DNA of 64,000 nt, taken from NCBI GenBank assembly GCA_902756345.1, contig CACVQR010000006.1:186001-250000 (forward strand), in the 5' to 3' direction. Below are positions 1 through 64,000 of the stretch, one piece after another. This stretch comes from Fibrobacter succinogenes. Its GTDB lineage: Bacteria > Fibrobacterota > Fibrobacteria > Fibrobacterales > Fibrobacteraceae. The translations under genes were made by a program, and so were the position numbers. The first letter of the stretch is position 1; the number at the start of each line of letters is the position of its first letter. The notes below the pieces were generated by a model. It made no database searches. It was given only the letters and a program-made list of their open reading frames with translations, and was not told the origin of the DNA.

Positions 1-301
1 TATAAATACGCTTGAGCGGCCCTGCCGTCCCCAAAATGTCAGGCAGCTCCACCCAGACTTTTTCGAAACCTAAAGTTCCACCCGCCGAAACGACCTGTTC
101 GGCCAGGTAATGGGCATTTGCGTGCAAACGAACATTTCCGATAGCACGCGCCTTACGGGCCTGCAAGTCGAGAATCGAGGCATCAACCACGGGAACAAGG
201 GGCTTCGGCACGTCGTTCGTGAGCGGACGCAGACGGGTTCCAAGGCCTGCCGCCAGAATCAAAACATTCAGGGAATCGTTATTCACAAGGGAATTTTCCA
301 T
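1..301 (-). CDS. Nucleotidyltransferase (NDP-sugar pyrophosphorylase family), 5' part only
   Basis: This is the N-terminal ~100 residues of an NTP-transferase that transfers a nucleotidyl group to a sugar phosphate in the cytoplasm. The gene runs off the left edge, so the sugar-specific part is missing. The diagnostic glycine-rich nucleotide-binding signature LAAGLGTRLRPLT is followed by DVPKPLVPV, then an HANAHYLAEQV segment as in MurU/RfbA/GMP-type enzymes. Translation starts at the ATG at 301 (MENSLVNNDSLNVLILAAG). It is divergent from the DUF748 gene across an 81-bp AT-rich gap. The specific substrate (GlcNAc/MurNAc-1-P, mannose-1-P or glucose-1-P) cannot be decided from this fragment. 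Confidence 0.85.
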   Translation of the reverse strand, partial: MENSLVNNDSLNVLILAAGLGTRLRPLTNDVPKPLVPVVDASILDLQARKARAIGNVRLHANAHYLAEQVVSAGGTLGFEKVWVELPDILGTAGPLKRIY

Positions 302-367
302 TATATGTATAAAGATAGAAAAAGGCATTCTAAAAAAAAATAACACACATCTGCAAAGCAAGAATTC

Positions 368-373
368 TATTTT
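368..373 (+). promoter_or_regulatory. -10 box of the DUF748 gene, near-leaderless
   Basis: TATTTT ends 9 nt before the ATG at 383, and no purine-rich ribosome-binding sequence lies between. This is one of ten such arrangements in the window. Confidence 0.45.
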
Positions 374-382
374 TAGGGCACC

Positions 383-2644
383 ATGAAGAAACGTTACATT
401 GCCCTTATCGTTCTCGCGGCTCTGATCGTCATTGTCATCGCCGCCCTCAAAATCGCCCCCGGCGTAGCCAAGAACTACGTAGTCGAACACTCCGAAGAAC
501 TCATCGGCCGAAAGATGAAAATCGAAAACGTGGAATTCAGCCCGTTTACGTTTACCGTCACCGTCGACGACTTCGCCATCTTTGAGCCCGACGGCACCAC
601 TCCCTTCGTGGCATTCGAAAAGTTCCGCATCAACGTGAACCCCACGCGACTCATCGCAAAAGAAATCAGCGTGAGCGAAATCTACCTGAAAGGCCTCTAC
701 ACCCGCGTAGCGCAGAGAGGCGACCTGTTCAACTTCAGCGACATCCTCAACAAGTTTGCCGCCGACTCGACAGCCGACACCACCGCCGCAAAGGAAAAAC
801 CCAAGGTCGACACCACCGCAGCGGACTCCGCTCAGGCAATGAACCTCGACCCGACCGAAGCCTTGGGCGGATTCAGCGTCGCCATCGAAAACATCACTCT
901 TGAAAAAGGCAACATCATTTACGAAGACCTCAAGGTGGGCTCCAAGATCCACATCCAGGACTTCTCTGTTGCCATTCCCGCCGTCTACTTCAGCAACAAG
1001 AACACCGACATCGGCGTGAACCTCAAGTTCGCAAACGGCGGCGACCTGGGAATCAAAGTCCAGTTCAACATGAAGACGCAGGACTTCGGTGTGAACGTCA
1101 CGCTCAACAAGCTTGCGCTTGCCGTCGCAAAGCCCTACCTCAAGGACTTCATCAATTACAAGGATTTCGAAGGCACACTCGGCGTGGACCTGAACGTCGC
1201 GGGTAACGTGAATGACGTCTTGTCTTCGAACGTGAGCGGAACCGTCTCTGTCGACGACATCAAGCTCACCGAAACAAGCGGCAAGGCAATCGGCGTTGCA
1301 CACGTCGGCGTAGGCATTGCCAAGGCAAACGTAAACGAAATGGATTTCCGCGTGGATTCCGTGATTGTAGACGGAGCTTATGCACACCTCGACCTCTTAA
1401 AGAACGGCAAGACCAACATCGACATTTTGCTTGAACCGCTGAACAAGCCCGCAAAGGCCGCCCCGGTCGACACGACGGCAAAGGATGAACCCAAGACCGC
1501 CGAAAAGTCCAAGCCGCTCAAGGCCGTGATCAACAAGCTGCAAGTGGTCAACACCAACGTTTCTGCATCGGACCACACGCCCAAGCAGACCTTCAACTAC
1601 AAAGTCAGCAACATCACCGTCAACGGTTCCAACATCAACTTCAACACCCCCTGCACCATCAACGTTTCAGCAGCCTTCCCCGAAGGCGGCGCACTCACGC
1701 TCAAGTACAAAGGCGCACTCTCCGACATCAGCACCATGGATGCTTACGTGAGCGTCAAAAACCTCGCCCTCAAGCACTTCTCGCCGTATAGCCACCACTA
1801 CACCGGCTACCCCATCAGTTCGGGCACCATGGCGTTCGCCAGCGAAAACAAGATGAGCGGCTGGAACATCGAAAGTAAGAACACCATCGACATCTACAAC
1901 ATCGACGTCGCCGACAAGGACGGAACCACCGACCCGGAATACACCGTTCCCATGAAGGTCGGCCTCTACATCCTCAAGGACAAGGATGACAAAATCCAGT
2001 TCGACGTTCCCGTAAAGGGCAACGTGAAGGATCCGGAATTCTCTTACCTGAAAATCGTGTGGCAGACCGTGATGAACTTGCTTATCAAGGTGGCTCTCTC
2101 CCCGCTCAAGGTGGTGGGTAACGTGGCCGCCGCGGGCGCAGGCGTTGTGGGCATTGACCTCGGCAAGAACGACGAAATCTACATCGATCCGCTTGCAAGC
2201 TCGTTCACCAGCGAACAGTTCGCCAAGGCCCAAAAGATGGTCGAAGCCCTCGCCAAGGACAAGAAACTCAAGATGAACTTCGTGCAGAACTTCAACATGA
2301 AAAAGACCGTCGAAGCCTACAAGACGCACAAGCTCAAGACCGACTTCTACAAGGCCACTCAAAACAAGACGACGCTCAACGAACTCGACGAAAAGGCCAT
2401 TGTCGCCATCGAAGACAAGGACAGCGCCTATGCCGCCTATGCCGCAGAACATGCCAAGGAACTGGACCGCAAGACCATGGAAAAAGAAATCCTCGCCATG
2501 GCCGAAGCCCGCAACCAGGAACTTCTCAAGACCTTGCAGCAGCAACCCGGCGTGACCAAGAAAAACGTCACCGTGACTACGGCCCCGCGCGGTTCACTCA
2601 CGCAGAAGAAGGCCATGTATAAGGTGCAAATAGACGTTCAGTAG
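383..2644 (+). CDS. DUF748 / AsmA-like envelope protein
   Basis: A 753-residue protein with one N-terminal membrane anchor (about residues 5-25, rich in I/V/L/A) followed by a long periplasmic beta-rich region. The segment PFTFTVTVDDFAIFEPDGTT with following NPTRLIAKEISVSEIYLKGL is the hallmark of DUF748, a relative of the AsmA/TamB/YhdP repeating-beta-groove proteins thought to act in lipid transport or outer-membrane homeostasis. Two low-complexity T/A/D/K-rich linkers lie near residues 130-150 and 355-375. The C-terminal third is Lys/Ala-rich and probably helical. A TATTTT box ends 9 nt before the ATG and there is no Shine-Dalgarno, so the mRNA is probably leaderless or nearly so. The exact role is inferred from family only. 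Confidence 0.82.
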   Translation: MKKRYIALIVLAALIVIVIAALKIAPGVAKNYVVEHSEELIGRKMKIENVEFSPFTFTVTVDDFAIFEPDGTTPFVAFEKFRINVNPTRLIAKEISVSEIYLKGLYTRVAQRGDLFNFSDILNKFAADSTADTTAAKEKPKVDTTAADSAQAMNLDPTEALGGFSVAIENITLEKGNIIYEDLKVGSKIHIQDFSVAIPAVYFSNKNTDIGVNLKFANGGDLGIKVQFNMKTQDFGVNVTLNKLALAVAKPYLKDFINYKDFEGTLGVDLNVAGNVNDVLSSNVSGTVSVDDIKLTETSGKAIGVAHVGVGIAKANVNEMDFRVDSVIVDGAYAHLDLLKNGKTNIDILLEPLNKPAKAAPVDTTAKDEPKTAEKSKPLKAVINKLQVVNTNVSASDHTPKQTFNYKVSNITVNGSNINFNTPCTINVSAAFPEGGALTLKYKGALSDISTMDAYVSVKNLALKHFSPYSHHYTGYPISSGTMAFASENKMSGWNIESKNTIDIYNIDVADKDGTTDPEYTVPMKVGLYILKDKDDKIQFDVPVKGNVKDPEFSYLKIVWQTVMNLLIKVALSPLKVVGNVAAAGAGVVGIDLGKNDEIYIDPLASSFTSEQFAKAQKMVEALAKDKKLKMNFVQNFNMKKTVEAYKTHKLKTDFYKATQNKTTLNELDEKAIVAIEDKDSAYAAYAAEHAKELDRKTMEKEILAMAEARNQELLKTLQQQPGVTKKNVTVTTAPRGSLTQKKAMYKVQIDVQ

Positions 2645-2650
2645 AATCTA

Positions 2651-2722
2651 ATTAGAGATGTGAGATGTGGAATGTGAAATGAATTATCCCACATCAGTCA
2701 TTACACATTTCACATTAGTCAT
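2651..2722. repeat. Intergenic low-complexity inverted repeat (GTGAGATGTGGAATGTG type)
   Basis: A run built from short variants of GATGTGRAATGTG is followed, after a few bases, by the complementary arm (CACATCAGTCATTACACATTTC). The two arms can form a long imperfect hairpin between convergent genes. A similar TGTGAAGTGTG / CACACTTCACATT pair sits at 29045-29112. Confidence 0.6.
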
Positions 2723-2774
2723 CCTGAGCTGATTACTTTAGAACTGTAAAAGGGGAAGGTCTTCCCCTCACTGC

Positions 2775-2804
2775 AAAAAAAGCGCCTTTAAGCGCTCTTT
2801 TTTT
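2775..2804. terminator. Bidirectional intrinsic terminator between DUF748 and thiG
   Basis: Stem AGCGC / GCGCT with loop CTTTAA is flanked by a seven-A run on the left and a T run on the right, so it can terminate both convergent transcripts. Confidence 0.8.
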
Positions 2805-2810
2805 CGTTAC

Positions 2811-2842
2811 CCCTTCGCCTAGGGGCGTAGCCCCTAAAACCC
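2811..2842. repeat. Dispersed GC-rich hairpin element (CGCCTAGGGG family)
   Basis: CCCTTCGCCTAGGGGCGTAG followed by CCCCTAAAACCC. Related copies lie at 10331-10363, 14471-14489 (partial), 58786-58820 (reverse) and 63975-64000 (cut by the window end). The AGGGG / CCCCT arms form a small hairpin followed by a TAAAACCC tail. All copies are intergenic. Confidence 0.65.
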
Positions 2843-2846
2843 AAAT

Positions 2847-3623
2847 TTAGTCGCGGAGAAATCCGGTAAGCGGATCAGAGGCAGAAGCACCGCGGGTCAG
2901 CACGCGGCCAAGGCCAGCGAGGTACGCCTTGCGGCCCGCTTCAATAGCCTGCTTAAAGCTCTGCGCCATGAGCGGCAAATCGCCAGCGGTTGCAAGTGCG
3001 GTATTCGCCATAATCGCGGCAGCGCCCATTTCCATGGCAGCGCACGCTTCAGAGGGTTTACCGATGCCCGCATCCACGATAATCGGAAGGTCAATTTCAT
3101 CGATGAGAATCTGGATGAATTCGCGAGTCGAAAGTCCCTTGTTAGACCCAATCGGAGCGGCAAGCGGCATCACGGCTGCGGCACCTGCGTTCACGAGGTC
3201 GCGCGCCACGTTCAAATCCGGGTACATATACGGCATCACGACGAAACCTTCTTTCGCCAAAGTCTCCGTCGCCTTGATGGTTTCGTAGTTGTCGGGCAAA
3301 AGGTACTTCGTGTCGCGCATGATTTCAATCTTGACGAAATCACCGCAGCCGAGTTCGCGGGAAAGTCGCGCGATGCGCACCGCCTCTTGGGCGTTGCGTG
3401 CGCCGGAAGTATTCGGCAACAACGTTACGCCCTTCGGAATGTAATCCAGAATATTTTCGTGATCTTTAGTGTTTGCTCGGCGCACGGCGAGAGTGACAAT
3501 CTCTGCGCCAGCATCGCGCACAGCAGCCTCAATCAGCTTGAGGGAATACTTTCCGGAACCTAGAATAAAGCGGGAATTGAATTCGTGACCACCGATAACG
3601 AGAGTATCTTTCTTGTCTGCCAT
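2847..3623 (-). CDS. thiG: Thiazole synthase ThiG
   Basis: A 258-residue cytoplasmic TIM-barrel enzyme that builds the thiazole phosphate of thiamine from deoxyxylulose phosphate, dehydroglycine and ThiS-thiocarboxylate. Family motifs seen are [11 protein letters not shown] near the N-terminus, [26 protein letters not shown], the VKIEIMRD strand, [18 protein letters not shown] and [14 protein letters not shown]. The frame is open further upstream but the ATG at 3623 ([12 protein letters not shown]), preceded by GAAGG, gives the normal family length. It is the last gene of thiS-thiF-thiG, 38 bp after thiF. The dehydroglycine partner is presumably made by ThiH, encoded 31 kb away. Confidence 0.97.
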
Positions 3624-3661
3624 AAAGCCTTCTTTATGTTTTTTCGGGGGTAAATATAGAA

Positions 3662-4324
3662 TTATTCCAGCCCGAGAATCAGGCGGATAGCGGTCAGGGC
3701 CTGGTGGGCGGCGCAAAGCATTACCCGCGGGGCAATCAAGCCTATTCCGTCATTCACATCACTTTTGCCGTCACCGCAAACATAAAAGCGCTTAGTCACC
3801 TTGCGGGTCGTAATTGAATTGCCGCTATCGTAGCCGGCCATTCCAGAAGCCGCGACCAGGTACTTTTCGGGCATGTTTTCGAGCACCGTATTCACAAGCA
3901 TCGCCTTCGCTTCGGCATTGTCAAACGCCTCGCAAACCACGTCGGCCTTGGCCAGGAGCGGGACCGCATTTTCCGCAGTCACCTTTTCGAAATGCGTTTC
4001 ATACTCCGTATACGGTGCAATCTCTTTCAAGTTAGCAAGCAAGGCATCGGGCTTCGGCCTGCCTACCTGGCACGCCTTATACTGCTGGCGATGCAAATTC
4101 GTCACATCAACGCAATCGAAATCAATCAGAATGAGTTTACCGACACCGGCACGAGCCAAAGAAATCGCAATATTCGAGCCGAGACCGCCCAAGCCGCAAA
4201 CAGCAACCGTTGCCGCCTGCAACTTACACACGGCTTCTGCACCTTGCCGATTTTCTAGCGCGGCAAGCATTTCTTCGCGAGTCGGCACGCGGAAATCGCT
4301 CATCTGCGAAATTTCGGATTGCAT
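3662..4324 (-). CDS. thiF: Sulfur carrier protein ThiS adenylyltransferase ThiF
   Basis: A 220-residue E1-like enzyme that adenylates the C-terminal glycine of ThiS before sulfur transfer. The Rossmann nucleotide-binding motif [17 protein letters not shown] is followed by [19 protein letters not shown], with the Asp and Arg of the ThiF/MoeB/HesA family. It is short and lacks the CXXC zinc pairs of E. coli ThiF, as in the small ThiF subgroup common in anaerobes. The ATG at 4324 overlaps the thiS stop (TGATG), indicating translational coupling. A GTG one codon upstream (4327) is an alternative start. Confidence 0.93.
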
Positions 4325-4518
4325 CACCCGCCGCCTACAAAGTTCACAACCTCGACGACATCGCCATCGGCAAGCACCGTCTCGGCATACTTTGCCTTCG
4401 GAACAATTTCCTCGTTCCGTTCCACAGCGATGCGCACGGTATTGTACCCCGCTTCCGCAAGGTATTCGGCAACGGTCTTGCCAGCCGCATCGACACTCTG
4501 TCCATTAATCGTAAGCAT
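4324..4518 (-). CDS. thiS: Sulfur carrier protein ThiS
   Basis: A 64-residue ubiquitin-like protein with the beta-grasp pattern MLTINGQ...EYLAEAGY...VAVERN-type core (here IAVERNEEIVPK), VLADGDVVEVVNFVGGG, and the obligatory C-terminal Gly-Gly that is adenylated and thiocarboxylated. It is the first gene of thiS-thiF-thiG. A TATATT box ends 6 nt before the ATG, within a 17-bp gap after the upstream GH43 gene, and no Shine-Dalgarno is present. The operon therefore probably has its own promoter and a leaderless first gene. I see no TPP riboswitch: there is no room for one and no THI-box sequences. Confidence 0.95.
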   Translation of the reverse strand: MLTINGQSVDAAGKTVAEYLAEAGYNTVRIAVERNEEIVPKAKYAETVLADGDVVEVVNFVGGG

Positions 4519-4524
4519 AGAACA

Positions 4525-4530
4525 AATATA
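4525..4530 (-). promoter_or_regulatory. -10 box of thiSFG (leaderless)
   Basis: TATATT on the minus strand ends 6 nt before the thiS ATG at 4518. It sits in the 17-bp gap between the GH43 stop and thiS, so the rest of the promoter overlaps the GH43 coding end. Confidence 0.5.
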
Positions 4531-4535
4531 GGAAA

Positions 4536-6425
4536 TCAGAACATCACCCTGTACGGGATTTGCTTGTCGAAAGAGCGGCCCTTGAGGTCGCGGTATTTTT
4601 TGTTTTGGGCAGGCAAGCGCATATCGTTGTGCGGAGCGATCCGGCGGATTGCATCCGTCGTATCCTTCACGCCTTCGTCAAACTTGATGTTGCCTACAAG
4701 CGTTTCACCGCCGAGGTTTTCTGCCGTCAGGTAGAAGTCCTGCACGCCTTTGAGTTCCGGAAGGTTGGTGCAGCGCACGTCAATCCACTTGCTTGCATCA
4801 CCCGCCGAGGGCAAATCGCATTTCGAAATCACGTCGCCCTTCTTGCTTTCCTTACGCAGCGAGAGCGTACCGCCGGTTCCGTTCTTCACCTGCACAAGCA
4901 CGCCCGGGCCCACGATGGAATCAGTAATCACGTTCTCGAAAATCGCGTAGCCGCCGTCCTTGATGGCGAACTCGTCGTCCGCAGTCAAACGCACGCGGAT
5001 GCCGTTGTCAAAGCCGTTCGCGGGAATCGTGTCGCGGATAATGCGCAAGAAGTCGAGCCTGTCAAGTTCCGCATAGTGCTTGCCCTTCGTTATCTCGATG
5101 AAGTTCGAGCCGCGCTTGAGTTTTGCGGGAATGTACACCACCGACTTCTCGGGGAATGCGCTCCACGCGCCCGTCAGCGGCAGCGCCACTTCCTGGTTCT
5201 TGCCGTTGATGCTCACGAAGTGCGAACTTCCGTTCGCGCCGTCTTCGGTCCAGTTGTTGTCATAGCGGTAGCGAATCAGGTAATCGCCCGCCTGCGGGAT
5301 AATCATCGGCAAGCGAATTTTGCTGTCTTCATAATTGATGTAGGCACAGAATTCCCCGTTCGATGCGTCGGAACTGCTCGAAATATCCACGTGCGTCAAG
5401 GCGCCATGTTCCGCTTCGGCGCTCAAGTAACGCCCGAGGAACGGCTGCCCCAGTTCCGGCCAGCCGTCGTCGGTGTAGACGATGTCGCGAACTTGTATGT
5501 AGGAATTTCCGCCGTCGTTCTTGTCGTAGTAATGGTTCACGAAGCGCTGACGGTTCACGTCCTGGAACGCCTCGCCGCCCGCAGGCCCGTAGTAGCGCCC
5601 GTAGCGGCTCAACAGAATCGTGCCGCCGCCATTCAATAGAGCCTTGCCACTGCGATCCACGTACCCGCCGTCGATGCGGTTGGAGCGCCCCACCGTCGTC
5701 TTGTAGGAATTGTTCTCGAGATCGGCACCCTTCTTGCAGCAATTGTCCCACGCCGTAAACAGGTAGTAGTAACCGTCGTGCTCGATGAGGCTTGCACCCT
5801 CGATTCCCGAGCCGCCACGGTTCGCGATGTTCTGCATCTTGGCTCCGTCCTTCACCTTGCCTGTTTCTTCGTCCAGTTCAAGAATGTGAATGCCCGTGCC
5901 CCACGAACCGAACGCCATCCAGACCTTGCCATCGTTGTCCTTCAGCACTGCCGCGTCAATCGCGTTGTAGGCGTCGCTCTTGACCGTGTGAATCACCTCG
6001 CCCATGTCCGTCCAGCCGTAGCCTGGTTTTGTCGGGTCGATTTCCTTGCTCGCCATGAACCCCATGCCCGACGAGCGGATGCCCATCTCGGAACCGCAAT
6101 AGTACATGCGGTATTCCCCGCCGATGTAATGAATGTCCGGCGCCCAGATGTCAATCATGTTCGGCGCGTACTTGTAAAGCCACTTCGAAAATTCCGGCAT
6201 GGCGGGCTCGCCGTTCTTCCAGTTCAGCGCATCCTCGGAAAACTGCATGAGCATGTGGTTGTCCGTCGTGGCAAGCGCATAGCCGTCCTCGTAACGGATG
6301 ATGTCCGGGTCATGCCCCGCCCAGCGCGTCTCCTTCGCGTACCAATCGGCCGCAAAAGCCGAATAAGCCAAAGTAAGCATTGCCGCAGTCGTTACGACAG
6401 ACGCCTTGCCAATCCCGAATTTCAT
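4536..6425 (-). CDS. Secreted GH43 arabinanase/arabinosidase with C-terminal Fibrobacter tail
   Basis: A 629-residue exported glycosidase. A signal peptide covers about residues 1-25 (cleavage near AFA-AD). The GH43 five-bladed propeller follows, with GHDPD (Asp39, catalytic base), NAIDAAV (Asp157, pKa modulator) and SGIEGASLI (Glu209, acid). The IWAPDIHY and YYYLFTAWDNCC motifs resemble endo-arabinanases. From about residue 340 a beta-rich module (LSAEAEHG, AGDYLIRYRY, FIEI) looks like a CBM6/35-type carbohydrate-binding module. A second beta domain follows. The protein ends in the tail YRDLKGRSFDKQIPYRVMF, identical to its neighbour. A good Shine-Dalgarno (GAGGAAAA) precedes the ATG. It is paralogous to the GH43 at 6773-8785; exact linkage specificity is inferred. 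Confidence 0.88.
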   Translation of the reverse strand: MKFGIGKASVVTTAAMLTLAYSAFAADWYAKETRWAGHDPDIIRYEDGYALATTDNHMLMQFSEDALNWKNGEPAMPEFSKWLYKYAPNMIDIWAPDIHYIGGEYRMYYCGSEMGIRSSGMGFMASKEIDPTKPGYGWTDMGEVIHTVKSDAYNAIDAAVLKDNDGKVWMAFGSWGTGIHILELDEETGKVKDGAKMQNIANRGGSGIEGASLIEHDGYYYLFTAWDNCCKKGADLENNSYKTTVGRSNRIDGGYVDRSGKALLNGGGTILLSRYGRYYGPAGGEAFQDVNRQRFVNHYYDKNDGGNSYIQVRDIVYTDDGWPELGQPFLGRYLSAEAEHGALTHVDISSSSDASNGEFCAYINYEDSKIRLPMIIPQAGDYLIRYRYDNNWTEDGANGSSHFVSINGKNQEVALPLTGAWSAFPEKSVVYIPAKLKRGSNFIEITKGKHYAELDRLDFLRIIRDTIPANGFDNGIRVRLTADDEFAIKDGGYAIFENVITDSIVGPGVLVQVKNGTGGTLSLRKESKKGDVISKCDLPSAGDASKWIDVRCTNLPELKGVQDFYLTAENLGGETLVGNIKFDEGVKDTTDAIRRIAPHNDMRLPAQNKKYRDLKGRSFDKQIPYRVMF

Positions 6426-6553
6426 TTTTCCTCGCTTTACCCATACACCATACTCTAAATTTATACTCCCCTAAGACATTCGTCAACCATCCAACAATCC
6501 AATACCATTGATTTTTTCGCAACAAGAAACAGCATTTTTCAAAGTCCAACCGC

Positions 6554-6582
6554 TTGCGAACCCGCATAAATAAAGGTATATT
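6554..6582 (+). promoter_or_regulatory. Promoter of candidate structured RNA
   Basis: TTGCGA (6554-6559, 4/6 to TTGACA) and TATATT (6577-6582) are separated by exactly 17 bp. Expected transcription start is 6588-6590, where the 5' strand of the RNA's closing stem begins. Confidence 0.55.
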
Positions 6583-6587
6583 CAGAA

Positions 6588-6761
6588 AGCAGGTCTTATA
6601 GGGGCTCTTTATGAGCCGAGGTAAAACATCCGAAGGCTATATTGCTCTAAATACACCAAGCCATGTAAAACGGAACCTTCATTACCCCGCCTTCAACCGA
6701 AAAATGTATCGGGTGAATTATGAAACACCCGAACATAAGAAAAACGATAAACCTGCTTTTT
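6588..6761 (+). ncRNA. Candidate structured RNA of about 174 nt, unknown family
   Basis: The 5' end (6586-6594, AAAGCAGGT) pairs perfectly with the 3' end (6751-6759, ACCTGCTTT). After a single bulged C, TTAT (6596-6599) pairs with ATAA (6747-6750). Inside are a hairpin GGCTC/GAGCC (6603-6607 with 6613-6617), a stem GAAGGC/GCCTTC (6632-6637 with 6689-6694), and a stem ATGT..CGGGTG/CACCCG..ACAT (6704-6715 with 6726-6736). The 3' strand ends in five T. A sigma70-like promoter ends 6 nt upstream. No open reading frame explains it. I could not match it to 6S, SRP, RNase P, tmRNA or a riboswitch class that I know. It runs opposite to both flanking GH43 genes. Confidence 0.55.
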
Positions 6762-6772
6762 AAAATCACCCC

Positions 6773-8785
6773 TTAGAACATCACCCGGTACGGGATCTGC
6801 TTGTCGAAGCTACGGCCCTTGAGGTCGCGGTAGGCCTTGCGGGCGGGTGCCGGAGAATCGGGGCGCACAGCACGCGGGGCAATCGCGGTCGTTCCGCTGC
6901 TGGAACTAGACTGCGGTTCAGCGGTCCCTGAGCTGGTCGAAGGGTCGCTGGAGCTGGAAACCGGGTCGCCACACGGTGCTTGGTTGCAGACAACCTGCAT
7001 CGGCTCAAAGATGAGATTCCCGAGAATCGCCTCGCCGGAAATTCCCGATGCCGTCAGGTACAGGTCCTTGATGCCGCGCAGGCCCATATCGCCCGAACAT
7101 TTCGCCGCAGACCAGCCGCCATCCATGAGAGATCTATTTGACAGGTCACATGTGAAGACCGCCGTCCCGTCCTTCTTGCCGTCGCGAATCACGATCTTAC
7201 CCGACGAAGCATTTTTCACCTGAAGGAAAACATTGCCGATATCCTTGAGCGAATCCAGCACCACGTTCTCGAAAATCGCGTAACCGCCGTCCTTGATGGC
7301 GAACTCGTCGTCCTTCGTGAGGCGCACGCGGATGCCGTTGTCAAAGCCGTTCGCGGGAATCGCATCGCGGATAATGCGCAAGAAGTCGATGCGGTCGAGT
7401 TCCGCGAAATTACCGTTAGGCGAAGGCTCAATTTCGATGAAGTTGCCGCCGCGCTTGAGTTTCGCAGGCACCATCACCACGGACTTTTCAGGGAACGTGC
7501 CCCAGGAACCCGTCGGCGGAAGCGTCACCGTCTGCGACTTGCCATTCACCGTCACCTTGTGCGTCGCGGCCGCATCGCCACCGTTCGCGTAGCGGTAACG
7601 CAGCAGGTAATCGCCCGCCTGCATGATGTTCATCGGCAGGCGAATCTTGGAGCCCTCGGTATTCACGTACGCGAGGTATTCTCCGTTCGAGGCCGTATTG
7701 CTCCGCGTAATCGCGAGGTCGCCCGACACAGCGCGAGTCAGCACGCCATGCTCAACTTCGGCACTCAAATAACGCCCGAGGAAGGGCTGTCCCATCTCGG
7801 CCCAGTTATCCTCGGTAAACACGACATCACGTATATGAATGTGATTGTACTTGTCTCCGTTCAAATCGTAGTAGTGGTGCACAAATCGCACGCGGTTCAG
7901 GTCCTGGAAGGCCTCGCCGCCGCCCGGCCCCACGTAGCGCCCGTAGCGTTCCAACAGAATCGTGCCGCCGCCGTTCGCCATGGTGTAACCGGCGCGGTCC
8001 TTGTACGGTCCGGTTACTTTGTCTGCACGGCCGTAAGCCGTCTTGTACGTTGTCTGCTCGATGTTTGCGCCCTGCTGGCAGCACTTGTCCCATGCGGTGA
8101 ACAGGAAATACTGCCCGCCATGCTCAATCAGGCTCGGGCCTTCTTCGGCGCCGCCGCTCGCGCTGCTGGTGCGGCGCGCAATGTTGTAGACCGTCTTGTC
8201 GTCGCTCGCCTGGTAACCTGTCGTTGCATCTAACTTAATCAGCTGAATGCCGAGCCCGAACGAACCGAAAGCCATCCAGTAATTGCCCTCGGTGTCACGC
8301 ACAACGTCGGCATCGATGGCATTGTACTTGTCGCTAGTCGTCGTGTGGAAAACGTGACCGTGATCGGTCCAGCCGTAGCCCGATGTGCCCGGCATAATGG
8401 ACTTTGTGGACTGGTAGCCGATTGCCGAAGAACGCTTGCCAAAGACGGACACGCAATAATATACGCGGTACTCGCCGTTCATGTAGAAAACGTCGGGAGC
8501 CCAGATACCCTCGGTGCCCGGAGCATAGGTGTAGGCCCACTGCGGAATGGCGCTCACGGTCGATTTGTGGTTCTTCCAGGTGTATGCGTCTTCGGATGTC
8601 CAGAGCTGCAGATTGTTGTTGGTGCTCATGAGGGCGTAGCCGTCCTCGAACCGTACCATGCTCGGGTCGTGACCGGGTTGCAGGTTGTCCTTCGCATACC
8701 AGTCGGCCGCGAAGGACGTTGCAACACCAAGCGACGCTCCCAATAGCGCCACGAAACCAAAAGATTTTCCCAGGCCCATAACCAT
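6773..8785 (-). CDS. Secreted GH43 arabinanase/arabinosidase, second paralogue
   Basis: A 670-residue paralogue of the GH43 at 4536-6425, same strand and order of domains. A signal peptide spans about residues 1-27. GH43 motifs are GHDPSM (Asp40), IWAPDVFY, NAIDADVV (pKa-modulating Asp), EEGPSLIEHGG (acid Glu) and YFLFTAWDKCC. The CBM-like module (LSAEVEHG, AGDYLLRYRY) and second beta domain follow. Unlike its neighbour it carries a Ser/Pro/Thr-rich linker before the identical tail YRDLKGRSFDKQIPYRVMF. Part of that linker is encoded by a copy of a dispersed CCCTTCG..CTCAGGG hairpin element (6926-6944). The ATG at 8785 is preceded by AGGGAG. The pair probably arose by tandem duplication; arabinan specificity is inferred. 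Confidence 0.88.
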   Translation of the reverse strand: MVMGLGKSFGFVALLGASLGVATSFAADWYAKDNLQPGHDPSMVRFEDGYALMSTNNNLQLWTSEDAYTWKNHKSTVSAIPQWAYTYAPGTEGIWAPDVFYMNGEYRVYYCVSVFGKRSSAIGYQSTKSIMPGTSGYGWTDHGHVFHTTTSDKYNAIDADVVRDTEGNYWMAFGSFGLGIQLIKLDATTGYQASDDKTVYNIARRTSSASGGAEEGPSLIEHGGQYFLFTAWDKCCQQGANIEQTTYKTAYGRADKVTGPYKDRAGYTMANGGGTILLERYGRYVGPGGGEAFQDLNRVRFVHHYYDLNGDKYNHIHIRDVVFTEDNWAEMGQPFLGRYLSAEVEHGVLTRAVSGDLAITRSNTASNGEYLAYVNTEGSKIRLPMNIMQAGDYLLRYRYANGGDAAATHKVTVNGKSQTVTLPPTGSWGTFPEKSVVMVPAKLKRGGNFIEIEPSPNGNFAELDRIDFLRIIRDAIPANGFDNGIRVRLTKDDEFAIKDGGYAIFENVVLDSLKDIGNVFLQVKNASSGKIVIRDGKKDGTAVFTCDLSNRSLMDGGWSAAKCSGDMGLRGIKDLYLTASGISGEAILGNLIFEPMQVVCNQAPCGDPVSSSSDPSTSSGTAEPQSSSSSGTTAIAPRAVRPDSPAPARKAYRDLKGRSFDKQIPYRVMF
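6926..6944. repeat. Dispersed CCCTTCG..CTCAGGG hairpin element inside a coding linker
   Basis: Read on the minus strand the bases are CCCTTCGACCAGCTCAGGG, encoding part of the DPSTSSGT linker of the GH43 protein. Other copies are at 11576-11595 (in a FISUMP gene linker) and 63918-63936 (intergenic). Confidence 0.6.
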
Positions 8786-8945
8786 TATAAACTCCCTGAC
8801 GACACGTCTAATCTAAATATATCTTTAAATCCTTCAAAAGTCAACAGAATTTTTTATTAAAAAGTCCACACTTTAAGTAAGTTAAAACAGAATTATGTAG
8901 ATTTTATCAAAATTTCAAAATAAAAAGTCCACACTTCGCACGACT

Positions 8946-8982
8946 ACAAAAAAGCCCACCCTGAAACAACTTCAGGGCAGGC
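8946..8982 (-). terminator. Intrinsic terminator of mdh
   Basis: On the minus strand, GCCTGCCCTGAAG TTGT TTCAGGGTGGGC forms a stem of about 12 bp followed by six T. Confidence 0.8.
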
Positions 8983-9040
8983 TCTTCAAGTCCAATACAA
9001 TTGGGCGCGAGCGCTACTGAAGATTACGTGTGAGCAACAA

Positions 9041-9062
9041 ACGCCTCGTATTAACGAGGCGT
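9041..9062. repeat. Dispersed ATTA-loop hairpin, copy 1
   Basis: ACGCCTCGT-ATTA-ACGAGGCGT, a perfect 9-bp stem with a four-base loop. Copy 2 at 63786-63807 keeps the loop and carries a compensatory pair change in the stem. Both are followed by a similar TGRTTGCGARAG-like sequence. Confidence 0.65.
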
Positions 9063-9116
9063 GGTTGCGAGAGTGAGCGCTTTGGGTACGTACTTAGTAC
9101 GATTGGGCGCGAACGG

Positions 9117-10061
<945 letters not shown>

Positions 10062-10218
10062 TTAACCTTCCTTTTAAGGTAATTAGATTTTTACGCATCA
10101 AATATAGCACTTTTTCGTGTTTCAGACAATGAAAAAACGCCCCAAAAAGCCGAAAAACGGAAAAAATAAGCTAAGTCCACGGGGGGAAGCCTCCCGCACC
10201 ACCTAAAGGTGGCCATGT

Positions 10219-10244
10219 ACACTAAGCACTAAAGTGCTAAGTGT
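10219..10244. repeat. Dispersed ACTAAGCA hairpin, copy 1
   Basis: ACACTAAGCACT-AA-AGTGCTAAGTGT forms a 12-bp stem with one internal A.A mismatch, preceded by GGTGGCCATG. Copy 2 at 58879-58904 has the same A.A mismatch and three compensated pair changes. Confidence 0.7.
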
Positions 10245-10330
10245 CCAAAGGTCGCTTCAGCCCCGGCATACGACACGTCTTTGCGACCCCCGAATAGGGG
10301 CGAAGCAATCCACGCCGGGTCTTCCGTTCC

Positions 10331-10363
10331 CCCCTCGCCTAAGGGCCCTGCCCTTAAAAACCC
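10331..10363. repeat. Dispersed GC-rich hairpin element (CGCCTAAGGG family)
   Basis: CCCCTCGCCTAAGGGCCCTG followed by CCCTTAAAAACCC; same family as 2811-2842 and 63975-64000. Confidence 0.6.
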
Positions 10364-10544
10364 GTCTTCAAACAGCCCACGGCTCCAGAGACGAGCTCGT
10401 CTCGCTCACATGGATTCGGCCTTCGGCCTCTAATGTTCGCTCAACGACTCATCTTCTTCCGCCTTAGGGCTAACTGTCATGCTGCTAATTTGTCTTCCCC
10501 GCGAAGGCGGGGACCTCCTTTCCCATCTGAGAAAGAGTCATTAC

Positions 10545-10575
10545 CGCTTAGCGGCCAGGCATTCGCCGTCGCTTT
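10545..10575 (-). repeat. 31-bp repeat, inverted copy at 58695-58725
   Basis: The reverse complement of these 31 bases is identical to 58695-58725 (begins AAAGCGACGGCGAATGCC and ends GGCCGCTAAGCG). Similarity continues for about 15 more bases on one side (TTATGCCAAGAC versus TTATGTCCAAGAAG). Confidence 0.8.
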
Positions 10576-10720
10576 GTCTTGGCATAAAAAAGAGCAAGTC
10601 TTTGTCAAGATTCGCTCAGGTTGAAATCAGGTGGCGCTTATGCGGCTACTTATTGAATTTCCTGTTCCTTGTAGACATCTGGCCAGAAAAGGATATTTTT
10701 TGACATCAATTAAACTTCTT

Positions 10721-11809
10721 TCAATCCTTGATGCAACGAACGGAAAGACTCCAGGTTTTTCTAAATGCTTCGTAGCATAAATTTTCTGATGAATTTTTCA
10801 AATAACGAACATGTGCATATATCTTATTGTCTGCGTCTTCGGAGTTTGTCCAATAAAACATTTTATCGGACTCAGAAAATTGTCCGTTAGATCCTGTTTG
10901 GTACCCTCCATTTACTAAACTCGAGAAACCAAAAATATCATTAGCACCTTTTTTTAAACTTGTTCCAACCCCAATTCCACCATTATTTTGTTTTACATAA
11001 AATTTTAGATACGCAAAATCTGCTGTATCCGGTAGGTGCCATCCATCTGGGCATGCGCTTTGCGCAATTGACCAAGGATACATATGTCCTTTTGACTTAC
11101 AGTTTAATGAATCATTTGCCAAACAGTAACTACCCTTAGTATTCCAATTTAGATTTTGAGCCATCCAAACTTGTTCTCCAATTTGCACGGTTCTATACAC
11201 TTGAGAATCTCGCACATCCAAATATTCGCCATATTCAATATCAGGGTTAAGATATTTTGTTGTGACACACTTATATATTTCGCAATCGTAGAGTTTTGAA
11301 GGAATTCCTGCGGAACTACTCGATTTTTCGCTTGAAGAACTTTCCACAACCTTTTCGCTGCTGCTGGATTCTACAGGTTTCTCGGAACTGGAGGATACTT
11401 CGTTCTTTTCGGAACTTGAAGATTCCTCGACCTTTACGGAACTGGAGGATTCTGCAGCTTTCATCGAACTCGATGATTCATCCACCTTGGCAGAACTTGA
11501 AGAATCTTCAACCTTCACTGAGCTGCTACTTGACTTCGCGCTACTGCTGGACACACTTGTCTCGCTACTGCTCGACCCTTCGGCTTCGCTCAGGGTGACA
11601 TTCTGCGGTGTAACGCTGGACGAAGACTCGTCGCAATCTTCGCAAATGCTCGATGAAGAGCGGATTGCTTCGCTCGAGACGGGGGTGACATTTTGAATAG
11701 AACTGCTGGACCTTTCGAATTCGCTTGACGAGGATTCTTCGGCAACTCGCACTGGCGACTTGTCGCTCGAATCGTCGCCACAAGAAATGACCAGTGCCAT
11801 GCCGCACAC
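10721..11809 (-). CDS. FISUMP-domain lipoprotein with out-of-frame upstream start (poly-C tract)
   Basis: A surface lipoprotein with lipobox LVISC, a long Ser-rich linker (about residues 20-165, many SSSS blocks alternating with VEE/AKVDE-type spacers) and a C-terminal FISUMP domain: YGEYLDVRDSQVYRTVQIG, QVWMAQNLN, the W/P-rich CPDGWHLP, FYWTNSE and the terminal SLSVRCIKD. The open frame as sequenced begins at a GTG (11809) that leaves only nine residues before the lipobox Cys. The same frame extends upstream as VAFRRFLVASLAVCG, an excellent signal peptide, up to an 11-C tract. An ATG at 11871 lies just beyond the tract but is out of frame by one base, so one fewer C would restore a complete 34-residue signal sequence. 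Function of FISUMP proteins is unknown. Confidence 0.8.
   Translation of the reverse strand: MCGMALVISCGDDSSDKSPVRVAEESSSSEFERSSSSIQNVTPVSSEAIRSSSSICEDCDESSSSVTPQNVTLSEAEGSSSSETSVSSSSAKSSSSSVKVEDSSSSAKVDESSSSMKAAESSSSVKVEESSSSEKNEVSSSSEKPVESSSSEKVVESSSSEKSSSSAGIPSKLYDCEIYKCVTTKYLNPDIEYGEYLDVRDSQVYRTVQIGEQVWMAQNLNWNTKGSYCLANDSLNCKSKGHMYPWSIAQSACPDGWHLPDTADFAYLKFYVKQNNGGIGVGTSLKKGANDIFGFSSLVNGGYQTGSNGQFSESDKMFYWTNSEDADNKIYAHVRYLKNSSENLCYEAFRKTWSLSVRCIKD
11576..11595. repeat. Dispersed CCCTTCG..CTCAGGG hairpin element inside FISUMP linker
   Basis: CCCTTCGGCTTCGCTCAGGG. Read in the gene's direction it encodes LSEAEG within the Ser-rich linker, breaking the SSSS pattern. Same family as 6926-6944 and 63918-63936. 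Confidence 0.6.
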
Positions 11810-11847
11810 AGCAAGGCTCGCGACTAGAAAACGCCTAAAGGCTACAC

Positions 11848-11858
11848 GGGGGGGGGGG
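11848..11858. repeat. Homopolymer G11 (C11 in the gene), possible contingency tract
   Basis: Eleven consecutive G on the plus strand lie between the ATG at 11871 and the signal-peptide frame of the FISUMP lipoprotein. Ten C would put the ATG in frame; with eleven, translation stops after about 12 codons. Confidence 0.75.
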
Positions 11859-11888
11859 CAATAAATCTCATAAGCTTCTCTCTTTGCT

Positions 11889-12488
11889 TCAAATATGCAT
11901 AATTGTCTTAGCCCACTGAGGAATATCGTCGGTATATTTTTTTACCAGTTTCCCATCAGACATTCTGAACAAAAGCGAAGCGTCCTGGTCTTCAACCGAA
12001 TTGTCATAAACATAAAGACGATCCACCGATGGGATTATCTTCTTGCAGTTGAAAATTGATTTCTGGTATCTAGAAATAATCTTAGAAATCGGGACATCAT
12101 GACCGCCCTGTATCACTCGCTTTGCAATTCTAGCGGCATTGATAGATGGGTGTGAGGTCGCGACAAAAAACAAACGAATGAAATAACCTTGCTGTTTCGC
12201 ACGGCAAACAAAGTCGACTTTTTCGTCCGAAGAAAAAACGGACTCAAAAATAAGGCTTTGTCGGTTCTTCAAAGATTCTTCGCGCCAGGACTTGCAATAG
12301 CGGGCTGCATCAAGAACCGCTTCAGGGGAATTCCAGTCCCCAAAACGTTCCTGGGCGATATTGTCTGGGTTGATATAGACAGCGTTTTCCAACCATTCAT
12401 GTCTAAGAATCTTTGATGTAATGGTCGTTTTTCCCGAACCATTAGGGCCGGCAACAACAATAAGTACTGGGCGATGTTCTTCTGTCAT
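11889..12488 (-). CDS. Zeta-toxin-like P-loop kinase (COG4185 type)
   Basis: A 199-residue P-loop protein with Walker A AGPNGSGKTT at about residues 14-23, INPDNIAQ (conserved Asp), FESVFSS (conserved Glu), FVATSHPSINAARIAKRV and GGHDVPISKIISRYQKSI. The last block is typical of COG4185, which shares its fold with zeta toxins that phosphorylate UDP-sugars. The ATG at 12488 (MTEEHRPVLIVV) lies 10 nt after a 57-residue partner gene. The frame is open further upstream but would overlap that partner. By arrangement this is a candidate toxin-antitoxin pair with the small gene first. Kinase activity and toxicity are inferred, not shown. Confidence 0.78.
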   Translation of the reverse strand: MTEEHRPVLIVVAGPNGSGKTTITSKILRHEWLENAVYINPDNIAQERFGDWNSPEAVLDAARYCKSWREESLKNRQSLIFESVFSSDEKVDFVCRAKQQGYFIRLFFVATSHPSINAARIAKRVIQGGHDVPISKIISRYQKSIFNCKKIIPSVDRLYVYDNSVEDQDASLLFRMSDGKLVKKYTDDIPQWAKTIMHI

Positions 12489-12498
12489 GACACGCCTG

Positions 12499-12672
12499 TT
12501 AACGGATGGTTGCGGCAGCCTTTTCGATTTCATCGAAAAAACGTTTGGTGGCATCGGCGTTTGCCTTGCGAGCATCTTCGGCAGCTTCCCTCATGATTTG
12601 TGCAAGCATTTCATCGGTCGGCTCTTCCAAGTCCGTCAATCTGTAAGAATCAATGCTTTTTGTCGTTGTCAT
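12499..12672 (-). CDS. Small helical protein, putative antitoxin of the zeta-like kinase
   Basis: A 57-residue gene too short for the usual gene-length cut-off. It begins MTTTKSIDSYRLTDLEEPTD and ends FFDEIEKAAATIR, followed by TAA at 12499-12501. Apart from the first 15 residues it is strongly helical and charged (EMLAQIMREAAEDARKANAD). The upstream sequence AAGGAGCTCTTT (Shine-Dalgarno AAGGAG) supports the ATG at 12672. It ends 10 nt before the kinase ATG on the same strand, the usual order and spacing for an antitoxin-toxin pair. No sequence family is recognised; the role is inferred from position. Confidence 0.65.
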   Translation of the reverse strand: MTTTKSIDSYRLTDLEEPTDEMLAQIMREAAEDARKANADATKRFFDEIEKAAATIR

Positions 12673-12752
12673 AAAGAGCTCCTTGATGCCGTATCATACA
12701 TAATATACATTATTCCTCACATAAGAGCAATAGAATCGGCACACTAAAAAAC

Positions 12753-13646
12753 TCAAAACAAGTCGAGCGAGCTGTCGAGGTAGATTTCTTCGCGGACTTT
12801 GAGCTGGTATTCGGGTTTGGTCATGTAATAGAGCAGAAACTCCAAGATAATGGCGCTGCCGAGGCTGCGGCCTTCGATTTTAAAGTGGCGGAATCCTTGC
12901 GGGGCGTACACGTTTTGGATGTCGTCGATTCCGATAAAGCCGGGATTTTTCATGGCGTCGGAAAACCGGTAGCCACGCCCTGCGTTCGGCGAGGCACAAA
13001 CGTGGTCTTCTTGAGTTTCACCGAGGTTTTTCTGGCTCACGTTCTCGTAGCACTTTTTGCGGTCTTGGCAGCCGAACCAGCAGCATTCATTGCACAGGAA
13101 CTCGACTTTCTGCTTTTCTGCAGGCGTTAGCGCGTTGAGTTTGGCGAATTGCTTGTTGAGTCTGAAATCCGGCACCACGTAACTGAATTCATCACGGTTC
13201 AGTTCCGCCTCAAAGCTGCTAAAATCTGTCAGAACCTTCGTCGTAGAAGAAACAAAATAGAATCCCGGATACTTCGCCTTAATGTAATCGAGCAACAAAT
13301 CCGAATGAATGATGACGCCGCTCGGGGCTGCCCCATTTTTCTCGAACAGGGCGCACAAGGCGTTGCATTTTTTGTCGGCAAGATGTTCTTTGCGAAGCAA
13401 GGAATTGCTGAAGGTCAGGCGCGCCGAGATGCCATATTCCCTGGTGAGCGCAGCAACGGACTCGGGGGCTGCATCGCCAAATCCGACGCGGCCACCACCC
13501 CACAGGCTATCGCTGGGCGCACCGTAAATGGAACCGATTTCGCACCACTCGTAAAAGTATTCCCGATGCTCGCGGAACAGAGGCAAAAACGCCTTGTATA
13601 GGTCGTAAAATTCGAACAGGCCGGGAAGATGGTAGTAAACGTTCAT
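12753..13646 (-). CDS. Uncharacterised U32-peptidase-like protein with cysteine cluster
   Basis: A 297-residue cytoplasmic protein starting MNVYYHLPGLFEFYDLYKAF. It has a conserved-looking GGGRVGFGD segment, an IHSDLLLDYIKAKYPGF strand, a Cys cluster CNECCWFGCQDRKKC near residues 195-210 that could bind Fe-S or zinc, and a C-terminal FRHFKIEGRS segment. The last motif resembles the FKIEGRMK signature of the U32/TrhP/RlhA/UbiU family. The ATG at 13646 follows a TATATT box by 7 nt with no Shine-Dalgarno (probable leaderless mRNA). Membership in the U32 superfamily is a cautious inference; substrate unknown. Confidence 0.65.
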   Translation of the reverse strand: MNVYYHLPGLFEFYDLYKAFLPLFREHREYFYEWCEIGSIYGAPSDSLWGGGRVGFGDAAPESVAALTREYGISARLTFSNSLLRKEHLADKKCNALCALFEKNGAAPSGVIIHSDLLLDYIKAKYPGFYFVSSTTKVLTDFSSFEAELNRDEFSYVVPDFRLNKQFAKLNALTPAEKQKVEFLCNECCWFGCQDRKKCYENVSQKNLGETQEDHVCASPNAGRGYRFSDAMKNPGFIGIDDIQNVYAPQGFRHFKIEGRSLGSAIILEFLLYYMTKPEYQLKVREEIYLDSSLDLF

Positions 13647-13653
13647 CACGTCA

Positions 13654-13659
13654 AATATA
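13654..13659 (-). promoter_or_regulatory. -10 box of U32-like gene (leaderless)
   Basis: TATATT on the minus strand ends 7 nt before the ATG at 13646. Confidence 0.5.
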
Positions 13660-13701
13660 CCTATTTCTATTTCGCCCACCTACCCTATTTTAACTATATT
13701 A

Positions 13702-13738
13702 CAATCATCTCCGAACTCCGAAATTCGAATTCTGAATT
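13702..13738. repeat. TCCGAACTCCGAAATTCG-type simple repeat
   Basis: Imperfect tandem of TCCGAA/TTCGAA/TCTGAA hexamers just before yfcE. The same alphabet occurs at 26287-26325, 36156-36184 and 48546-48635. Confidence 0.6.
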
Positions 13739-13743
13739 ATCCT

Positions 13744-14322
13744 ATGCGCACTTTAGTTCTTTCTGATATCCACGGTTCTGCGTTCGCCTGCAAGATGGCG
13801 CTTTCTTACCTCGACAAGCTCAAATGCGACCGCATTTTCCTTTTGGGCGACCTTCTTTATCACGGACCGAGGAACCCGCTGCCGGGCGGACACGATCCGC
13901 AAGGAGTTGTCGAACTATTGAGTCCGCTCAAGGAGAAAATTACCGCGGTGCGCGGCAACTGCGACGCCGAAGTGGACCAGATGGTGCTCGGATTCCCCTG
14001 CCTTGCCGACTATGCCGAATTCGAAGAAAACGGACTGCGCTTGTTTTTGAGCCACGGTCACCTCTACGACCCGTACCTGTTCAGCCACTACAAGGCCGAC
14101 GTCTATTTTTCGGGCCACACGCACATCTTTACTGCCGAAAAGAACGCCGATGGCGTCTACTGCCTGAACCCAGGCTCCACGAGCCTGCCCAAGGGCGGAA
14201 ACCCGCCGACCTTCGGAATTTACGAGACCTTCGGCGAAGGCTCCACCACTCCCCCGCGGTTCAGCGTACACCACCTGGAAACCGGCAAGGAACTGGCGGC
14301 TGTCGAGATTGTGCGAGAGTAA
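13744..14322 (+). CDS. yfcE: YfcE-like metallophosphoesterase
   Basis: A 192-residue calcineurin-like phosphodiesterase. All metal-binding blocks are visible: LSDIHG (residues 7-12), LLGDLLYHGPRNP, VRGNCDAEVD (GNCD in place of GNHD, as in YfcE), LSHGHLYDP and SGHTH, followed by NPGSTSLPKGG. YfcE cleaves phosphodiesters in vitro with Mn2+; its natural substrate is unknown. It is divergent from the U32-like gene, and the simple hexamer repeat at 13702-13738 occupies the promoter space. No clear Shine-Dalgarno is seen before the ATG. Confidence 0.93.
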   Translation: MRTLVLSDIHGSAFACKMALSYLDKLKCDRIFLLGDLLYHGPRNPLPGGHDPQGVVELLSPLKEKITAVRGNCDAEVDQMVLGFPCLADYAEFEENGLRLFLSHGHLYDPYLFSHYKADVYFSGHTHIFTAEKNADGVYCLNPGSTSLPKGGNPPTFGIYETFGEGSTTPPRFSVHHLETGKELAAVEIVRE

Positions 14323-14381
14323 ACCCTTTAAAATTAAGCTGAAAAGGCCTTAAGCAATTCCTTTTTGGCAGCACATAAAAG

Positions 14382-14459
14382 GTCACACGAATTCGATTTT
14401 GCTAACGCAAAATCTGTTCCTTTTCAGAAATGCCGTTAGGCATTTCAAATCAGTGTGAC
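14382..14459. ncRNA. Double hairpin with complementary loops inside an outer stem (candidate RNA element)
   Basis: GTCACAC (14382-14388) pairs with GTGTGAC (14453-14459). Enclosed are GATTTTGC-TAAC-GCAAAATC (14395-14414) and GAAATGCC-GTTA-GGCATTTC (14427-14446). Both inner stems are perfect 8-bp helices, and the loops TAAC and GTTA are reverse complements, so a kissing interaction is possible. It lies in the 174-bp gap between convergent yfcE and the ABC-transporter operon, next to a partial GC-rich element. Strand and transcription are unknown; it may be a repeat, 3'-UTR element or small RNA. Confidence 0.35.
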
Positions 14460-14470
14460 ACCATTGGGGT

Positions 14471-14489
14471 GTTAGGGGGCGGAGCCCCC
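14471..14489. repeat. Partial GC-rich hairpin element
   Basis: GTTAGGGGGCGGAGCCCCC: the TTAGGGG / CCCC core of the family at 2811-2842, in reverse orientation. Confidence 0.5.
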
Positions 14490-14496
14490 ACCATAA

Positions 14497-15243
14497 TTAT
14501 TTCTTCAGTGCCGAGAGGAATTCCTTGAGGCGGGAATCTTTGGGGTTGTCGAAGATTTGTTCGGGGGTGCCGTCTTCCTTGACGTAGCCGTCGGCAAAGA
14601 ACAGCACGCGGTTGGCGACTTCGCGGGCAAAGCTCATTTCGTGCGTCACCACGACCATCGTCATGCCGGATTTGGCCAAGTCCTTCATGATCTTGAGGAC
14701 TTCGCCGACCATTTCGGGGTCCAGGGCACTGGTGGGTTCGTCGAACAGGATTACCTCGGGCTGCATGGCCATGGCGCGTGCAATCGCCACACGCTGCTGC
14801 TGGCCGCCGGAGAGTTGTGCCGGGTAATGATCCGCACGTTCCAGGAGCCCGATACGTTTCAGGAGTTCTTTCGCGCGCTTCTCGGCGTCGGCCTTCGTTA
14901 AGAGTCCAAGCTTTACCGGAGCGAACATGATATTCTTGAGGGCAGTCATGTTCTTGAACAAGTTAAACTGCTGAAACACCATGCCCACGCGCCTGCGAAC
15001 ATCTGGCTTCGAAACACCCTTCGCCAAGATGCTCTTGCCGTCCAACAAAATGTCGCCGCTTGTCGGAATTTCAAGAAGGTTCAGCTGACGGAGGAATGTT
15101 GACTTGCCGCAGCCCGAAGGCCCGATAATCGCAATCACGTCGCCGCGGTGGATGTCTAAAGAAATTCCCTTGAGAATCTGCTTATCGCCGTAGGCTTTGC
15201 AAAGGTCCTTGACCTGGATTAAAGTTTCTGCATTAGCGTTCAT
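14497..15243 (-). CDS. Polar amino-acid ABC transporter ATP-binding protein
   Basis: A 248-residue ABC ATPase of the GlnQ/HisP type. Walker [11 protein letters not shown]-loop [11 protein letters not shown], signature [15 protein letters not shown], Walker [15 protein letters not shown] and the switch His in [10 protein letters not shown] are all present, and the LDP-x-MVGEVL and [14 protein letters not shown] blocks are typical of amino-acid importers. It overlaps the 3' end of the upstream fused binding-protein/permease gene by 11 bp, so the two form one transcription unit encoding a complete importer. Substrate (glutamine, cystine or another polar amino acid) cannot be told from sequence. 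Confidence 0.95.
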
Positions 15244-16726
15244 TTTTCTTCAACCTCTTTTCAAGCTTTGCAACGCAAGACGAAAGTCCTGCCACAAGGA
15301 TAAAGTAGATGGCCGCTACAGCAAGGAGCGGGAGCATGGCCTCGTAGGTCATGCTGCGGATAATGTCACCACCGCGGGTCAAATCGGTCAGGCCGATGTA
15401 GCCGCAAATGGAAGTTTCTTTGATGAGCGAGATAAATTCGTTCGTGAGTGCCGGGAGCGAATTCTTGAAAGCCTGCGGGTAAACGATGCTGTAAAGAATC
15501 GTGCGGAACTTGAGTCCGAGGCTGCGCCCCGCCTCGATCTGCCCCGGATCCACGCCCTTGATACCGCTGCGGATAATTTCGGAAACGTAGGCACCCGAAT
15601 TCACGCCGAATGCGACAATCGCCACCAAAATCTTGTTCACGTTCACCGACGAGAATACGATGTAATAGATGATGAGCAGCTGGATCATCATCGGCGTTCC
15701 GCGAATCACCGCGAGGTACACCCTGGCAATTCCATTCAGAACCTTATGGCGGCCATTGAATTCATTGCTGGTGCGGATTTGCGCAATCACAAAGCCAATC
15801 AGAATGCCTAGTAGCGCTGCAAAGAACGAAATAATCAGCGTGTTGCAAAGACCTGTGGCAATGAACTTCCAACGAGAATCTTTCACAAAGTTCTTGTGAA
15901 GGTGATCGGCGAAGGATTCTTCACTTTGGACAGCCTCGTCGCCGCGTACAATCACCACAATCTTCGATAGTGTATACGGAGTCGTGAAATTGATGGACTT
16001 CTTGCGTTCTTCGGTCACGGTAAAGCCTGCAAAACCCACATCGGCCTTGCCCGAAGAAACCGCATTGATAATCGCATCGAATTCGATATCCTGGATTTCA
16101 ACCGTGCGGTTCATGAAGTCGGCAATATAGTTGACCACTTCGATATCGAAACCGGTAATTTTGGCGTTTTCGTAGTATTCGTACGGCGGGAACTGGGCAT
16201 TCGTCGAAAGTACCAGCTTCGGGCCTTCGGTCACCTTCTTCTGGTAATGGTAATTGCCGCTGCGATTGATGTAGGTGTTAAAGAGGGAATCGTAGGTTCC
16301 GTCCAGTTTCATCTGGGCGAGTGCCTGGTTCACCGTATCAAGCAACGCTTCGTTCCCCTTCGCGACCACGCCCGCGTACATTTCTTCGACAAAGACTTCT
16401 TCGAGAATGCGGAGCGACGGATTCTGCCGCACAAAGGCCTTGGCCGGCTGGTCGTCACTCATGACCGCATCAATTTTCCCCTGCAACAGCGCCTGCACGG
16501 CATCGGCCAGTTTCGTGTAGCGATCCACGTCGATTTTTGCCGTATCGCCGCCGAAATCGGACGCGTAAATATCGGCGGTGTTGCCGATTTGCACGCCCAC
16601 TTTTTTGTGGCCGAGATCGTTAATGCTGTGGACTTTATTGGGGATTACCGCCTGCTTGCTTTCGCAAGAAACCAGGGCGAGCGCATAAAACGCTAAAAAA
16701 AATGGGAGGAGGATTTTTCGCATCAT
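15233..16726 (-). CDS. Amino-acid ABC transporter: fused substrate-binding protein (lobes swapped) and permease
   Basis: A 497-residue fusion. Residues 1-21 are a lipoprotein signal (LALVSC, Cys21). Residues ~33-152 match the C-terminal lobe of a family-3 binding protein ([54 protein letters not shown]). Residues ~169-262 match the N-terminal lobe ([60 protein letters not shown]). From ~285 on is a HisM/GlnP-type permease with about five membrane helices and the EAGRSLGL coupling motif. The lobe order is therefore reversed relative to a normal binding protein. The first ATG of ATGATG, after AAGGTG, is taken as the start. The gene overlaps the ATPase by 11 bp. Confidence 0.9.
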
Positions 16727-16833
16727 TTTCACCTTAGCCCAAAATTTAGCCATCGCCAAAGCGCATGTCAATAATTCTTGTTATATTTAACGCATACGGG
16801 TTTATTAAAAAAACTTGTTTTGAGGAGAAAAAC

Positions 16834-19800
16834 ATGGGTATAAAAAAGTGTTTTGGGTATTTACTGATCTGTGTTGGTTTTGTAGCAGCCGCAACAATTA
16901 CACCTAAAAAACCATCCCTGAAAGACGGATGTTACCAAATTGGCACCGCCCGGGAACTGTTCGGTTTTGCCGAAATTTTGAATCAGCGCTCTTACGACAA
17001 TCCGGCCCTCGTTTGCGCAAAGCTCACCGACAACATCGTCATTAACAAGAATGTCTTGGACGAAGACGGCGACCTAATAAGTTCGAAAGCGAAAGACCTT
17101 GTCGCTTGGACTCCCGTTAGTTTTGCAGGACTCTTTGATGGTAACGGCAAGACCATTTCGGGTCTTTACGTGAACGACACAACTTTAATGATGGTGGGGC
17201 TATTCTCGGTGGTTGGTTTCGCCGCCAATGGCGATAGCGCCGTTGTCAAAGACCTTGGTATCGAGGACTCCTATTTTTATGGCAAATACAAGAATACGAA
17301 TGACCCCTATATAGGAAGTATCTTCGCTACAACCACCACCACAGCAGCCTATACAAAGATTTCCAATTGCTACAGCAATGCGACAATTGAAGGCTGGGGA
17401 ATAATCGGTGGACTTGTGGGCTGGAACGGCAGCAAGATGATTATCGAAAATTCCCACAATTCCGGAAAAATCCGCACCAATATTTCAGCCTACGCAGGAG
17501 GCCTCGTCGGTATTTCTTACAACGACACCTTGTTCATCAAGAACAGCTATAACTCGGCCAACATCAAGGGCGGCGGTTCGGCGGCAGGCCTCGCCGTAAG
17601 AACTCATGTCGTACATGTGGAAAACAGCTACAACTCCGGTGACCTCTCTAGCGATGAATACAGCGTTGCCGGTTTAATCGGCGGAATTACAGCCCCCAGT
17701 CGTGTACCCAGGATTACCGAATACTCGAACATTATCCAGTCTTACAACACAGGCAAGCTTTATTCGGCAACCGGAGACATCGGCGGTTTAATCATCAATA
17801 TTAACGGAACCGAGCTGAACGTAATCAATTCGTACAGCAATGGGGACATTTCGTGTAAATACAAAGGGTACGGCTACGACGGACTTGTCGTAAAGATCAA
17901 GTCAAGCGAATTAAATCTCATCAACAGCTTCTATACACAACAGACGATTGGCTCGACAAAAAATCTTAAACCGTATTATCAGTGCGACACCAATTCAACC
18001 TGCAACATTATCAACTCCTACGCGCTTTCTGAATCGGGCTACAAGTACGATTATTCTGTCACCAGTAAGGAACTTGAAGACGGCTCTATCGCCTTAAAGC
18101 TCCACAATTACAAGAACGACAGCATCGGCATAGATGGTTCCATCTGGGGGCAAAATGTCGGCAAAGACGTCCATCCGCTGTATACGGGCGTAGTCGAATT
18201 CAACACGGTCGAAGCGCACATCACACCCACGATTCCCGCCCTGGTCGACGGTTGCTACGAAATCGGTAACGCCGACGAACTCTACGGTTTTGCCGCAGTC
18301 GTGAACGGCACAGACTCTACCCCGGCCAAGCCGAGCGCCTGTGGCAAACTTACGGCAGACATCGTTATCAACGAACGTCTGATTATTGACGGCAAATACA
18401 TTAACGAACGCGGTCGCCGCCTAGCCGAATGGACTCCTATCAACGATTTTGAAGGTATTTTCGACGGTCAGAACCACATTATCTCGGGTCTCTACAACTA
18501 CCAGCCCAAAGGAGATTCGGTCGGATTCTTTAACCACACCGGCAAACAGTCTATCACGAACAAGGTCGAAATCAAGAACCTCGGATTCAAGGACTCCTAC
18601 GTTAAAGGCATCACCGTCGGAGGCTTTGTAGGTAGAGCTCACTCTTCGATCGAAATTTCCAATTCCTTCTTCGAAGGGATTATCGAAGGCGATTATACTT
18701 CTGGATTTATTGGACATGCGAGCGAATTTAACTCGTCCAGCAAGCAAAAGGCCCTTTTATCTATCAAGAATTGCCACAACAGAGCAATCTTTAACACTCA
18801 ATTCTCTGCCGCAGGTCTTGTACAAAACGTCGACAACTACAAGGAAGTTCGTATCGAGAACTGTTCCAACACAAGTAAGCTCCTATCCAAAAGAATCCCC
18901 ACTACGTATGGACTTATCGCGTATTTCAGCAGGAGCAATGTTTCTATTGTCAACTCGTACAACGCAAGTTCTGTAATCGACCCCACCTACTACAACGGAT
19001 TCGTCGGATTTTTTGTGGGCCACTACAACGGCGAAACGATTGCCATCAGAAACTCGTACGATGTGGGCGACCTGTCCAAGAAATTTTTATTCAAGGGACT
19101 CCTCTACAACGAAGTTAACGAAGACTTCCTCACGATTGATCATTGTTTCTACCGTACCGATAGCATTAGCAATAATGCAGGTTCCCCCGCAACCCTAGAG
19201 GAATTCGAAAACGGAACTATTGCCGCCGAACTGCACAACTATAAAAAGAACGGCGTCGACGGCTCTGTTTGGGGACAAAATGTGGGCACAGACCCCATTC
19301 CCACTTTAAGCGGGACAATCAAGGGGTACTCCCCCACGATTTCCAAACTGGTCCTGCACACTTTCGAAGGCGATACGGTCGAATACGTCGACTACTATGT
19401 AGAAGGGCACAAGATTTATCCGCCCAAGCCTGAACGCGACGGATACCTGTTTGCAGGCTGGTATGACAATGAAAAACGGGAAGGCGACGCTATTCTTGCG
19501 ATTAACACCAAGGACAGCGGCGATATCAACTTGTACGCAAAATGGTTCGAATTAAAGACTCCTAAACTGGTTGACGGCTGCTTTGAAATCGGAACCGCCG
19601 AAGAACTTTACCAGTTCGCCTACTATGTAAACGACACCACCCGCACAAACATAAAAGATCCTCTTTGTGCCAAGCTCACGGCCGATATTATCGTCAACAA
19701 GAATGTCCTCGCCTCTACCGAAACGCTGAACGAAGACGCCTCCAACTTTATCAGATGGGAACCGATACAATATTTCAGCGGAACATTTGACGGCCAGGGA

Positions 19801-21249
19801 CATTCCATATCGGGACTTTACTTTTACGATATGCAATACTACAAGAATGTAGGTCTGTTCGGATCAATCAATTCTTACGATTTCGACGTGTGGAAAGGCA
19901 CAGACACCACCACAATCAAGGACTTGACACTCAAGGATTCTTACTTTGAAGCGATGGAAAACGTGGCGGGTATTGCCGGACAAATCACAAGATTGGTCAC
20001 CGTATTTGAAAACGTCCACAACGAGGCACTCGTCAAGGCGGGCCAATATGCAGGCGGTCTAGTTGGCCGTACGGAATACAATGGGTATCCCGTCGTTTTG
20101 AATTCGAGCAACAAGGGAAACATTCATGCCGTTTCGGGCACAGTCGCCGGCCTTGTCGGCTATAGCTTAACGGGAACCCGCATCAGGAACTCCTACAACG
20201 CCGGAAATATTTATGGCGGAGGCTCAGGTGGCCTAGGTGGCTACATTGCAGGCGACTTGATGGATGACGACAACGGCTATTCCCTGATTGAATTTTCATA
20301 CAATTCAGGCCTAATTAGCGGCGAGACCAATGTCGGAGGCCTTTTCAGCACATGCAAGCCATGTAAACTTATCCAGACCGCAAACGAAGGCACCGTTATT
20401 GCCGAATACGGATTAGGAGGCCTGTCCGCAGAATTGACGGGAGACATCTACAACTCGTATAACGCTGGTAAAATAAAGGCTGAAACCGAAATTGGCGGAC
20501 TCGTCGGACACGCGAACTCCGTCAACATTACCAATTCGTTTAACACGCAAGAAATCCCCTCCGGCAATTATAACAATGGAGGTGTTATCGGCGATTACGA
20601 AGGTTACCTTGTACAGAGCGTTACAAACTCCTTCTTTATCAACGCCGACCCCGACAACAATTTCCAGCAGATTCAAGTAACCGCAAAGGATTTTGCCGAC
20701 GGCACCGTGCTGAAAGCTTTGCAAGATTACACGGACAGCGTCATCGACGGCAAATGTTGGATCCAGAATATCGGCAAGGATGCGCACCCTGTTCTTAAGG
20801 GGATGACCATCATCGCCATCAGTTCTTCGAGCGAAACGTCTTCGAGCAGCAGCGAGGCTAAGTCTTCCTCCAGCGTTACGTCTTCTAGCAGCGACGCCAA
20901 ATCGTCAAGTTCTTCTGTCAAGGAAACGTCCAGTTCGTCCGAAGGAGCGAAATCCAGTTCCTCTAAAGAACCGAAATCTAGCTCGTCCGAATCCGGGAAA
21001 TCCAGTTCTTCGGGCAAGAGCGGCATAGAATCCGCGAACATCGCTGTTCACTACAGCCTGTCCATCGACCACAGGAACATCTTGATTACAGGCGTTTCCG
21101 CCAAGACTTATGTGGCCTTGTTCGACATGAACGGAACGCTTGTAGACTGGAAGCTGACAGAATCTAACGGTGCAACGCTTGCCGCACCTCGCTCCGGACG
21201 CTATATCGTCCGAATCAAGGCGCAAAACCAGAGCGTCATCGTAAAATAA
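16834..21249 (+). CDS. Large secreted GLUG-repeat surface protein with C-terminal sorting-like domain
   Basis: A 1471-residue exported protein. After a signal peptide (GIKKCFGYLLICVGFVAAA), three tandem units of about 440 residues each start with L(K/V)DGC(Y/F)(Q/E)IG (residues ~28, 469 and 911), continue with FDG(N/Q)G(K/H)(T/S)ISGLY, and contain many GLUG-type repeats (GGLVG.. followed by I.NSYN.G.I). A Listeria-Bacteroides type repeat (GYLFAGWYDNEKREGDA) lies between units 2 and 3. A Ser/Lys/Glu linker (~1329-1395) precedes a beta domain ending GRYIVRIKAQNQSVIVK, resembling type IX secretion C-terminal domains. GAGGAG precedes the ATG. Known GLUG proteins are adhesins or IgA-protease N-terminal regions; no protease motif is seen, so adhesion is inferred. 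Confidence 0.82.
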   Translation: MGIKKCFGYLLICVGFVAAATITPKKPSLKDGCYQIGTARELFGFAEILNQRSYDNPALVCAKLTDNIVINKNVLDEDGDLISSKAKDLVAWTPVSFAGLFDGNGKTISGLYVNDTTLMMVGLFSVVGFAANGDSAVVKDLGIEDSYFYGKYKNTNDPYIGSIFATTTTTAAYTKISNCYSNATIEGWGIIGGLVGWNGSKMIIENSHNSGKIRTNISAYAGGLVGISYNDTLFIKNSYNSANIKGGGSAAGLAVRTHVVHVENSYNSGDLSSDEYSVAGLIGGITAPSRVPRITEYSNIIQSYNTGKLYSATGDIGGLIININGTELNVINSYSNGDISCKYKGYGYDGLVVKIKSSELNLINSFYTQQTIGSTKNLKPYYQCDTNSTCNIINSYALSESGYKYDYSVTSKELEDGSIALKLHNYKNDSIGIDGSIWGQNVGKDVHPLYTGVVEFNTVEAHITPTIPALVDGCYEIGNADELYGFAAVVNGTDSTPAKPSACGKLTADIVINERLIIDGKYINERGRRLAEWTPINDFEGIFDGQNHIISGLYNYQPKGDSVGFFNHTGKQSITNKVEIKNLGFKDSYVKGITVGGFVGRAHSSIEISNSFFEGIIEGDYTSGFIGHASEFNSSSKQKALLSIKNCHNRAIFNTQFSAAGLVQNVDNYKEVRIENCSNTSKLLSKRIPTTYGLIAYFSRSNVSIVNSYNASSVIDPTYYNGFVGFFVGHYNGETIAIRNSYDVGDLSKKFLFKGLLYNEVNEDFLTIDHCFYRTDSISNNAGSPATLEEFENGTIAAELHNYKKNGVDGSVWGQNVGTDPIPTLSGTIKGYSPTISKLVLHTFEGDTVEYVDYYVEGHKIYPPKPERDGYLFAGWYDNEKREGDAILAINTKDSGDINLYAKWFELKTPKLVDGCFEIGTAEELYQFAYYVNDTTRTNIKDPLCAKLTADIIVNKNVLASTETLNEDASNFIRWEPIQYFSGTFDGQGHSISGLYFYDMQYYKNVGLFGSINSYDFDVWKGTDTTTIKDLTLKDSYFEAMENVAGIAGQITRLVTVFENVHNEALVKAGQYAGGLVGRTEYNGYPVVLNSSNKGNIHAVSGTVAGLVGYSLTGTRIRNSYNAGNIYGGGSGGLGGYIAGDLMDDDNGYSLIEFSYNSGLISGETNVGGLFSTCKPCKLIQTANEGTVIAEYGLGGLSAELTGDIYNSYNAGKIKAETEIGGLVGHANSVNITNSFNTQEIPSGNYNNGGVIGDYEGYLVQSVTNSFFINADPDNNFQQIQVTAKDFADGTVLKALQDYTDSVIDGKCWIQNIGKDAHPVLKGMTIIAISSSSETSSSSSEAKSSSSVTSSSSDAKSSSSSVKETSSSSEGAKSSSSKEPKSSSSESGKSSSSGKSGIESANIAVHYSLSIDHRNILITGVSAKTYVALFDMNGTLVDWKLTESNGATLAAPRSGRYIVRIKAQNQSVIVK

Positions 21250-21258
21250 AGCAACGGC

Positions 21259-22917
21259 TTAATAAATCAATTTCAAATCATCTACAATGAGCGTAGCACC
21301 TGATACGCCCTTGTAGTGATTTCCGTCGGCGCTGGAGGCGAACACCACGCGAATGTGTGTCACGGGTTCTTCGCCCGTTCCCTGCACGAGGCCGTTATTG
21401 ATAGCGGCCTTATTCGAAGATTTCAACTTGGTATCAAATGTCGAAGAATTTTCGATGGGAGAACCTTCAAGAGGCTCGCCGTACTTGAGCTTTAAGCGGA
21501 GCGTACGCATGTTGTTTTCGTCGGGTTCCGAAACGCTTACGACGTCCGGATTTTCGCGGCCGGAATTGTCCGCCTTGGTGGAGCGGAACCAAGCCGAAGC
21601 CACCAGCGTGTTGACATCGGTGGACTTGCGGTTCACATTCTTGTTGCCGGTGCGGTTTTCGAGCAGAATGTAGATATCACAGCTGTCGCCCTTGCCTTCG
21701 TAGCTGAACTTGACTTCCATGTATTCGGGCCTTGCCGCAAAGGGCTTGCCAAAGTCCAGAAGTTCATTGCCATCGGGCCATGTCGAAGAACTGGCCATCG
21801 AAAGCGTGCCCACGCCATTGGGGTTAAAGTCGGCCGTATAGAGGCTCCCGCTTGCAATCTTAGTAAGAGCAGAACCGGTTTTAATCATTGCGCCAATCAT
21901 AGAACCCGAAGTTTTCTTTTCGGTGGTTGTCAAAATCGTATTGGCGTTCCCCCAAATAGAATCCGGCGTGACATCATTCTTATTCCAGGAGTTGAAATTT
22001 TCGCCCGGCAACTGGTAGCCCGCCTTCACCGAATAAGTGACGCTTTCGTCGTCTTCATTCGTCACCTTGACCTGAACACCCGCGCCAAAATCGTAAGACT
22101 CACCTACCGTCACACTGGCCGAAGCGCCTTCTGAAAGTTCCATCGCCGAAAGTTCAAGAGCGGTTAAATCCGTACGGAAAGCAAGATCGTCTACATGAAT
22201 AGACTTGCTTTCTTCATCGATGACAGCATCTTTCCCGGCAATCGAAAGTGCTAGAATCTTGGGAGCCTCGGCGGTGCCGGGTTCATCAGTTTCCGAAGAA
22301 CTTGATGTGGCCGCAGAACTATCCGCGGATTTTTGGGAGCTGCTAGAAGTTTCCTTGGACTCCGAGCTGCTGGACTTGTCGCTCTTTTCGGAACTGCTTG
22401 ATTTGCCTTCTGCAGAGCTGCTGGACTTGGCCGAGGAACTGCTAGACTCAGAACCACTTTCCGGCTCCACATTCGGGATATTGAAAGTCAACTGCCAAAC
22501 GGACTTTTTACCGCTTTCAGAAACCACCACCACATAAAGCACATGGCTAGAAGGAATTTGGATCGTTTTGCCCGATTCAATAGTCTCTTTGGAATACTTC
22601 ACCTTATTGGCAAGCGAATCGAGCCCCGCAGAATCCGTCGGGAAATCATCAATATCGCCCGCCACCAAATGAAGCGTTGCAAAATGACTCAAATCAAGTT
22701 CTTCAAGTGTCACCGATTCCCATGTATCAAGCGAGTCGGGAACTTCGACCAAGTCAAATTCGATGCGGTGTTGTTCCGAATAAATCGCCGGCGAGCCGTC
22801 TTGTTCGACGACGGCAATTTCTTTGAGTTCGCGATAATCCGAAGAATCAAACGTATCGTAATCGGCGGTACATGCGCCAAGAAGCATCATCAAAGCAAGG
22901 AAATTCCACTTTTTCAT
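21259..22917 (-). CDS. PCMD-domain lipoprotein
   Basis: A 552-residue lipoprotein (signal with LLGAC, Cys16). N-terminal beta domains (~40-160) are followed by a Ser-rich linker (~160-215), another domain and then a C-terminal module starting FNSWNKND, with SMIGAMIKTGSA, SLYTADFNP, FGKPFAARPEYMEVKFSYEG, DIYILLENR and GATLIVDDLKLIY. This is the pattern of the PCMD domain (putative carbohydrate metabolism domain), known from Bacteroidetes surface proteins and beta-jelly-roll-like. It follows the outer-membrane barrel gene by 18 bp on the same strand with GGGGAG before the ATG, so the two are probably co-expressed. A role in surface glycan handling is inferred. Confidence 0.8.
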   Translation of the reverse strand: MKKWNFLALMMLLGACTADYDTFDSSDYRELKEIAVVEQDGSPAIYSEQHRIEFDLVEVPDSLDTWESVTLEELDLSHFATLHLVAGDIDDFPTDSAGLDSLANKVKYSKETIESGKTIQIPSSHVLYVVVVSESGKKSVWQLTFNIPNVEPESGSESSSSSAKSSSSAEGKSSSSEKSDKSSSSESKETSSSSQKSADSSAATSSSSETDEPGTAEAPKILALSIAGKDAVIDEESKSIHVDDLAFRTDLTALELSAMELSEGASASVTVGESYDFGAGVQVKVTNEDDESVTYSVKAGYQLPGENFNSWNKNDVTPDSIWGNANTILTTTEKKTSGSMIGAMIKTGSALTKIASGSLYTADFNPNGVGTLSMASSSTWPDGNELLDFGKPFAARPEYMEVKFSYEGKGDSCDIYILLENRTGNKNVNRKSTDVNTLVASAWFRSTKADNSGRENPDVVSVSEPDENNMRTLRLKLKYGEPLEGSPIENSSTFDTKLKSSNKAAINNGLVQGTGEEPVTHIRVVFASSADGNHYKGVSGATLIVDDLKLIY

Positions 22918-22935
22918 ATTAGCACTCCCCACTTG

Positions 22936-23727
22936 TTAAAAGAAATAGACCAACGAAAAGTCCAAGGCCAGCAAGTTGATCTTGAAATTCACGATATTGT
23001 ACAGCACCTCGCTACGGGATTCCCCGTTTTCTTCGATTTCCATGAACGAAGAACTGAGCCCCAAAAGGCCCACCGAAGTTTCAAAAGCCAGGCGGTCCAG
23101 CACCATAATGCTCAAGCCCGGATTGATTCCGAAGTTGAATGTCCAGCCGTGGTTTTTCGTCTTGGCCATTTCTTCGCCATCGTCGGTTTGCGATATGCCA
23201 TAAGAATATTCCACCTTGAGTGAGGTCTCGTTAAAGAAATAGACCGTTCTGGAATCAAAAACTTTCAAGTAATTTTTCAAGAAGGGCTGTACAAAGAATC
23301 CGTTGCTCACGTACTTGCGATGTTCCTTGACATCGGCAATATCTTCGAGAATGGAAAAATCGATATCCACAAAGGTCCGGCTATACCCCACTCGGGCTCC
23401 GATCGCGATTGCATCACGGATAAAATAACCGCCAAAACCTTCGGCCGTAAAAGTGTACCCCTCGGCCTTGTAAATATCGCCAAAAATGATATTCAGGGCA
23501 TCTTCATCGGATTCGCCCTGCAGCAAGAACAAGGTGGCACCCGTCAAAAAGTTTCCACGGTGAATCGCTTCGTCTTCGCGGACGGCATGAAGATTGGCTA
23601 GGAGCCCGCCCTTTTCTGCATGCGAAGATTTCGTCGGAGTTGTACCAGTCGAATCGTTTGAATTTGCCGCAAAAACCTGCGACACAAAAAGCGACATCAA
23701 AAAGACAAAAAGAAACCTATACATCAT
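22936..23727 (-). CDS. Outer-membrane beta-barrel protein
   Basis: A 263-residue protein with a signal peptide (about 1-20, ending VFAAN), then alternating hydrophobic/polar strands typical of a small beta-barrel. It ends in the aromatic residue pair FF of SLVYFF, as expected for a BAM substrate. No enzyme motif is present. It is the first gene of a pair with the PCMD lipoprotein, suggesting a barrel/lipoprotein unit at the surface. The start is an ATGATG; a TATATT box ends 8 nt upstream with no Shine-Dalgarno, so the transcript may be leaderless. Function unknown. Confidence 0.75.
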   Translation of the reverse strand: MMYRFLFVFLMSLFVSQVFAANSNDSTGTTPTKSSHAEKGGLLANLHAVREDEAIHRGNFLTGATLFLLQGESDEDALNIIFGDIYKAEGYTFTAEGFGGYFIRDAIAIGARVGYSRTFVDIDFSILEDIADVKEHRKYVSNGFFVQPFLKNYLKVFDSRTVYFFNETSLKVEYSYGISQTDDGEEMAKTKNHGWTFNFGINPGLSIMVLDRLAFETSVGLLGLSSSFMEIEENGESRSEVLYNIVNFKINLLALDFSLVYFF

Positions 23728-23735
23728 AGTGACTA

Positions 23736-23741
23736 AATATA
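23736..23741 (-). promoter_or_regulatory. -10 box of outer-membrane protein gene (leaderless)
   Basis: TATATT on the minus strand ends 8 nt before the ATG at 23727. Confidence 0.5.
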
Positions 23742-23777
23742 ACTAATATTTACAATCGGTTTAGCTTTATTAAATAC

Positions 23778-23783
23778 TATATT
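23778..23783 (+). promoter_or_regulatory. -10 box of radical SAM gene (leaderless)
   Basis: TATATT ends 7 nt before the ATG at 23791; no Shine-Dalgarno. Confidence 0.5.
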
Positions 23784-23790
23784 ATGGCCT

Positions 23791-24696
23791 ATGCATTACA
23801 CTCCATACCGAGACTTACTGCTGAAAATTTTCCCGAATTACCTGAAGGTGCGCAAACTCCCGCTGAATGGCGGCATGAGTTGCCCGAACCTGGATGGCAC
23901 CAAAAGTTTTTCGGGTTGCAGCTATTGCAATAACAGGAGTTTCAGTCCGGTATTCGACCAGGCGAAGGTATCGATTCAGGAACAGCTCGACAAGTTCGTG
24001 CCGCGCCTCCGTGAAAAGTACCCGAATGCAGGCATTTTGGCTTACTTGCAGCCGTACACGAACACGCATGCGCCGCTGGAGCACCTACGCGGAATCATCG
24101 ACCCGATTATCAAGCACAAGGAAATTGCAGGCCTCGCCATAGGCACGCGCCCGGACTGCCTCGAAGACGAAAAGATCGAATACCTCGCGGAACTCAATCG
24201 CAAGAAACCGATTATCGTAGAAATCGGCCTGCAAACCGCAAACGACTTGACGCTCGCCGCCATCAATCGCAGGCATACCCTCGCCGAATTTACCGATGTC
24301 GTCAAGCGCTGTCAGGCGGCGGGACTCACCGTCACCACGCACGTGATCGTAGGGCTTCCCGGCGAAACCATGAAAGATTTCAAGCACACCGCCCAAGTGG
24401 TGCGCGACTTGAAACTCGCCGCGGTCAAGATTCACCCGCTGCACATCGTGGCGGGCACCGTCATGGCGCAGGATTACGCCAACGGCGAAATCAAGCTCCT
24501 GACTTTTGAAGAATACTGCGAAGCAGTCGCCGAGATGATCAAGATTATCGGCTTTGAAACCGCCATCGAGCGCTTTAGCGGCGAAAGCCCGAGCGACATG
24601 CTCATCGCCCCCGACTGGTGCGGCGAAAGGGACAAAATTATCGCGACTGTAGAAGGAATTTTGAGTAGGCAGTCGACAGTAGGCAGTCGACAGTAG
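23791..24696 (+). CDS. Radical SAM protein, YhcC/TIGR01212 family
   Basis: A 301-residue radical SAM enzyme. It begins YTPYRDLLLKIFPNYLKVRK and has the family's unusual cysteine spacing, CPNLDGTKSFSGCSYC (first Cys far from the CxxC pair), binding the 4Fe-4S cluster. FSPV, GILAYLQPYTNTHAP, ARIGTRPDC-like IGTRPDCLEDEKIEYL, VEIGLQTAND and THVIVGLPGET follow the TIM-barrel order. The biochemical role of YhcC is not established. The last 12 codons (SRQSTVGSRQ) and the stop lie inside a GTAGGCAGTCGACA-type simple repeat, so the repeat has defined the protein's C-terminus. Confidence 0.9.
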   Translation: MHYTPYRDLLLKIFPNYLKVRKLPLNGGMSCPNLDGTKSFSGCSYCNNRSFSPVFDQAKVSIQEQLDKFVPRLREKYPNAGILAYLQPYTNTHAPLEHLRGIIDPIIKHKEIAGLAIGTRPDCLEDEKIEYLAELNRKKPIIVEIGLQTANDLTLAAINRRHTLAEFTDVVKRCQAAGLTVTTHVIVGLPGETMKDFKHTAQVVRDLKLAAVKIHPLHIVAGTVMAQDYANGEIKLLTFEEYCEAVAEMIKIIGFETAIERFSGESPSDMLIAPDWCGERDKIIATVEGILSRQSTVGSRQ

Positions 24697-24740
24697 GCAG
24701 TAGGAAGTAGACAGTAGACAGTAGACAGTAGGAAGTAGAC
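24663..24740. repeat. GTAGGCAGTCGACA / GTAGACA simple repeat spanning a stop codon
   Basis: AGTAGGCAGTCGACAGTAGG repeats twice, then degenerates to GTAGACA heptamers and GGAAGTAGAC. It overlaps the last codons of the radical SAM gene. The same alphabet recurs at 42531-42627 and 43822-43913. Confidence 0.75.
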
Positions 24741-24797
24741 TGTGGATTATTAATTTAAAAACAGATTTCCGCTTTTGCGGGAATGACGGAAGGGAAA

Positions 24798-26285
24798 ATG
24801 CAAGAGAACAAGAAAAAGACTTTCATGTACAAGGCCGATCGTGAACTCAAGAAAGAATTTTTCTTTCTCGACAAATTCTTCAAGTTGAGTGACAACCAGA
24901 CCAACATCCACACCGAATTTTTCGCTGGTCTCATAACCTTCATGACCATGGCCTACATTCTGGCGGTGAACCCCGAAATCCTTTCGGCCGCAGGAATGCC
25001 CAAGGGCGGCGTCTTCATCGCCACCGTCATCGCGGCCGCCGTCGGTTCTGCCCTCATGGGCTTTGTCGCGAAATACCCCTTTGCACTTGCCCCTGGCCTT
25101 GGCATAAACGCCTTCTTTGCCTACACCGTGGTGCTAAGCATGGGCTACAGTTGGCAATTCGCCTTGCTTGCCGTCTTTATCGAAGGCATCCTATTCTTGA
25201 TTCTTTCTGTCGTCTCTGTCCGCGAAAAAATCTTTAACAGCATTCCCATTTCGCTCAAATCGGGCGTTGCGGTCGGCATCGGCATATTCATTGCCTTTAT
25301 CGCCTTGCAGGGCGGTAAAATCGTGGTCGCCAACAACTCCACCATCGTAGGCCTCATCAATTTTCATTCTGTCGACATGCACACAAGCGGCATCTGGGCG
25401 ATTCTTACCCTGGTGGGCATTATCATTACTTCGGCCTTCTTGATCAAAGAAATTCGCGGCGCCATTCTGCTTGGAATTTTTGCGACCTGGCTGCTCGGCA
25501 TTGTCACCGAATTTGCAGGCATCTACGTTCCGAATCCCGAAGCCGGATTTCATTCCGTAATTCCGCAGTTCGGCGATTACCTGCAGACTTTGGACCGTTC
25601 CTTCCGCGAATTCGGAATCACCTGCGGAGCACTTTTCCATCCGGAATCCTGGACTCTCACCCGAGGCGATGCTATTGTCGGCCAAGGATTTTCGCTCATC
25701 AAGTCGCTCGACTTCTTTGTCGTGATTTTCGCGTTCTTCTTTGTAGACCTGTTCGATACGCTGGGCACCCTGATTGGAGTTTCGTTCCATGGCGGGTTCC
25801 TGAAAGAAGACGGCAAGCTCCCCCGCATTTCTAAAGCGCTCAGTTGCGATGCTATCGCCACCTCGATCGGAGCCATCTGCGGAACCTCGACCACGACTAC
25901 CTACGTAGAAAGCGCAGCCGGTGTCGCCTACGGCGGAAAGACTGGCCTCACCGCCGTCTCGGTCGCTCTATTCTTCTTGCTTTCGCTCCTTTTTGCCCCC
26001 GTCTTCATGGCGATTCCGGGCTTTGCAACAGCCCCCGCGCTCATCATGGTCGCCTACTTCATGATGACCTCCATCGCCAAAATTGACTGGACAAACCCGA
26101 GAGAATCGATTCCCGCCTTTATCTGCATGATTGCCATGCCGCTCACCTATTCCATTTCGGACGGCATCATGTTCGGCGTGATTTCTTACACCTTAATAAA
26201 CGCTCTCACCGGCAAGATCAAGAATGTACACTGGGTCATGATTGTGCTCACCGTGATATTCTTGCTCAAGTACGCGCTGATGTAG
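24798..26285 (+). CDS. AzgA/PbuG-type purine (guanine/hypoxanthine/adenine) permease
   Basis: A 495-residue inner-membrane NCS2 transporter with about 12 hydrophobic segments. Family features are TEFFAGLITFMTMAYILAVN near the N-terminus, GFVAKYPFALAPGLGINAFF, FFFVDLFDTLGTLIGV and the GTSTTTTYVESAAGVAYGGK block, all characteristic of the AzgA-like H+/purine symporters. The ATG at 24798 is chosen because GGAAGGG sits just upstream; an ATG at 24783 would add five residues. The gene follows a simple repeat and a GCGGGAATGACGG stretch. Which purine it takes up cannot be told. Confidence 0.92.
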   Translation: MQENKKKTFMYKADRELKKEFFFLDKFFKLSDNQTNIHTEFFAGLITFMTMAYILAVNPEILSAAGMPKGGVFIATVIAAAVGSALMGFVAKYPFALAPGLGINAFFAYTVVLSMGYSWQFALLAVFIEGILFLILSVVSVREKIFNSIPISLKSGVAVGIGIFIAFIALQGGKIVVANNSTIVGLINFHSVDMHTSGIWAILTLVGIIITSAFLIKEIRGAILLGIFATWLLGIVTEFAGIYVPNPEAGFHSVIPQFGDYLQTLDRSFREFGITCGALFHPESWTLTRGDAIVGQGFSLIKSLDFFVVIFAFFFVDLFDTLGTLIGVSFHGGFLKEDGKLPRISKALSCDAIATSIGAICGTSTTTTYVESAAGVAYGGKTGLTAVSVALFFLLSLLFAPVFMAIPGFATAPALIMVAYFMMTSIAKIDWTNPRESIPAFICMIAMPLTYSISDGIMFGVISYTLINALTGKIKNVHWVMIVLTVIFLLKYALM

Positions 26286-26286
26286 G

Positions 26287-26325
26287 ACTAATTCGGAGTT
26301 CGGAATTCGGAGTTCGGAATTTTGT
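26287..26325. repeat. AATTCGGAGTTCGG simple repeat
   Basis: Two and a half copies of AATTCGGAGTTCGG directly after the permease stop; palindromic subunits (GAATTC). Confidence 0.6.
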
Positions 26326-26392
26326 TTTTCGAATTACTAGCAAGATTTTAAATATCTATATTTGGGCTGAAAAATTTTTGAGGACTTGAATT

Positions 26393-27826
26393 ATGGCAAA
26401 GACAACCGCAAAGAAAACTGAAAACAAAGCCAAGAAGGGCACCCAGACCAACATGTGGACCGGCCGCTTCGCTAGCGGCATGGCGCAGAGCATGGTGGAC
26501 CTGAGTTTCAGCTTGCAATTCGACGCCGAACTCATCGAAGAAGACATCGAAGGCAGCATCGGCCACGGCAAGGGCCTGGTGGAATCCGGCGTATTAAGCA
26601 AGGCCGACTACAAGAAGATTTGCGATGGCCTCGCTAGCATCCTCAAGGACTACAAGGCCGGCAAGAACCTGTGGCAGGAATCTGACGAAGACATCCACAT
26701 GGCCGTAGAACGCGTACTCACCGAACGCATCGGCGCCCTCGGCAAGAAGATTCACACGGGCCGCAGCCGTAACGACCAGGTCTGCACGGACTTCAAGATC
26801 TACATGCGTCACCGCGCCACCGAAATCCGCGCCCTCGAAGTTTCTTTAATGGAAACGGTCCTCGACCTCGCGAAAAAGTACTTCGGCAAGATGATGCCGG
26901 GCTACACCCACTTGCAGCAAGCACAGCCCATCTACTTCAGCCATTACCTGATGAGCATGTTCTTTGCCGTGAGCCGCGACGTGAAACGCCTCGACAACTT
27001 CCTGGAACTGCACAGCGAACTCCCGCTCGGTAGCGGCGCCATGGCAGGCTCTGCCTTCCCGTACCACCGCGCCCTCGTGGCTAAGGAACTCGGATTTAAG
27101 GGTGTAAGCCCGAACAGCATCGACGCCGTGAGCCATCGCGACATGATGCTCGAATTCGAAGCCGACCTCGCGATTATCGCAAACACCATGAGCCGCTACG
27201 CCGAAGACTTTGTGAACTGGAGCACCAGCGAATTCGGCTACCTCACCTTGCACGACGCCTTCTCCAGCGGTTCCTCGATGATGCCGCAGAAGAAGAACCC
27301 CGACTCCATGGAACTTATCCGCGGAAAGTCCGGTCGCATGCTCGGCAACTTCAGCGCCCTCTACACTCTGGTGAAGGGTGCCCCGCTCAGCTATAGCCGC
27401 GACCTGCAAGAAGACAAGGAACCGGTATTCGACTCCGTCCATAACGTGAAGGTGATTCTCCGCGTGATGAAGGAAGCCTTGGAAAGTGCACGCTTTAACT
27501 TCGACAAAATGCACGCGAAGATGTTGCCGGCGCTGCTGGCTACCGACCTCGCAGACTTGCTGGTCGAATCCGGCGTGCCGTTCCGCGACGCCCACCACGT
27601 GGTCGGTAGCCTGGTCGGCGAAGCCGCCCGCCAAGGCCTCGAATTCACGGACCTTAGCGACGAGGCCTGGGCAAGCGCCGGCGTCCCGAACGTCAAGCAG
27701 ATGAAGAAGACGCTCACCTTCGAATACAGCGTATCCCGCCGTAATATCGAAGGCGGCACGGGCCCCAAATCCGTGAAGCAGCAGTTCGGCAAGGCCGAAG
27801 CGATTCTGAAGAAGTTCAAGAAGTAA
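26393..27826 (+). CDS. argH: Argininosuccinate lyase
   Basis: A 477-residue cytoplasmic enzyme of the fumarase/aspartase superfamily that splits argininosuccinate into arginine and fumarate. The family signature GSSMMPQKKNPDSMELIRG (catalytic Ser loop) is complete, as are MWTGRFASG, HTGRSRNDQV, MPGYTHLQQAQPI and LPLGSGAMAG. An N-terminal Lys/Ala/Thr extension of about 18 residues precedes the normal start. TATATTTGGGC upstream may be the promoter and GAGG lies 11 nt before the ATG. No other arg gene is in the window. Confidence 0.97.
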   Translation: MAKTTAKKTENKAKKGTQTNMWTGRFASGMAQSMVDLSFSLQFDAELIEEDIEGSIGHGKGLVESGVLSKADYKKICDGLASILKDYKAGKNLWQESDEDIHMAVERVLTERIGALGKKIHTGRSRNDQVCTDFKIYMRHRATEIRALEVSLMETVLDLAKKYFGKMMPGYTHLQQAQPIYFSHYLMSMFFAVSRDVKRLDNFLELHSELPLGSGAMAGSAFPYHRALVAKELGFKGVSPNSIDAVSHRDMMLEFEADLAIIANTMSRYAEDFVNWSTSEFGYLTLHDAFSSGSSMMPQKKNPDSMELIRGKSGRMLGNFSALYTLVKGAPLSYSRDLQEDKEPVFDSVHNVKVILRVMKEALESARFNFDKMHAKMLPALLATDLADLLVESGVPFRDAHHVVGSLVGEAARQGLEFTDLSDEAWASAGVPNVKQMKKTLTFEYSVSRRNIEGGTGPKSVKQQFGKAEAILKKFKK

Positions 27827-27866
27827 AAAAAACTCCCAGACAAAATCGGAGACTTTAACAAATTTT

Positions 27867-27894
27867 AAAAAGGAACCCCAATGGGTTCCTTTTC
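27867..27894 (+). terminator. Intrinsic terminator of argH
   Basis: AAAGGAACCC-CAAT-GGGTTCCTTTT, a 10-bp stem followed by T-rich sequence. It also precedes, in antisense, the end of the FISUMP gene. Confidence 0.85.
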
Positions 27895-27922
27895 TTATTC
27901 ATGAATCAAAAAAATTCACACA

Positions 27923-28906
27923 TTATTTCATAATGCAGCGCGCATATACTTCGGCATCCTTTCCTAGGTGTGCAACATACGCCTTTTTCTTATAGACATC
28001 ATAGCAAAAAGCTTTTCGGTAATCAGAACTTTCATCGGATAGCAAAAAGAAACATGTTCTATCCATAGAATAGGCTAGTCCCTTTCCATCAAATTTTTTT
28101 TCATATATTCCACCATCCATCAGGAAGGAGAACCCGTACGCATCGATAGCGTTCAAGGAATCTCGCGACTCCGCGAACAAAGGAACATTGACATAGCTCG
28201 TTTCACTAGGAAGTTCTCCGCACACATCCTTGGTGAACGCTCTTTCCCTTACCATTCCCACAGAAAAAAGCAGCCGACTGACATCATTCGAGGAGGGCAA
28301 ACGATACTCCCCAGAACAAGTTTCCTTTGCCTTGTCGTAAGGCATCAGCGTTCCGAACAACTTGCAATTTTCCTCATCGTCATTCAGGCAACGCCCCTTT
28401 CCTCTTGCGTTTTCCGAGAGCCAAACCTGCGAGCCAATTTTAACGCCCTGGTACCGTTCTTCGCCAATAGTCGCCAAGCATTTATTAACCGAGGAAGGCG
28501 CCACTGTGGCTGCAAGTGTGTCGGAATCAAAACCAACGGAATAGTCCCCACTCACATTTATATATTTCCCATTTTCATCGCGTTGTAGCCACGTTCCACG
28601 TTCTCCAAAGCAGCAAATGGTATCCTTATATGGGAATTCATTATAAAAGCACACGGTATCCGATGATTGCCATGCAACTGTATCAAGAGGCATCCAGGAT
28701 TCAGAAGACACATCGTTCAATGAATCTTGCGATTTATTTTCACATGCCGGTAATGCAGTATCAACCACAGTACCAGCACCGTGCGTTTTTGAAATATCGG
28801 TATCAACCAATCCAGACTCGGAAGCAGCGTTACCTGCATTCGACGAATCATCGCATGCAAGAATCAAAACAGCCAATATGGCGAGACCCATGATTTTTTT
28901 ATTCAT
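27923..28906 (-). CDS. FISUMP-domain lipoprotein
   Basis: A 327-residue exported lipoprotein (MNKKIMGLAILAVLILACDD, lipobox ILAC). Its linker is short and not polyserine, unlike the other two FISUMP proteins here. The FISUMP core is RYQGVKIGSQVWLSENARGK, followed by CLNDDEENCKLFGTLMPYDKA, an ETCSGEYRLPSSNDV segment, the YGFSFLMDGG strand, CFFLLSDES and the terminal EVYARCIMK. GAGG seven bases before the ATG at 28906 fixes the start; a GTG two codons upstream is less likely. AT content is higher than in neighbours. Function unknown. Confidence 0.85.
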   Translation of the reverse strand: MNKKIMGLAILAVLILACDDSSNAGNAASESGLVDTDISKTHGAGTVVDTALPACENKSQDSLNDVSSESWMPLDTVAWQSSDTVCFYNEFPYKDTICCFGERGTWLQRDENGKYINVSGDYSVGFDSDTLAATVAPSSVNKCLATIGEERYQGVKIGSQVWLSENARGKGRCLNDDEENCKLFGTLMPYDKAKETCSGEYRLPSSNDVSRLLFSVGMVRERAFTKDVCGELPSETSYVNVPLFAESRDSLNAIDAYGFSFLMDGGIYEKKFDGKGLAYSMDRTCFFLLSDESSDYRKAFCYDVYKKKAYVAHLGKDAEVYARCIMK

Positions 28907-29011
28907 TATCACACCTCATTGTAAAACCTAGAGCAACATCATCACTATGTGAATTGGCATATATTTTTTTCACTTTAATAAATATAATTTCGAAAGCATC
29001 TTTTAAAACGT

Positions 29012-29045
29012 AAAAAAAAGGGAACCCGTTTCCGGGCCCTTTTTA
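29012..29045 (-). terminator. Intrinsic terminator of glyQS
   Basis: On the minus strand AAAAAGGGCCCGGAAACGGG followed by TTCCC and a run of T: the CCCG/CGGG stem plus A/T flanks serves as a terminator. Confidence 0.7.
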
Positions 29046-29112
29046 AGTGTGAAGTGTGTTGTGTGTGGTGTGTAATTAATCATTACACACTTCACATTCC
29101 ACATTACACATC
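29045..29112. repeat. TGTGAAGTGTG simple inverted repeat
   Basis: GTGTGAAGTGTGTTGTGTG, then after a short AATTAATCATT centre the complementary arm CACACTTCACATTCCACATT. Long imperfect hairpin between genes. Confidence 0.6.
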
Positions 29113-29125
29113 GCGGCACAGCCGC

Positions 29126-30538
29126 TTAACAGCCGAGTTTAGCGGACAGGTAAGCTTCGAGTTCGTCGATCTTCACCAATTCCTGCTTCATGGAGTCGCG
29201 TTCGCGAACGGTCACGAAGCCGAGCTTGGCCGGATCGGATTCACCCTCGCCCACCGTGTCGAAGTCGACGGTCACGCAGAACGGCGTGCCGAGTTCGTCC
29301 TGACGGCGGTAGCGCTTACCGATAGACTGCGTTTCGTCGTATTCCACGTTCCAACGGTTAAGGAGCTTCTGGTAGAGTTCTTCAGCCTTAGCCTTCACCT
29401 GGCCCTTCTTCACGAGCGGAAGCACGGCGACCTTCACCGGAGCAATCTTCGGGTCAAAGTGGAGCACGGTACGTTCGTCGTTTTCGAGCTTTTCAACTTC
29501 GTAAGCGTCGCAGAGGAGCACGAGGAGCAGGCGTTCCACACCGAGGGACGGTTCCACAACGTACGGGATGTAGCGCTTGTTCTGCACCGGGTCGATGTAT
29601 TCCTGCTTGACCTTGGATTCGTTCTGATGCTGCGTCAAGTCGTAGTTCGTACGGCTGGCGATACCCCAGAGTTCGCCCCAGCCAAACGGGAATTCGTATT
29701 CGATGTCGGTGGTACCGTTGGAGTAGTGAGAAAGTTCTTCCTTGGCATGTTCGCGGAGGCGGAGCTTTTCCTTGTTCACGCCCAGGTCGTTCACCAGCCA
29801 GTCGAAGCAATACTTGCGCCAGAAGTTGTACCAGTCAAGTTCGGTGCCCGGTTCGCAGAAGAATTCAAGTTCCATCTGTTCGAATTCGCGGGTACGGAAG
29901 ATGAAGTTACCCGGAGTGATTTCGTTACGGAAAGACTTACCGATCTGACCGACACCGAACGGAATGCGCGGGCGGACGTTGTCGACAATGTTCTTGAAGT
30001 CAACGAAGATACCCTGGGCCGTTTCCGGACGGAGGTAAACCTTGTTGCCTTCGCCTTCGATCACACCGATTTCGGTCTGGAACATCAGGTTGAATGCACG
30101 GGGCTTGGTCCAGTCGGTCTTGCCGCAGGTCGGGCATTCGATCTTGTTGTCCATCATCATCTGGTGGACCTCGTCAAAGTTCTTGCCGGCGCAGCAGCCT
30201 TCGCCGAGCTTGTCTTCCAAAAGCTGGTCGGCACGGAAACGTTCGTGGCAAGCGAGGCAGTCCACCAGCGGGTCAGAGAAGTTGCCCACGTGACCGGAGG
30301 CCTTCCAGACGCGGGGGTTCAAAAGAATAGAACTGTCGAGACCGAGCACATCCTGGCGGCTGGTCACAAACTTCTTCCACCAGAGGTTCTTGATGTTGCG
30401 CTTCAGTTCCACGCCATACGGACCGTAGTCCCAAGTGTTGGCGAGGCCGTCGTAAATTTCGGAGCCGGGGAAAATGAAACCGCGGCGCTTGCAGAGGGAG
30501 ATGATGTCCTTGAGGGCATCCTGAACTTTCTTTGCCAT
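29126..30538 (-). CDS. glyQS: Glycyl-tRNA synthetase (homodimeric alpha2 type)
   Basis: A 470-residue class II aminoacyl-tRNA synthetase that charges tRNA-Gly. Motifs seen are CKRRGFIFPGSEIYDGLANT, YGPYGVELKRN, the zinc-binding Cys pairs (CLACH and CPTCGKTDWT), LRPETAQGIFVDFKN (motif 2 region), FRNEITPGNFIFRTREFEQM and YVVEPSLGVERLLL (motif 3). The C-terminal anticodon-binding domain (KIAPVKVAVLPLVKKG) is intact. This is the eukaryote/archaeal-like single-chain form rather than GlyQ/GlyS, which also occurs in many bacteria. Monocistronic, with a repeat and terminator downstream. Confidence 0.96.
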   Translation of the reverse strand: MAKKVQDALKDIISLCKRRGFIFPGSEIYDGLANTWDYGPYGVELKRNIKNLWWKKFVTSRQDVLGLDSSILLNPRVWKASGHVGNFSDPLVDCLACHERFRADQLLEDKLGEGCCAGKNFDEVHQMMMDNKIECPTCGKTDWTKPRAFNLMFQTEIGVIEGEGNKVYLRPETAQGIFVDFKNIVDNVRPRIPFGVGQIGKSFRNEITPGNFIFRTREFEQMELEFFCEPGTELDWYNFWRKYCFDWLVNDLGVNKEKLRLREHAKEELSHYSNGTTDIEYEFPFGWGELWGIASRTNYDLTQHQNESKVKQEYIDPVQNKRYIPYVVEPSLGVERLLLVLLCDAYEVEKLENDERTVLHFDPKIAPVKVAVLPLVKKGQVKAKAEELYQKLLNRWNVEYDETQSIGKRYRRQDELGTPFCVTVDFDTVGEGESDPAKLGFVTVRERDSMKQELVKIDELEAYLSAKLGC

Positions 30539-30753
30539 TTTATAATCCTTTATCGGCTAAATCTAGCCGGACTAGGAACCTACCTGGATGATAGGCCCTG
30601 ACGGGGGCTAAAGATAGAAAAATATACAACATCGAAAGGCCTTAAATGGCGCAAAAAGCGCAATGGAAGTATACAACTGTTTACATAACAGCCGGTGCAA
30701 GGAAAATAAAAGTTTCAGATTCTATAGAATTATACTATATTGCAAAAACACTT

Positions 30754-31731
30754 ATGAGACTGTTTGGCTCCCTACTGCTGTTTGCTTTACTTTTTTCTGC
30801 CTGTGCCGTAGACAAGAATGTCGCCCAAAAGGCGCTCGAAAACGCCCCGGCCCCCCAAGAAAACCAGATTGCGCAACCCGAAACGGAAAGCGAATTTACA
30901 GGCAACGATATCATTGACGAAGCCGATGCAGGCAATTCCGAAATCGCCGCCAACGATGTCACAGCGGCCGACTCCGACATAGAAGAGCCAGACAGCGAAG
31001 ATTCCGACAATGAATCCGAAATGAGCCAGGAAGAAGCCGACGCCGAACTCGCCGCCGACATGGCCGAAGGCGATTCCGCATCGTTCGAAACCCTCCCAAA
31101 ACTGACGCTTGACATGACCACCGCTTTTGTGCCCACGGCTAGCCGCCGTATTTCGGCCCCCTATGGCATTCGCACGTACCGCATGCACCGCGGTGTCGAC
31201 ATGGGACTTTGCCACGGCGAAGACCGCACCATCGTGGCCGCCTTTACAGGAGTGGTCACCAAGGTCCGTAACCAAGGCCGCCGCAAAGGTTATGGCAAGT
31301 ACGTGATTCTAGACCACGGCAACGGACTCACCACGCTCTACGCCCATCTTGCCAGCTGGCAAGTCCATGTCGGCGACACCCTACAAGCCGGCGATACGAT
31401 CGGCGTAGGCGGCAACACGGGCCGTTCCTTCGGTGCACACCTGCACTTCGAAATGAAGTACCACGGCAACTACATCGATCCGTCCTCTATCTTTAACTTC
31501 GAAGAAGGCACGTTCCAGAGCGCCCTCATTACGCTTGAACCGCAGCAGTTGCTGGCCGTCGAAGGTGAATACCAGAAGGAACTTTCCAAGCACCGCTACT
31601 ACAAGGTGCGTCGCGGCGACTGCCTCGGCAAAATCGCCCGCAAATACGGCATTTCTGTAACGCGACTCAAGCAGCTGAACGGCATCAAGGGCAACACCAT
31701 TCGCCCGGGTCAAGTGCTCCGTTGCTCGTAA
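30754..31731 (+). CDS. M23 peptidase lipoprotein with LysM domain
   Basis: A 325-residue envelope lipoprotein (MRLFGSLLLFALLFSAC, Cys17). An acidic low-complexity spacer (~20-120, rich in D/E/S) precedes an M23 metallopeptidase domain with APYGIRTYRMHRGVDMG (zinc His and Asp), VILDHGNGLTTLYAHL and GAHLHFEMKYHG (zinc-ligand HLH). The C-terminus is a single LysM (YYKVRRGDCLGKIARKYGI, LNGIKGNTIRPGQVL). Both domains act on peptidoglycan, so an NlpD-like cell-wall hydrolase or divisome activator role is likely. All M23 zinc ligands are present. The frame is open 36 codons further upstream, but the ATG at 30754 gives the lipoprotein signal. It is followed after 18 bp by dus. Confidence 0.92.
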   Translation: MRLFGSLLLFALLFSACAVDKNVAQKALENAPAPQENQIAQPETESEFTGNDIIDEADAGNSEIAANDVTAADSDIEEPDSEDSDNESEMSQEEADAELAADMAEGDSASFETLPKLTLDMTTAFVPTASRRISAPYGIRTYRMHRGVDMGLCHGEDRTIVAAFTGVVTKVRNQGRRKGYGKYVILDHGNGLTTLYAHLASWQVHVGDTLQAGDTIGVGGNTGRSFGAHLHFEMKYHGNYIDPSSIFNFEEGTFQSALITLEPQQLLAVEGEYQKELSKHRYYKVRRGDCLGKIARKYGISVTRLKQLNGIKGNTIRPGQVLRCS

Positions 31732-31749
31732 ATCGCAACGTCTGCAACC

Positions 31750-32676
31750 ATGCTCCCTATTCACTTTGCCCCGCTCCAAGGGTTTACCGAATCGGCTTAC
31801 CGACTAGCCCACAGCAAGTTTGCTCCAGGAATCCATACCTATTACACACCGTTTCTTAGGTTAGAAAAAGGCGAAGTCCGCACCAAGGACCTCCGCGATT
31901 TGCAGGCCGAGCACCCTTACCACCTAGTACCCCAGATTATCGTACGCGATGTCGAGGAATTCAACACCTTGACCAAGGCCGTCACGGAACTTGGCTTCAA
32001 GGAAATCGATATCAACATGGGCTGCCCCTACCCTATGCAGACCAAGTCGGGCCGCGGTTCCGGAATTCTCCCCCACCCCGAAAAAGTCCGCGAAATTCTC
32101 GACGCCATAAACAAATTAAGCCCATCGAGCCAAGCAGCCTGCGAAAGCCCCAAGTTCAGCATCAAGATGCGTCTCGGGCTCAATTCCCCGGATGAATGCC
32201 TGCAGTTGCTACCGCTTTTAAATGATGCGCCCCTCGCCCACATTACCCTGCACCCGCGGGTCGGAATCCAGCAGTATAAGGGCGCGCTAGATTTCGAGAC
32301 TTTCGACAAATTCTACAGCGAATGCAAGCATCCGCTGATTTTTAACGGCGACATCACCGATATCAAACAAATGAATTACATCGAGAGCCGCTATCCGCAG
32401 CTCGCGGGAATCATGATCGGCAGGGGCCTCCTCGCAAACCCGGTTTTGGCCGCCCAGTACGCCGGACTCCCCTGCGGCACCGCAATAGAAACCTTGCTTA
32501 AAATCCACGCCGATGTCGCGGCCGACTACGCCCGCCGCCTGCAAGGGAACGCCCAAATTCTGGACAAAATCCGCCCCTTCTGGACGTACGCGGAACTTCC
32601 GAAAAAGACCCGCAAGAAAATCGAGAAATCAAGAACCCTCGAAGAATACCTCGAAGCCGTCAACGAGCTCGCCTAG
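31750..32676 (+). CDS. tRNA-dihydrouridine synthase family protein
   Basis: A 308-residue FMN-dependent TIM-barrel enzyme that reduces uridines in tRNA D-loops. Family blocks are FAPLQGFTESAYRL, QIIVRDVEEF, IDINMGCPYPMQTKSGRGSG (active-site Cys in the GCP motif), FSIKMRLGL, HITLHPR, PLIFNGDI and IMIGRGLLANP. It is closest by eye to the DusC-like bacterial group; exact position specificity is unclear. It lies 18 bp after the M23 lipoprotein gene and is probably co-transcribed. Confidence 0.92.
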   Translation: MLPIHFAPLQGFTESAYRLAHSKFAPGIHTYYTPFLRLEKGEVRTKDLRDLQAEHPYHLVPQIIVRDVEEFNTLTKAVTELGFKEIDINMGCPYPMQTKSGRGSGILPHPEKVREILDAINKLSPSSQAACESPKFSIKMRLGLNSPDECLQLLPLLNDAPLAHITLHPRVGIQQYKGALDFETFDKFYSECKHPLIFNGDITDIKQMNYIESRYPQLAGIMIGRGLLANPVLAAQYAGLPCGTAIETLLKIHADVAADYARRLQGNAQILDKIRPFWTYAELPKKTRKKIEKSRTLEEYLEAVNELA

Positions 32677-32701
32677 CCAGTTTCACCTAGCCAATTTTCG
32701 C

Positions 32702-33895
32702 TTAGCCGTTCTCGTCCGAATCCACCGGCACCAGCCGCCTATAGGTTTTATCTATAAAGATGGCTCCGAGCGGCGCCGTCACCATAATCGCCACGGCCGC
32801 AAGCGTGAGCACGTTGTTGCCGCAAGCCAAACCAAAGCTCAAAGGCACGCCACCGATGGCCGCCTGCACCGTCGCCTTGGGTACATAGGCCAGCATGCAG
32901 AACAGGCGTTCTTTGTAATTCAGCGGAGTGCGCCACATGCAAATGGCCACGCCCGCCATTCTAAAGAACATGGCTCCGAGCACCACGAATATCGCGCCGA
33001 TTCCCGCCGTAAACGCGTAAGCCACGTCCAGGGTGCTACCCACCAGCACAAACAAGATGATTTCGGCCGCCACCCAGAACTTGTTGAACTTGCCGCTAAT
33101 GCGTTTGGCAAGTTCCGGATGCTTGCCGTAAATGCAGGCCGCAATGGCGACCACCGCAATCATGCCGCTGAACGGCACCACGTCGCTAATGTCATGTTCC
33201 AGTTCGTTTAGCAAAAAGGCAAAACTCAAGATAATCAGCACCTTCACCGTATCGCGCATGTGCTTGTGCTTAAAGAACCACACCAGGGCATACCCGCAGG
33301 CCACCCCCACCGCAGCCCCGAGGGTAATGGATACCGGCACCGAAAGAAAACTCGTCGCCGACACGGATTCCCCCTTCAAAAGCGCCAGGAACGCTGCAAA
33401 AGTCACCAGCACATACACGTCATCAAGCGAAGCACCCGCCAGAAGCATCTGGGGGATCCCCCGTTTGACGCCGCGATTTTCCTCGCGCATCTTGAGCATG
33501 CGCGGCACCACCACCGCAGGCGAAACCGCCGCAATCGTAGAACCCATCAGGGCCGCCTCCCAATAAGTCACCCCCATCAGTGGCGGCGCAAGCAAAACGA
33601 CTCCCACAATTTCAATCGAAGCGGGCACAAAGCACATCAAGAGGGCTGCGCGACCTATCCGCTTGAATTCCCGCATATCAAGGGTCAATCCCGCCCTTGT
33701 CAGGATAATGACCAGGGCCAACTGCCTCAAATCCGCCGAAATATCCAAAAAAGCCGGCCGAAGCAGGTTCAGTGCATGAGGTCCGAGAATAATCCCGGTC
33801 AGAATCATCCCGAGAATACTCGGGAGCTTAAGCTTGACGAAAATCGAGCCTAAAAGTAACCCTAACAAGAAAATAAGAGCGAGAGAAGTTAACAT
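32702..33895 (-). CDS. Cation:proton antiporter (CPA family)
   Basis: A 397-residue inner-membrane protein with about 11-12 hydrophobic helices. LALIFLLGLLLGSIFVKLKL and PSILGMILTGIILGPHAL match the CPA1/NhaP-type N-terminus, and the functional segment is LAGASLDDVYVLVTFAAFLA, with the double Asp of electrogenic antiporters. AALMGSTIAAVSPAVVVPRM is the preceding discontinuous helix. The ATG at 33895 is chosen; the longer frame upstream overlaps the divergent pilin gene's promoter. Na+ or K+ specificity is not determinable. Confidence 0.88.
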   Translation of the reverse strand: MLTSLALIFLLGLLLGSIFVKLKLPSILGMILTGIILGPHALNLLRPAFLDISADLRQLALVIILTRAGLTLDMREFKRIGRAALLMCFVPASIEIVGVVLLAPPLMGVTYWEAALMGSTIAAVSPAVVVPRMLKMREENRGVKRGIPQMLLAGASLDDVYVLVTFAAFLALLKGESVSATSFLSVPVSITLGAAVGVACGYALVWFFKHKHMRDTVKVLIILSFAFLLNELEHDISDVVPFSGMIAVVAIAACIYGKHPELAKRISGKFNKFWVAAEIILFVLVGSTLDVAYAFTAGIGAIFVVLGAMFFRMAGVAICMWRTPLNYKERLFCMLAYVPKATVQAAIGGVPLSFGLACGNNVLTLAAVAIMVTAPLGAIFIDKTYRRLVPVDSDENG

Positions 33896-33931
33896 AATGC
33901 AAAAATTTAGTGCCAAAAATAGAAAAACAGC

Positions 33932-33937
33932 TATATT
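33932..33937 (+). promoter_or_regulatory. -10 box of pilin-like gene (leaderless)
   Basis: TATATT ends 7 nt before the ATG at 33945; the sequence between is TTGGCAC, with no Shine-Dalgarno. Confidence 0.5.
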
Positions 33938-33944
33938 TTGGCAC

Positions 33945-34781
33945 ATGAAGGAAAAAATCCATCTGAAACATGGTTTTACCATGATTGAAATCATGGTGGT
34001 CATCGTGATACTAGGAGTTCTCGCCGGAGTTGGTGCCCCTAGACTTCTTAATTACACCGAAAGAGTCAAGGAAAAAGCAGATATGATGAAACTGTATTAT
34101 CTGCGCGATGCCTTGAACAGGGCTCTAATAGAAAGTGAGGTTGCCTTATACCAAAGTTCTTTTGTATCCGGTGGAGACAGCGCAGCAACAGCTAACCTCC
34201 AAAAATTAAAAAACGCACTGAAAAGCGAAACTGGCGTAGACTTATTCGTTTATGAATTACGACCAGATTTTTACACAAATATACAGGAAAACCACTCTAC
34301 CATTAACAGTGGCTCAGAAATGAGCAAAATTGTTGGGACTAGTGGGGTATGGTATGATGCATTGAGGGATGCTGGTTTTGATGGAGTCGCTGATATTCTT
34401 GCAGACAGAAACAAAGGCGGAAACAACTATAAAAAAGATACTGATACTTATTATTCTGTGGAGTATAAACAAGGCACAGCCACCTATTACCGTACCTACC
34501 CCAAAAAACAATTGTTCATGAGCAACCTCTTAAATCATGGGAAAGGTGCTGGATTAGATAAGATAACAAAACAGAAAGGCAACAACACGAATTACCGTTT
34601 AACCTTGAGAGTCCAGTGGACAGGCGGAAATGAAAGTAGCCACTCTGTAGAAGTTGCATTGCTTCCCGCCCAGGCCAAAATGCGAAACAATTCAAATAAA
34701 AAAGGCGGAGCTCTTATATCCGATAACGGAGTCTGCTTCTCAACCTATGGAGATATAGGTTGTGCTGCATTCGAGTACTAA
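33945..34781 (+). CDS. Type IV pilin / pseudopilin-like protein
   Basis: A 278-residue exported protein with a short basic leader MKEKIHLKHG, prepilin peptidase site after Gly10, Phe at +1 and the conserved Glu at +5 (FTMIEIMVVIVILGVLAGVG). The hydrophobic N-terminal helix is followed by a soluble domain that I do not recognise. It is longer than major pilins. The gene has clearly lower GC than its neighbours and stands alone, away from any pilus assembly genes; its stop codon directly abuts the thiH stop. It may be a surface fibre or type II secretion-like subunit, possibly transferred. Specific role unknown. Confidence 0.85.
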   Translation: MKEKIHLKHGFTMIEIMVVIVILGVLAGVGAPRLLNYTERVKEKADMMKLYYLRDALNRALIESEVALYQSSFVSGGDSAATANLQKLKNALKSETGVDLFVYELRPDFYTNIQENHSTINSGSEMSKIVGTSGVWYDALRDAGFDGVADILADRNKGGNNYKKDTDTYYSVEYKQGTATYYRTYPKKQLFMSNLLNHGKGAGLDKITKQKGNNTNYRLTLRVQWTGGNESSHSVEVALLPAQAKMRNNSNKKGGALISDNGVCFSTYGDIGCAAFEY

Positions 34782-36041
34782 TCACACGTACAAGTAATCA
34801 TTCAGCACTGGCTGCAAACCTTCGCCCGAGATGTCGCTGTACATGGCGTTAAAACTGCGGCCGTCGTTGATTTCGAACTGCTCGTCGCCACCTTCCCCGT
34901 CATCGTGACCGCTGTACTTGCTTTCGTGGTCGCCGATGCCCGTAGAAACGCCGGCGGAAACTTTCGTCGCACAGATTTTCACGATGCCGTTCCTAAATTC
35001 CTTGCTTTCGCGGCTCGAAACCGTAATGCCCACGAACGGCAAGAAGATGCGGTAAGCGCAAAGCACCTGGCAGAGTTCCTTCTCGCGAACGTCCAGCGGG
35101 TCGATTTTGTCGTTGTTGATGATGGGGCGCAGTCTCGGACAGCTTAAGCTCATCTCGGCATGCGGATACTTCTTTTGTAAATAATACACATGGAGCGCCG
35201 AAGCCAGGGCATCGCGGCGGAAGTCCGAAAGGCCGAGGAGTGCGGAGAATGCCACCCCGCGCATGCCCGCCATCAGGGCGCGTTCCTGGGAATCGAAACG
35301 GTACGGGAATACGCGCTTATGGCCCATCAGGTGAAGTTGTTCGAAACGCACCTTGTCGTAGGTTTCCTGGAAAACCGTCACGTAGTCCACGCCGCATTCG
35401 TGCAGGTAGCGGTATTCGTCCACGTTGACCGGGTAGACTTCGATGCCCACCATGCGGAAATACTTGCGGGCCAGTTTGCAGGCCTCGCCGATGTATTCCA
35501 CGCTGCTTTTGGCGCGGCTTTCGCCGGTGAGAATCAGGATTTCTTCCATGCCGCTGTCAGCAATCACCTTCATCTCGTGCTCGATCTGCTCCATCGTGAG
35601 CTGCATGCGCTTGATGTGGTTATAGCAGTTGAACCCGCAATAGACACAGTAGTTTTCGCAGTAGTTTGCAATATAGAGCGGCGTGAAGAAATAGACGTTG
35701 TTACCGAAATGCTTGCTGGTCTCGATTTTTGCCTTCGCGGCCATCTGCTCCAGATACGGAGCGGCCGCCGGAGAAAGAAGCGCCTTGAAATCCTCGAGCG
35801 TGCAGCGTTCGTGTTCCAGCGCGCGCTTCACGTCCTTGCCTGTGTATTTAGAATAATCGAAATTTTCGGATTCTGCGAGCACCTTGTCGGCAATGTCCGA
35901 CTGGATGACTTCCATGCCGGGCAGATAATCCATTATATTAGTACGGGAACTCGGATCGTTTTCAAGGCGGTGCTTCTTGGCAAGCGCCCCTTCCGAGAGA
36001 TTCCCGGAATCAAACAGGTAATTATTGTCTTTTCTTTCCAC
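34782..36041 (-). CDS. thiH: 2-iminoacetate synthase ThiH
   Basis: A 419-residue radical SAM enzyme that cleaves tyrosine to dehydroglycine and p-cresol for thiazole synthesis, the anaerobic alternative to ThiO. The cluster motif CENYCVYCGFNCYNHIKR (CxxxCxxC), MDYLPGM, LLSPAAAPYLEQMA, HFGNNVYFFTPLYIANY, LILTGESRAKS, VGIEVYPVN, VTVFQETYD and VGITVSSRES are present. HydG's C-terminal cluster Cys residues are absent, so this is ThiH. The GTG at 36041 lies 8 nt after a TATATT box (probable leaderless start); the first ATG in frame is at 35933. The gene is 31 kb from thiSFG. Confidence 0.93.
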   Translation of the reverse strand: MERKDNNYLFDSGNLSEGALAKKHRLENDPSSRTNIMDYLPGMEVIQSDIADKVLAESENFDYSKYTGKDVKRALEHERCTLEDFKALLSPAAAPYLEQMAAKAKIETSKHFGNNVYFFTPLYIANYCENYCVYCGFNCYNHIKRMQLTMEQIEHEMKVIADSGMEEILILTGESRAKSSVEYIGEACKLARKYFRMVGIEVYPVNVDEYRYLHECGVDYVTVFQETYDKVRFEQLHLMGHKRVFPYRFDSQERALMAGMRGVAFSALLGLSDFRRDALASALHVYYLQKKYPHAEMSLSCPRLRPIINNDKIDPLDVREKELCQVLCAYRIFLPFVGITVSSRESKEFRNGIVKICATKVSAGVSTGIGDHESKYSGHDDGEGGDEQFEINDGRSFNAMYSDISGEGLQPVLNDYLYV

Positions 36042-36049
36042 AGCCCCCA

Positions 36050-36055
36050 AATATA
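36050..36055 (-). promoter_or_regulatory. -10 box of thiH (leaderless)
   Basis: TATATT on the minus strand ends 8 nt before the GTG at 36041. Confidence 0.45.
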
Positions 36056-36155
36056 GAAAAGAAGCCCCAATCTTGCTAGAAGTCGCTTTTCATCTATTTT
36101 TTCCCTTTTTTCACCACGTTTTCCTCTTTTTTCGCCTTTTTCGCGATACTTTCAC

Positions 36156-36184
36156 CTCCGAATTCCGAACTCCGAATTCCGAAT
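36156..36184. repeat. TCCGAATTCCGAAC simple repeat
   Basis: CTCCGAATTCCGAACTCCG followed by AATTCCGAA, the same hexamer alphabet as 13702-13738 and 26287-26325. Confidence 0.6.
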
Positions 36185-36217
36185 TTTCTATATATACCCT
36201 CAAATTGCATTTTTGCC

Positions 36218-36315
36218 TGGGTCCTGTGACCAGATTCGCCAATTCCACTGGTGCTAGAGCAGGGAAACTCGGACAAAAACATGTAATGAAAAAGGTCACC
36301 ACGGTGGTGACCGCA
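36218..36315 (+). promoter_or_regulatory. Structured rpsO leader, possible S15 autoregulation
   Basis: Between the repeat and rpsO lie CCTGTGACCAG with CTGGTGCTAGAGCAGG (two-part stem) and, at 36294-36312, GGTCACCACGGTGGTGACC, an 8-bp stem with 3-nt loop. GTGACC in the first element can pair alternatively with GGTCAC in the second, a mutually exclusive fold. Ribosomal protein S15 commonly represses its own mRNA through such leaders; here this is inference only. Confidence 0.35.
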
Positions 36316-36342
36316 AAAAACAACAAAAAAGGAATGGCTATA

Positions 36343-36615
36343 ATGGCTACTATCACTAAAGAAAAGGCTGCAGAAATCACCGCTAAGTTCGGAGCAAACG
36401 AAAAGGACACCGGTAACGTCCGCGTTCAGATCGCTCTCCTCACCGAGAAGATCAAGAACCTCACCGAACATGCTAAGACCCACAAGAAGGACTTCCACTC
36501 CCTGCGCGGTCTGTCCATGATGGTTTCTAAGCGCAAGAACCTCCTCAAGTACTACGGCGAAAAGGACATTATCGCCCAGCGTGCCTTGATCAAGGAACTC
36601 GGTCTGCGCGGCTAA
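36343..36615 (+). CDS. rpsO: 30S ribosomal protein S15
   Basis: A 90-residue primary 16S rRNA-binding protein of the small subunit platform. The family pattern is complete: ITAKFGANEKDTGNVRVQIA, LLTEKIKNLTEHAKTHKKD, FHSLRGLSMMVSKRKNLLKY and RALIKELGLRG. The start is the ATG at 36343, since AAAAAAGGA is 10 nt upstream; an in-frame ATG three codons earlier would lie too close to it. It is 21 bp before pnp, the classic rpsO-pnp operon. Confidence 0.97.
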   Translation: MATITKEKAAEITAKFGANEKDTGNVRVQIALLTEKIKNLTEHAKTHKKDFHSLRGLSMMVSKRKNLLKYYGEKDIIAQRALIKELGLRG

Positions 36616-36636
36616 TTCTTCAGACTGGAGAAATTT

Positions 36637-38892
36637 ATGTCTATTGACGCATACCATCAAAAATACGGCAAGATGCTCGACCCGAAGGAAGTGTCTGTTA
36701 CGCTCCCTGACGGCCGTGTGATCACGTTTGAAACGGGCCGTATCGCCAAGCAGGCACGCGGTGCTGCAGTCGCCAAGATGGGCGATGCTTTCGTGCTCTC
36801 TACTGTCTGCTACGGCGAAGAAAAAGAAGGCGACTTCTTCCCCCTCACTGTGGAATACCGCGAAAAGGCTTACGCCGCTGGTCGCCTCCCGGGCGGCTAC
36901 AGCAAGCGCGAAGCCGGTCGTCCCTCTGACGAAGAAACGCTTTCTGCACGTATTATTGACCGCCCGATTCGCCCCATGTTCCCCGAGAACTTCACGCGCG
37001 AAGTCCAGGTGATCGTGCAGGTTCTGTCTGCTGACCGCAAGTTTGCACCGGACGTGCTCGGCGTGTCTGCAGCATCCCTTTCTATCGGTCTTTCTGAACT
37101 GCCCTTCGAACAGCAGGTTGCCGCCGTACGCGTGGCCGTGGTCGATGGTCAGAACATCGTGATGCCCACCTACGAACAGATGGCCTGCGCCGATCTGGAC
37201 CTGGTGGTCGCCGGTACCGAAGATTCCGTCTGCATGGTGGAAGGCGGTGCCTACGAAGTGTCCGAAGACACGATGATCAACGCAATTCTCGCCGGTCACG
37301 AAGCCATCAAGCTCATGTGCAAGGCCCAACAGGAACTGGTGGACCGCTGCGCTAAGCCCAAGATGGAACTGAAGCCGCAGCACGTTGGCGAAGCCCACGA
37401 AAAGCTTCTCGCCACAGTGAAGGAAGTCGTGTGGGACGAACTGAACAAGGACGTCCACTCCAACATGGTGAAGACCGACTTCTATCCGGCTATGGCAGAC
37501 CTCTGCGCGAAGATGCTCGAAGACGAACGCATTCTCGCCATCATCGGCAAGGACGAAGAACAGGATCCTGCTCTCGTTGCAGACGCCAAGGCAATCTTCA
37601 GCGACTACGAACGCACTGCCATGCGCGAAATGATCCTGAACGAAGACGTGCGTCTCGACGGCCGTACGACGACCGAAGTCCGCCCGATCGAAATCGAACT
37701 GGGCGTTCTCCCGAGCGCTCACGGTTCTGCGATCTTCCAGCGTGGCGAAACCCAGGGTCTCGTGGTCTGCACGCTCGGCTCCAAGGCCGACGAACAGCGC
37801 TACGAAAGCCTGCAGGGCGAAGGCTCCAAGAGCTACATGCTGCATTACAACTTCCCGCCGTACTGCGTGGGTGAATGCAAGCGCCTCGGCATGAGCCGCC
37901 GCGAAATCGGTCACGGCCACCTCGCCGAACGTTCTCTCGCAGCAGTGCTCCCGCTGCCGGAAGACTTCCCGTACACCATCCGCGTGGTTTCCGAAATTCA
38001 GGAATCCAACGGTTCTTCTTCCATGGCCTCTGTTTGCGGTGGCTGCTTGAGCCTTATGGACGCTGGCGTTCCTATCAAGGCTCCGGTCGCAGGTGTCGCC
38101 ATGGGCCTCATCTCCGAAAAGGGTTCCGTGAAGGAAGGCGGCAAGATTAAGATCTTGACCGACATCACCGGTACGGAAGACCACCTCGGCGATATGGACT
38201 TCAAGGTGACGGGTACTGCCGAAGGCATCACTGCCTTCCAGATGGATATCAAGATCCGCGGCATTACTCCGGAACTCATGCGCGAAGCTCTGGAACAGGC
38301 TCGTCAGGGCCGTCTCCACATCTTGGGCAAGATGGCTGAACTCGGCCTCGCCGCTCCGCGCCCGCACGTCTCCGAGAAGGCTCCGACCATGATCAAGATG
38401 CGCATCCCCACCAACAAGATTCGCGACGTCATCGGTTCCGGTGGCTCCGTGATCAAGGGCATGCAGTCCCAGACGGGTTGCACGATCAACATCGACGACG
38501 ATGGCAACATCGACATTGCCGCTCCGAGTGGCAAGGCCGCTGCAGTCTGCCGCCGCATGATCGAAGAACTCACTGCCGAACCCGAACCGGGCCGCAAGTA
38601 CAAGGGCAAGGTCAAGACGATCCAGCCGTTTGGCGCGTTCGTCGAAATCTTGCCTGGTCGCGACGGCCTCGTGCACATCTCCGAACTTGCCGACCACCGC
38701 GTCGATAAGGTCGAAGACGTCGTTCACGTCGGTGACGAAGTCGAAGTGCTCTGCCTCGGTGTGGACCCGAAGGGCAAGGTGAAGCTTTCCATGAAGGCTT
38801 TGCTCCCTCCGAAGCCCGTTGCCGAAGCACCGGCCGCTGAAGCTTCTGTTGCAGAAGCTCCGGCTGCACCTGAAGCACCGGCTGAAGCCTAA
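36637..38892 (+). CDS. pnp: Polyribonucleotide nucleotidyltransferase (PNPase)
   Basis: A 751-residue 3'-5' phosphorolytic RNase. Two RNase PH domains (residues ~15-230 and ~330-550) contain GRLPGGYSKREAGRPSDEE, RIIDRPIRPMFP, the central all-helical linker, FPPYCVGECKRLGMSRREIG and SSMASVCGGCLSLMDAG. A KH domain (VIGSGGSVIKGMQSQTG) and an S1 domain (KYKGKVKTIQPFGAFVEILP, GLVHISELA) follow. An Ala/Pro/Glu tail of about 25 residues ends it. It is co-transcribed with rpsO. The very long antisense frame over this gene is a codon-bias shadow. Confidence 0.98.
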   Translation: MSIDAYHQKYGKMLDPKEVSVTLPDGRVITFETGRIAKQARGAAVAKMGDAFVLSTVCYGEEKEGDFFPLTVEYREKAYAAGRLPGGYSKREAGRPSDEETLSARIIDRPIRPMFPENFTREVQVIVQVLSADRKFAPDVLGVSAASLSIGLSELPFEQQVAAVRVAVVDGQNIVMPTYEQMACADLDLVVAGTEDSVCMVEGGAYEVSEDTMINAILAGHEAIKLMCKAQQELVDRCAKPKMELKPQHVGEAHEKLLATVKEVVWDELNKDVHSNMVKTDFYPAMADLCAKMLEDERILAIIGKDEEQDPALVADAKAIFSDYERTAMREMILNEDVRLDGRTTTEVRPIEIELGVLPSAHGSAIFQRGETQGLVVCTLGSKADEQRYESLQGEGSKSYMLHYNFPPYCVGECKRLGMSRREIGHGHLAERSLAAVLPLPEDFPYTIRVVSEIQESNGSSSMASVCGGCLSLMDAGVPIKAPVAGVAMGLISEKGSVKEGGKIKILTDITGTEDHLGDMDFKVTGTAEGITAFQMDIKIRGITPELMREALEQARQGRLHILGKMAELGLAAPRPHVSEKAPTMIKMRIPTNKIRDVIGSGGSVIKGMQSQTGCTINIDDDGNIDIAAPSGKAAAVCRRMIEELTAEPEPGRKYKGKVKTIQPFGAFVEILPGRDGLVHISELADHRVDKVEDVVHVGDEVEVLCLGVDPKGKVKLSMKALLPPKPVAEAPAAEASVAEAPAAPEAPAEA

Positions 38893-38923
38893 TTCAGAAC
38901 AAATTCTGTAATACAAATTGTTG

Positions 38924-38959
38924 CAGTCGTCAATCAAAAGATTGGCGGCTGTATCTTTT
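38924..38959 (+). terminator. Intrinsic terminator of rpsO-pnp
   Basis: CAGTCGTCAATC-AAAA-GATTGGCGGCTG (12 pairs including G.U) followed by TATCTTTT. Confidence 0.75.
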
Positions 38960-39060
38960 ACACGCTTTTTTGACGGATTTTTTTAGACAACCACCCGCGC
39001 GAGTAAATTTTAATTTATATTTAATTCGGGTTGTTTTGCACTAAAATTGATGGGAATTGT

Positions 39061-40761
39061 ATGGTCATTATTTTTTTGACTTTTTTAACTGTTGTCGCGG
39101 CAATCAACTTTTGTCTGCAATATCGTGTCAACCCGAAACAGACCGGTCCGTATCCGCTGCTTTTTTTCTGCTCCTTTGTCGCCTGCTTAGGTCACCTTCT
39201 GCTCGCCTTTTCGACCAATGTAGACGAAGCCATTCTTTCGAACAAGATGATCTATCTCGGGTCGATGTTCCTGCCTATCCTTACCTTCAAGGCATGCCTT
39301 TCTATTTGCAAGATTAAATTCCCGGCATGGAGCTACGACATACTCCTGTTGATTGTCTTTGTCATCTTGGCTCTTTCGATGACAGTCGGATTCAACGGAT
39401 TCTATTACAAGACCATCACCTATGTTCAGACAAACGGCGTCGGAAACTTTGTCGCCGAATACGCAATCGGACACGACATCTTCAATTATGTGATGGTCGG
39501 CTTTGTCATTATCAACGTAAGCCTCATTATTTACGCCTTTGTCAAGAAGAAAAGCGTTTCCTTCAAGAGCCTGGTGGCACTGTCTTCGATCGAGGCGGTA
39601 TCCATTCTTTCGTTCTTTATTTCGCGCGTGATTGGATCCGACACTTTGGTCATGCCCGCAGTGTACGTGTTCGACCAGTTTGCCATCTTGTACATTTGCT
39701 TTAGGGTCCAACGTTACGATGTGGAACAGATTATTTCGCAAGTGCTGGAAACCCAGAACGCCGACAGCTATGTTCTCATATCTTCGAACAATAGCTTCCT
39801 CGGTTGTAACGCAGTTGCTTATGAAACCTTCCCGGCCCTTAAAAATTGTCGTATTGACCACTCCACCCCCGACAATTCCGAACTGAACCATTTGCTGATT
39901 GCCTGGAACAAGGAACTGAAACAGGGCGACGTGACAATCGAAAAGAAATTCGAACAAGACGGCAAATACTACAAGATTTTGCTTAGACAACTTCCTCTTT
40001 CGGGCAGTGAAAAAATCAACATGTTCCGAATCGAAGACGAAACCAGCATGCACAATTACATCAACATGTTGGGTACGAACAATGTTCGCCTTGAACTGAT
40101 GCTCAAGGAAAACGACACGCAGATTCGTTCAATTCAGGAACAGATGGTCGTGGGTATGGCCCACATGGTTGAAAGCCGCGACAGTAACACTGGTAGCCAT
40201 ATCAAGCGAACAAGCCGCGTGGTGCAAATTCTGGTCGAATACCTGCGCAAGGACCCTACGCTTGGCCAATCCGAATTTTTCTACGACAGCCTGGTGTCGG
40301 CAGCTCCGATGCATGATATCGGAAAAATCGCTATCGATGACCGCATTCTGAGAAAGCCCGGCCGCTTTACGCCGCAGGAATACGAAGAAATGAAGGAACA
40401 CCCCGAAAAGGGCGCCATGATTGTCGAAAACCTGCTCACGTCTGTGGAATCTCCGGACTTCGTGAGAATCGCAAAGAACGTCGCCCGCTACCACCACGAA
40501 CGTTTCGATGGATTCGGTTACCCCAAGAAACTCAAAGGGAACGAAATTCCGTTCGAAGCCCGCATCATGGCCATTGCCGACGTATACGACGCACTGGTTT
40601 CCAAGCGTTGCTACAAGGCCGAAATGTCGTTCAACGAAGCCTACGATATTATTATCGAAGGCATGGGTACGCAGTTTGACCCGGCTCTAAAGGATTGCTT
40701 TATCGCCTGCCGCAAAAAACTTGAAGATTATTATCAAAGCTTGAGCGAAGACGAAGCCTAA
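39061..40761 (+). CDS. Membrane HD-GYP cyclic-di-GMP phosphodiesterase
   Basis: A 566-residue inner-membrane signalling protein. Residues ~1-220 hold about seven hydrophobic helices resembling the 7TM sensor module found on histidine kinases. A PAS-like soluble region (~235-330) and a short coiled coil lead to an HD-GYP domain (~365-550), with MVESRDSNTGSHIKRTSRVV, PMHDIGKIAIDD (metal-binding HD), LRKPGRFTPQEYEEMKEHPE and HHERFDGFGYP (GYP loop) then RIMAIADVYDALVS. All HD-GYP metal residues are present, so it should degrade c-di-GMP. A TTG 10 codons upstream of the chosen ATG is also possible. Ligand unknown. Confidence 0.88.
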   Translation: MVIIFLTFLTVVAAINFCLQYRVNPKQTGPYPLLFFCSFVACLGHLLLAFSTNVDEAILSNKMIYLGSMFLPILTFKACLSICKIKFPAWSYDILLLIVFVILALSMTVGFNGFYYKTITYVQTNGVGNFVAEYAIGHDIFNYVMVGFVIINVSLIIYAFVKKKSVSFKSLVALSSIEAVSILSFFISRVIGSDTLVMPAVYVFDQFAILYICFRVQRYDVEQIISQVLETQNADSYVLISSNNSFLGCNAVAYETFPALKNCRIDHSTPDNSELNHLLIAWNKELKQGDVTIEKKFEQDGKYYKILLRQLPLSGSEKINMFRIEDETSMHNYINMLGTNNVRLELMLKENDTQIRSIQEQMVVGMAHMVESRDSNTGSHIKRTSRVVQILVEYLRKDPTLGQSEFFYDSLVSAAPMHDIGKIAIDDRILRKPGRFTPQEYEEMKEHPEKGAMIVENLLTSVESPDFVRIAKNVARYHHERFDGFGYPKKLKGNEIPFEARIMAIADVYDALVSKRCYKAEMSFNEAYDIIIEGMGTQFDPALKDCFIACRKKLEDYYQSLSEDEA

Positions 40762-40776
40762 ACGGCAAAAAAATGC

Positions 40777-40782
40777 TATCTT
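40777..40782 (+). promoter_or_regulatory. -10 box of ispG (leaderless)
   Basis: TATCTT ends 7 nt before the ispG ATG at 40790; the bases between are TGGGCGC, with no Shine-Dalgarno. Confidence 0.45.
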
Positions 40783-40789
40783 TGGGCGC

Positions 40790-42529
40790 ATGACGAAGTT
40801 TAGCGAATTCCCCTATATAGCCGACCGCTTTAATGCAGTCCGCAGGGAAACTGTACAAGTCCGCGTTGGCGGCGCACTTATCGGGGGCAATGCCCCCATT
40901 TTAGTTCAGTCCATGACCACCACCAAGCCGAAAGACGTGGAGAAGACGGTGGCGGAAACTTTAGCACTCGCCAAGGTAGGGTGTGGACTGGTTCGCATTA
41001 CGGCTCCGACATTTGCAGATGCAGCCGCTCTTGAAGAAGTGATGAAGCAGGTGCGTGCCGCCGGTTGCACGGTGCCGGTTTCTGCCGATATCCACTTCCA
41101 GCCGAAGGCCGCGTTCGAGGCGCTCAAGTGGGTCGAGAAGGTCCGCATCAATCCGGGTAACTTTGTCGATACAGGCATTTTGACGCTCGACCAGCAGACG
41201 GACAGGTCTTTTGAAGAAGGCAAGGAAAAGGTGGCCGAAGCCTTTACGCCGTTCGTGCAAGAAGCCAAGCGCCTGGGACGCGCCATCCGCATCGGCGTAA
41301 ACCACGGTTCGCTTGCAGCCCGCATGATTTACCGCTATGGCGACACGGTGGAAGGCATGGTGGAAAGTGCCATGGAATACCTGGCCGTGTGCGAAGCCGA
41401 ACATTTTGACCAGGTTGTATTGAGCCTCAAGAGCAGCAACCCGCGCGTGGCGATTGCCGCCTACCGCATGCTCGCCGCCCGTATCAAGCAGGAAGGCTTC
41501 AAGCCGTACCCGTTCCACGTGGGCGTGACCGAGGCCGGAGCGGGTGCCGACGGGCGTTTGAAGTCGGCCGCGGGCATCGGCGCACTCCTGCTCGATGGCC
41601 TTGCAGATACCATCCGCGTATCGCTCACTGAAGATCCGGTGGCCGAAGTCCCGGTGGCACAGGAACTCATCAAGGCTTGCGCGTTGCCTGCCGCACCGAC
41701 CGCCTACAACGTGCCGGTGCTTGAAAAAGACCCGTACCACTACGAACGCCGCGAGACCGAAGTCGTGAAGGTTTCGGGCGTAGAAATCGGTGGTTCTAAT
41801 CCGGTGAAGGTCGGCGTGAAGGCCGATGCGATTGCACTAACGGGCGAACGCCGCAAGGCCGAATTTGCGCTGCCGAGCCTGGATGCCGCCCCCGTGGTGC
41901 AGTTCAAGGACGCGATGGATATCGCGGGCTTTGCGCAGAATCCCTCTGCCGTGCCCACAGGTTCCGTGTTCTGCTATACCGGCGCCGAGATGGTCTCTGG
42001 TGTACGTGCGTTAACTGCTGCGCTCGCTGCCGCTGGTCGCAAAGACCCCATTCTGCTTTACGCCAAAATCGGTGACACCGAAAAAGAAACCCTCCGCGTG
42101 TCTGCCGATATCGGAAGCCTGGTGACCGACGGTCTTGGCGATGCCGTCGTGATTGACGGCTACAAGGGCGCGAAGGATTGCGTGCTCCTGGCATTCGACA
42201 TTCTGCAGGCCGCCTACTGCCGCCGCAGCAAGACGAACTTCATCAGCTGCCCGAGCTGCGGCCGCACCCTCTACGATATTCAGCAGGTCATGGGCAAGAT
42301 TAAGGCCCGCTTCGGACACCTCTCCGACATTTCCATCGGCATCATGGGCTGCATCGTGAACGGCCCGGGCGAAATGGCCGACGCCGACTTCGGCTACGTG
42401 GGCGGTGGCCCCGGCCGCATTACGCTGTTCGAAGGCAAGACGGCGGTCAAGAAGAACATCCCCGAAGAAGACGCCATCGAGGAACTCGTGAATTTGATCA
42501 AGGAAAGAGGCCGCTGGCAAGAACCTTGA
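40790..42529 (+). CDS. ispG: 4-hydroxy-3-methylbut-2-enyl diphosphate synthase IspG, long form
   Basis: A 579-residue 4Fe-4S enzyme of the MEP isoprenoid pathway. The N-terminal TIM barrel shows VQSMTTTKPKDVE, LAKVGCGLVRIT, VPVSADIHFQP, KVRINPGNF, IRIGVNHGSLA and VVLSLKSSNP. The C-terminal domain has the cluster Cys in ISCPSCGRTLYDIQQV and IGIMGCIVNGPGEMADAD. At 579 residues it has the central insert (~270-480) of the long IspG form known from Bacteroidetes, Chlamydiae and plants, against about 370 in E. coli. Confidence 0.96.
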   Translation: MTKFSEFPYIADRFNAVRRETVQVRVGGALIGGNAPILVQSMTTTKPKDVEKTVAETLALAKVGCGLVRITAPTFADAAALEEVMKQVRAAGCTVPVSADIHFQPKAAFEALKWVEKVRINPGNFVDTGILTLDQQTDRSFEEGKEKVAEAFTPFVQEAKRLGRAIRIGVNHGSLAARMIYRYGDTVEGMVESAMEYLAVCEAEHFDQVVLSLKSSNPRVAIAAYRMLAARIKQEGFKPYPFHVGVTEAGAGADGRLKSAAGIGALLLDGLADTIRVSLTEDPVAEVPVAQELIKACALPAAPTAYNVPVLEKDPYHYERRETEVVKVSGVEIGGSNPVKVGVKADAIALTGERRKAEFALPSLDAAPVVQFKDAMDIAGFAQNPSAVPTGSVFCYTGAEMVSGVRALTAALAAAGRKDPILLYAKIGDTEKETLRVSADIGSLVTDGLGDAVVIDGYKGAKDCVLLAFDILQAAYCRRSKTNFISCPSCGRTLYDIQQVMGKIKARFGHLSDISIGIMGCIVNGPGEMADADFGYVGGGPGRITLFEGKTAVKKNIPEEDAIEELVNLIKERGRWQEP

Positions 42530-42530
42530 T

Positions 42531-42627
42531 TTAGTAGACGGTAGACAGTAGGAAGTAGACAGAATAAATTTGGCGGCGAAGCCGCGATTATTCAACTTCC
42601 TACTTCTAACTTCCTACTTCCAACTAA
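42531..42627. repeat. GTAGACGGTAGACAGTAGG inverted simple repeat
   Basis: The left arm (GTAGACAGTAGGAAGTAGAC) and right arm (CTTCCTACTTCTAACTTCC) are complementary and enclose a hairpin GGCGGCGAAGCCGC and GATTATTCAACTT. The copy at 43822-43913 keeps the same GCGATTATTCAACTT and a varied hairpin. Confidence 0.75.
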
Positions 42628-42654
42628 GTTTTAACTTAAACAAAGGACAATACA

Positions 42655-43821
42655 ATGGCAACTATTAAGACGATGAACAACATTTCCAAGAAAGGCTTGA
42701 GCCTGTTTGGCTCGTTCTACCAGGTTTCCGATTCTATCGAAAATCCGGATGCCATCTTGGTGCGTTCCGCCCAGGTTGATACCGACAACTTTGACGGCCT
42801 GCTGGCTGTCGCCCGCGCCGGCGCTGGCGTGAACAACATCACCATCGACAAGGCTTCTGCAAAGGGTATTTGCGTGTTCAACACCCCGGGTGCAAACGCC
42901 AACGCCGTTGCCGAACTCGTGATGACCGTGCTCGGCATGGCCGTCCGTAACGTGGACAAGGCTGCCGCATGGGTCAAGAACCTCGACACCACCGACCCGG
43001 ACCTTGCCAAGACTGTCGAAAGCGGAAAGAAGAAGTTCGCCGGCATGGAACTCGCTGGCAAGACTCTCGGCGTAATCGGCCTCGGCAAGATCGGCGTGCT
43101 CGTCGCTAACTATGCCCGTTGGAAGAACATGCGCGTCATCGCTTACGAACCGTATCCGAACGCCGCCAACATGCACGAACTTTCCAACAAGGTGGAAATT
43201 GCCGACCTCGACACCGTGATTGCGAAGTCTGACTTCCTCACCGTGCACGTTCCGTTCATCAAGGGCGTTACCGAGAACTTGCTCAACCGCAAGAACCTCG
43301 CTCAGTTCAAGGGTAGCTACATCATGAACTTTGCTCGCGGTGGCATTGTCGAAATGGATCCGGTCAACGAAATGCTCGCTTCGGGTTCCCTCCAGGGTTA
43401 CCTCTGCGACTTCCCGACTGCAGACCTCATCAAGAACGACAAGGTGACCTGCTTCCCGCACCTCGGCGCCTCTACCGAAGAAGCCGAAGAAAACTGCGCC
43501 GTGATGGCCGTCGAAGAACTGAAGGACTACATCGAATTCGGTTGCGTCCGCAATTCCGTGAACTTCCCGGCCCTCGTCGATCACCCGCATGCAGGCGTCA
43601 AGAGCCGCGTCGTGGTCATCAACCAGGACGTTCCGAACATGATTTCCGAAATCACAAAGGTGTTCGGTGCCGAAGGCGTGAACATCGCCAGCTTCTCTAA
43701 CAAGAGCAACGGCAAAATCGGCTACAACCTCGTTGACGTGGAAAGCAAGGTCGATGATTCTATCATTGAAAAACTCGGCAAGCTTGACAAGGTCATCAAG
43801 GTTAGAGTCATCCATTTCTAG
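42655..43821 (+). CDS. serA: D-3-phosphoglycerate dehydrogenase
   Basis: A 388-residue NAD-dependent dehydrogenase for the first step of serine synthesis. The D-isomer-specific 2-hydroxyacid dehydrogenase fold shows ARAGAGVNNITIDKA, NAVAELVMTVLGMAVRN, the NAD motif TLGVIGLGKIGVLVA, VHVPFIKGVTENLL, NFARGGIVEM and catalytic His in CFPHLGASTEEAEEN. A C-terminal ACT domain (VVVINQDVPNMISEITKVF) probably gives serine feedback. Length is the short form. It is flanked on both sides by the GTAGACA-type inverted repeats. Confidence 0.95.
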   Translation: MATIKTMNNISKKGLSLFGSFYQVSDSIENPDAILVRSAQVDTDNFDGLLAVARAGAGVNNITIDKASAKGICVFNTPGANANAVAELVMTVLGMAVRNVDKAAAWVKNLDTTDPDLAKTVESGKKKFAGMELAGKTLGVIGLGKIGVLVANYARWKNMRVIAYEPYPNAANMHELSNKVEIADLDTVIAKSDFLTVHVPFIKGVTENLLNRKNLAQFKGSYIMNFARGGIVEMDPVNEMLASGSLQGYLCDFPTADLIKNDKVTCFPHLGASTEEAEENCAVMAVEELKDYIEFGCVRNSVNFPALVDHPHAGVKSRVVVINQDVPNMISEITKVFGAEGVNIASFSNKSNGKIGYNLVDVESKVDDSIIEKLGKLDKVIKVRVIHF

Positions 43822-43913
43822 TGGGAAGTAGGCAGTAGACGGTAGGAAGTTTTGGTTAGGCTGCTTCGCAGCGATTATTCAACTTTCGACTTCCTACTTC
43901 TAACTTTCTACTG
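43822..43913. repeat. GAAGTAGGCAGTAGACGG inverted simple repeat
   Basis: Second copy of the structure at 42531-42627: a GGAAGTAGGCAGTAGACGG arm, hairpin GGCTGCTTCGCAGC, GATTATTCAACTT and complementary arm CTTCCTACTTCTAACTTTC, which runs up to the stop of the downstream gene. Confidence 0.75.
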
Positions 43914-45683
43914 TTGATACATCTTCTCGATTTCTTCGGCGTACCGAGCTTCAGCGACGGTGCGCCGAATTTTTAATGTGGGCGTCAAAAGCCCAGATTC
44001 TACAGTGAGTTCGTCACCGATTAAAATCCACTTGCGAATTTGTTCCCAATGATTCAATTTGCTATTAACTCGCTCGACATGGCGGTTAATTGATTCAAAG
44101 ATACGCTTGGACTTAAGCGCTTTTTCGACGCTAAAATCTTTGCCAGTGCGCTGTAAGAATCGTTTTGCATTCACCGGATTCAAAAAAAGGAGTGCCGACG
44201 CAAACTTACGATTATTTGCAATCACGAGCGCCTGTTCCACCAGAATGTGGCGGCCAAGCTCCAATTCAATCGGATTCGGGCTCACGTACTTACCCGTACT
44301 CGTTTTTAAAAGTTCCTTGAGGCGGCCTGTCAAATACAAATAACCGTCGCGGTCAAAATAGCCTTGATCGCCAGTCTTAAAGAATCCATCTTCAGTAAAG
44401 ATATCCTTGTTCAAATCGGGCCTGTTGCGATACCCCTTGAACACGCTTTCGCCTTTGACAAGAACCTCGCTGTGCGCGCCGATTTTCACCTGCAAATGAG
44501 TCAGCGGAAGCCCGACACTCCCCGGCCGCGCCGCACCAAGTTTGTTCACACTCACCACCGGCGAACATTCCGTAAGCCCGTAACCCTCGGTCACGTTAAT
44601 GCCCACATTCAGCAGGAACCTGCAAATAGACTTGTTCAAGGCTCCCCCGCCCGAAATCACCATACGGAATTTACCGCCCATGGCCTCGCGCATTCTGCGA
44701 TAAACAAACTTGTCATAGAACTTCGCAAAAATTCCGTGCTTTTCAAGAGGGTTATGCCTTTTGGCATAGGCAATCGCGTGCTCGTATACAAACTTCTGGA
44801 TGCCGTGGATTTTTTCGCCCGCCACAGTCATGCTTTCGTAAAGCCGTTCCAAAATACGCGGCACCACTGTCATGACCGTCGGACGAATTTCACGAATGAT
44901 TTCGGCGGTGTGCTGCGGTGAATCGGCAAAGTAAACCTTGATTCCGCACAAAGTATAAAAGTAAACCGTCATGCGTTCAAAGGCATGCGCCACTGGCAGT
45001 ATGACCAATCCGCGGTCCGTTTCTCGGCTCAACCGCAAGAAATCCCGCTTGATAACCTGGATTTGCGAAAGCATGTTGCGGTGAGTCAGTTCAACGCCTT
45101 TCGGGACTCCCGTAGAGCCACTCGTGTATAGAATCGAGAACACATCGTCCGGATTCAGGGAATGCATCTGCTGGTTAAGCCAGAGCGAAGATTCCGGCAT
45201 CCTCGACAGCATCTCGCCTTCTTTCACAAGATCTTCCCAGTAGACACCATTCGGCGGGAGTTCGGACTTTTTATCGATGCAGATGACTGCATTGAACCGC
45301 GGCATCAAGGCGCCAATTGCTGGATCCAAGTCCGAAAGCATGTTCAGCACAAGAACCTGCACCGAAGCATCGTCGCATTGGTAGTTGAAATTTTCGGCCG
45401 AAATATTCGGGAAAAGGGGCACCACCTTCGCCTGGTTCAGCTGCGCCGCCACATCGGCCATAATCCATTCGGGGCTGCTTTCAGCTACAACGCCGATACT
45501 TTTACCCGCAACAAGTCCACGTGCCCTAAAGGCAAGCGCCAGGTATTGGGTCTCTCGACGGAGGCGTCGGCCAGTAAAGTTGATCCATTTTCCATGTTTA
45601 CGATGGGACCACCCTGCGAAATTTTCTCTATCGCAGTTTGCAAAAAAAAGATGCGCAAGCGATGTGTATTGCAGCGGTTCCAT
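43908..45683 (-). CDS. Long-chain acyl-CoA synthetase (AMP-forming)
   Basis: A 591-residue adenylate-forming enzyme that activates fatty acids with ATP and CoA. Motifs are ILYTSGSTGVPKGVELTHRN (P-loop), VILPVAHAFERM, ISGGGALNKSI, VTEGYGLTECSPVVS, and the C-terminal hinge TGDQGYFDRDGYLYLTGRLK with KTSTGKYVSPNPIE. It is of the FadD15-like bacterial group. The ATG at 45683 (MEPLQYTSLAHLF) is chosen; the frame continues upstream through AT-rich non-coding-looking sequence. The stop lies at the edge of a simple inverted repeat. Confidence 0.92.
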   Translation of the reverse strand: MEPLQYTSLAHLFFANCDRENFAGWSHRKHGKWINFTGRRLRRETQYLALAFRARGLVAGKSIGVVAESSPEWIMADVAAQLNQAKVVPLFPNISAENFNYQCDDASVQVLVLNMLSDLDPAIGALMPRFNAVICIDKKSELPPNGVYWEDLVKEGEMLSRMPESSLWLNQQMHSLNPDDVFSILYTSGSTGVPKGVELTHRNMLSQIQVIKRDFLRLSRETDRGLVILPVAHAFERMTVYFYTLCGIKVYFADSPQHTAEIIREIRPTVMTVVPRILERLYESMTVAGEKIHGIQKFVYEHAIAYAKRHNPLEKHGIFAKFYDKFVYRRMREAMGGKFRMVISGGGALNKSICRFLLNVGINVTEGYGLTECSPVVSVNKLGAARPGSVGLPLTHLQVKIGAHSEVLVKGESVFKGYRNRPDLNKDIFTEDGFFKTGDQGYFDRDGYLYLTGRLKELLKTSTGKYVSPNPIELELGRHILVEQALVIANNRKFASALLFLNPVNAKRFLQRTGKDFSVEKALKSKRIFESINRHVERVNSKLNHWEQIRKWILIGDELTVESGLLTPTLKIRRTVAEARYAEEIEKMYQQ

Positions 45684-45818
45684 ACAAAATACCCTGTCCC
45701 TAACGCTTAAAATACATTTATTACACGGATTTTTTCTGTTATTTTTATCACAAGTCCCTTTTTTTTCTTTATATTTGTGCCATAGGGTTAATTTATCTGT
45801 TCGAATCAAAGGAATGAT

Positions 45819-47060
45819 ATGTTCAAAAAGATTCTTGATAAATACAACGGCGTTAAGCTAAACTACCGTATCTGCATTGCCATCGTAATTGGCACCCTCC
45901 TCGGAATTTTCCTCCCCGGACAAAAATGGATCGGCGAACTGGGCGTCCTGTTCGTTGGCGCCATGAAAGGCATCGCCCCGATTCTCGTGTTCGTATTGAT
46001 TGTAAACTCGCTTTCTACAGGCAAGACCTCGCTTGACCGACGTTTCGGAAAGGCTTTCGCCTATTACATGGTCAGCACCGTACTCGCCTCCATTATCGCA
46101 GTCGGCGCAAGTTTCTTGTTCCCGCAGAACCTGCAATTGGCACAAGAAGCGACCACCTCCGCCATTCTGCCCAAAGGCGTCGGCGAAATTCTGAACAACT
46201 TGCTTATCCGTGCGGTTTCGAACCCCTTCGAAGCCATTACCGAGGCAAACTATATCGGTATTCTCGTATGGTCAATCATTTTCGGTTTTGCAATCAAGAT
46301 TCACGCCAGCGATTCTACCAAGGAACTCCTGCAAGACTTTACCAAGTCCGTCACGGCCATTGTCCACTGGCTCATTAACTTGGCTCCTTTCGGTATCATC
46401 GGCCTGATTCATTCTTCCATCGCCACCAATGGTATCGGAATCTTCAAGACCTATGGTTTACTGATCGCGGTCCTTGCCGGTGCCATGATCTTTACGACTT
46501 TCGTTATCGCACCGCTGATTGTGAGCTTCGCCATCAAGCAAGACCCCTACCCGCTTGTGATTTACTGCCTTAAAGAAAGCGGCATTACCGCCCTCTTTAC
46601 ACGAAGCTCGGCAGCGAACATTCCCGTGAACATGGACGTATGCGAAAAGCTCAAGCTCGACCGCGAATTCTATTCCGTCTCGATTCCGCTTGGTGCCACC
46701 ATCAACATGAACGGGGCCGCCATCACGATTGCCGTTATGACCTTGGCTGCCGCGCACACACTAGGCATTTCAGTCAGTTTTCCGACCGCCCTGATGCTAT
46801 GCATTATCGCCAGTATCGGAGCTTGCGGCGCAAGCGGTATTGCAGGCGGTTCTCTGTTCCTGATTCCCATGGCCTGTTCGTTCCTCGGCATTTCAAACGA
46901 CGTCGCCATGCAGGTCGTGGCCGTAGGCTTTATCATTGGCGCAGTCCAAGATAGCCTTGAAACCGCCCTCAACTCTTCGACCGACGTCATGTACACCGCC
47001 GCAGCCGAATACAGTGGCTGGATTGCCGAAGGAAAACACCTTCCCCGTAGGTTCCGCTAA
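45819..47060 (+). CDS. sstT: Serine/threonine:Na+ symporter SstT
   Basis: A 413-residue inner-membrane transporter of the dicarboxylate/amino-acid:cation symporter family. The SstT-specific start KILDKYNGVKLNYRICIAIV, the hairpin-loop motifs FTRSSAANIPVNM and GATINMNGAAITI, and SLETALNSSTDVMYTAA are present, with about eight helices plus re-entrant loops. AAGGA precedes the ATG and a TATATT box lies some 35 nt upstream. Monocistronic. Confidence 0.94.
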   Translation: MFKKILDKYNGVKLNYRICIAIVIGTLLGIFLPGQKWIGELGVLFVGAMKGIAPILVFVLIVNSLSTGKTSLDRRFGKAFAYYMVSTVLASIIAVGASFLFPQNLQLAQEATTSAILPKGVGEILNNLLIRAVSNPFEAITEANYIGILVWSIIFGFAIKIHASDSTKELLQDFTKSVTAIVHWLINLAPFGIIGLIHSSIATNGIGIFKTYGLLIAVLAGAMIFTTFVIAPLIVSFAIKQDPYPLVIYCLKESGITALFTRSSAANIPVNMDVCEKLKLDREFYSVSIPLGATINMNGAAITIAVMTLAAAHTLGISVSFPTALMLCIIASIGACGASGIAGGSLFLIPMACSFLGISNDVAMQVVAVGFIIGAVQDSLETALNSSTDVMYTAAAEYSGWIAEGKHLPRRFR

Positions 47061-47147
47061 AATACAAGCCGTTTTTTTACCAAAAACGTTCCAAATTGGA
47101 ATATTCTCTGTTCAGAAAAAAAATTATTTTCTCTTCTGATAAATACA

Positions 47148-48545
47148 ATGGCAGACAAAAAGAAGCCTATACACCGAAGTTTATTTATAGGATGCGCAGC
47201 ATTCATCGCATTCATGTGTATTCTGTTTTCTGCACAGGCTTATTATACCTACTCAAAGACTCTCTATTCCCGCTACGATGAAAAACTGGGTTCTATTTTA
47301 AACCACATCACAAAGCGTATCGACCTGGACGATCTGTATCAGTGCGTCATTACGGGAGAAAAGAGCGAAAAATACCACCAAGTCCAGGAAACGCTCAACA
47401 ATCTCGTTGACGAGTTCAACCTGTTCTACCTATACTCCGCCTTTGTCCGCGACAAACTGATGGTGAATATCTGTTCGGCAACAAACGAAGCAGAACGCGC
47501 CCGAGGTGAACAGGATATGGAACTTCTCGAAACAAGCGACGCCTATCCTGAAGAAGAACTGAATAAATTCTCCGTTGCAATTGCAGAAGATAAAATTACA
47601 TTTTTCGAAGAGACCTCCGAATGGGGCGTCGCCTATACCGGTTGCAAACCCCTGATCAATTCCACGGGAGTCCACTTCGGTCTCTTATGTGCAGATATTT
47701 CCATCGAGGCCCTCCGCAACACTCTGCACAAGTCTGTCCTCTACAGTATCCTTTTGACCCTTGGAACAGGCATTCTGTTTGCATCAATCCTTATCTTCTG
47801 GTTGCACAAAAACGTGACTGGGCCCATCATTGCTCTCGAAAAGAGCGTCCACAAATTCGCCGAAAAAAGCCGCAGCAAAAAGAAAGATCCAAAGCACCTC
47901 GTCTTCGATGCTCCAGAAATCAATACGCGTAACGAAGTGGAATTCCTTTCTATCGCCATCACCCAAATGTCTAAGGACATGAGGAACTACGTAGAAGACA
48001 TCTTGGAAGCCGAAGAAACGGCAAAATCCGCGCAAGAAGAAGCGGCCAACATGACCATACTCGCTTACAAGGATGCCTTGACCCATGTGGGTTCCAAAAT
48101 CGCCTACGACGATTCGGTACGGACTCTCGAAAAGGACTTAAAAGAAAATCTCGTGAAAGAATTTGGCATCGCCATGATCGACTTGAACAACCTGAAAGTC
48201 ATCAACGACAGCTATGGCCACGCCAACGGCAACCTCTACATTGCAGGGGCATGCCATATTGTCTGCACCATCTTCAGGCATTCTCCGGTATTCCGCATAG
48301 GCGGCGACGAATTCATCGTGATTCTCAAGAACGACGACTACGAGCACCGCCACGAACTTATCGAAGTTGCCAACCAGAAATTCTTCGAAACCGAAAACGA
48401 CTATTCCAGGGAACCCTGGGACCGGTACTCCGTCGCCATAGGCTTGGCGGAATACAAGAGCGGCGACACAGTTGATTCCGTGAGCAAGCGCGCCGACGAA
48501 GACATGTACCTGAACAAGCAGAAAATGAAGAAAGCCAGAACTTAA
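47148..48545 (+). CDS. Membrane-bound diguanylate cyclase (GGDEF)
   Basis: A 465-residue signalling protein. A first membrane helix (about 13-33) and second (about 195-217) bracket a periplasmic sensor of ~160 residues. A HAMP-like linker (HKNVTGPIIALEKSVHKFAE) and coiled coil lead to a GGDEF domain with DALTHVGSKIAYD, MIDLNNLKVINDSYGHANGN and the active-site RIGGDEFIVIL near residue 383. The upstream Arg-x-x-Asp inhibitory site is not evident. It should make c-di-GMP; with the HD-GYP protein 7 kb away it forms an opposing pair, though not an operon. Confidence 0.92.
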   Translation: MADKKKPIHRSLFIGCAAFIAFMCILFSAQAYYTYSKTLYSRYDEKLGSILNHITKRIDLDDLYQCVITGEKSEKYHQVQETLNNLVDEFNLFYLYSAFVRDKLMVNICSATNEAERARGEQDMELLETSDAYPEEELNKFSVAIAEDKITFFEETSEWGVAYTGCKPLINSTGVHFGLLCADISIEALRNTLHKSVLYSILLTLGTGILFASILIFWLHKNVTGPIIALEKSVHKFAEKSRSKKKDPKHLVFDAPEINTRNEVEFLSIAITQMSKDMRNYVEDILEAEETAKSAQEEAANMTILAYKDALTHVGSKIAYDDSVRTLEKDLKENLVKEFGIAMIDLNNLKVINDSYGHANGNLYIAGACHIVCTIFRHSPVFRIGGDEFIVILKNDDYEHRHELIEVANQKFFETENDYSREPWDRYSVAIGLAEYKSGDTVDSVSKRADEDMYLNKQKMKKART

Positions 48546-48635
48546 TTCAGATTTCAGAATTCGGAATTCAGAATTATTTCTAATTTATAAGCTCAAAATA
48601 CAACTCTGAAATCAGAAATCCGCATTCCGAATTAA
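48546..48635. repeat. TTCAGAATTCGGAATTCAG simple inverted repeat
   Basis: Two arms of hexamers (TTCAGATTTCAGAATTCGG and TCTGAAATCAGAAATCCGC) around an AT-rich centre, ending just before the GTG of the next gene. Confidence 0.65.
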
Positions 48636-48638
48636 AAC

Positions 48639-49418
48639 GTGCTTGATGTATTGAACCTACATTTCTCCTTTTACGACTGGCTGCTGATTTTCATGGTCAC
48701 GGCGCTCGGAACCCTAAGCGCCTACTTGAAGGACCCGCAGTTAAAAGCCGTCACGGCGACTATTCCAATACCTTGCGGGTTCGCCTACATCGCTGTCGGA
48801 CTCCCGATGGGTACGGCGAATGCGATTTCGGGATTCATGTGTTTTCTGTACGTGCATATCGTGCGCATTCTGCATTATAAAGTTAAAGTTCCGATTGTCC
48901 CGAGCATTATCGCGGGGCTCGCCTTCTTTGTGGCGCTCGGCACCTTTTTGATGCCGCGCGTTCCCGACACCGAAGCCGCCTTCCTGGGCGCCTGCGCGTT
49001 CGATTTTATCGTGGGCGTTATCATATTCCAGAAGCAGAGCTACAAATCGGGCGTGCGCTACAAGACTCCGCTCCCCATTTACATCAAGGCGCCCGCCATC
49101 GCAGGCGTCGTAGGCGGACTCATGCTCATCAAGCGCCTGATGGGCGGCTTTTGCACGAGTTTTCCGATGATGAATTCTATCGTGAGCTACGAGAGCCGCT
49201 ATTCGCTGGGCGACCAGTGCAGGCAACTCCCGCTGTTTTTGATTGCGGGGCCGATCATGTTCATCGAAATGCGCTATATCGAAATCGGTCTCGGACTCAA
49301 CCACTGGATTGTGCTTTTGTGCGGTTATATTCTGTTTGCCGCCATTTACTGGCCGCTGAATAAAGAACTCAAGCGCCGTAACGAGCAGGCGGAGAAAGCG
49401 TATAGTAGTAGAGGTTAG
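48639..49418 (+). CDS. Uncharacterised integral membrane protein
   Basis: A 259-residue protein with about seven hydrophobic helices, of which FMVTALGTLSAYLKDPQLKA and VTATIPIPCGFAYIAVGLPM are the most distinctive. Short basic loops and a charged tail (KELKRRNEQAEKAYSS) suggest a cytoplasmic C-terminus. I recognise no family. The chosen start is the GTG at 48639, directly after a simple hexamer repeat with no Shine-Dalgarno. A later in-frame TTG is also possible. It lies alone between a GGDEF gene and a heptamer repeat. Confidence 0.7.
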   Translation: MLDVLNLHFSFYDWLLIFMVTALGTLSAYLKDPQLKAVTATIPIPCGFAYIAVGLPMGTANAISGFMCFLYVHIVRILHYKVKVPIVPSIIAGLAFFVALGTFLMPRVPDTEAAFLGACAFDFIVGVIIFQKQSYKSGVRYKTPLPIYIKAPAIAGVVGGLMLIKRLMGGFCTSFPMMNSIVSYESRYSLGDQCRQLPLFLIAGPIMFIEMRYIEIGLGLNHWIVLLCGYILFAAIYWPLNKELKRRNEQAEKAYSSRG

Positions 49419-49458
49419 TTGGTAGAACTTAGTTGGTAGAGCTTAGAGAGAAGAGAGT

Positions 49459-49556
<98 letters not shown>

Positions 49557-49585
49557 AATTTACATTCTGCATAGCATAATTATTG

Positions 49586-49591
49586 TATATT
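49586..49591 (+). promoter_or_regulatory. -10 box of phosphatase lipoprotein gene (leaderless)
   Basis: TATATT ends 6 nt before the ATG at 49598. The -35 region would lie at about 49563-49568, immediately after the heptamer array. Confidence 0.5.
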
Positions 49592-49597
49592 AATGGC

Positions 49598-50662
49598 ATG
49601 AAAAGACAATTATTATTCGCCTTAGCAACGGCGGCAGCCCTTTCTGCCGTTTCTTTGACAGCCTGTTCTTCGGATTCTTCCAGCTCGCCTGCGACACCCG
49701 AGGTTTCCCCGACGGATCCGACTCAGACGACAGATCCGGCCCAAACGCAGACGGATCCGGCCCAGAATCCTTCGGACCCCGCGACCCAACAGAACCCTAG
49801 TGACACGACTTCCGCTGTCACGCCTCAGCCCACGGACCCGACCGACACGACTGCTACGCCCGCCGATACAGCCACCCAGCCGCCGGTTGACACTTCCGTG
49901 ACCCAGCCTGTCGTTTCGGACCCCTGCGAAGGTATTTTACCGCAGCCGATTGCTTTCCCGATGAACGAATTCGCAGATGTGGGCGAAGTCTACCGGAATA
50001 TCCAGTGCAACGAAAAAGTCGTGTTTCTCGTGCGTCATGGTGAACGCGAAGCCGGTATCGGTTCCGAATCCCCGCTGACCGAAGACGGCGCACTCGAAGC
50101 CCAGGAAATGGGCGCCAAGCTGGTCGGCCCCACGGAGTTCAAGTTTATCCATTCCGGATTCGTACGCACTTACCAGACTGCATTGAACATTGCAATCGGT
50201 CGCGGCCAGTCGCAGATGCTGCCGGACTCTTCCGTCGTGAATTTCGCTGCCGACACAATCAAGCAGCTGGCTGACGGCTGGTACTTGAAGGACAAGGAGC
50301 TCCGCGATACCGTCATGAAGAGGGATTCTATCAAGAACGTGAATGTCATTTACGCGGCATGGGTCTACGAAGGTCAATACGCCGACGTGTTCTACGACTT
50401 GGAAGAACGCAGCATGGAACTTCTGAACACCTACGTGATCAAGGATTATGCGGCCATGCCCAAGTACACGGTGATTGCCTCACATGACCAGGTCTTGATG
50501 CCCTTGACCGCATTTGCCACCCAAAAGCAGATCGACCTCAAGCTGCACGAACCGACCTCCCGTAAGTGGCTCAGCTACCTCGCAGGCGTCGCTGTCATTA
50601 TCAACGACAAGAACGAGGTGCGCTACGTGCCCATCAAGGGCGGCTCTTCGGGCACGATTTAA
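49598..50662 (+). CDS. Histidine-phosphatase-family lipoprotein
   Basis: A 354-residue exported lipoprotein (signal with SLTAC, Cys23). A long Pro/Thr/Asp/Gln linker (~25-110; repeats of TDPAQ and PSDP) spans to a phosphoglycerate-mutase-like catalytic domain. The active-site RHG appears in FLVRHGEREAG; GALEAQEMGAKL, the second Arg in HSGFVRTYQTA and the late His in VIASHDQVLMP complete the catalytic set. It may dephosphorylate an extracytoplasmic phosphate ester; the substrate is unknown. No Shine-Dalgarno is seen. The heptamer array upstream may alter its promoter. Confidence 0.85.
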   Translation: MKRQLLFALATAAALSAVSLTACSSDSSSSPATPEVSPTDPTQTTDPAQTQTDPAQNPSDPATQQNPSDTTSAVTPQPTDPTDTTATPADTATQPPVDTSVTQPVVSDPCEGILPQPIAFPMNEFADVGEVYRNIQCNEKVVFLVRHGEREAGIGSESPLTEDGALEAQEMGAKLVGPTEFKFIHSGFVRTYQTALNIAIGRGQSQMLPDSSVVNFAADTIKQLADGWYLKDKELRDTVMKRDSIKNVNVIYAAWVYEGQYADVFYDLEERSMELLNTYVIKDYAAMPKYTVIASHDQVLMPLTAFATQKQIDLKLHEPTSRKWLSYLAGVAVIINDKNEVRYVPIKGGSSGTI

Positions 50663-50709
50663 GGGTTTTAAGGCCCTTGTTGAGAATTCATAAACATATT
50701 TATAGATAC

Positions 50710-50736
50710 AAAGCGGCTTTTTTAGTCGCTTTTTCT
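50710..50736 (+). terminator. Intrinsic terminator after phosphatase lipoprotein
   Basis: AAAGCGGC-TTTTTTA-GTCGCTTTTT: 8-bp stem (one G.U) followed by T5. Confidence 0.7.
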
Positions 50737-50800
50737 GTTTTTTAGGTATTTTCTGAAAAACAAGCCCGGATTGTATCCGGAACAATGCAATGGAGATGGC

Positions 50801-53353
50801 ATGTTTGGTAAAATGAAGGTTTTGACAGTCGCTTTGGGCATGGGAATGCTCGCGACCGCGGCAAATGCCGAAAAATACAACTGGGGCAACGTCCGTTTTG
50901 ACGGCGGCGGATTCGTTTCTGCCGTGATTTTCCACCCCAAGGCCGAAAATCTGTTATACGCCCGTACCGACGTGGGCGGAATTTACCGTTTTGACTTTGA
51001 AAAGAAGACCTGGATTCCGTTGATGGACTTCATCTCGGAAAACGACAAGGGCCTTTACGGCACCGAAGCTTTTGCACTCGACCCGAACGACCCCAAGCGC
51101 ATTTACGTGCTGGCCGGTACAGGTTACTTTAGCAAGGGCCGTACCGCCGTGCTCCGCAGCGAAGATTACGGCACCACTTGGGACACGAGCTACGTGGAAA
51201 TGCTCGCCCACGGCAACGGCATGGGCCGCCAGACCGGCGAAAAGCTGGCCGTAGACCCGAACAAGGGCAACATCGTTCTTTGCGGCAGCCGCACCAAGGG
51301 CGTGTACAAGAGTACCGACTACGGTAAAACCTGGACCAGCCTTTACAAGGTCGCCCTTTCGAGCGCCACCGAATCTAGCCTGAACGGAGTGAACGGCGTG
51401 AGTTTCGTGATGTTTGACCCGGCACAGGGCAAGCTCGCTGACGGCAGCACCGCGACAATCTACATAGGCACTTCTGAAACCAAGGACAACCTGCAAGTGA
51501 GCCACGACGGCGGCGCCACCTGGGAAACCATCAAGGGGGTTCCCACGGGCCTGATGCCCCACCGCGCCAAAATCGTAGACGGTGACATGTACGTGACCTT
51601 TGCCGACGGCCCAGGCCCGTACAATATTGCAAGCGGCGGTTTCTATAAGTACAATATTGCAGGTGGCACCTGGACCGACCTCACCCCGAGCGATTCCGTG
51701 GAACACCAAGGCAGCACCACCAAGAGCTACGAAAAAGACAAGAGCTCTTACGGCGGCGTGGCAATTGACCCTAAAGACAAGAATCACATCGTGATTTCGA
51801 CGCTGGGCAAGTACACCGGACGCCACGTCACTATCGACGAAAAAGAAAACTACGGCGACCGCATTTACTCCACCACTGACGGTGGCAAGACCTGGAATCA
51901 CGGCCAGCATTACAACGATATTCCAAACATTGACGCCAACGGCACCGCCTGGATTCCGGGCAACGCCATCCACTGGGCAGGTTCCTTGGAAATCAACCCG
52001 TTCAACAATAAGCAGGCTTGGGTCACCAGCGGTAACGGCATCTTTATGACCGAAGACATTTCGGCCAAGGTTCCCTTGTGGAAGTTCATGTCGAAGGGTA
52101 TCGAAGAAACGGTTCCCCTCGACATCGTGAGCATTCCGGGTGGACCACTCGTGACTGCCATCGGCGACTACGATGGCGCCGCTTATACCAACATCAACAA
52201 CAGCACCAAGCGCCATACCCCGATTATCGGCACCACCGAAAGCATGGGTTACGCCCCGCTCACCGGAAGCCTATTGCGTACCGGCGTGATTACCGTGTAC
52301 GGCCAGTACGACTCCCAGAATTTTAACGTGATGTACCGTAGTGACGACATGGGCGCCACCTGGGACAGCGTGAAGACTACCCTCAAGGGCCCCAAGGGCC
52401 TGGTCGTGCTCTCTGCCGACGGCAAGGTAATGCTGCACCGCCCCGACCAGGGTGCCACCGTTTACCGTTCAGCCGACAATGGCGCCACCTGGACCGCTGT
52501 CGAAACCGGTACCCAGACCAACTATTCCCGCATTGTCGCAGACCCCGTGAACCCCGACGTATTCTACGTGATGGGCGGCATGGGCACCCTTTACAAGTCC
52601 ACCGACGGCGGCAAGACCTTTGCCGAAGCAGAAGCCCGCTTGCAGAACGAGCAAGCTGGTGAATACTACAACGGCGGCGGACTCATCCGTACCGTTCCCA
52701 AGAGAGAAGGACACCTGTGGGTCCCCATGGACCAGTCGCAGGTTTGGCAACCCAAGGGCTTTACTGAATACGGCCTCGCCTATTCCGAAAACGGCGGCAA
52801 GAGCTGGAACCGCTGCGAAGGCGCCTCGACCGCCATCGCCGTGGGCATCGGCAAGGCCAAGGAAGGCAGCGATTACGAAACCATCTTTATCTGGGGTGCG
52901 GCAAAGTCGGGTGATCCAATCGGCATTTACCGCAGCACCGACAAGTGCAAGACCTTTGAACGCGTGAACGACGACATGCACCAGTTCGGCGGTCCGGGTA
53001 ACGGCAACTTCGTGCAGGGCGACATGAACACCTTCGGCGTCGTATACATGAGCACCGTCGGCCGCGGCACCATCGTAGGCGCCCCCGAAGGCACGGATTT
53101 CATTACCAAGCTGAATCGCGTAAACGTTACGGCCAGCACCTTCATGCAGCTCGAAAAGCGTAACCTGCGTGTAAGCGCCCCCACCGACAGCAAGGTTGAA
53201 ATCTATGCCGCGAACGGCAAGCTTGCCCTGAGTGCAAGCCTCGAAAACGGAAGCTCAGTCAGCCTAAACAAGCTCCCCGTGGGCAAGTACATGGCTCGCC
53301 TGAAAGGGGCAAACGGCAAGGTCCTCAACCAGAAGGTCATTACGCTTCGGTAA
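50801..53353 (+). CDS. Secreted GH74 xyloglucanase with C-terminal sorting-like domain
   Basis: An 850-residue exported endo-xyloglucanase-type enzyme. A signal peptide (~1-23, ATAANA) precedes two seven-bladed propellers built from repeated SxDxGxTW sequences (for example KSTDYGKTWTS and SHDGGATWETI). YARTDVGGIYRF carries the catalytic base Asp57, and VTAIGDYDGAAY holds the candidate acid Asp456. A C-terminal domain (~780-850) ending VGKYMARLKGANGKVLN and a basic tail resembles a type IX-style sorting domain. The ATG at 50801 follows GGAG. Mode (endo or chain-end) cannot be told. A UUCG-looped terminator follows. Confidence 0.92.
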   Translation: MFGKMKVLTVALGMGMLATAANAEKYNWGNVRFDGGGFVSAVIFHPKAENLLYARTDVGGIYRFDFEKKTWIPLMDFISENDKGLYGTEAFALDPNDPKRIYVLAGTGYFSKGRTAVLRSEDYGTTWDTSYVEMLAHGNGMGRQTGEKLAVDPNKGNIVLCGSRTKGVYKSTDYGKTWTSLYKVALSSATESSLNGVNGVSFVMFDPAQGKLADGSTATIYIGTSETKDNLQVSHDGGATWETIKGVPTGLMPHRAKIVDGDMYVTFADGPGPYNIASGGFYKYNIAGGTWTDLTPSDSVEHQGSTTKSYEKDKSSYGGVAIDPKDKNHIVISTLGKYTGRHVTIDEKENYGDRIYSTTDGGKTWNHGQHYNDIPNIDANGTAWIPGNAIHWAGSLEINPFNNKQAWVTSGNGIFMTEDISAKVPLWKFMSKGIEETVPLDIVSIPGGPLVTAIGDYDGAAYTNINNSTKRHTPIIGTTESMGYAPLTGSLLRTGVITVYGQYDSQNFNVMYRSDDMGATWDSVKTTLKGPKGLVVLSADGKVMLHRPDQGATVYRSADNGATWTAVETGTQTNYSRIVADPVNPDVFYVMGGMGTLYKSTDGGKTFAEAEARLQNEQAGEYYNGGGLIRTVPKREGHLWVPMDQSQVWQPKGFTEYGLAYSENGGKSWNRCEGASTAIAVGIGKAKEGSDYETIFIWGAAKSGDPIGIYRSTDKCKTFERVNDDMHQFGGPGNGNFVQGDMNTFGVVYMSTVGRGTIVGAPEGTDFITKLNRVNVTASTFMQLEKRNLRVSAPTDSKVEIYAANGKLALSASLENGSSVSLNKLPVGKYMARLKGANGKVLNQKVITLR

Positions 53354-53382
53354 AAAGATTCTCCATAAATCCAAATACACAC

Positions 53383-53414
53383 AAAAAATCCTCGGCTTCG
53401 GCCGAGGATTTTTT
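53383..53414. terminator. Bidirectional terminator with TTCG loop
   Basis: AAAAAATCCTCGGC-TTCG-GCCGAGGATTTTTT, a perfect 14-bp stem closed by a stable TTCG tetraloop, serving GH74 and the opposite lipoprotein gene. Confidence 0.95.
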
Positions 53415-53449
53415 CAATCGATTTTGCAGGCAAAACCCGCAAAAAGGGA

Positions 53450-53980
53450 CTATTGGGCGCTAATGGTATAGACTTCGGTAGAATTGGCCTTGATGCTCGT
53501 TTCGTCGGTCGCGTTTTCCATGAGCCAAAGGGAGCCCGGGCCAAAAGTCATCTTGACAGAGGCGGCTTCCACGGTAATAATCGGAGCGACTTCAACACGA
53601 GTCTTGAACAAAGCCGTACTCATGGAATGGAGCTTGACAACGTTACCCTCAATCTTCCAATCGCCATAAACCGGATAGTCGAGCGGATTCAAAAGCGGGC
53701 TGTTGCCGAGATTGACCGAAGGCAGGTCAAATTCGAACTTGCCGTCGTCGGAAAAAATCAACTTGCCCGGACCCGTGGTATAATCAAAATTAGGGATAAT
53801 TTCGTTGTTGTTGCTCGCATTGGCAATTCCCACAAAAGACCAAGAACCCACCAAGCATTCTGCCGTCACGCCCTTGGAGCATTCTTCGGCCTTCGAGGGC
53901 TTGGGGTCGCTGGAAGAATCACCGCAAGCCGTAAACATGGAAACGGCTAGCGCAAACGGAACCAAATACATCTTTTTCAT
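53450..53980 (-). CDS. Small lipoprotein, lipocalin-like
   Basis: A 176-residue lipoprotein (MKKMYLVPFALAVSMFTACG, lipobox FTAC). A short Ser/Asp/Lys spacer is followed by a beta-rich domain with CLVGSWSFVGIAN, LIFSDDGKFEFDLP, YGDWKIEGNVVKLHS and a repeated strand pattern as in lipocalin-like calycins (W-xF and GxW segments). GAGGAAATTCT before the ATG supports the start. No ligand can be inferred. It is divergent from the CE6 esterase. Confidence 0.7.
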   Translation of the reverse strand: MKKMYLVPFALAVSMFTACGDSSSDPKPSKAEECSKGVTAECLVGSWSFVGIANASNNNEIIPNFDYTTGPGKLIFSDDGKFEFDLPSVNLGNSPLLNPLDYPVYGDWKIEGNVVKLHSMSTALFKTRVEVAPIITVEAASVKMTFGPGSLWLMENATDETSIKANSTEVYTISAQ

Positions 53981-54124
53981 AGAATTTCCTCGTTTTTCAT
54001 TGAATATAAGTAATTCTTGTTGTAAAAATCAACAACATATTAAAGTTTACAATTATATTTCCTCCATAATAATAGGTTATTTTTATTTTTAAGGGAAATT
54101 ATTCCCTGTTGTTTGGAGTATATT

Positions 54125-55384
54125 ATGAAAAAATTTCTGTTAGGAGCAGCCTTCGCAATGGCTCTTTCTCAAGTAAACGCAGCCCCGGACCCGAATTTCC
54201 ATATCTACCTCGCCTTCGGGCAGTCCAACATGGAAGGTCAGGGCGATATCGGTGATCAGGACAAGACGGTTGACGAACGTTTCCAGGTTCTCTGGGCGGC
54301 CGACAATGGCTCTTGCTCCGGGAAGACCAAGGGCAAATGGTCTACTGCCGTGCCTCCGCTGGCGCACTGCCAAGGTGCAAAGCTTGGCCCCACGGACTAC
54401 TTCGGCCGTACCATGGTCGAAAAAACGGATCCCCAGATTAAGGTGGGCGTCATTGTGGTCGCTGTCGCAGGGTGCAGCATCAAGCTGTTCGATAAGGACC
54501 AATACAAAAGCTACGCCCAGGGCCAGCAGAGCTGGATGACCCAGCGAATCAACACCTATGGTGGAAATCCTTACGGTCGCCTGATCGAGATGGCCAAGAA
54601 GGCCCAGGAAGAAGGCGTTATCAAGGGTATCATTTTCCACCAGGGCGAAACGGATGCCGGTGACGGTAGCTGGCCCTCCAAAGTCAAGGGTGTCTACGAC
54701 AACATCATCAAGGACCTGGGTCTCGGCAATGACATTCCGTTCCTTGCGGGCGAAGTGCTGCGCAGCGGTAGCAGTGCCGGCGCGAACCAAAACATCGCGA
54801 AACTCCCGCAGCAATCCAAGAACTTCTACGTGGTGTCTTCCGAAGGGTTCAACCAGGCTTTGGGCGACGGCCAGAACGTGCACTTCACCTCGCAGGAATA
54901 CCGCGACTTTGGCAAGCGCTATGCCGAAAAGATGATCGAGGTCCTGGGCGACAAGCTCAAGCCCGCCGCAACCGCCGAATCCAGCAGCAGCGTAGCTGAA
55001 TCCAGCAGTAGCGAAGTCGCCTCCAGCTCTAGCGAAGCAAAATCCAGCTCCAGCCATAGCCATCACGGAGTTTCTTCTTCGTCAGAGGCAGGCTCTTCGC
55101 CGGAATCGTCATCGGACGCTGGCGTGGGAATTGCGCAGGCAAACCACTTTGCGGGCGGGGCGCTTACGGTGAACAAAGCCGGCAATGTGCAGTTGAGCCT
55201 TGCCAAGGCAACGCAGCTGACCGTCAAGATTTACTCTAGCCTCGGTAAGGAAGTGCTTGACTTGAGCGGCAACTACGCCGGAACCAACACCCTGGTGCTT
55301 GCAGGCAGACTCCCGGCCGGGCGCTACGTAGTCAGTGCCCAGGGCGAGGGGTTCAAGGCCACTAAGCCTGTAATGGTAAAATAG
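54125..55384 (+). CDS. Secreted CE6-type acetyl xylan esterase (SGNH fold)
   Basis: A 419-residue exported esterase. After a signal peptide (~1-19) the SGNH blocks are FGQSNMEGQG (nucleophile Ser), WAADNGS, VAVAGCSIKLF, FHQGETDAGDG (block III) and the terminal DGQNVHFTSQEY (catalytic Asp/His). This is the pattern of carbohydrate esterase family 6, deacetylating xylan and related polymers. A Ser-rich linker (~285-330) joins a C-terminal beta domain ending AGRYVVSAQGEGFKATKPVM, again sorting-like. Its 3' end overlaps convergent trmO by 23 bp. Confidence 0.9.
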   Translation: MKKFLLGAAFAMALSQVNAAPDPNFHIYLAFGQSNMEGQGDIGDQDKTVDERFQVLWAADNGSCSGKTKGKWSTAVPPLAHCQGAKLGPTDYFGRTMVEKTDPQIKVGVIVVAVAGCSIKLFDKDQYKSYAQGQQSWMTQRINTYGGNPYGRLIEMAKKAQEEGVIKGIIFHQGETDAGDGSWPSKVKGVYDNIIKDLGLGNDIPFLAGEVLRSGSSAGANQNIAKLPQQSKNFYVVSSEGFNQALGDGQNVHFTSQEYRDFGKRYAEKMIEVLGDKLKPAATAESSSSVAESSSSEVASSSSEAKSSSSHSHHGVSSSSEAGSSPESSSDAGVGIAQANHFAGGALTVNKAGNVQLSLAKATQLTVKIYSSLGKEVLDLSGNYAGTNTLVLAGRLPAGRYVVSAQGEGFKATKPVMVK

Positions 55385-56177
55385 CGACGACCGTCAGGTG
55401 GTCGCCCTGCACTTGAAACTTGATTTCGAAGCCGGCGAACCTGATGCCGTAAATGCGGTCGGCGGACCTCTGGTACGCGGGCCGCGGGTCTTCGGAAAGC
55501 AGCTCCACAAGAGCTGCCTTTTTTTCTGCAGGGAATTTTACACCTGATACACCAGATACTTCAGGGATACCGGCGGCATCGGGCGCAATTTCCGTGCCAT
55601 CAAGTAACTCCGGCGCTAGATTTTCTGGTGCAAATCCGGTGCCGTCAAGAACCGCTTGCGCCTCGGCGGCAAATTCGACTTCGAGCTTTTTAAAACGCAC
55701 CGCCTCAGCAAAGCCGCCAGTGGCCTCGGGCACGGAATCGGCGTACGGCAAGTAGGGCTTGATGTCTACGATAGGCGTGCCGTCCATAAGGTCGGCGCCG
55801 CTGACCGTAATGGAGGGAGCATTCTCCCCCGTCAGGTTGATTTTTTCGATTTTGACGCAGCTCATGGCCAAGGGATTCGGCCTAAAGCTGCTGCGGGTCG
55901 CAAACACGCCCAGCCGCGTATTGCCACCAAGACGGGGCGGGCGTACCGTCGGCTTCCAGGTGTCGCGCACGTTTTCTGAAAAAATCCACAAGAGCCACAA
56001 GTGACTAAAGCCTTCCAGCCCGCGCAACGCGTCGGCATTCCTGAATTCCTGCTCAAAGACAATCGTCGAACGCAAATTCTTCAAGAGCCCGCTCTGCCGC
56101 GGAATCCCGAACTTGTCCGGGAAATCGCTCCTGATGCGGGCAATGACCTTGAAAGTTATCTCGTTAAACGATTGCAC
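55362..56177 (-). CDS. trmO: tRNA (N6-threonylcarbamoyladenosine37-N6)-methyltransferase TrmO
   Basis: A 271-residue SAM-dependent enzyme that methylates t6A37 in tRNA-Thr. The N-terminal beta-barrel TsaA domain shows FPDKFGIPRQSGLLK, GLEGFSHLWLLWIF, TRLGVFATRSSFRPNP, LAMSCVKIE and GADLMDGTPIVDIKPYLPY. The C-terminal extension (with DPRPAYQRSADRIYGIRFAG) is the family's helical domain. The GTG at 56177 is chosen; a TTG at 56207 would give ten more residues. Its last 23 bp overlap the CE6 gene on the other strand. Confidence 0.93.
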   Translation of the reverse strand: MQSFNEITFKVIARIRSDFPDKFGIPRQSGLLKNLRSTIVFEQEFRNADALRGLEGFSHLWLLWIFSENVRDTWKPTVRPPRLGGNTRLGVFATRSSFRPNPLAMSCVKIEKINLTGENAPSITVSGADLMDGTPIVDIKPYLPYADSVPEATGGFAEAVRFKKLEVEFAAEAQAVLDGTGFAPENLAPELLDGTEIAPDAAGIPEVSGVSGVKFPAEKKAALVELLSEDPRPAYQRSADRIYGIRFAGFEIKFQVQGDHLTVVAILPLQA

Positions 56178-56303
56178 AGCGAAATAATAGAAAAATTTTA
56201 CAATCAAAAAAGGTATTCAAACACCTGAAAAAAGCGTGTATATATATGAATAGGGATCCCCTCTGTTCGCTCACGGGAGGCTTTCCCGAAAATAGGAAAA
56301 TAT

Positions 56304-57203
56304 ATGAAAAGAGAAGAATTCGCCAAATTCCTTGGAGAACTCAAGATTGTTAACGATAAAGGACAAGACACCGATGCTTTCATCAAAAAATATGAACATA
56401 GGAATGTGTATTTCTACAATGACGGGTGTATCAAGAAGATTCTAGCAAGCGAGAAAAACCTGATTCTCACTACAGATCTCGTAAATGCAGCTCTGAATCT
56501 GATTGGGTCCGACCGTATCGAGAACCCCAAGCTTGAAAATCCGTTCATTCCGGGAGAACTCGGGTACCACAATATCGAAACGGACATTATGTTAACGAAC
56601 GACCGCGGTGAGGGCGTTCCCCGAGACCGTGTTTCCATCGAGGTGCAGCATGTGGGCGGGAACTTATATAAAGGTAGGTTGGTCCTTTATGTGTCGCGTC
56701 TTACCAGCAGTATGGTAAAGAAGGGAGAACCCTATCGGTTGGACAACTTGAATGTGGTCAGTTTTCAGTTCTTCGATGCTTTTGCAGATTCACCAAATTA
56801 CCGCCATACGGTGCAGTTGAAGAATCAAGAACAGCGCGTTTATTTTGACCAGCAGACGATAACCTTGATTGAAGTAGCGAAATTCCTGAAAAAAGCCAAG
56901 GATTTTGCAAACGATAACAGCCGCCTTGCACAGTGGCTCCGTGCAATCGACACCCTGAACCGCGAAGCCGATTTTAGCGAATTTGCGAACGATCCCGTGT
57001 TCAAAGTATTGCAAAATGAGGTAAAATTGTGTAACTTTAGTTCGAGGTACCTTATGCATGTAGATATGAGTGATTTTGACAGGGCTGTAGCAAAGCGCGA
57101 AGAAAAAGAAGAAATTGCGAAGGGTTTGCTGAAAGACGGAGTCCCTATGGAAATTATCGTGCGAAATACAGGTCTTTCAGAAGAAGCTATTCGCAAACTT
57201 TAA
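56304..57203 (+). CDS. Rpn-family PD-(D/E)XK nuclease / transposase-like protein
   Basis: A 299-residue protein of the recombination-promoting nuclease (Rpn, PF12784-type) family. The nuclease core reads VYFYNDGCIKKILAS, ETDIMLTND and VSIEVQHV (the D...ExQ active site), then YRLDNLNVVSFQFFDAFADS. The C-terminal helical piece AKGLLKDGVPMEIIVRNTGL is the family's small-degron-like tail. Members promote RecA-independent recombination and defence-like cutting in vitro. No terminal repeats or target-site duplication are visible, so it is not an IS element. Confidence 0.85.
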   Translation: MKREEFAKFLGELKIVNDKGQDTDAFIKKYEHRNVYFYNDGCIKKILASEKNLILTTDLVNAALNLIGSDRIENPKLENPFIPGELGYHNIETDIMLTNDRGEGVPRDRVSIEVQHVGGNLYKGRLVLYVSRLTSSMVKKGEPYRLDNLNVVSFQFFDAFADSPNYRHTVQLKNQEQRVYFDQQTITLIEVAKFLKKAKDFANDNSRLAQWLRAIDTLNREADFSEFANDPVFKVLQNEVKLCNFSSRYLMHVDMSDFDRAVAKREEKEEIAKGLLKDGVPMEIIVRNTGLSEEAIRKL

Positions 57204-57224
57204 CGAAACCTTATGTAACTCTAG

Positions 57225-57247
57225 GCGGTCAAACGACCGCCTTTTTC
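57225..57247 (+). terminator. Intrinsic terminator of the Rpn gene
   Basis: GGCGGTC-AAAC-GACCGCC followed by TTTTT. Confidence 0.9.
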
Positions 57248-57306
57248 ATTGGTTTTATTATATTTCGCCCAAAAGTTTGATGGGATTTTACAACTGGAGG
57301 TCTTCT

Positions 57307-58533
57307 GTGAAGATTTTTAACATATTGCGCAAGCGCATAACAGCATCAGCTCAGCCATGTCAGTCTGCAAGCAGCCTGCCGCGGCATTCGCTTCACATGT
57401 TATTTGCACTGTCCATTCTTCTAGCCCTGCTCGCAGCATGTGGCGATGAATCAAGTAGCTCCGCTCCCGATCCAATCGGCGAAATCTCGTCGAGTAGCAA
57501 TGACAATAACGGTTCCTCGGGTAAAGACAAAGACACGTCTTTGTCTTCACAGAAAGATTCCCAAAAATCCAGTTCCTCGGTGGCGGAGAAGAATTCTTCT
57601 AGCTCTGTAAGTGGCAAGAATAGTAGTTCGTCTGTAGCAGAGTCGAGTAGTAGTGATTCTGTTAAAACTTGTACGCCTGATCAAGAAGGTTTGGAACAAT
57701 GGTATTTTTTTACTAAGGAAACTTATGTTTGTCAGAATGGTGTATGGGTTCTCCAATCATCAAGTAGCGTTGTTGAAGAGTCCTCTAGTAGCAAATATTA
57801 TGACATGAGCAGACAGTTTAATGCCAAACTCAGCTATGGTGAATTTACTGATCCGCGCGATAATCGTGTATACAAGACTATTCGCTTTCGTGTTCCCTTT
57901 GTAACGGATTCTGTGGAGTTTTTTGCTGAAAATTTAAATTTTGGTAAAATGATTTCTGGTGGGAATCAACAAGGTGATTCAACCAAGTATTGTTACGATG
58001 ACGATCCCTGGTATTGTGAAAATGGATGGGGCGGGCTTTATACTTGGGCGACCGCTATGGCTTTCTCTGCAGCATGTGATAGTAATTCCATGGGAAGTTC
58101 TCTTTGTCCTGATACTATAGATTTGACAAAAAATCAGATTGAGGAAATGAAGGGTAATCCTGATTGTGTGTTTCATCAAGGTGTTTGTCCGGTTGGTTGG
58201 CACATTATGAATCGAGAAGAATGGGCTTCTGCTATAAGCGAAAGTGGCATTATGAATCCAAGTGGATACCTAAGTTCGGAAGTTTGGAATGGAATCATGG
58301 AGAATCCAACGGGCTTTTCTCTCTTGCCTGCAGGTTTGTATGATGAATACGGTGAATTTTCTCAAATTATGAAACAAGCTTTTCATTGGGTTCCTGGTGA
58401 GTCGTTTGATGAAAAAGCGAACTTGTATAAAGGCTTATTTGTTCGTGCAACAGATTTGGATTTGCAGCGAGATTCTAAAAATAGATTTATTAAAACAGCT
58501 GCGTTCTCTATTCGTTGCGTAAAGGATTATTGA
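57307..58533 (+). CDS. FISUMP-domain lipoprotein
   Basis: A 408-residue exported lipoprotein with a long basic N-terminus before the hydrophobic core MLFALSILLALLAACGD (Cys at ~50). A polyserine linker (SSSS blocks with KDSQKS and VAEKN spacers) leads to a FISUMP domain: YGEFTDPRDNRVYKTIRFRV, ENLNFGKM, GLYTWATAMAF, CPVGWHIMNREEWAS, FSLLPAG and terminal FSIRCVKDY. The start is the GTG at 57307, since GGAGG lies 7 nt upstream; an earlier ATG at 57280 lacks one. GC is lower than in neighbours. Function unknown, presumably surface. Confidence 0.85.
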   Translation: MKIFNILRKRITASAQPCQSASSLPRHSLHMLFALSILLALLAACGDESSSSAPDPIGEISSSSNDNNGSSGKDKDTSLSSQKDSQKSSSSVAEKNSSSSVSGKNSSSSVAESSSSDSVKTCTPDQEGLEQWYFFTKETYVCQNGVWVLQSSSSVVEESSSSKYYDMSRQFNAKLSYGEFTDPRDNRVYKTIRFRVPFVTDSVEFFAENLNFGKMISGGNQQGDSTKYCYDDDPWYCENGWGGLYTWATAMAFSAACDSNSMGSSLCPDTIDLTKNQIEEMKGNPDCVFHQGVCPVGWHIMNREEWASAISESGIMNPSGYLSSEVWNGIMENPTGFSLLPAGLYDEYGEFSQIMKQAFHWVPGESFDEKANLYKGLFVRATDLDLQRDSKNRFIKTAAFSIRCVKDY

Positions 58534-58694
58534 TCCTTTAGTGTTATCCACAAATTTTAAACAAAAACCGGGCTGTGTTTAAATAGCGTGCTAAACGAGC
58601 GTCGTGACAAAATGCTTGCATTTTGCCATGACCGAGTGACGCCGCGGACGCCGTAGGCGTCAAATGCCCATTGGGAGTTATTATGTCCAAGAAG

Positions 58695-58725
58695 AAAGCG
58701 ACGGCGAATGCCTGGCCGCTAAGCG
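58695..58725 (+). repeat. 31-bp repeat, inverted copy of 10545-10575
   Basis: Identical over 31 bases to the reverse complement of 10545-10575, 48 kb away; begins AAAGCGACGGCG and ends GGCCGCTAAGCG. Confidence 0.8.
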
Positions 58726-58785
58726 AACATTCGTCGGGCGAAGCCCGAGGCCAGTGACCCCGGAACAAGTCCGGGGTGACATCCG

Positions 58786-58820
58786 GGGGTTTTAGGGGGT
58801 GGAACCACCTAGGCGAGGGG
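58786..58820. repeat. Dispersed GC-rich hairpin element (reverse)
   Basis: GGGGTTTTAGGGGGTGGAAC followed by CACCTAGGCGAGGGG; reverse-orientation member of the family at 2811-2842. Confidence 0.6.
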
Positions 58821-58878
58821 GTGCAGAAAGACGTTTTGGACGCGAGTAGAAAAGGAGATCCCACCTTGGTGGCCATGC

Positions 58879-58904
58879 GCACTAAGCAACAAGTTGCTAA
58901 GTGC
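58879..58904. repeat. Dispersed ACTAAGCA hairpin, copy 2
   Basis: GCACTAAGCAAC-AA-GTTGCTAAGTGC: same geometry and A.A mismatch as 10219-10244, with three compensated pairs, again preceded by GGTGGCCATG. Confidence 0.7.
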
Positions 58905-59035
58905 TGTCCGCCCGGGTCAAGCGGGTCAAGCCCGGGATGACAATCAGCAGGACACGCGGACAAAGCGGCTGCAAGCAGGGGGAGCCCTCCCCCCTTTTTT
59001 TCTATCTTTAATTGCATACATAAAGGAGACGACAA

Positions 59036-60577
59036 ATGGTCTTAACCGTTTTCATTTTATACCTGTTGATGATGCTTGGCATCGGCTTTTACTTCTCCAA
59101 GAAGGCGAACAGCCTGAATGCCTACTACCTCGGCAACCGCGGCATGAACAAGTGGGTCGTGGCCATGTCCGCACAGGCCTCCGACATGAGCGGCTGGCTT
59201 TTGATGGGCCTCCCGGGCGCTATCTTCGTGAGCGGTTTTTCCGAAGCGTGGATCGGCATCGGCCTCGTCATCGGCACATACCTCAACTGGAAAATCGTGG
59301 GCCGCAGGCTCCGCAAGTACAGCCACTTCTGCGGCGACTCCATCACGCTCCCCGACTTCTTTGCGAACCGCTTCCGCGACAACAAGGGAATCATCCGCGT
59401 TATCGCCTCCATTTTCATTCTCGCGTTCTTCCTGTTCTACACGGTTTCGGGCTTTGTCGCTAGCGCAAAACTCTTCGGCACCATCTTCGGCATGGACTAC
59501 ACCACGGGCCTTATCATCGGTGCGGTCGTCGTGGTGAGCTACACCTTCATGGGCGGCTTCTTTGCCGTGTGCTGGACCGACTTTATCCAGGCGACCATGA
59601 TGCTCATCGCCGTCATCGCCATTCCCTCGATTATCATGGCGGGTTCGGGCGGTTTTGCTGCGACCATGGACGCCGTGAACGCGCAGAACCCCTACCTGTT
59701 GAGCCTGTTCACCAACGCCACCACCGGCAAGTCCATCGGTCTTATCGCCTTGATTTCTAGCCTCGCCTGGGGACTCGGCTATTTTGGCATGCCGCACATT
59801 CTAGTGCGTTTCATGAGCATCAAGAACGCCGAAGACATCAAGTTCTCCCGCCGTGTCGCCATGATCTGGGTCACCATCTGCCTCGGTGCCGCCATCATGA
59901 TTGCCATCCTCGGACGCTACTACGTAGAAGCGAACGGCATTACCGTCGCCGACCCGGAACGCATCTTCATGGTTCTCTGCCAGACGCTCTGCCACCCGGC
60001 TGTCGCCGCCATCCTCATGGCCGCTATCCTTGCCGCTATCATGAGTACCGCCGACTCGCAGTTGCTGGTTTCCGCTTCCGCATTCAGTAACGACCTCTAC
60101 AAGCACCTGTTCCGCAAGAATGCGAGCAACAAGGAAGTCATGTGGGTGAGCCGCGGCGTCGTGGTGCTCATTACGGTTATCGCGGTCATCGTGGCCATGC
60201 AGGGGGCGCCCAGCGCCAACGGCGCTGCACAGGGTAAGAGCTTCCTGGATGTCGTAATGAGCCTCGTGAGCTTTGCCTGGGGCGGATTCGGCGCCACCTT
60301 CGGCCCGATTATGCTCCTCGCCCTGTTCTGGAAGCGCACCACCCTCCCGGCAGCCATCGCGGGCATGCTCGTGGGCGGCATTACAACGTTCGTGTGGAAG
60401 TTCTACCTCTCCGGATTCTCCGCCGAAATCTTCCAGATTTACGAACTCGTGCCCGGCTTCGTGCTTAGCTTTGCGACCATCGTGATCGTGAGCCTCTGCA
60501 CCAAGGCCCCCAGCAAGGAGATTCAGGAGGAGTTTGACCAGGTGGAAAACACCCGCTTGAGCGATATGAAGCTGTAA
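59036..60577 (+). CDS. putP: Sodium/proline symporter PutP
   Basis: A 513-residue inner-membrane SSS-family transporter with about 13 helices. PutP features are YYLGNRGMNKWVVAMSAQAS, DMSGWLLMGLPGAIF (Na+ site region), GDSITLPDFFANRF, SYTFMGGFFAVCWTDFIQA and AAILAAIMSTADSQLLVSAS. The AAGGAG nine bases before the ATG is strong. Proline is the expected substrate by family. It ends with an intrinsic terminator at 60618. Confidence 0.94.
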   Translation: MVLTVFILYLLMMLGIGFYFSKKANSLNAYYLGNRGMNKWVVAMSAQASDMSGWLLMGLPGAIFVSGFSEAWIGIGLVIGTYLNWKIVGRRLRKYSHFCGDSITLPDFFANRFRDNKGIIRVIASIFILAFFLFYTVSGFVASAKLFGTIFGMDYTTGLIIGAVVVVSYTFMGGFFAVCWTDFIQATMMLIAVIAIPSIIMAGSGGFAATMDAVNAQNPYLLSLFTNATTGKSIGLIALISSLAWGLGYFGMPHILVRFMSIKNAEDIKFSRRVAMIWVTICLGAAIMIAILGRYYVEANGITVADPERIFMVLCQTLCHPAVAAILMAAILAAIMSTADSQLLVSASAFSNDLYKHLFRKNASNKEVMWVSRGVVVLITVIAVIVAMQGAPSANGAAQGKSFLDVVMSLVSFAWGGFGATFGPIMLLALFWKRTTLPAAIAGMLVGGITTFVWKFYLSGFSAEIFQIYELVPGFVLSFATIVIVSLCTKAPSKEIQEEFDQVENTRLSDMKL

Positions 60578-60617
60578 TCTAGAACGGGCTTGCGCCCAAC
60601 AGACGAAATTACAAAAG

Positions 60618-60645
60618 AGGCCCGCAGATGCGGGCCTTCATTTTA
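60618..60645. terminator. Terminator between putP and the opposing lipoprotein gene
   Basis: AGGCCCGC-AGAT-GCGGGCCT followed by TCATTTTATTT. Confidence 0.85.
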
Positions 60646-60681
60646 TTTCCAGGGATTCACCCTAAATCAGTTGTCGTATTC

Positions 60682-62070
60682 TTACTCGTCGTATTCCGGC
60701 GCTTCGAACGAAGTCGGAATGCGCGGCGTACCCTTATCATGATGAACGAACGAGAATCCGCTAATCTTGCCCGTTTCACGGTCAACCGTTCCGGTCTGCA
60801 ACTGGCCATACATGCTTGTCGTACTGCCCGGATTCAATAACATATTGAAGTCCATCACCATATAGTAGCCGTAAACTTCCCAGGTACCCGACTTAAACTC
60901 GACTTGCTTAGTCCCTTCGAACGCTTCCAGTTTCGAGGTTCCGTCGGCTTTCAACGTAAATGTCCAATCGACACCGTCTCTAGTCGCCACCCATTCGCCG
61001 ACAAAATCTTTGGCATCTTCGTAAGCGTACTCGACATCTTCAACTGTACAATTCAACTTTTCTCCATTGTACGCCGTAATCGCATCGTCGGTGCCCACGG
61101 AATAGGTGAACATCGTACGCGAAGACCCCACATAGTAGAGCGGGATCATCAACAGCGTGCTGCGCTGGATATCATAGCGACCGGCATTCCAGTTCACTAC
61201 TTGGCCATCGATTGACGTTTCATAAATATACGAACTGTCGAAGAACTTGAAGTTCCTCGTGGAATCGCCATCGGCACATTCATAGATTTTCTTCTGAATC
61301 GCCTCAGCCTTGGAAACTTTGCCCTTCGGAACAGCAACACTAGCCTTGATGGCTTCGCTGTAATCGCCTCCGTCTACAGAATACAGGACTGAACCTTCCT
61401 TATCGACCACGAACGAAATCTTGAAGCCGGCTTCCATTTTTCCTATAATCTTTTTGACGGCATCGGTTTCACGATACTGCAAGCCGGCTTTGTCTTTTTT
61501 AAAGCTCACCACGCCACCTGCAAAATCCGTATAGGTGACCACCCACAATTCGTCCGGAATGCGGAGGGCCAGAACGCCCTGCTTGCTGCCGGTCGACAGG
61601 TAGACGGTCTGGTCAAACAGATTGAGTTCGTAGTTCTTCTGTAAATCGGTGAGTTTCGCGGCGCGAGCCCCTTCCGGAGTTACTACAGAAGAAGACGAAA
61701 CTTCAGTGGATGAAGATTCCGGCGTTTCGCTAGACGAGGACTTCGGGGACTCGCTCGAAGAAGACTTGTCTTTACTTACGCTCGATGATGACTTGGAATC
61801 TTCCTTAGCTGAAGACGAAGACTTATCGGACGATTTTTCCGAAGAAGAAGACTTCTCCGAAGACTTTTCACTGGACGAGGACTTGTCGCCATCCTTGGAC
61901 GACGATGACTTGGCATCGCCTTTTTCGGAAGAAGAAGAGTCATCGCCTTCTTCCATGGAGGAAGAGGATTCTTCAGAAGAAGGGTCCGCCGAAGTGGAAG
62001 AGGAATCGTCGCCGCAAGCCGTAAACAGGAATGCCGACGAAATCAAAAGAGCTAAAAATTTATTTTTCAT
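60682..62070 (-). CDS. Ser-rich lipoprotein with uncharacterised C-terminal domain
   Basis: A 462-residue lipoprotein (MKNKFLALLISSAFLFTACG, lipobox FTAC). Residues ~22-135 form a highly repetitive linker of SSSSE / SSSSK blocks separated by charged pairs (EKS, KDGDK, SDK). A C-terminal domain of about 320 residues (from EGARAAKLTDLQKNYELNLF) has strands such as GVLALRIPDELWVV, FVGEWVATRDGVDWTFTLKA and YMVMDFNMLLNP. The last part resembles a lipocalin-like calycin. No family is recognised. A TATATT box ends 6 nt before the ATG at 62070, and the 41-nt inverted-repeat array lies upstream of it. Confidence 0.75.
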   Translation of the reverse strand: MKNKFLALLISSAFLFTACGDDSSSTSADPSSEESSSSMEEGDDSSSSEKGDAKSSSSKDGDKSSSSEKSSEKSSSSEKSSDKSSSSAKEDSKSSSSVSKDKSSSSESPKSSSSETPESSSTEVSSSSVVTPEGARAAKLTDLQKNYELNLFDQTVYLSTGSKQGVLALRIPDELWVVTYTDFAGGVVSFKKDKAGLQYRETDAVKKIIGKMEAGFKISFVVDKEGSVLYSVDGGDYSEAIKASVAVPKGKVSKAEAIQKKIYECADGDSTRNFKFFDSSYIYETSIDGQVVNWNAGRYDIQRSTLLMIPLYYVGSSRTMFTYSVGTDDAITAYNGEKLNCTVEDVEYAYEDAKDFVGEWVATRDGVDWTFTLKADGTSKLEAFEGTKQVEFKSGTWEVYGYYMVMDFNMLLNPGSTTSMYGQLQTGTVDRETGKISGFSFVHHDKGTPRIPTSFEAPEYDE

Positions 62071-62076
62071 GCCACA

Positions 62077-62082
62077 AATATA
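62077..62082 (-). promoter_or_regulatory. -10 box of the Ser-rich lipoprotein gene (leaderless)
   Basis: TATATT on the minus strand ends 6 nt before the ATG at 62070; no Shine-Dalgarno. The nearest 41-nt unit starts 60 bp further upstream. Confidence 0.5.
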
Positions 62083-62141
62083 GTTTATATAAAACGCATA
62101 ATCCATCGATTTCTGCACAACAACAAGTGTATTTTTGATCT

Positions 62142-62447
62142 GTACAGGCTAAATGATGGTACATTTAGCATTTCGCCTGTACAAAATCCATTTCACAGGT
62201 ATTTTTTGGAGGTTTTTCCTGAGCAGTACAGGCTTTTTTATGCGTTACATGCTTTTTAGCCTGTACAAGAATGCCGTTTTTCCTCTATTTTACATTAATT
62301 TATCCAAAAAGTACAGGCTAATTTGCAGAGTCGACGTCATTTAACCCGTACGGCAGCGAAAAAGCGAGTCCTTTTCGCATTAATTTATTCAAAAAAAGAC
62401 AAGAAAGTACAGGCCAACTCGCAAAGTCTGCGTCATTTAGCCTATAC
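62142..62447. repeat. Array of four 41-nt inverted-repeat units (GTACAGGC ... GCCTGTAC)
   Basis: Units at 62142-62182, 62226-62266, 62311-62351 and 62407-62447 each begin with GTACAGGC and end with GCCTGTAC or a close variant (ACCCGTAC, GCCTATAC). All are exactly 41 nt, with spacers of 43, 44 and 55 nt. Interiors differ except that units 3 and 4 match at 32 of 41 positions. Unit 1 also has an inner perfect 8-bp stem GCTAAATG/CATTTAGC. Spacers 2 and 3 share CATTAATTTATYCAAAAA. The 551-bp gap has no open frame that could explain this. Not a CRISPR, because repeats differ inside and spacers are similar. Confidence 0.85.
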
Positions 62448-62518
62448 CACAACGAATCCTCGGCGTATTTACGGCACTTTTTAGAAAAAAATCCCTCGCC
62501 GGGGGGGGCCGTCAGGAC

Positions 62519-62553
62519 AAAAAAAAGAAACCCCGCCGCTTGGGCAGGGTTCC
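62519..62553 (-). terminator. Intrinsic terminator of gapA
   Basis: On the minus strand GGAACCCTGCC-CAAGC-GGCGGGGTTTC is followed by seven or more T. Confidence 0.8.
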
Positions 62554-62621
62554 TAAAAGGTTTCTTAGCGGAAGTGCGGAAAACTAAGTGGCGTCCGCAC
62601 GACTAACGCTATCTAGAAATC

Positions 62622-63701
<1,080 letters not shown>

Positions 63702-63785
63702 TTACCTAAACGGACTAGGGTTTTTGTAAAAAAACTTGCTCTTTCAAACCTATCCCGACCGGCATAGGTGGTTCGTGAACCATAA

Positions 63786-63807
63786 ACGACTTGTATTAAC
63801 GAGTCGT
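63786..63807. repeat. Dispersed ATTA-loop hairpin, copy 2
   Basis: ACGACTTGT-ATTA-ACGAGTCGT; relative to 9041-9062 one C.G pair is replaced by A.T, and another position becomes G.T. Confidence 0.65.
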
Positions 63808-63917
63808 GTTGGCGAAAGCGAGGCGATATCGTAGGTTCTTACATGAAATAGAGCCGAGCGGTCTGTAAAGGGGGAAGTTTCCCCCTACTTGCAGCCTTGC
63901 CCCAGTGTCATCCTAGG

Positions 63918-63936
63918 CCCTTCGATAAACTCAGGG
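63918..63936. repeat. CCCTTCG..CTCAGGG hairpin element, intergenic copy
   Basis: CCCTTCGATAAACTCAGGG, followed by GTAAACTCCGTCGAAGGATC that carries the complement TCGAAGG. Coding-region copies are at 6926-6944 and 11576-11595. Confidence 0.6.
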
Positions 63937-63974
63937 TAAACTCCGTCGAAGGATCTAGGGCAAGTCTTCCAGTA

Positions 63975-64000
63975 CCCCCTCGCCTAAGGGGCTCCGCCCC
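63975..64000. repeat. GC-rich hairpin element, truncated by window end
   Basis: CCCCCTCGCCTAAGGGGCTC followed by CGCCCC; same family as 2811-2842, running off the right edge. Confidence 0.6.

Follow-up and report, generated by a model that had tools for sequence, protein, structure and literature searches.

A candidate phase-variable FISUMP lipoprotein gene with a start-proximal poly-C tract in Fibrobacter succinogenes

We analyzed a FISUMP lipoprotein gene in a 64,000-nt stretch of Fibrobacter succinogenes DNA (hereafter the window) and compared it with its relatives across the genus. Judged from sequence, the gene is probably a phase-variable (contingency) locus that would switch by a slipped-strand mechanism and is predicted to be OFF in the assembled window genome. 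This was the central proposal of an earlier sequence-only reading, and it stands as the best-supported one: the gene has an open frame at nine C in one related genome, is out of frame at 11 C in the window genome and in another relative, and shows signs of purifying selection. The in-frame tract length of ten C that the same reading had given does not hold.

Tract, start codon and predicted lipoprotein

The poly-C tract, read directly from the sequence, comprises 11 C in the coding sense (G11 on the forward strand) and occupies positions 11848-11858 on the minus strand. An open frame follows at 10721-11847 (minus strand); it encodes VAFRRFLVASLAVCGMALVIS and a cysteine, then a Ser-rich linker, then a FISUMP domain, so that the run of 11 C and a FISUMP frame reaching upstream through a lipoprotein signal peptide are both as first described. 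The signal peptide (11780-11847, minus strand; judged by eye from the translation) has the form RVAFRRFLVASLAVCGMALVIS-C, with a charged n-region, a hydrophobic stretch and a lipobox LVIS-Cys whose cysteine codon lies at 11780-11782, and the ATG is in frame with it solely when the tract has 9 or 12 C. The translation continues with a repetitive Ser-rich linker (11222-11779, minus strand) and the FISUMP (Fib_succ_major) domain (10724-11221, minus strand). Membership of the domain in this family is supported by TIGR02145 (E=3.8e-40; 138 bits vs a curated cut-off of 41.65) and PF09603 (E=3.3e-18; 67 bits vs 33.9). Its structure, predicted from three window sequences, reached a pLDDT of 38, too low to be of use, and a 17-sequence FISUMP profile gave no match among solved structures. 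The lipobox suggests that the lipoprotein is located at the cell surface.

On the minus strand the tract is preceded by ATG AGA TTT ATT G and followed by GTGTAGCC. The ATG (11871-11869, minus strand) is situated 10 nt upstream of the C run, four codons before the tract, and at 11 C it is out of frame with the lipoprotein, which confirms the out-of-frame start noted earlier just beyond the run. Three nt further upstream is the purine-rich stretch AGAGAGAAG (11875-11883, minus strand), which by its sequence is a plausible, though weak, ribosome-binding site.

The length of the simple repeat within the coding sequence sets the reading frame, as in slipped-strand phase-variable genes. Using a script that varied the C run from 7 to 14 and scored ATG, GTG and TTG starts, we found that only 9 and 12 C bring the ATG into frame, since the number of C must be a multiple of three. 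At 7, 10 and 13 C the only in-frame start is a TTG immediately 5' of the tract, which has no ribosome-binding site at normal spacing; ten C therefore exposes this TTG alone and does not give the complete protein that had been expected. At 8, 11 and 14 C the open upstream stretch contains no in-frame ATG, GTG or TTG. Translation from the ATG at 11 C yields MRFIAPPPV and then a stop.

In the proposed mechanism, slipped-strand mispairing during replication would lengthen or shorten the C tract, which follows codon 4 and precedes the signal peptide. At 9 or 12 C, translation from the ATG would run through the signal peptide and the Ser-rich linker into the FISUMP domain, and the lipoprotein would be exported (ON). 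At 11 C, it would end at nine residues (OFF), and at 10 C the poorly placed TTG would be the sole possible start. Tract length would presumably change within clones fast enough to matter, and the ON protein would be displayed at the cell surface and bind something there.

Alleles in related genomes and selection

The gene is present in 3 of 80 genomes of the genus, namely the window genome (G000), a sister species (G030) and a third genome (G010), which we compared as one genome per species. The proposed comparison of tract lengths among relatives gave 11, 9 and 11 C, respectively, with the flanks kept and the frame open in G030. The syntenic locus of the sister species shares 99% identity with the window over 816 nt, within which the two C's in the tract are the sole length difference; its nine C leave the frame open from the ATG. 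Further downstream, the Ser-rich linker differs by 27 nt between these two genomes. The third genome has the start region and the gene with 11 C, and its upstream DNA and gene are different. Because its homology to the window begins ~30 nt upstream of the ATG, it supports the ATG, which is kept in all three genomes, as the real start. A pattern search of the 80 genus genomes found TATGAGATTTATTGCCCCCC exactly conserved in these three only, and a search of wider genome contigs, where near genomes may be left out, yielded no further alleles. Two of the three known alleles are thus predicted to be OFF (window, G010) and one ON (G030), and under the proposed mechanism the window assembly would have captured the gene in its OFF phase and the G030 assembly in its ON phase.

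For the 161 codons common to the three alleles, dN/dS was 0.15 between the window genome and G030, 0.12 between the window genome and G010 (both OFF) and 0.11 between G030 and G010, each value resting on 6-7 amino-acid changes. These ratios indicate purifying selection on the N-terminal half common to the alleles in every pair, the OFF/OFF pair included; the frame therefore appears to be selected despite its OFF alleles (0.11-0.15, few changes), which argues against simple pseudogenes.

The C-terminal FISUMP segment differs among all three genomes. BLASTN and alignment delimited a segment replaced in G010 at 10707-11145 (minus strand), with homologous DNA on either side, and a replaced stretch in G030 at about 10500-11324 (minus strand). 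By this sequence comparison, the three genomes have exchanged the segment. Given these replacements and the differing tracts, the lipoprotein varies in two ways, by tract length and by segment exchange.

The neighbor directly before the lipoprotein gene, which lies outside the switch, encodes a zeta-toxin-like kinase (11889-12488, minus strand; PF06414, E=9e-16). A 57-aa ORF is located 10 nt upstream of the kinase gene, and the two, spanning 11889-12672 on the minus strand, are likely a toxin-antitoxin-like pair. The same pair is followed by different DNA in G031, G019 and G026.

Long C/G tracts in the genome and the genus

The chance expectation for such runs was estimated with a dinucleotide-level (first-order) model built on the window, and applied to the genome that contains it (3.36 Mb in 27 contigs). 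For C/G runs of at least 11 the model expects 0.019 in 64 kb and 0.98 in the whole genome, which has four. Runs of at least 10 show no excess (4 seen vs 3.98 expected), and runs of at least 8 are depleted (16 tracts vs 66 expected). Since the counts at 10 or more match chance and an excess appears only at 11 or more, the run alone is weak evidence, and the case rests on the orthologue comparison.

The window genome has 115 FISUMP domain matches, by which it would belong to Fibrobacter. Among them, this gene is the only one with a start-proximal coding run of at least 10, and the suggested search of other FISUMP genes for start-proximal G/C runs returned no second case in this genome. To say that the tract controls an abundant Fibrobacter surface family goes too far, as a single gene is involved, present in 3 of the 80 genomes. 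Three of the four tracts in the window genome lie near FISUMP genes. Of 41 tracts in the other genomes, 5 are no more than 500 nt from a FISUMP gene, compared with ~2.7 expected from our own rough baseline of 6.5% coverage (binomial P=0.13, not significant). A general association of long tracts with FISUMP genes is not supported.

Several individual tracts are associated with other FISUMP genes. In a second FISUMP lipoprotein, L218 (G061:C45, tract 1601-1610), the signal peptide contains an in-frame G10 run at a site where most relatives have a run of at most five G. A C11 tract of equal length lies 3 nt past a FISUMP gene stop, between convergent genes, in the window genome (L008, C26:4504) and in G083 (L123, C41). 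A G12 run, likewise equal in length, is located upstream of a FISUMP lipoprotein gene in the window genome (L003, C8:109775) and in G081 (L159), where it might tune transcription or translation.

Across the genus, C/G runs of at least 10 occur in 54 of the 61 genomes sampled, and most of the 115 distinct runs examined are intergenic. Internal runs were found in genes for Acyl_transf_3 proteins (L094 and L190 in frame, L104 out of frame), hexapeptide acetyltransferases (L107 in frame, L192 out of frame), a polysaccharide pyruvyl transferase (L250), a GH9 enzyme (L214) and two FISUMP proteins (L225 and L241); the homopolymers in L104, L192, L094, L107, L190 and L250 are 10-11 long. Some of the genus tracts thus lie inside surface-glycan and surface-protein genes, and the acyltransferases, hexapeptide acetyltransferases, pyruvyl transferase and FISUMP proteins among them are of kinds in which phase variation is typical. 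A C10 run breaks the frame of a UDP-glucose dehydrogenase gene (L202, G010:C5), which could reflect either an assembly error or phase variation of a capsule precursor gene. The longest run observed comprises 17 G (L199, G026:C14, near 1494).

Orthologous tracts with both flanks matched differ in length in 5 of 7 pairs, one of them with 13 vs 11 between identical flanks of 150+150 nt. The case of L217, which has a stop codon at the tract, was set aside. At one noncoding site the run is present in the window genome only; growth of a tract does not in itself imply adaptation and, as most genus tracts are intergenic, may be partly neutral.

Alternative readings and relation to known systems

These observations bear on the reading in which the homopolymer is polymorphic in length and has no adaptive switching, slippage having broken the gene in some lineages, where it now drifts, or switching being neutral. 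The OFF state of two of the three alleles would fit it, as would the abundance of long, mostly noncoding tracts in the genus and the noncoding tract that arose in the window genome alone. We nevertheless consider it unlikely, given purifying selection in the OFF/OFF pair, the zero stops in about 375 codons and the unchanged codon position of the tract across the three genomes. A base-calling or assembly error, with a true tract of 9 or 12 C and a gene that is simply ON, would draw on the error-prone nature of homopolymers this long; it appears distinctly improbable, as 11 C recur in the independent genome G010 and G030 was assembled with 9 C.

The remaining alternatives would have protein made from the 11 C allele itself. 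If RNA polymerase slipped or ribosomes shifted frame along the C run, a constant in-frame fraction would result, and homopolymers can be slippery for both RNA polymerase and ribosomes, with mainly poly-A/T discussed (PMC3711429). The allele of the sister species is, however, exactly in frame at 9 C and needs no recoding, and tract length is not conserved, which leaves this explanation a slightly smaller chance still. Translation from another start, whether an upstream non-standard codon or an internal GTG at 11809, is barely credible: the frame is indeed open upstream of the tract at 11 C, but that stretch lacks ATG, GTG and TTG, and the internal GTG would lose the charged n-region of the signal peptide.

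The proposed slipped-strand switch has close parallels. That C/G homopolymers switch surface genes is well established from earlier work (PMC8355987, PMC3711429, PMC2831843) and has been well described in Campylobacter (PMC8355987), and start-proximal homopolymers have been argued to be a general on/off device (PMC2831843). The window gene resembles the contingency genes of Campylobacter, Helicobacter and Neisseria in having a C/G homopolymer near the start of the coding sequence, a frame that shifts with its length and a surface-related target; unlike them, it belongs to another phylum and a non-pathogenic fibre degrader and is known here from sequence alone. Our search of the open literature, with most subscription journals outside it, found no report of phase variation in Fibrobacter. 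A report on Ornithobacterium hominis gives a putative phase variation mechanism for FISUMP/FSD genes (PMC13183296). That case shares the domain family, the large paralogous set and the proposed phase variation, and differs in that it concerns a member of the Flavobacteriaceae, whereas here a poly-C tract lies in the lipoprotein signal-peptide region. As FISUMP phase variation has already been suggested there, the window gene would be a further case of a known kind of switch, in a fibre-degrading gut commensal. Most Fibrobacter FISUMP proteins (TIGR02145) belong to the same domain family but have no start-proximal tract. A putative cellulose-binding or cohesin-like role has been listed for FISUMP (PMC4704652), and Fib_succ_major domains also occur as targets of diversity-generating retroelements (PMC4159848); the window gene is similar to these in that its lipoprotein ends in a diversified Fib_succ_major module, and here the variation is by tract length and segment exchange.

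More broadly, we can suggest only tentatively, at somewhat less than an even chance, that the genus, probably Fibrobacter, possesses a C/G-tract contingency repertoire that randomly switches surface polysaccharide modification and individual FISUMP lipoproteins and, together with C-terminal segment exchange, generates clonal surface heterogeneity (for phage escape or attachment to different substrates). If clones switch surface lipoproteins randomly, cultures would be mixtures and FISUMP proteomes would be clone-dependent; if the switching is true, annotation pipelines would miscall such genes as fragments. The large FISUMP family has no firmly assigned function, and a member that switches naturally and is ON in a sister species would offer a handle for testing it.
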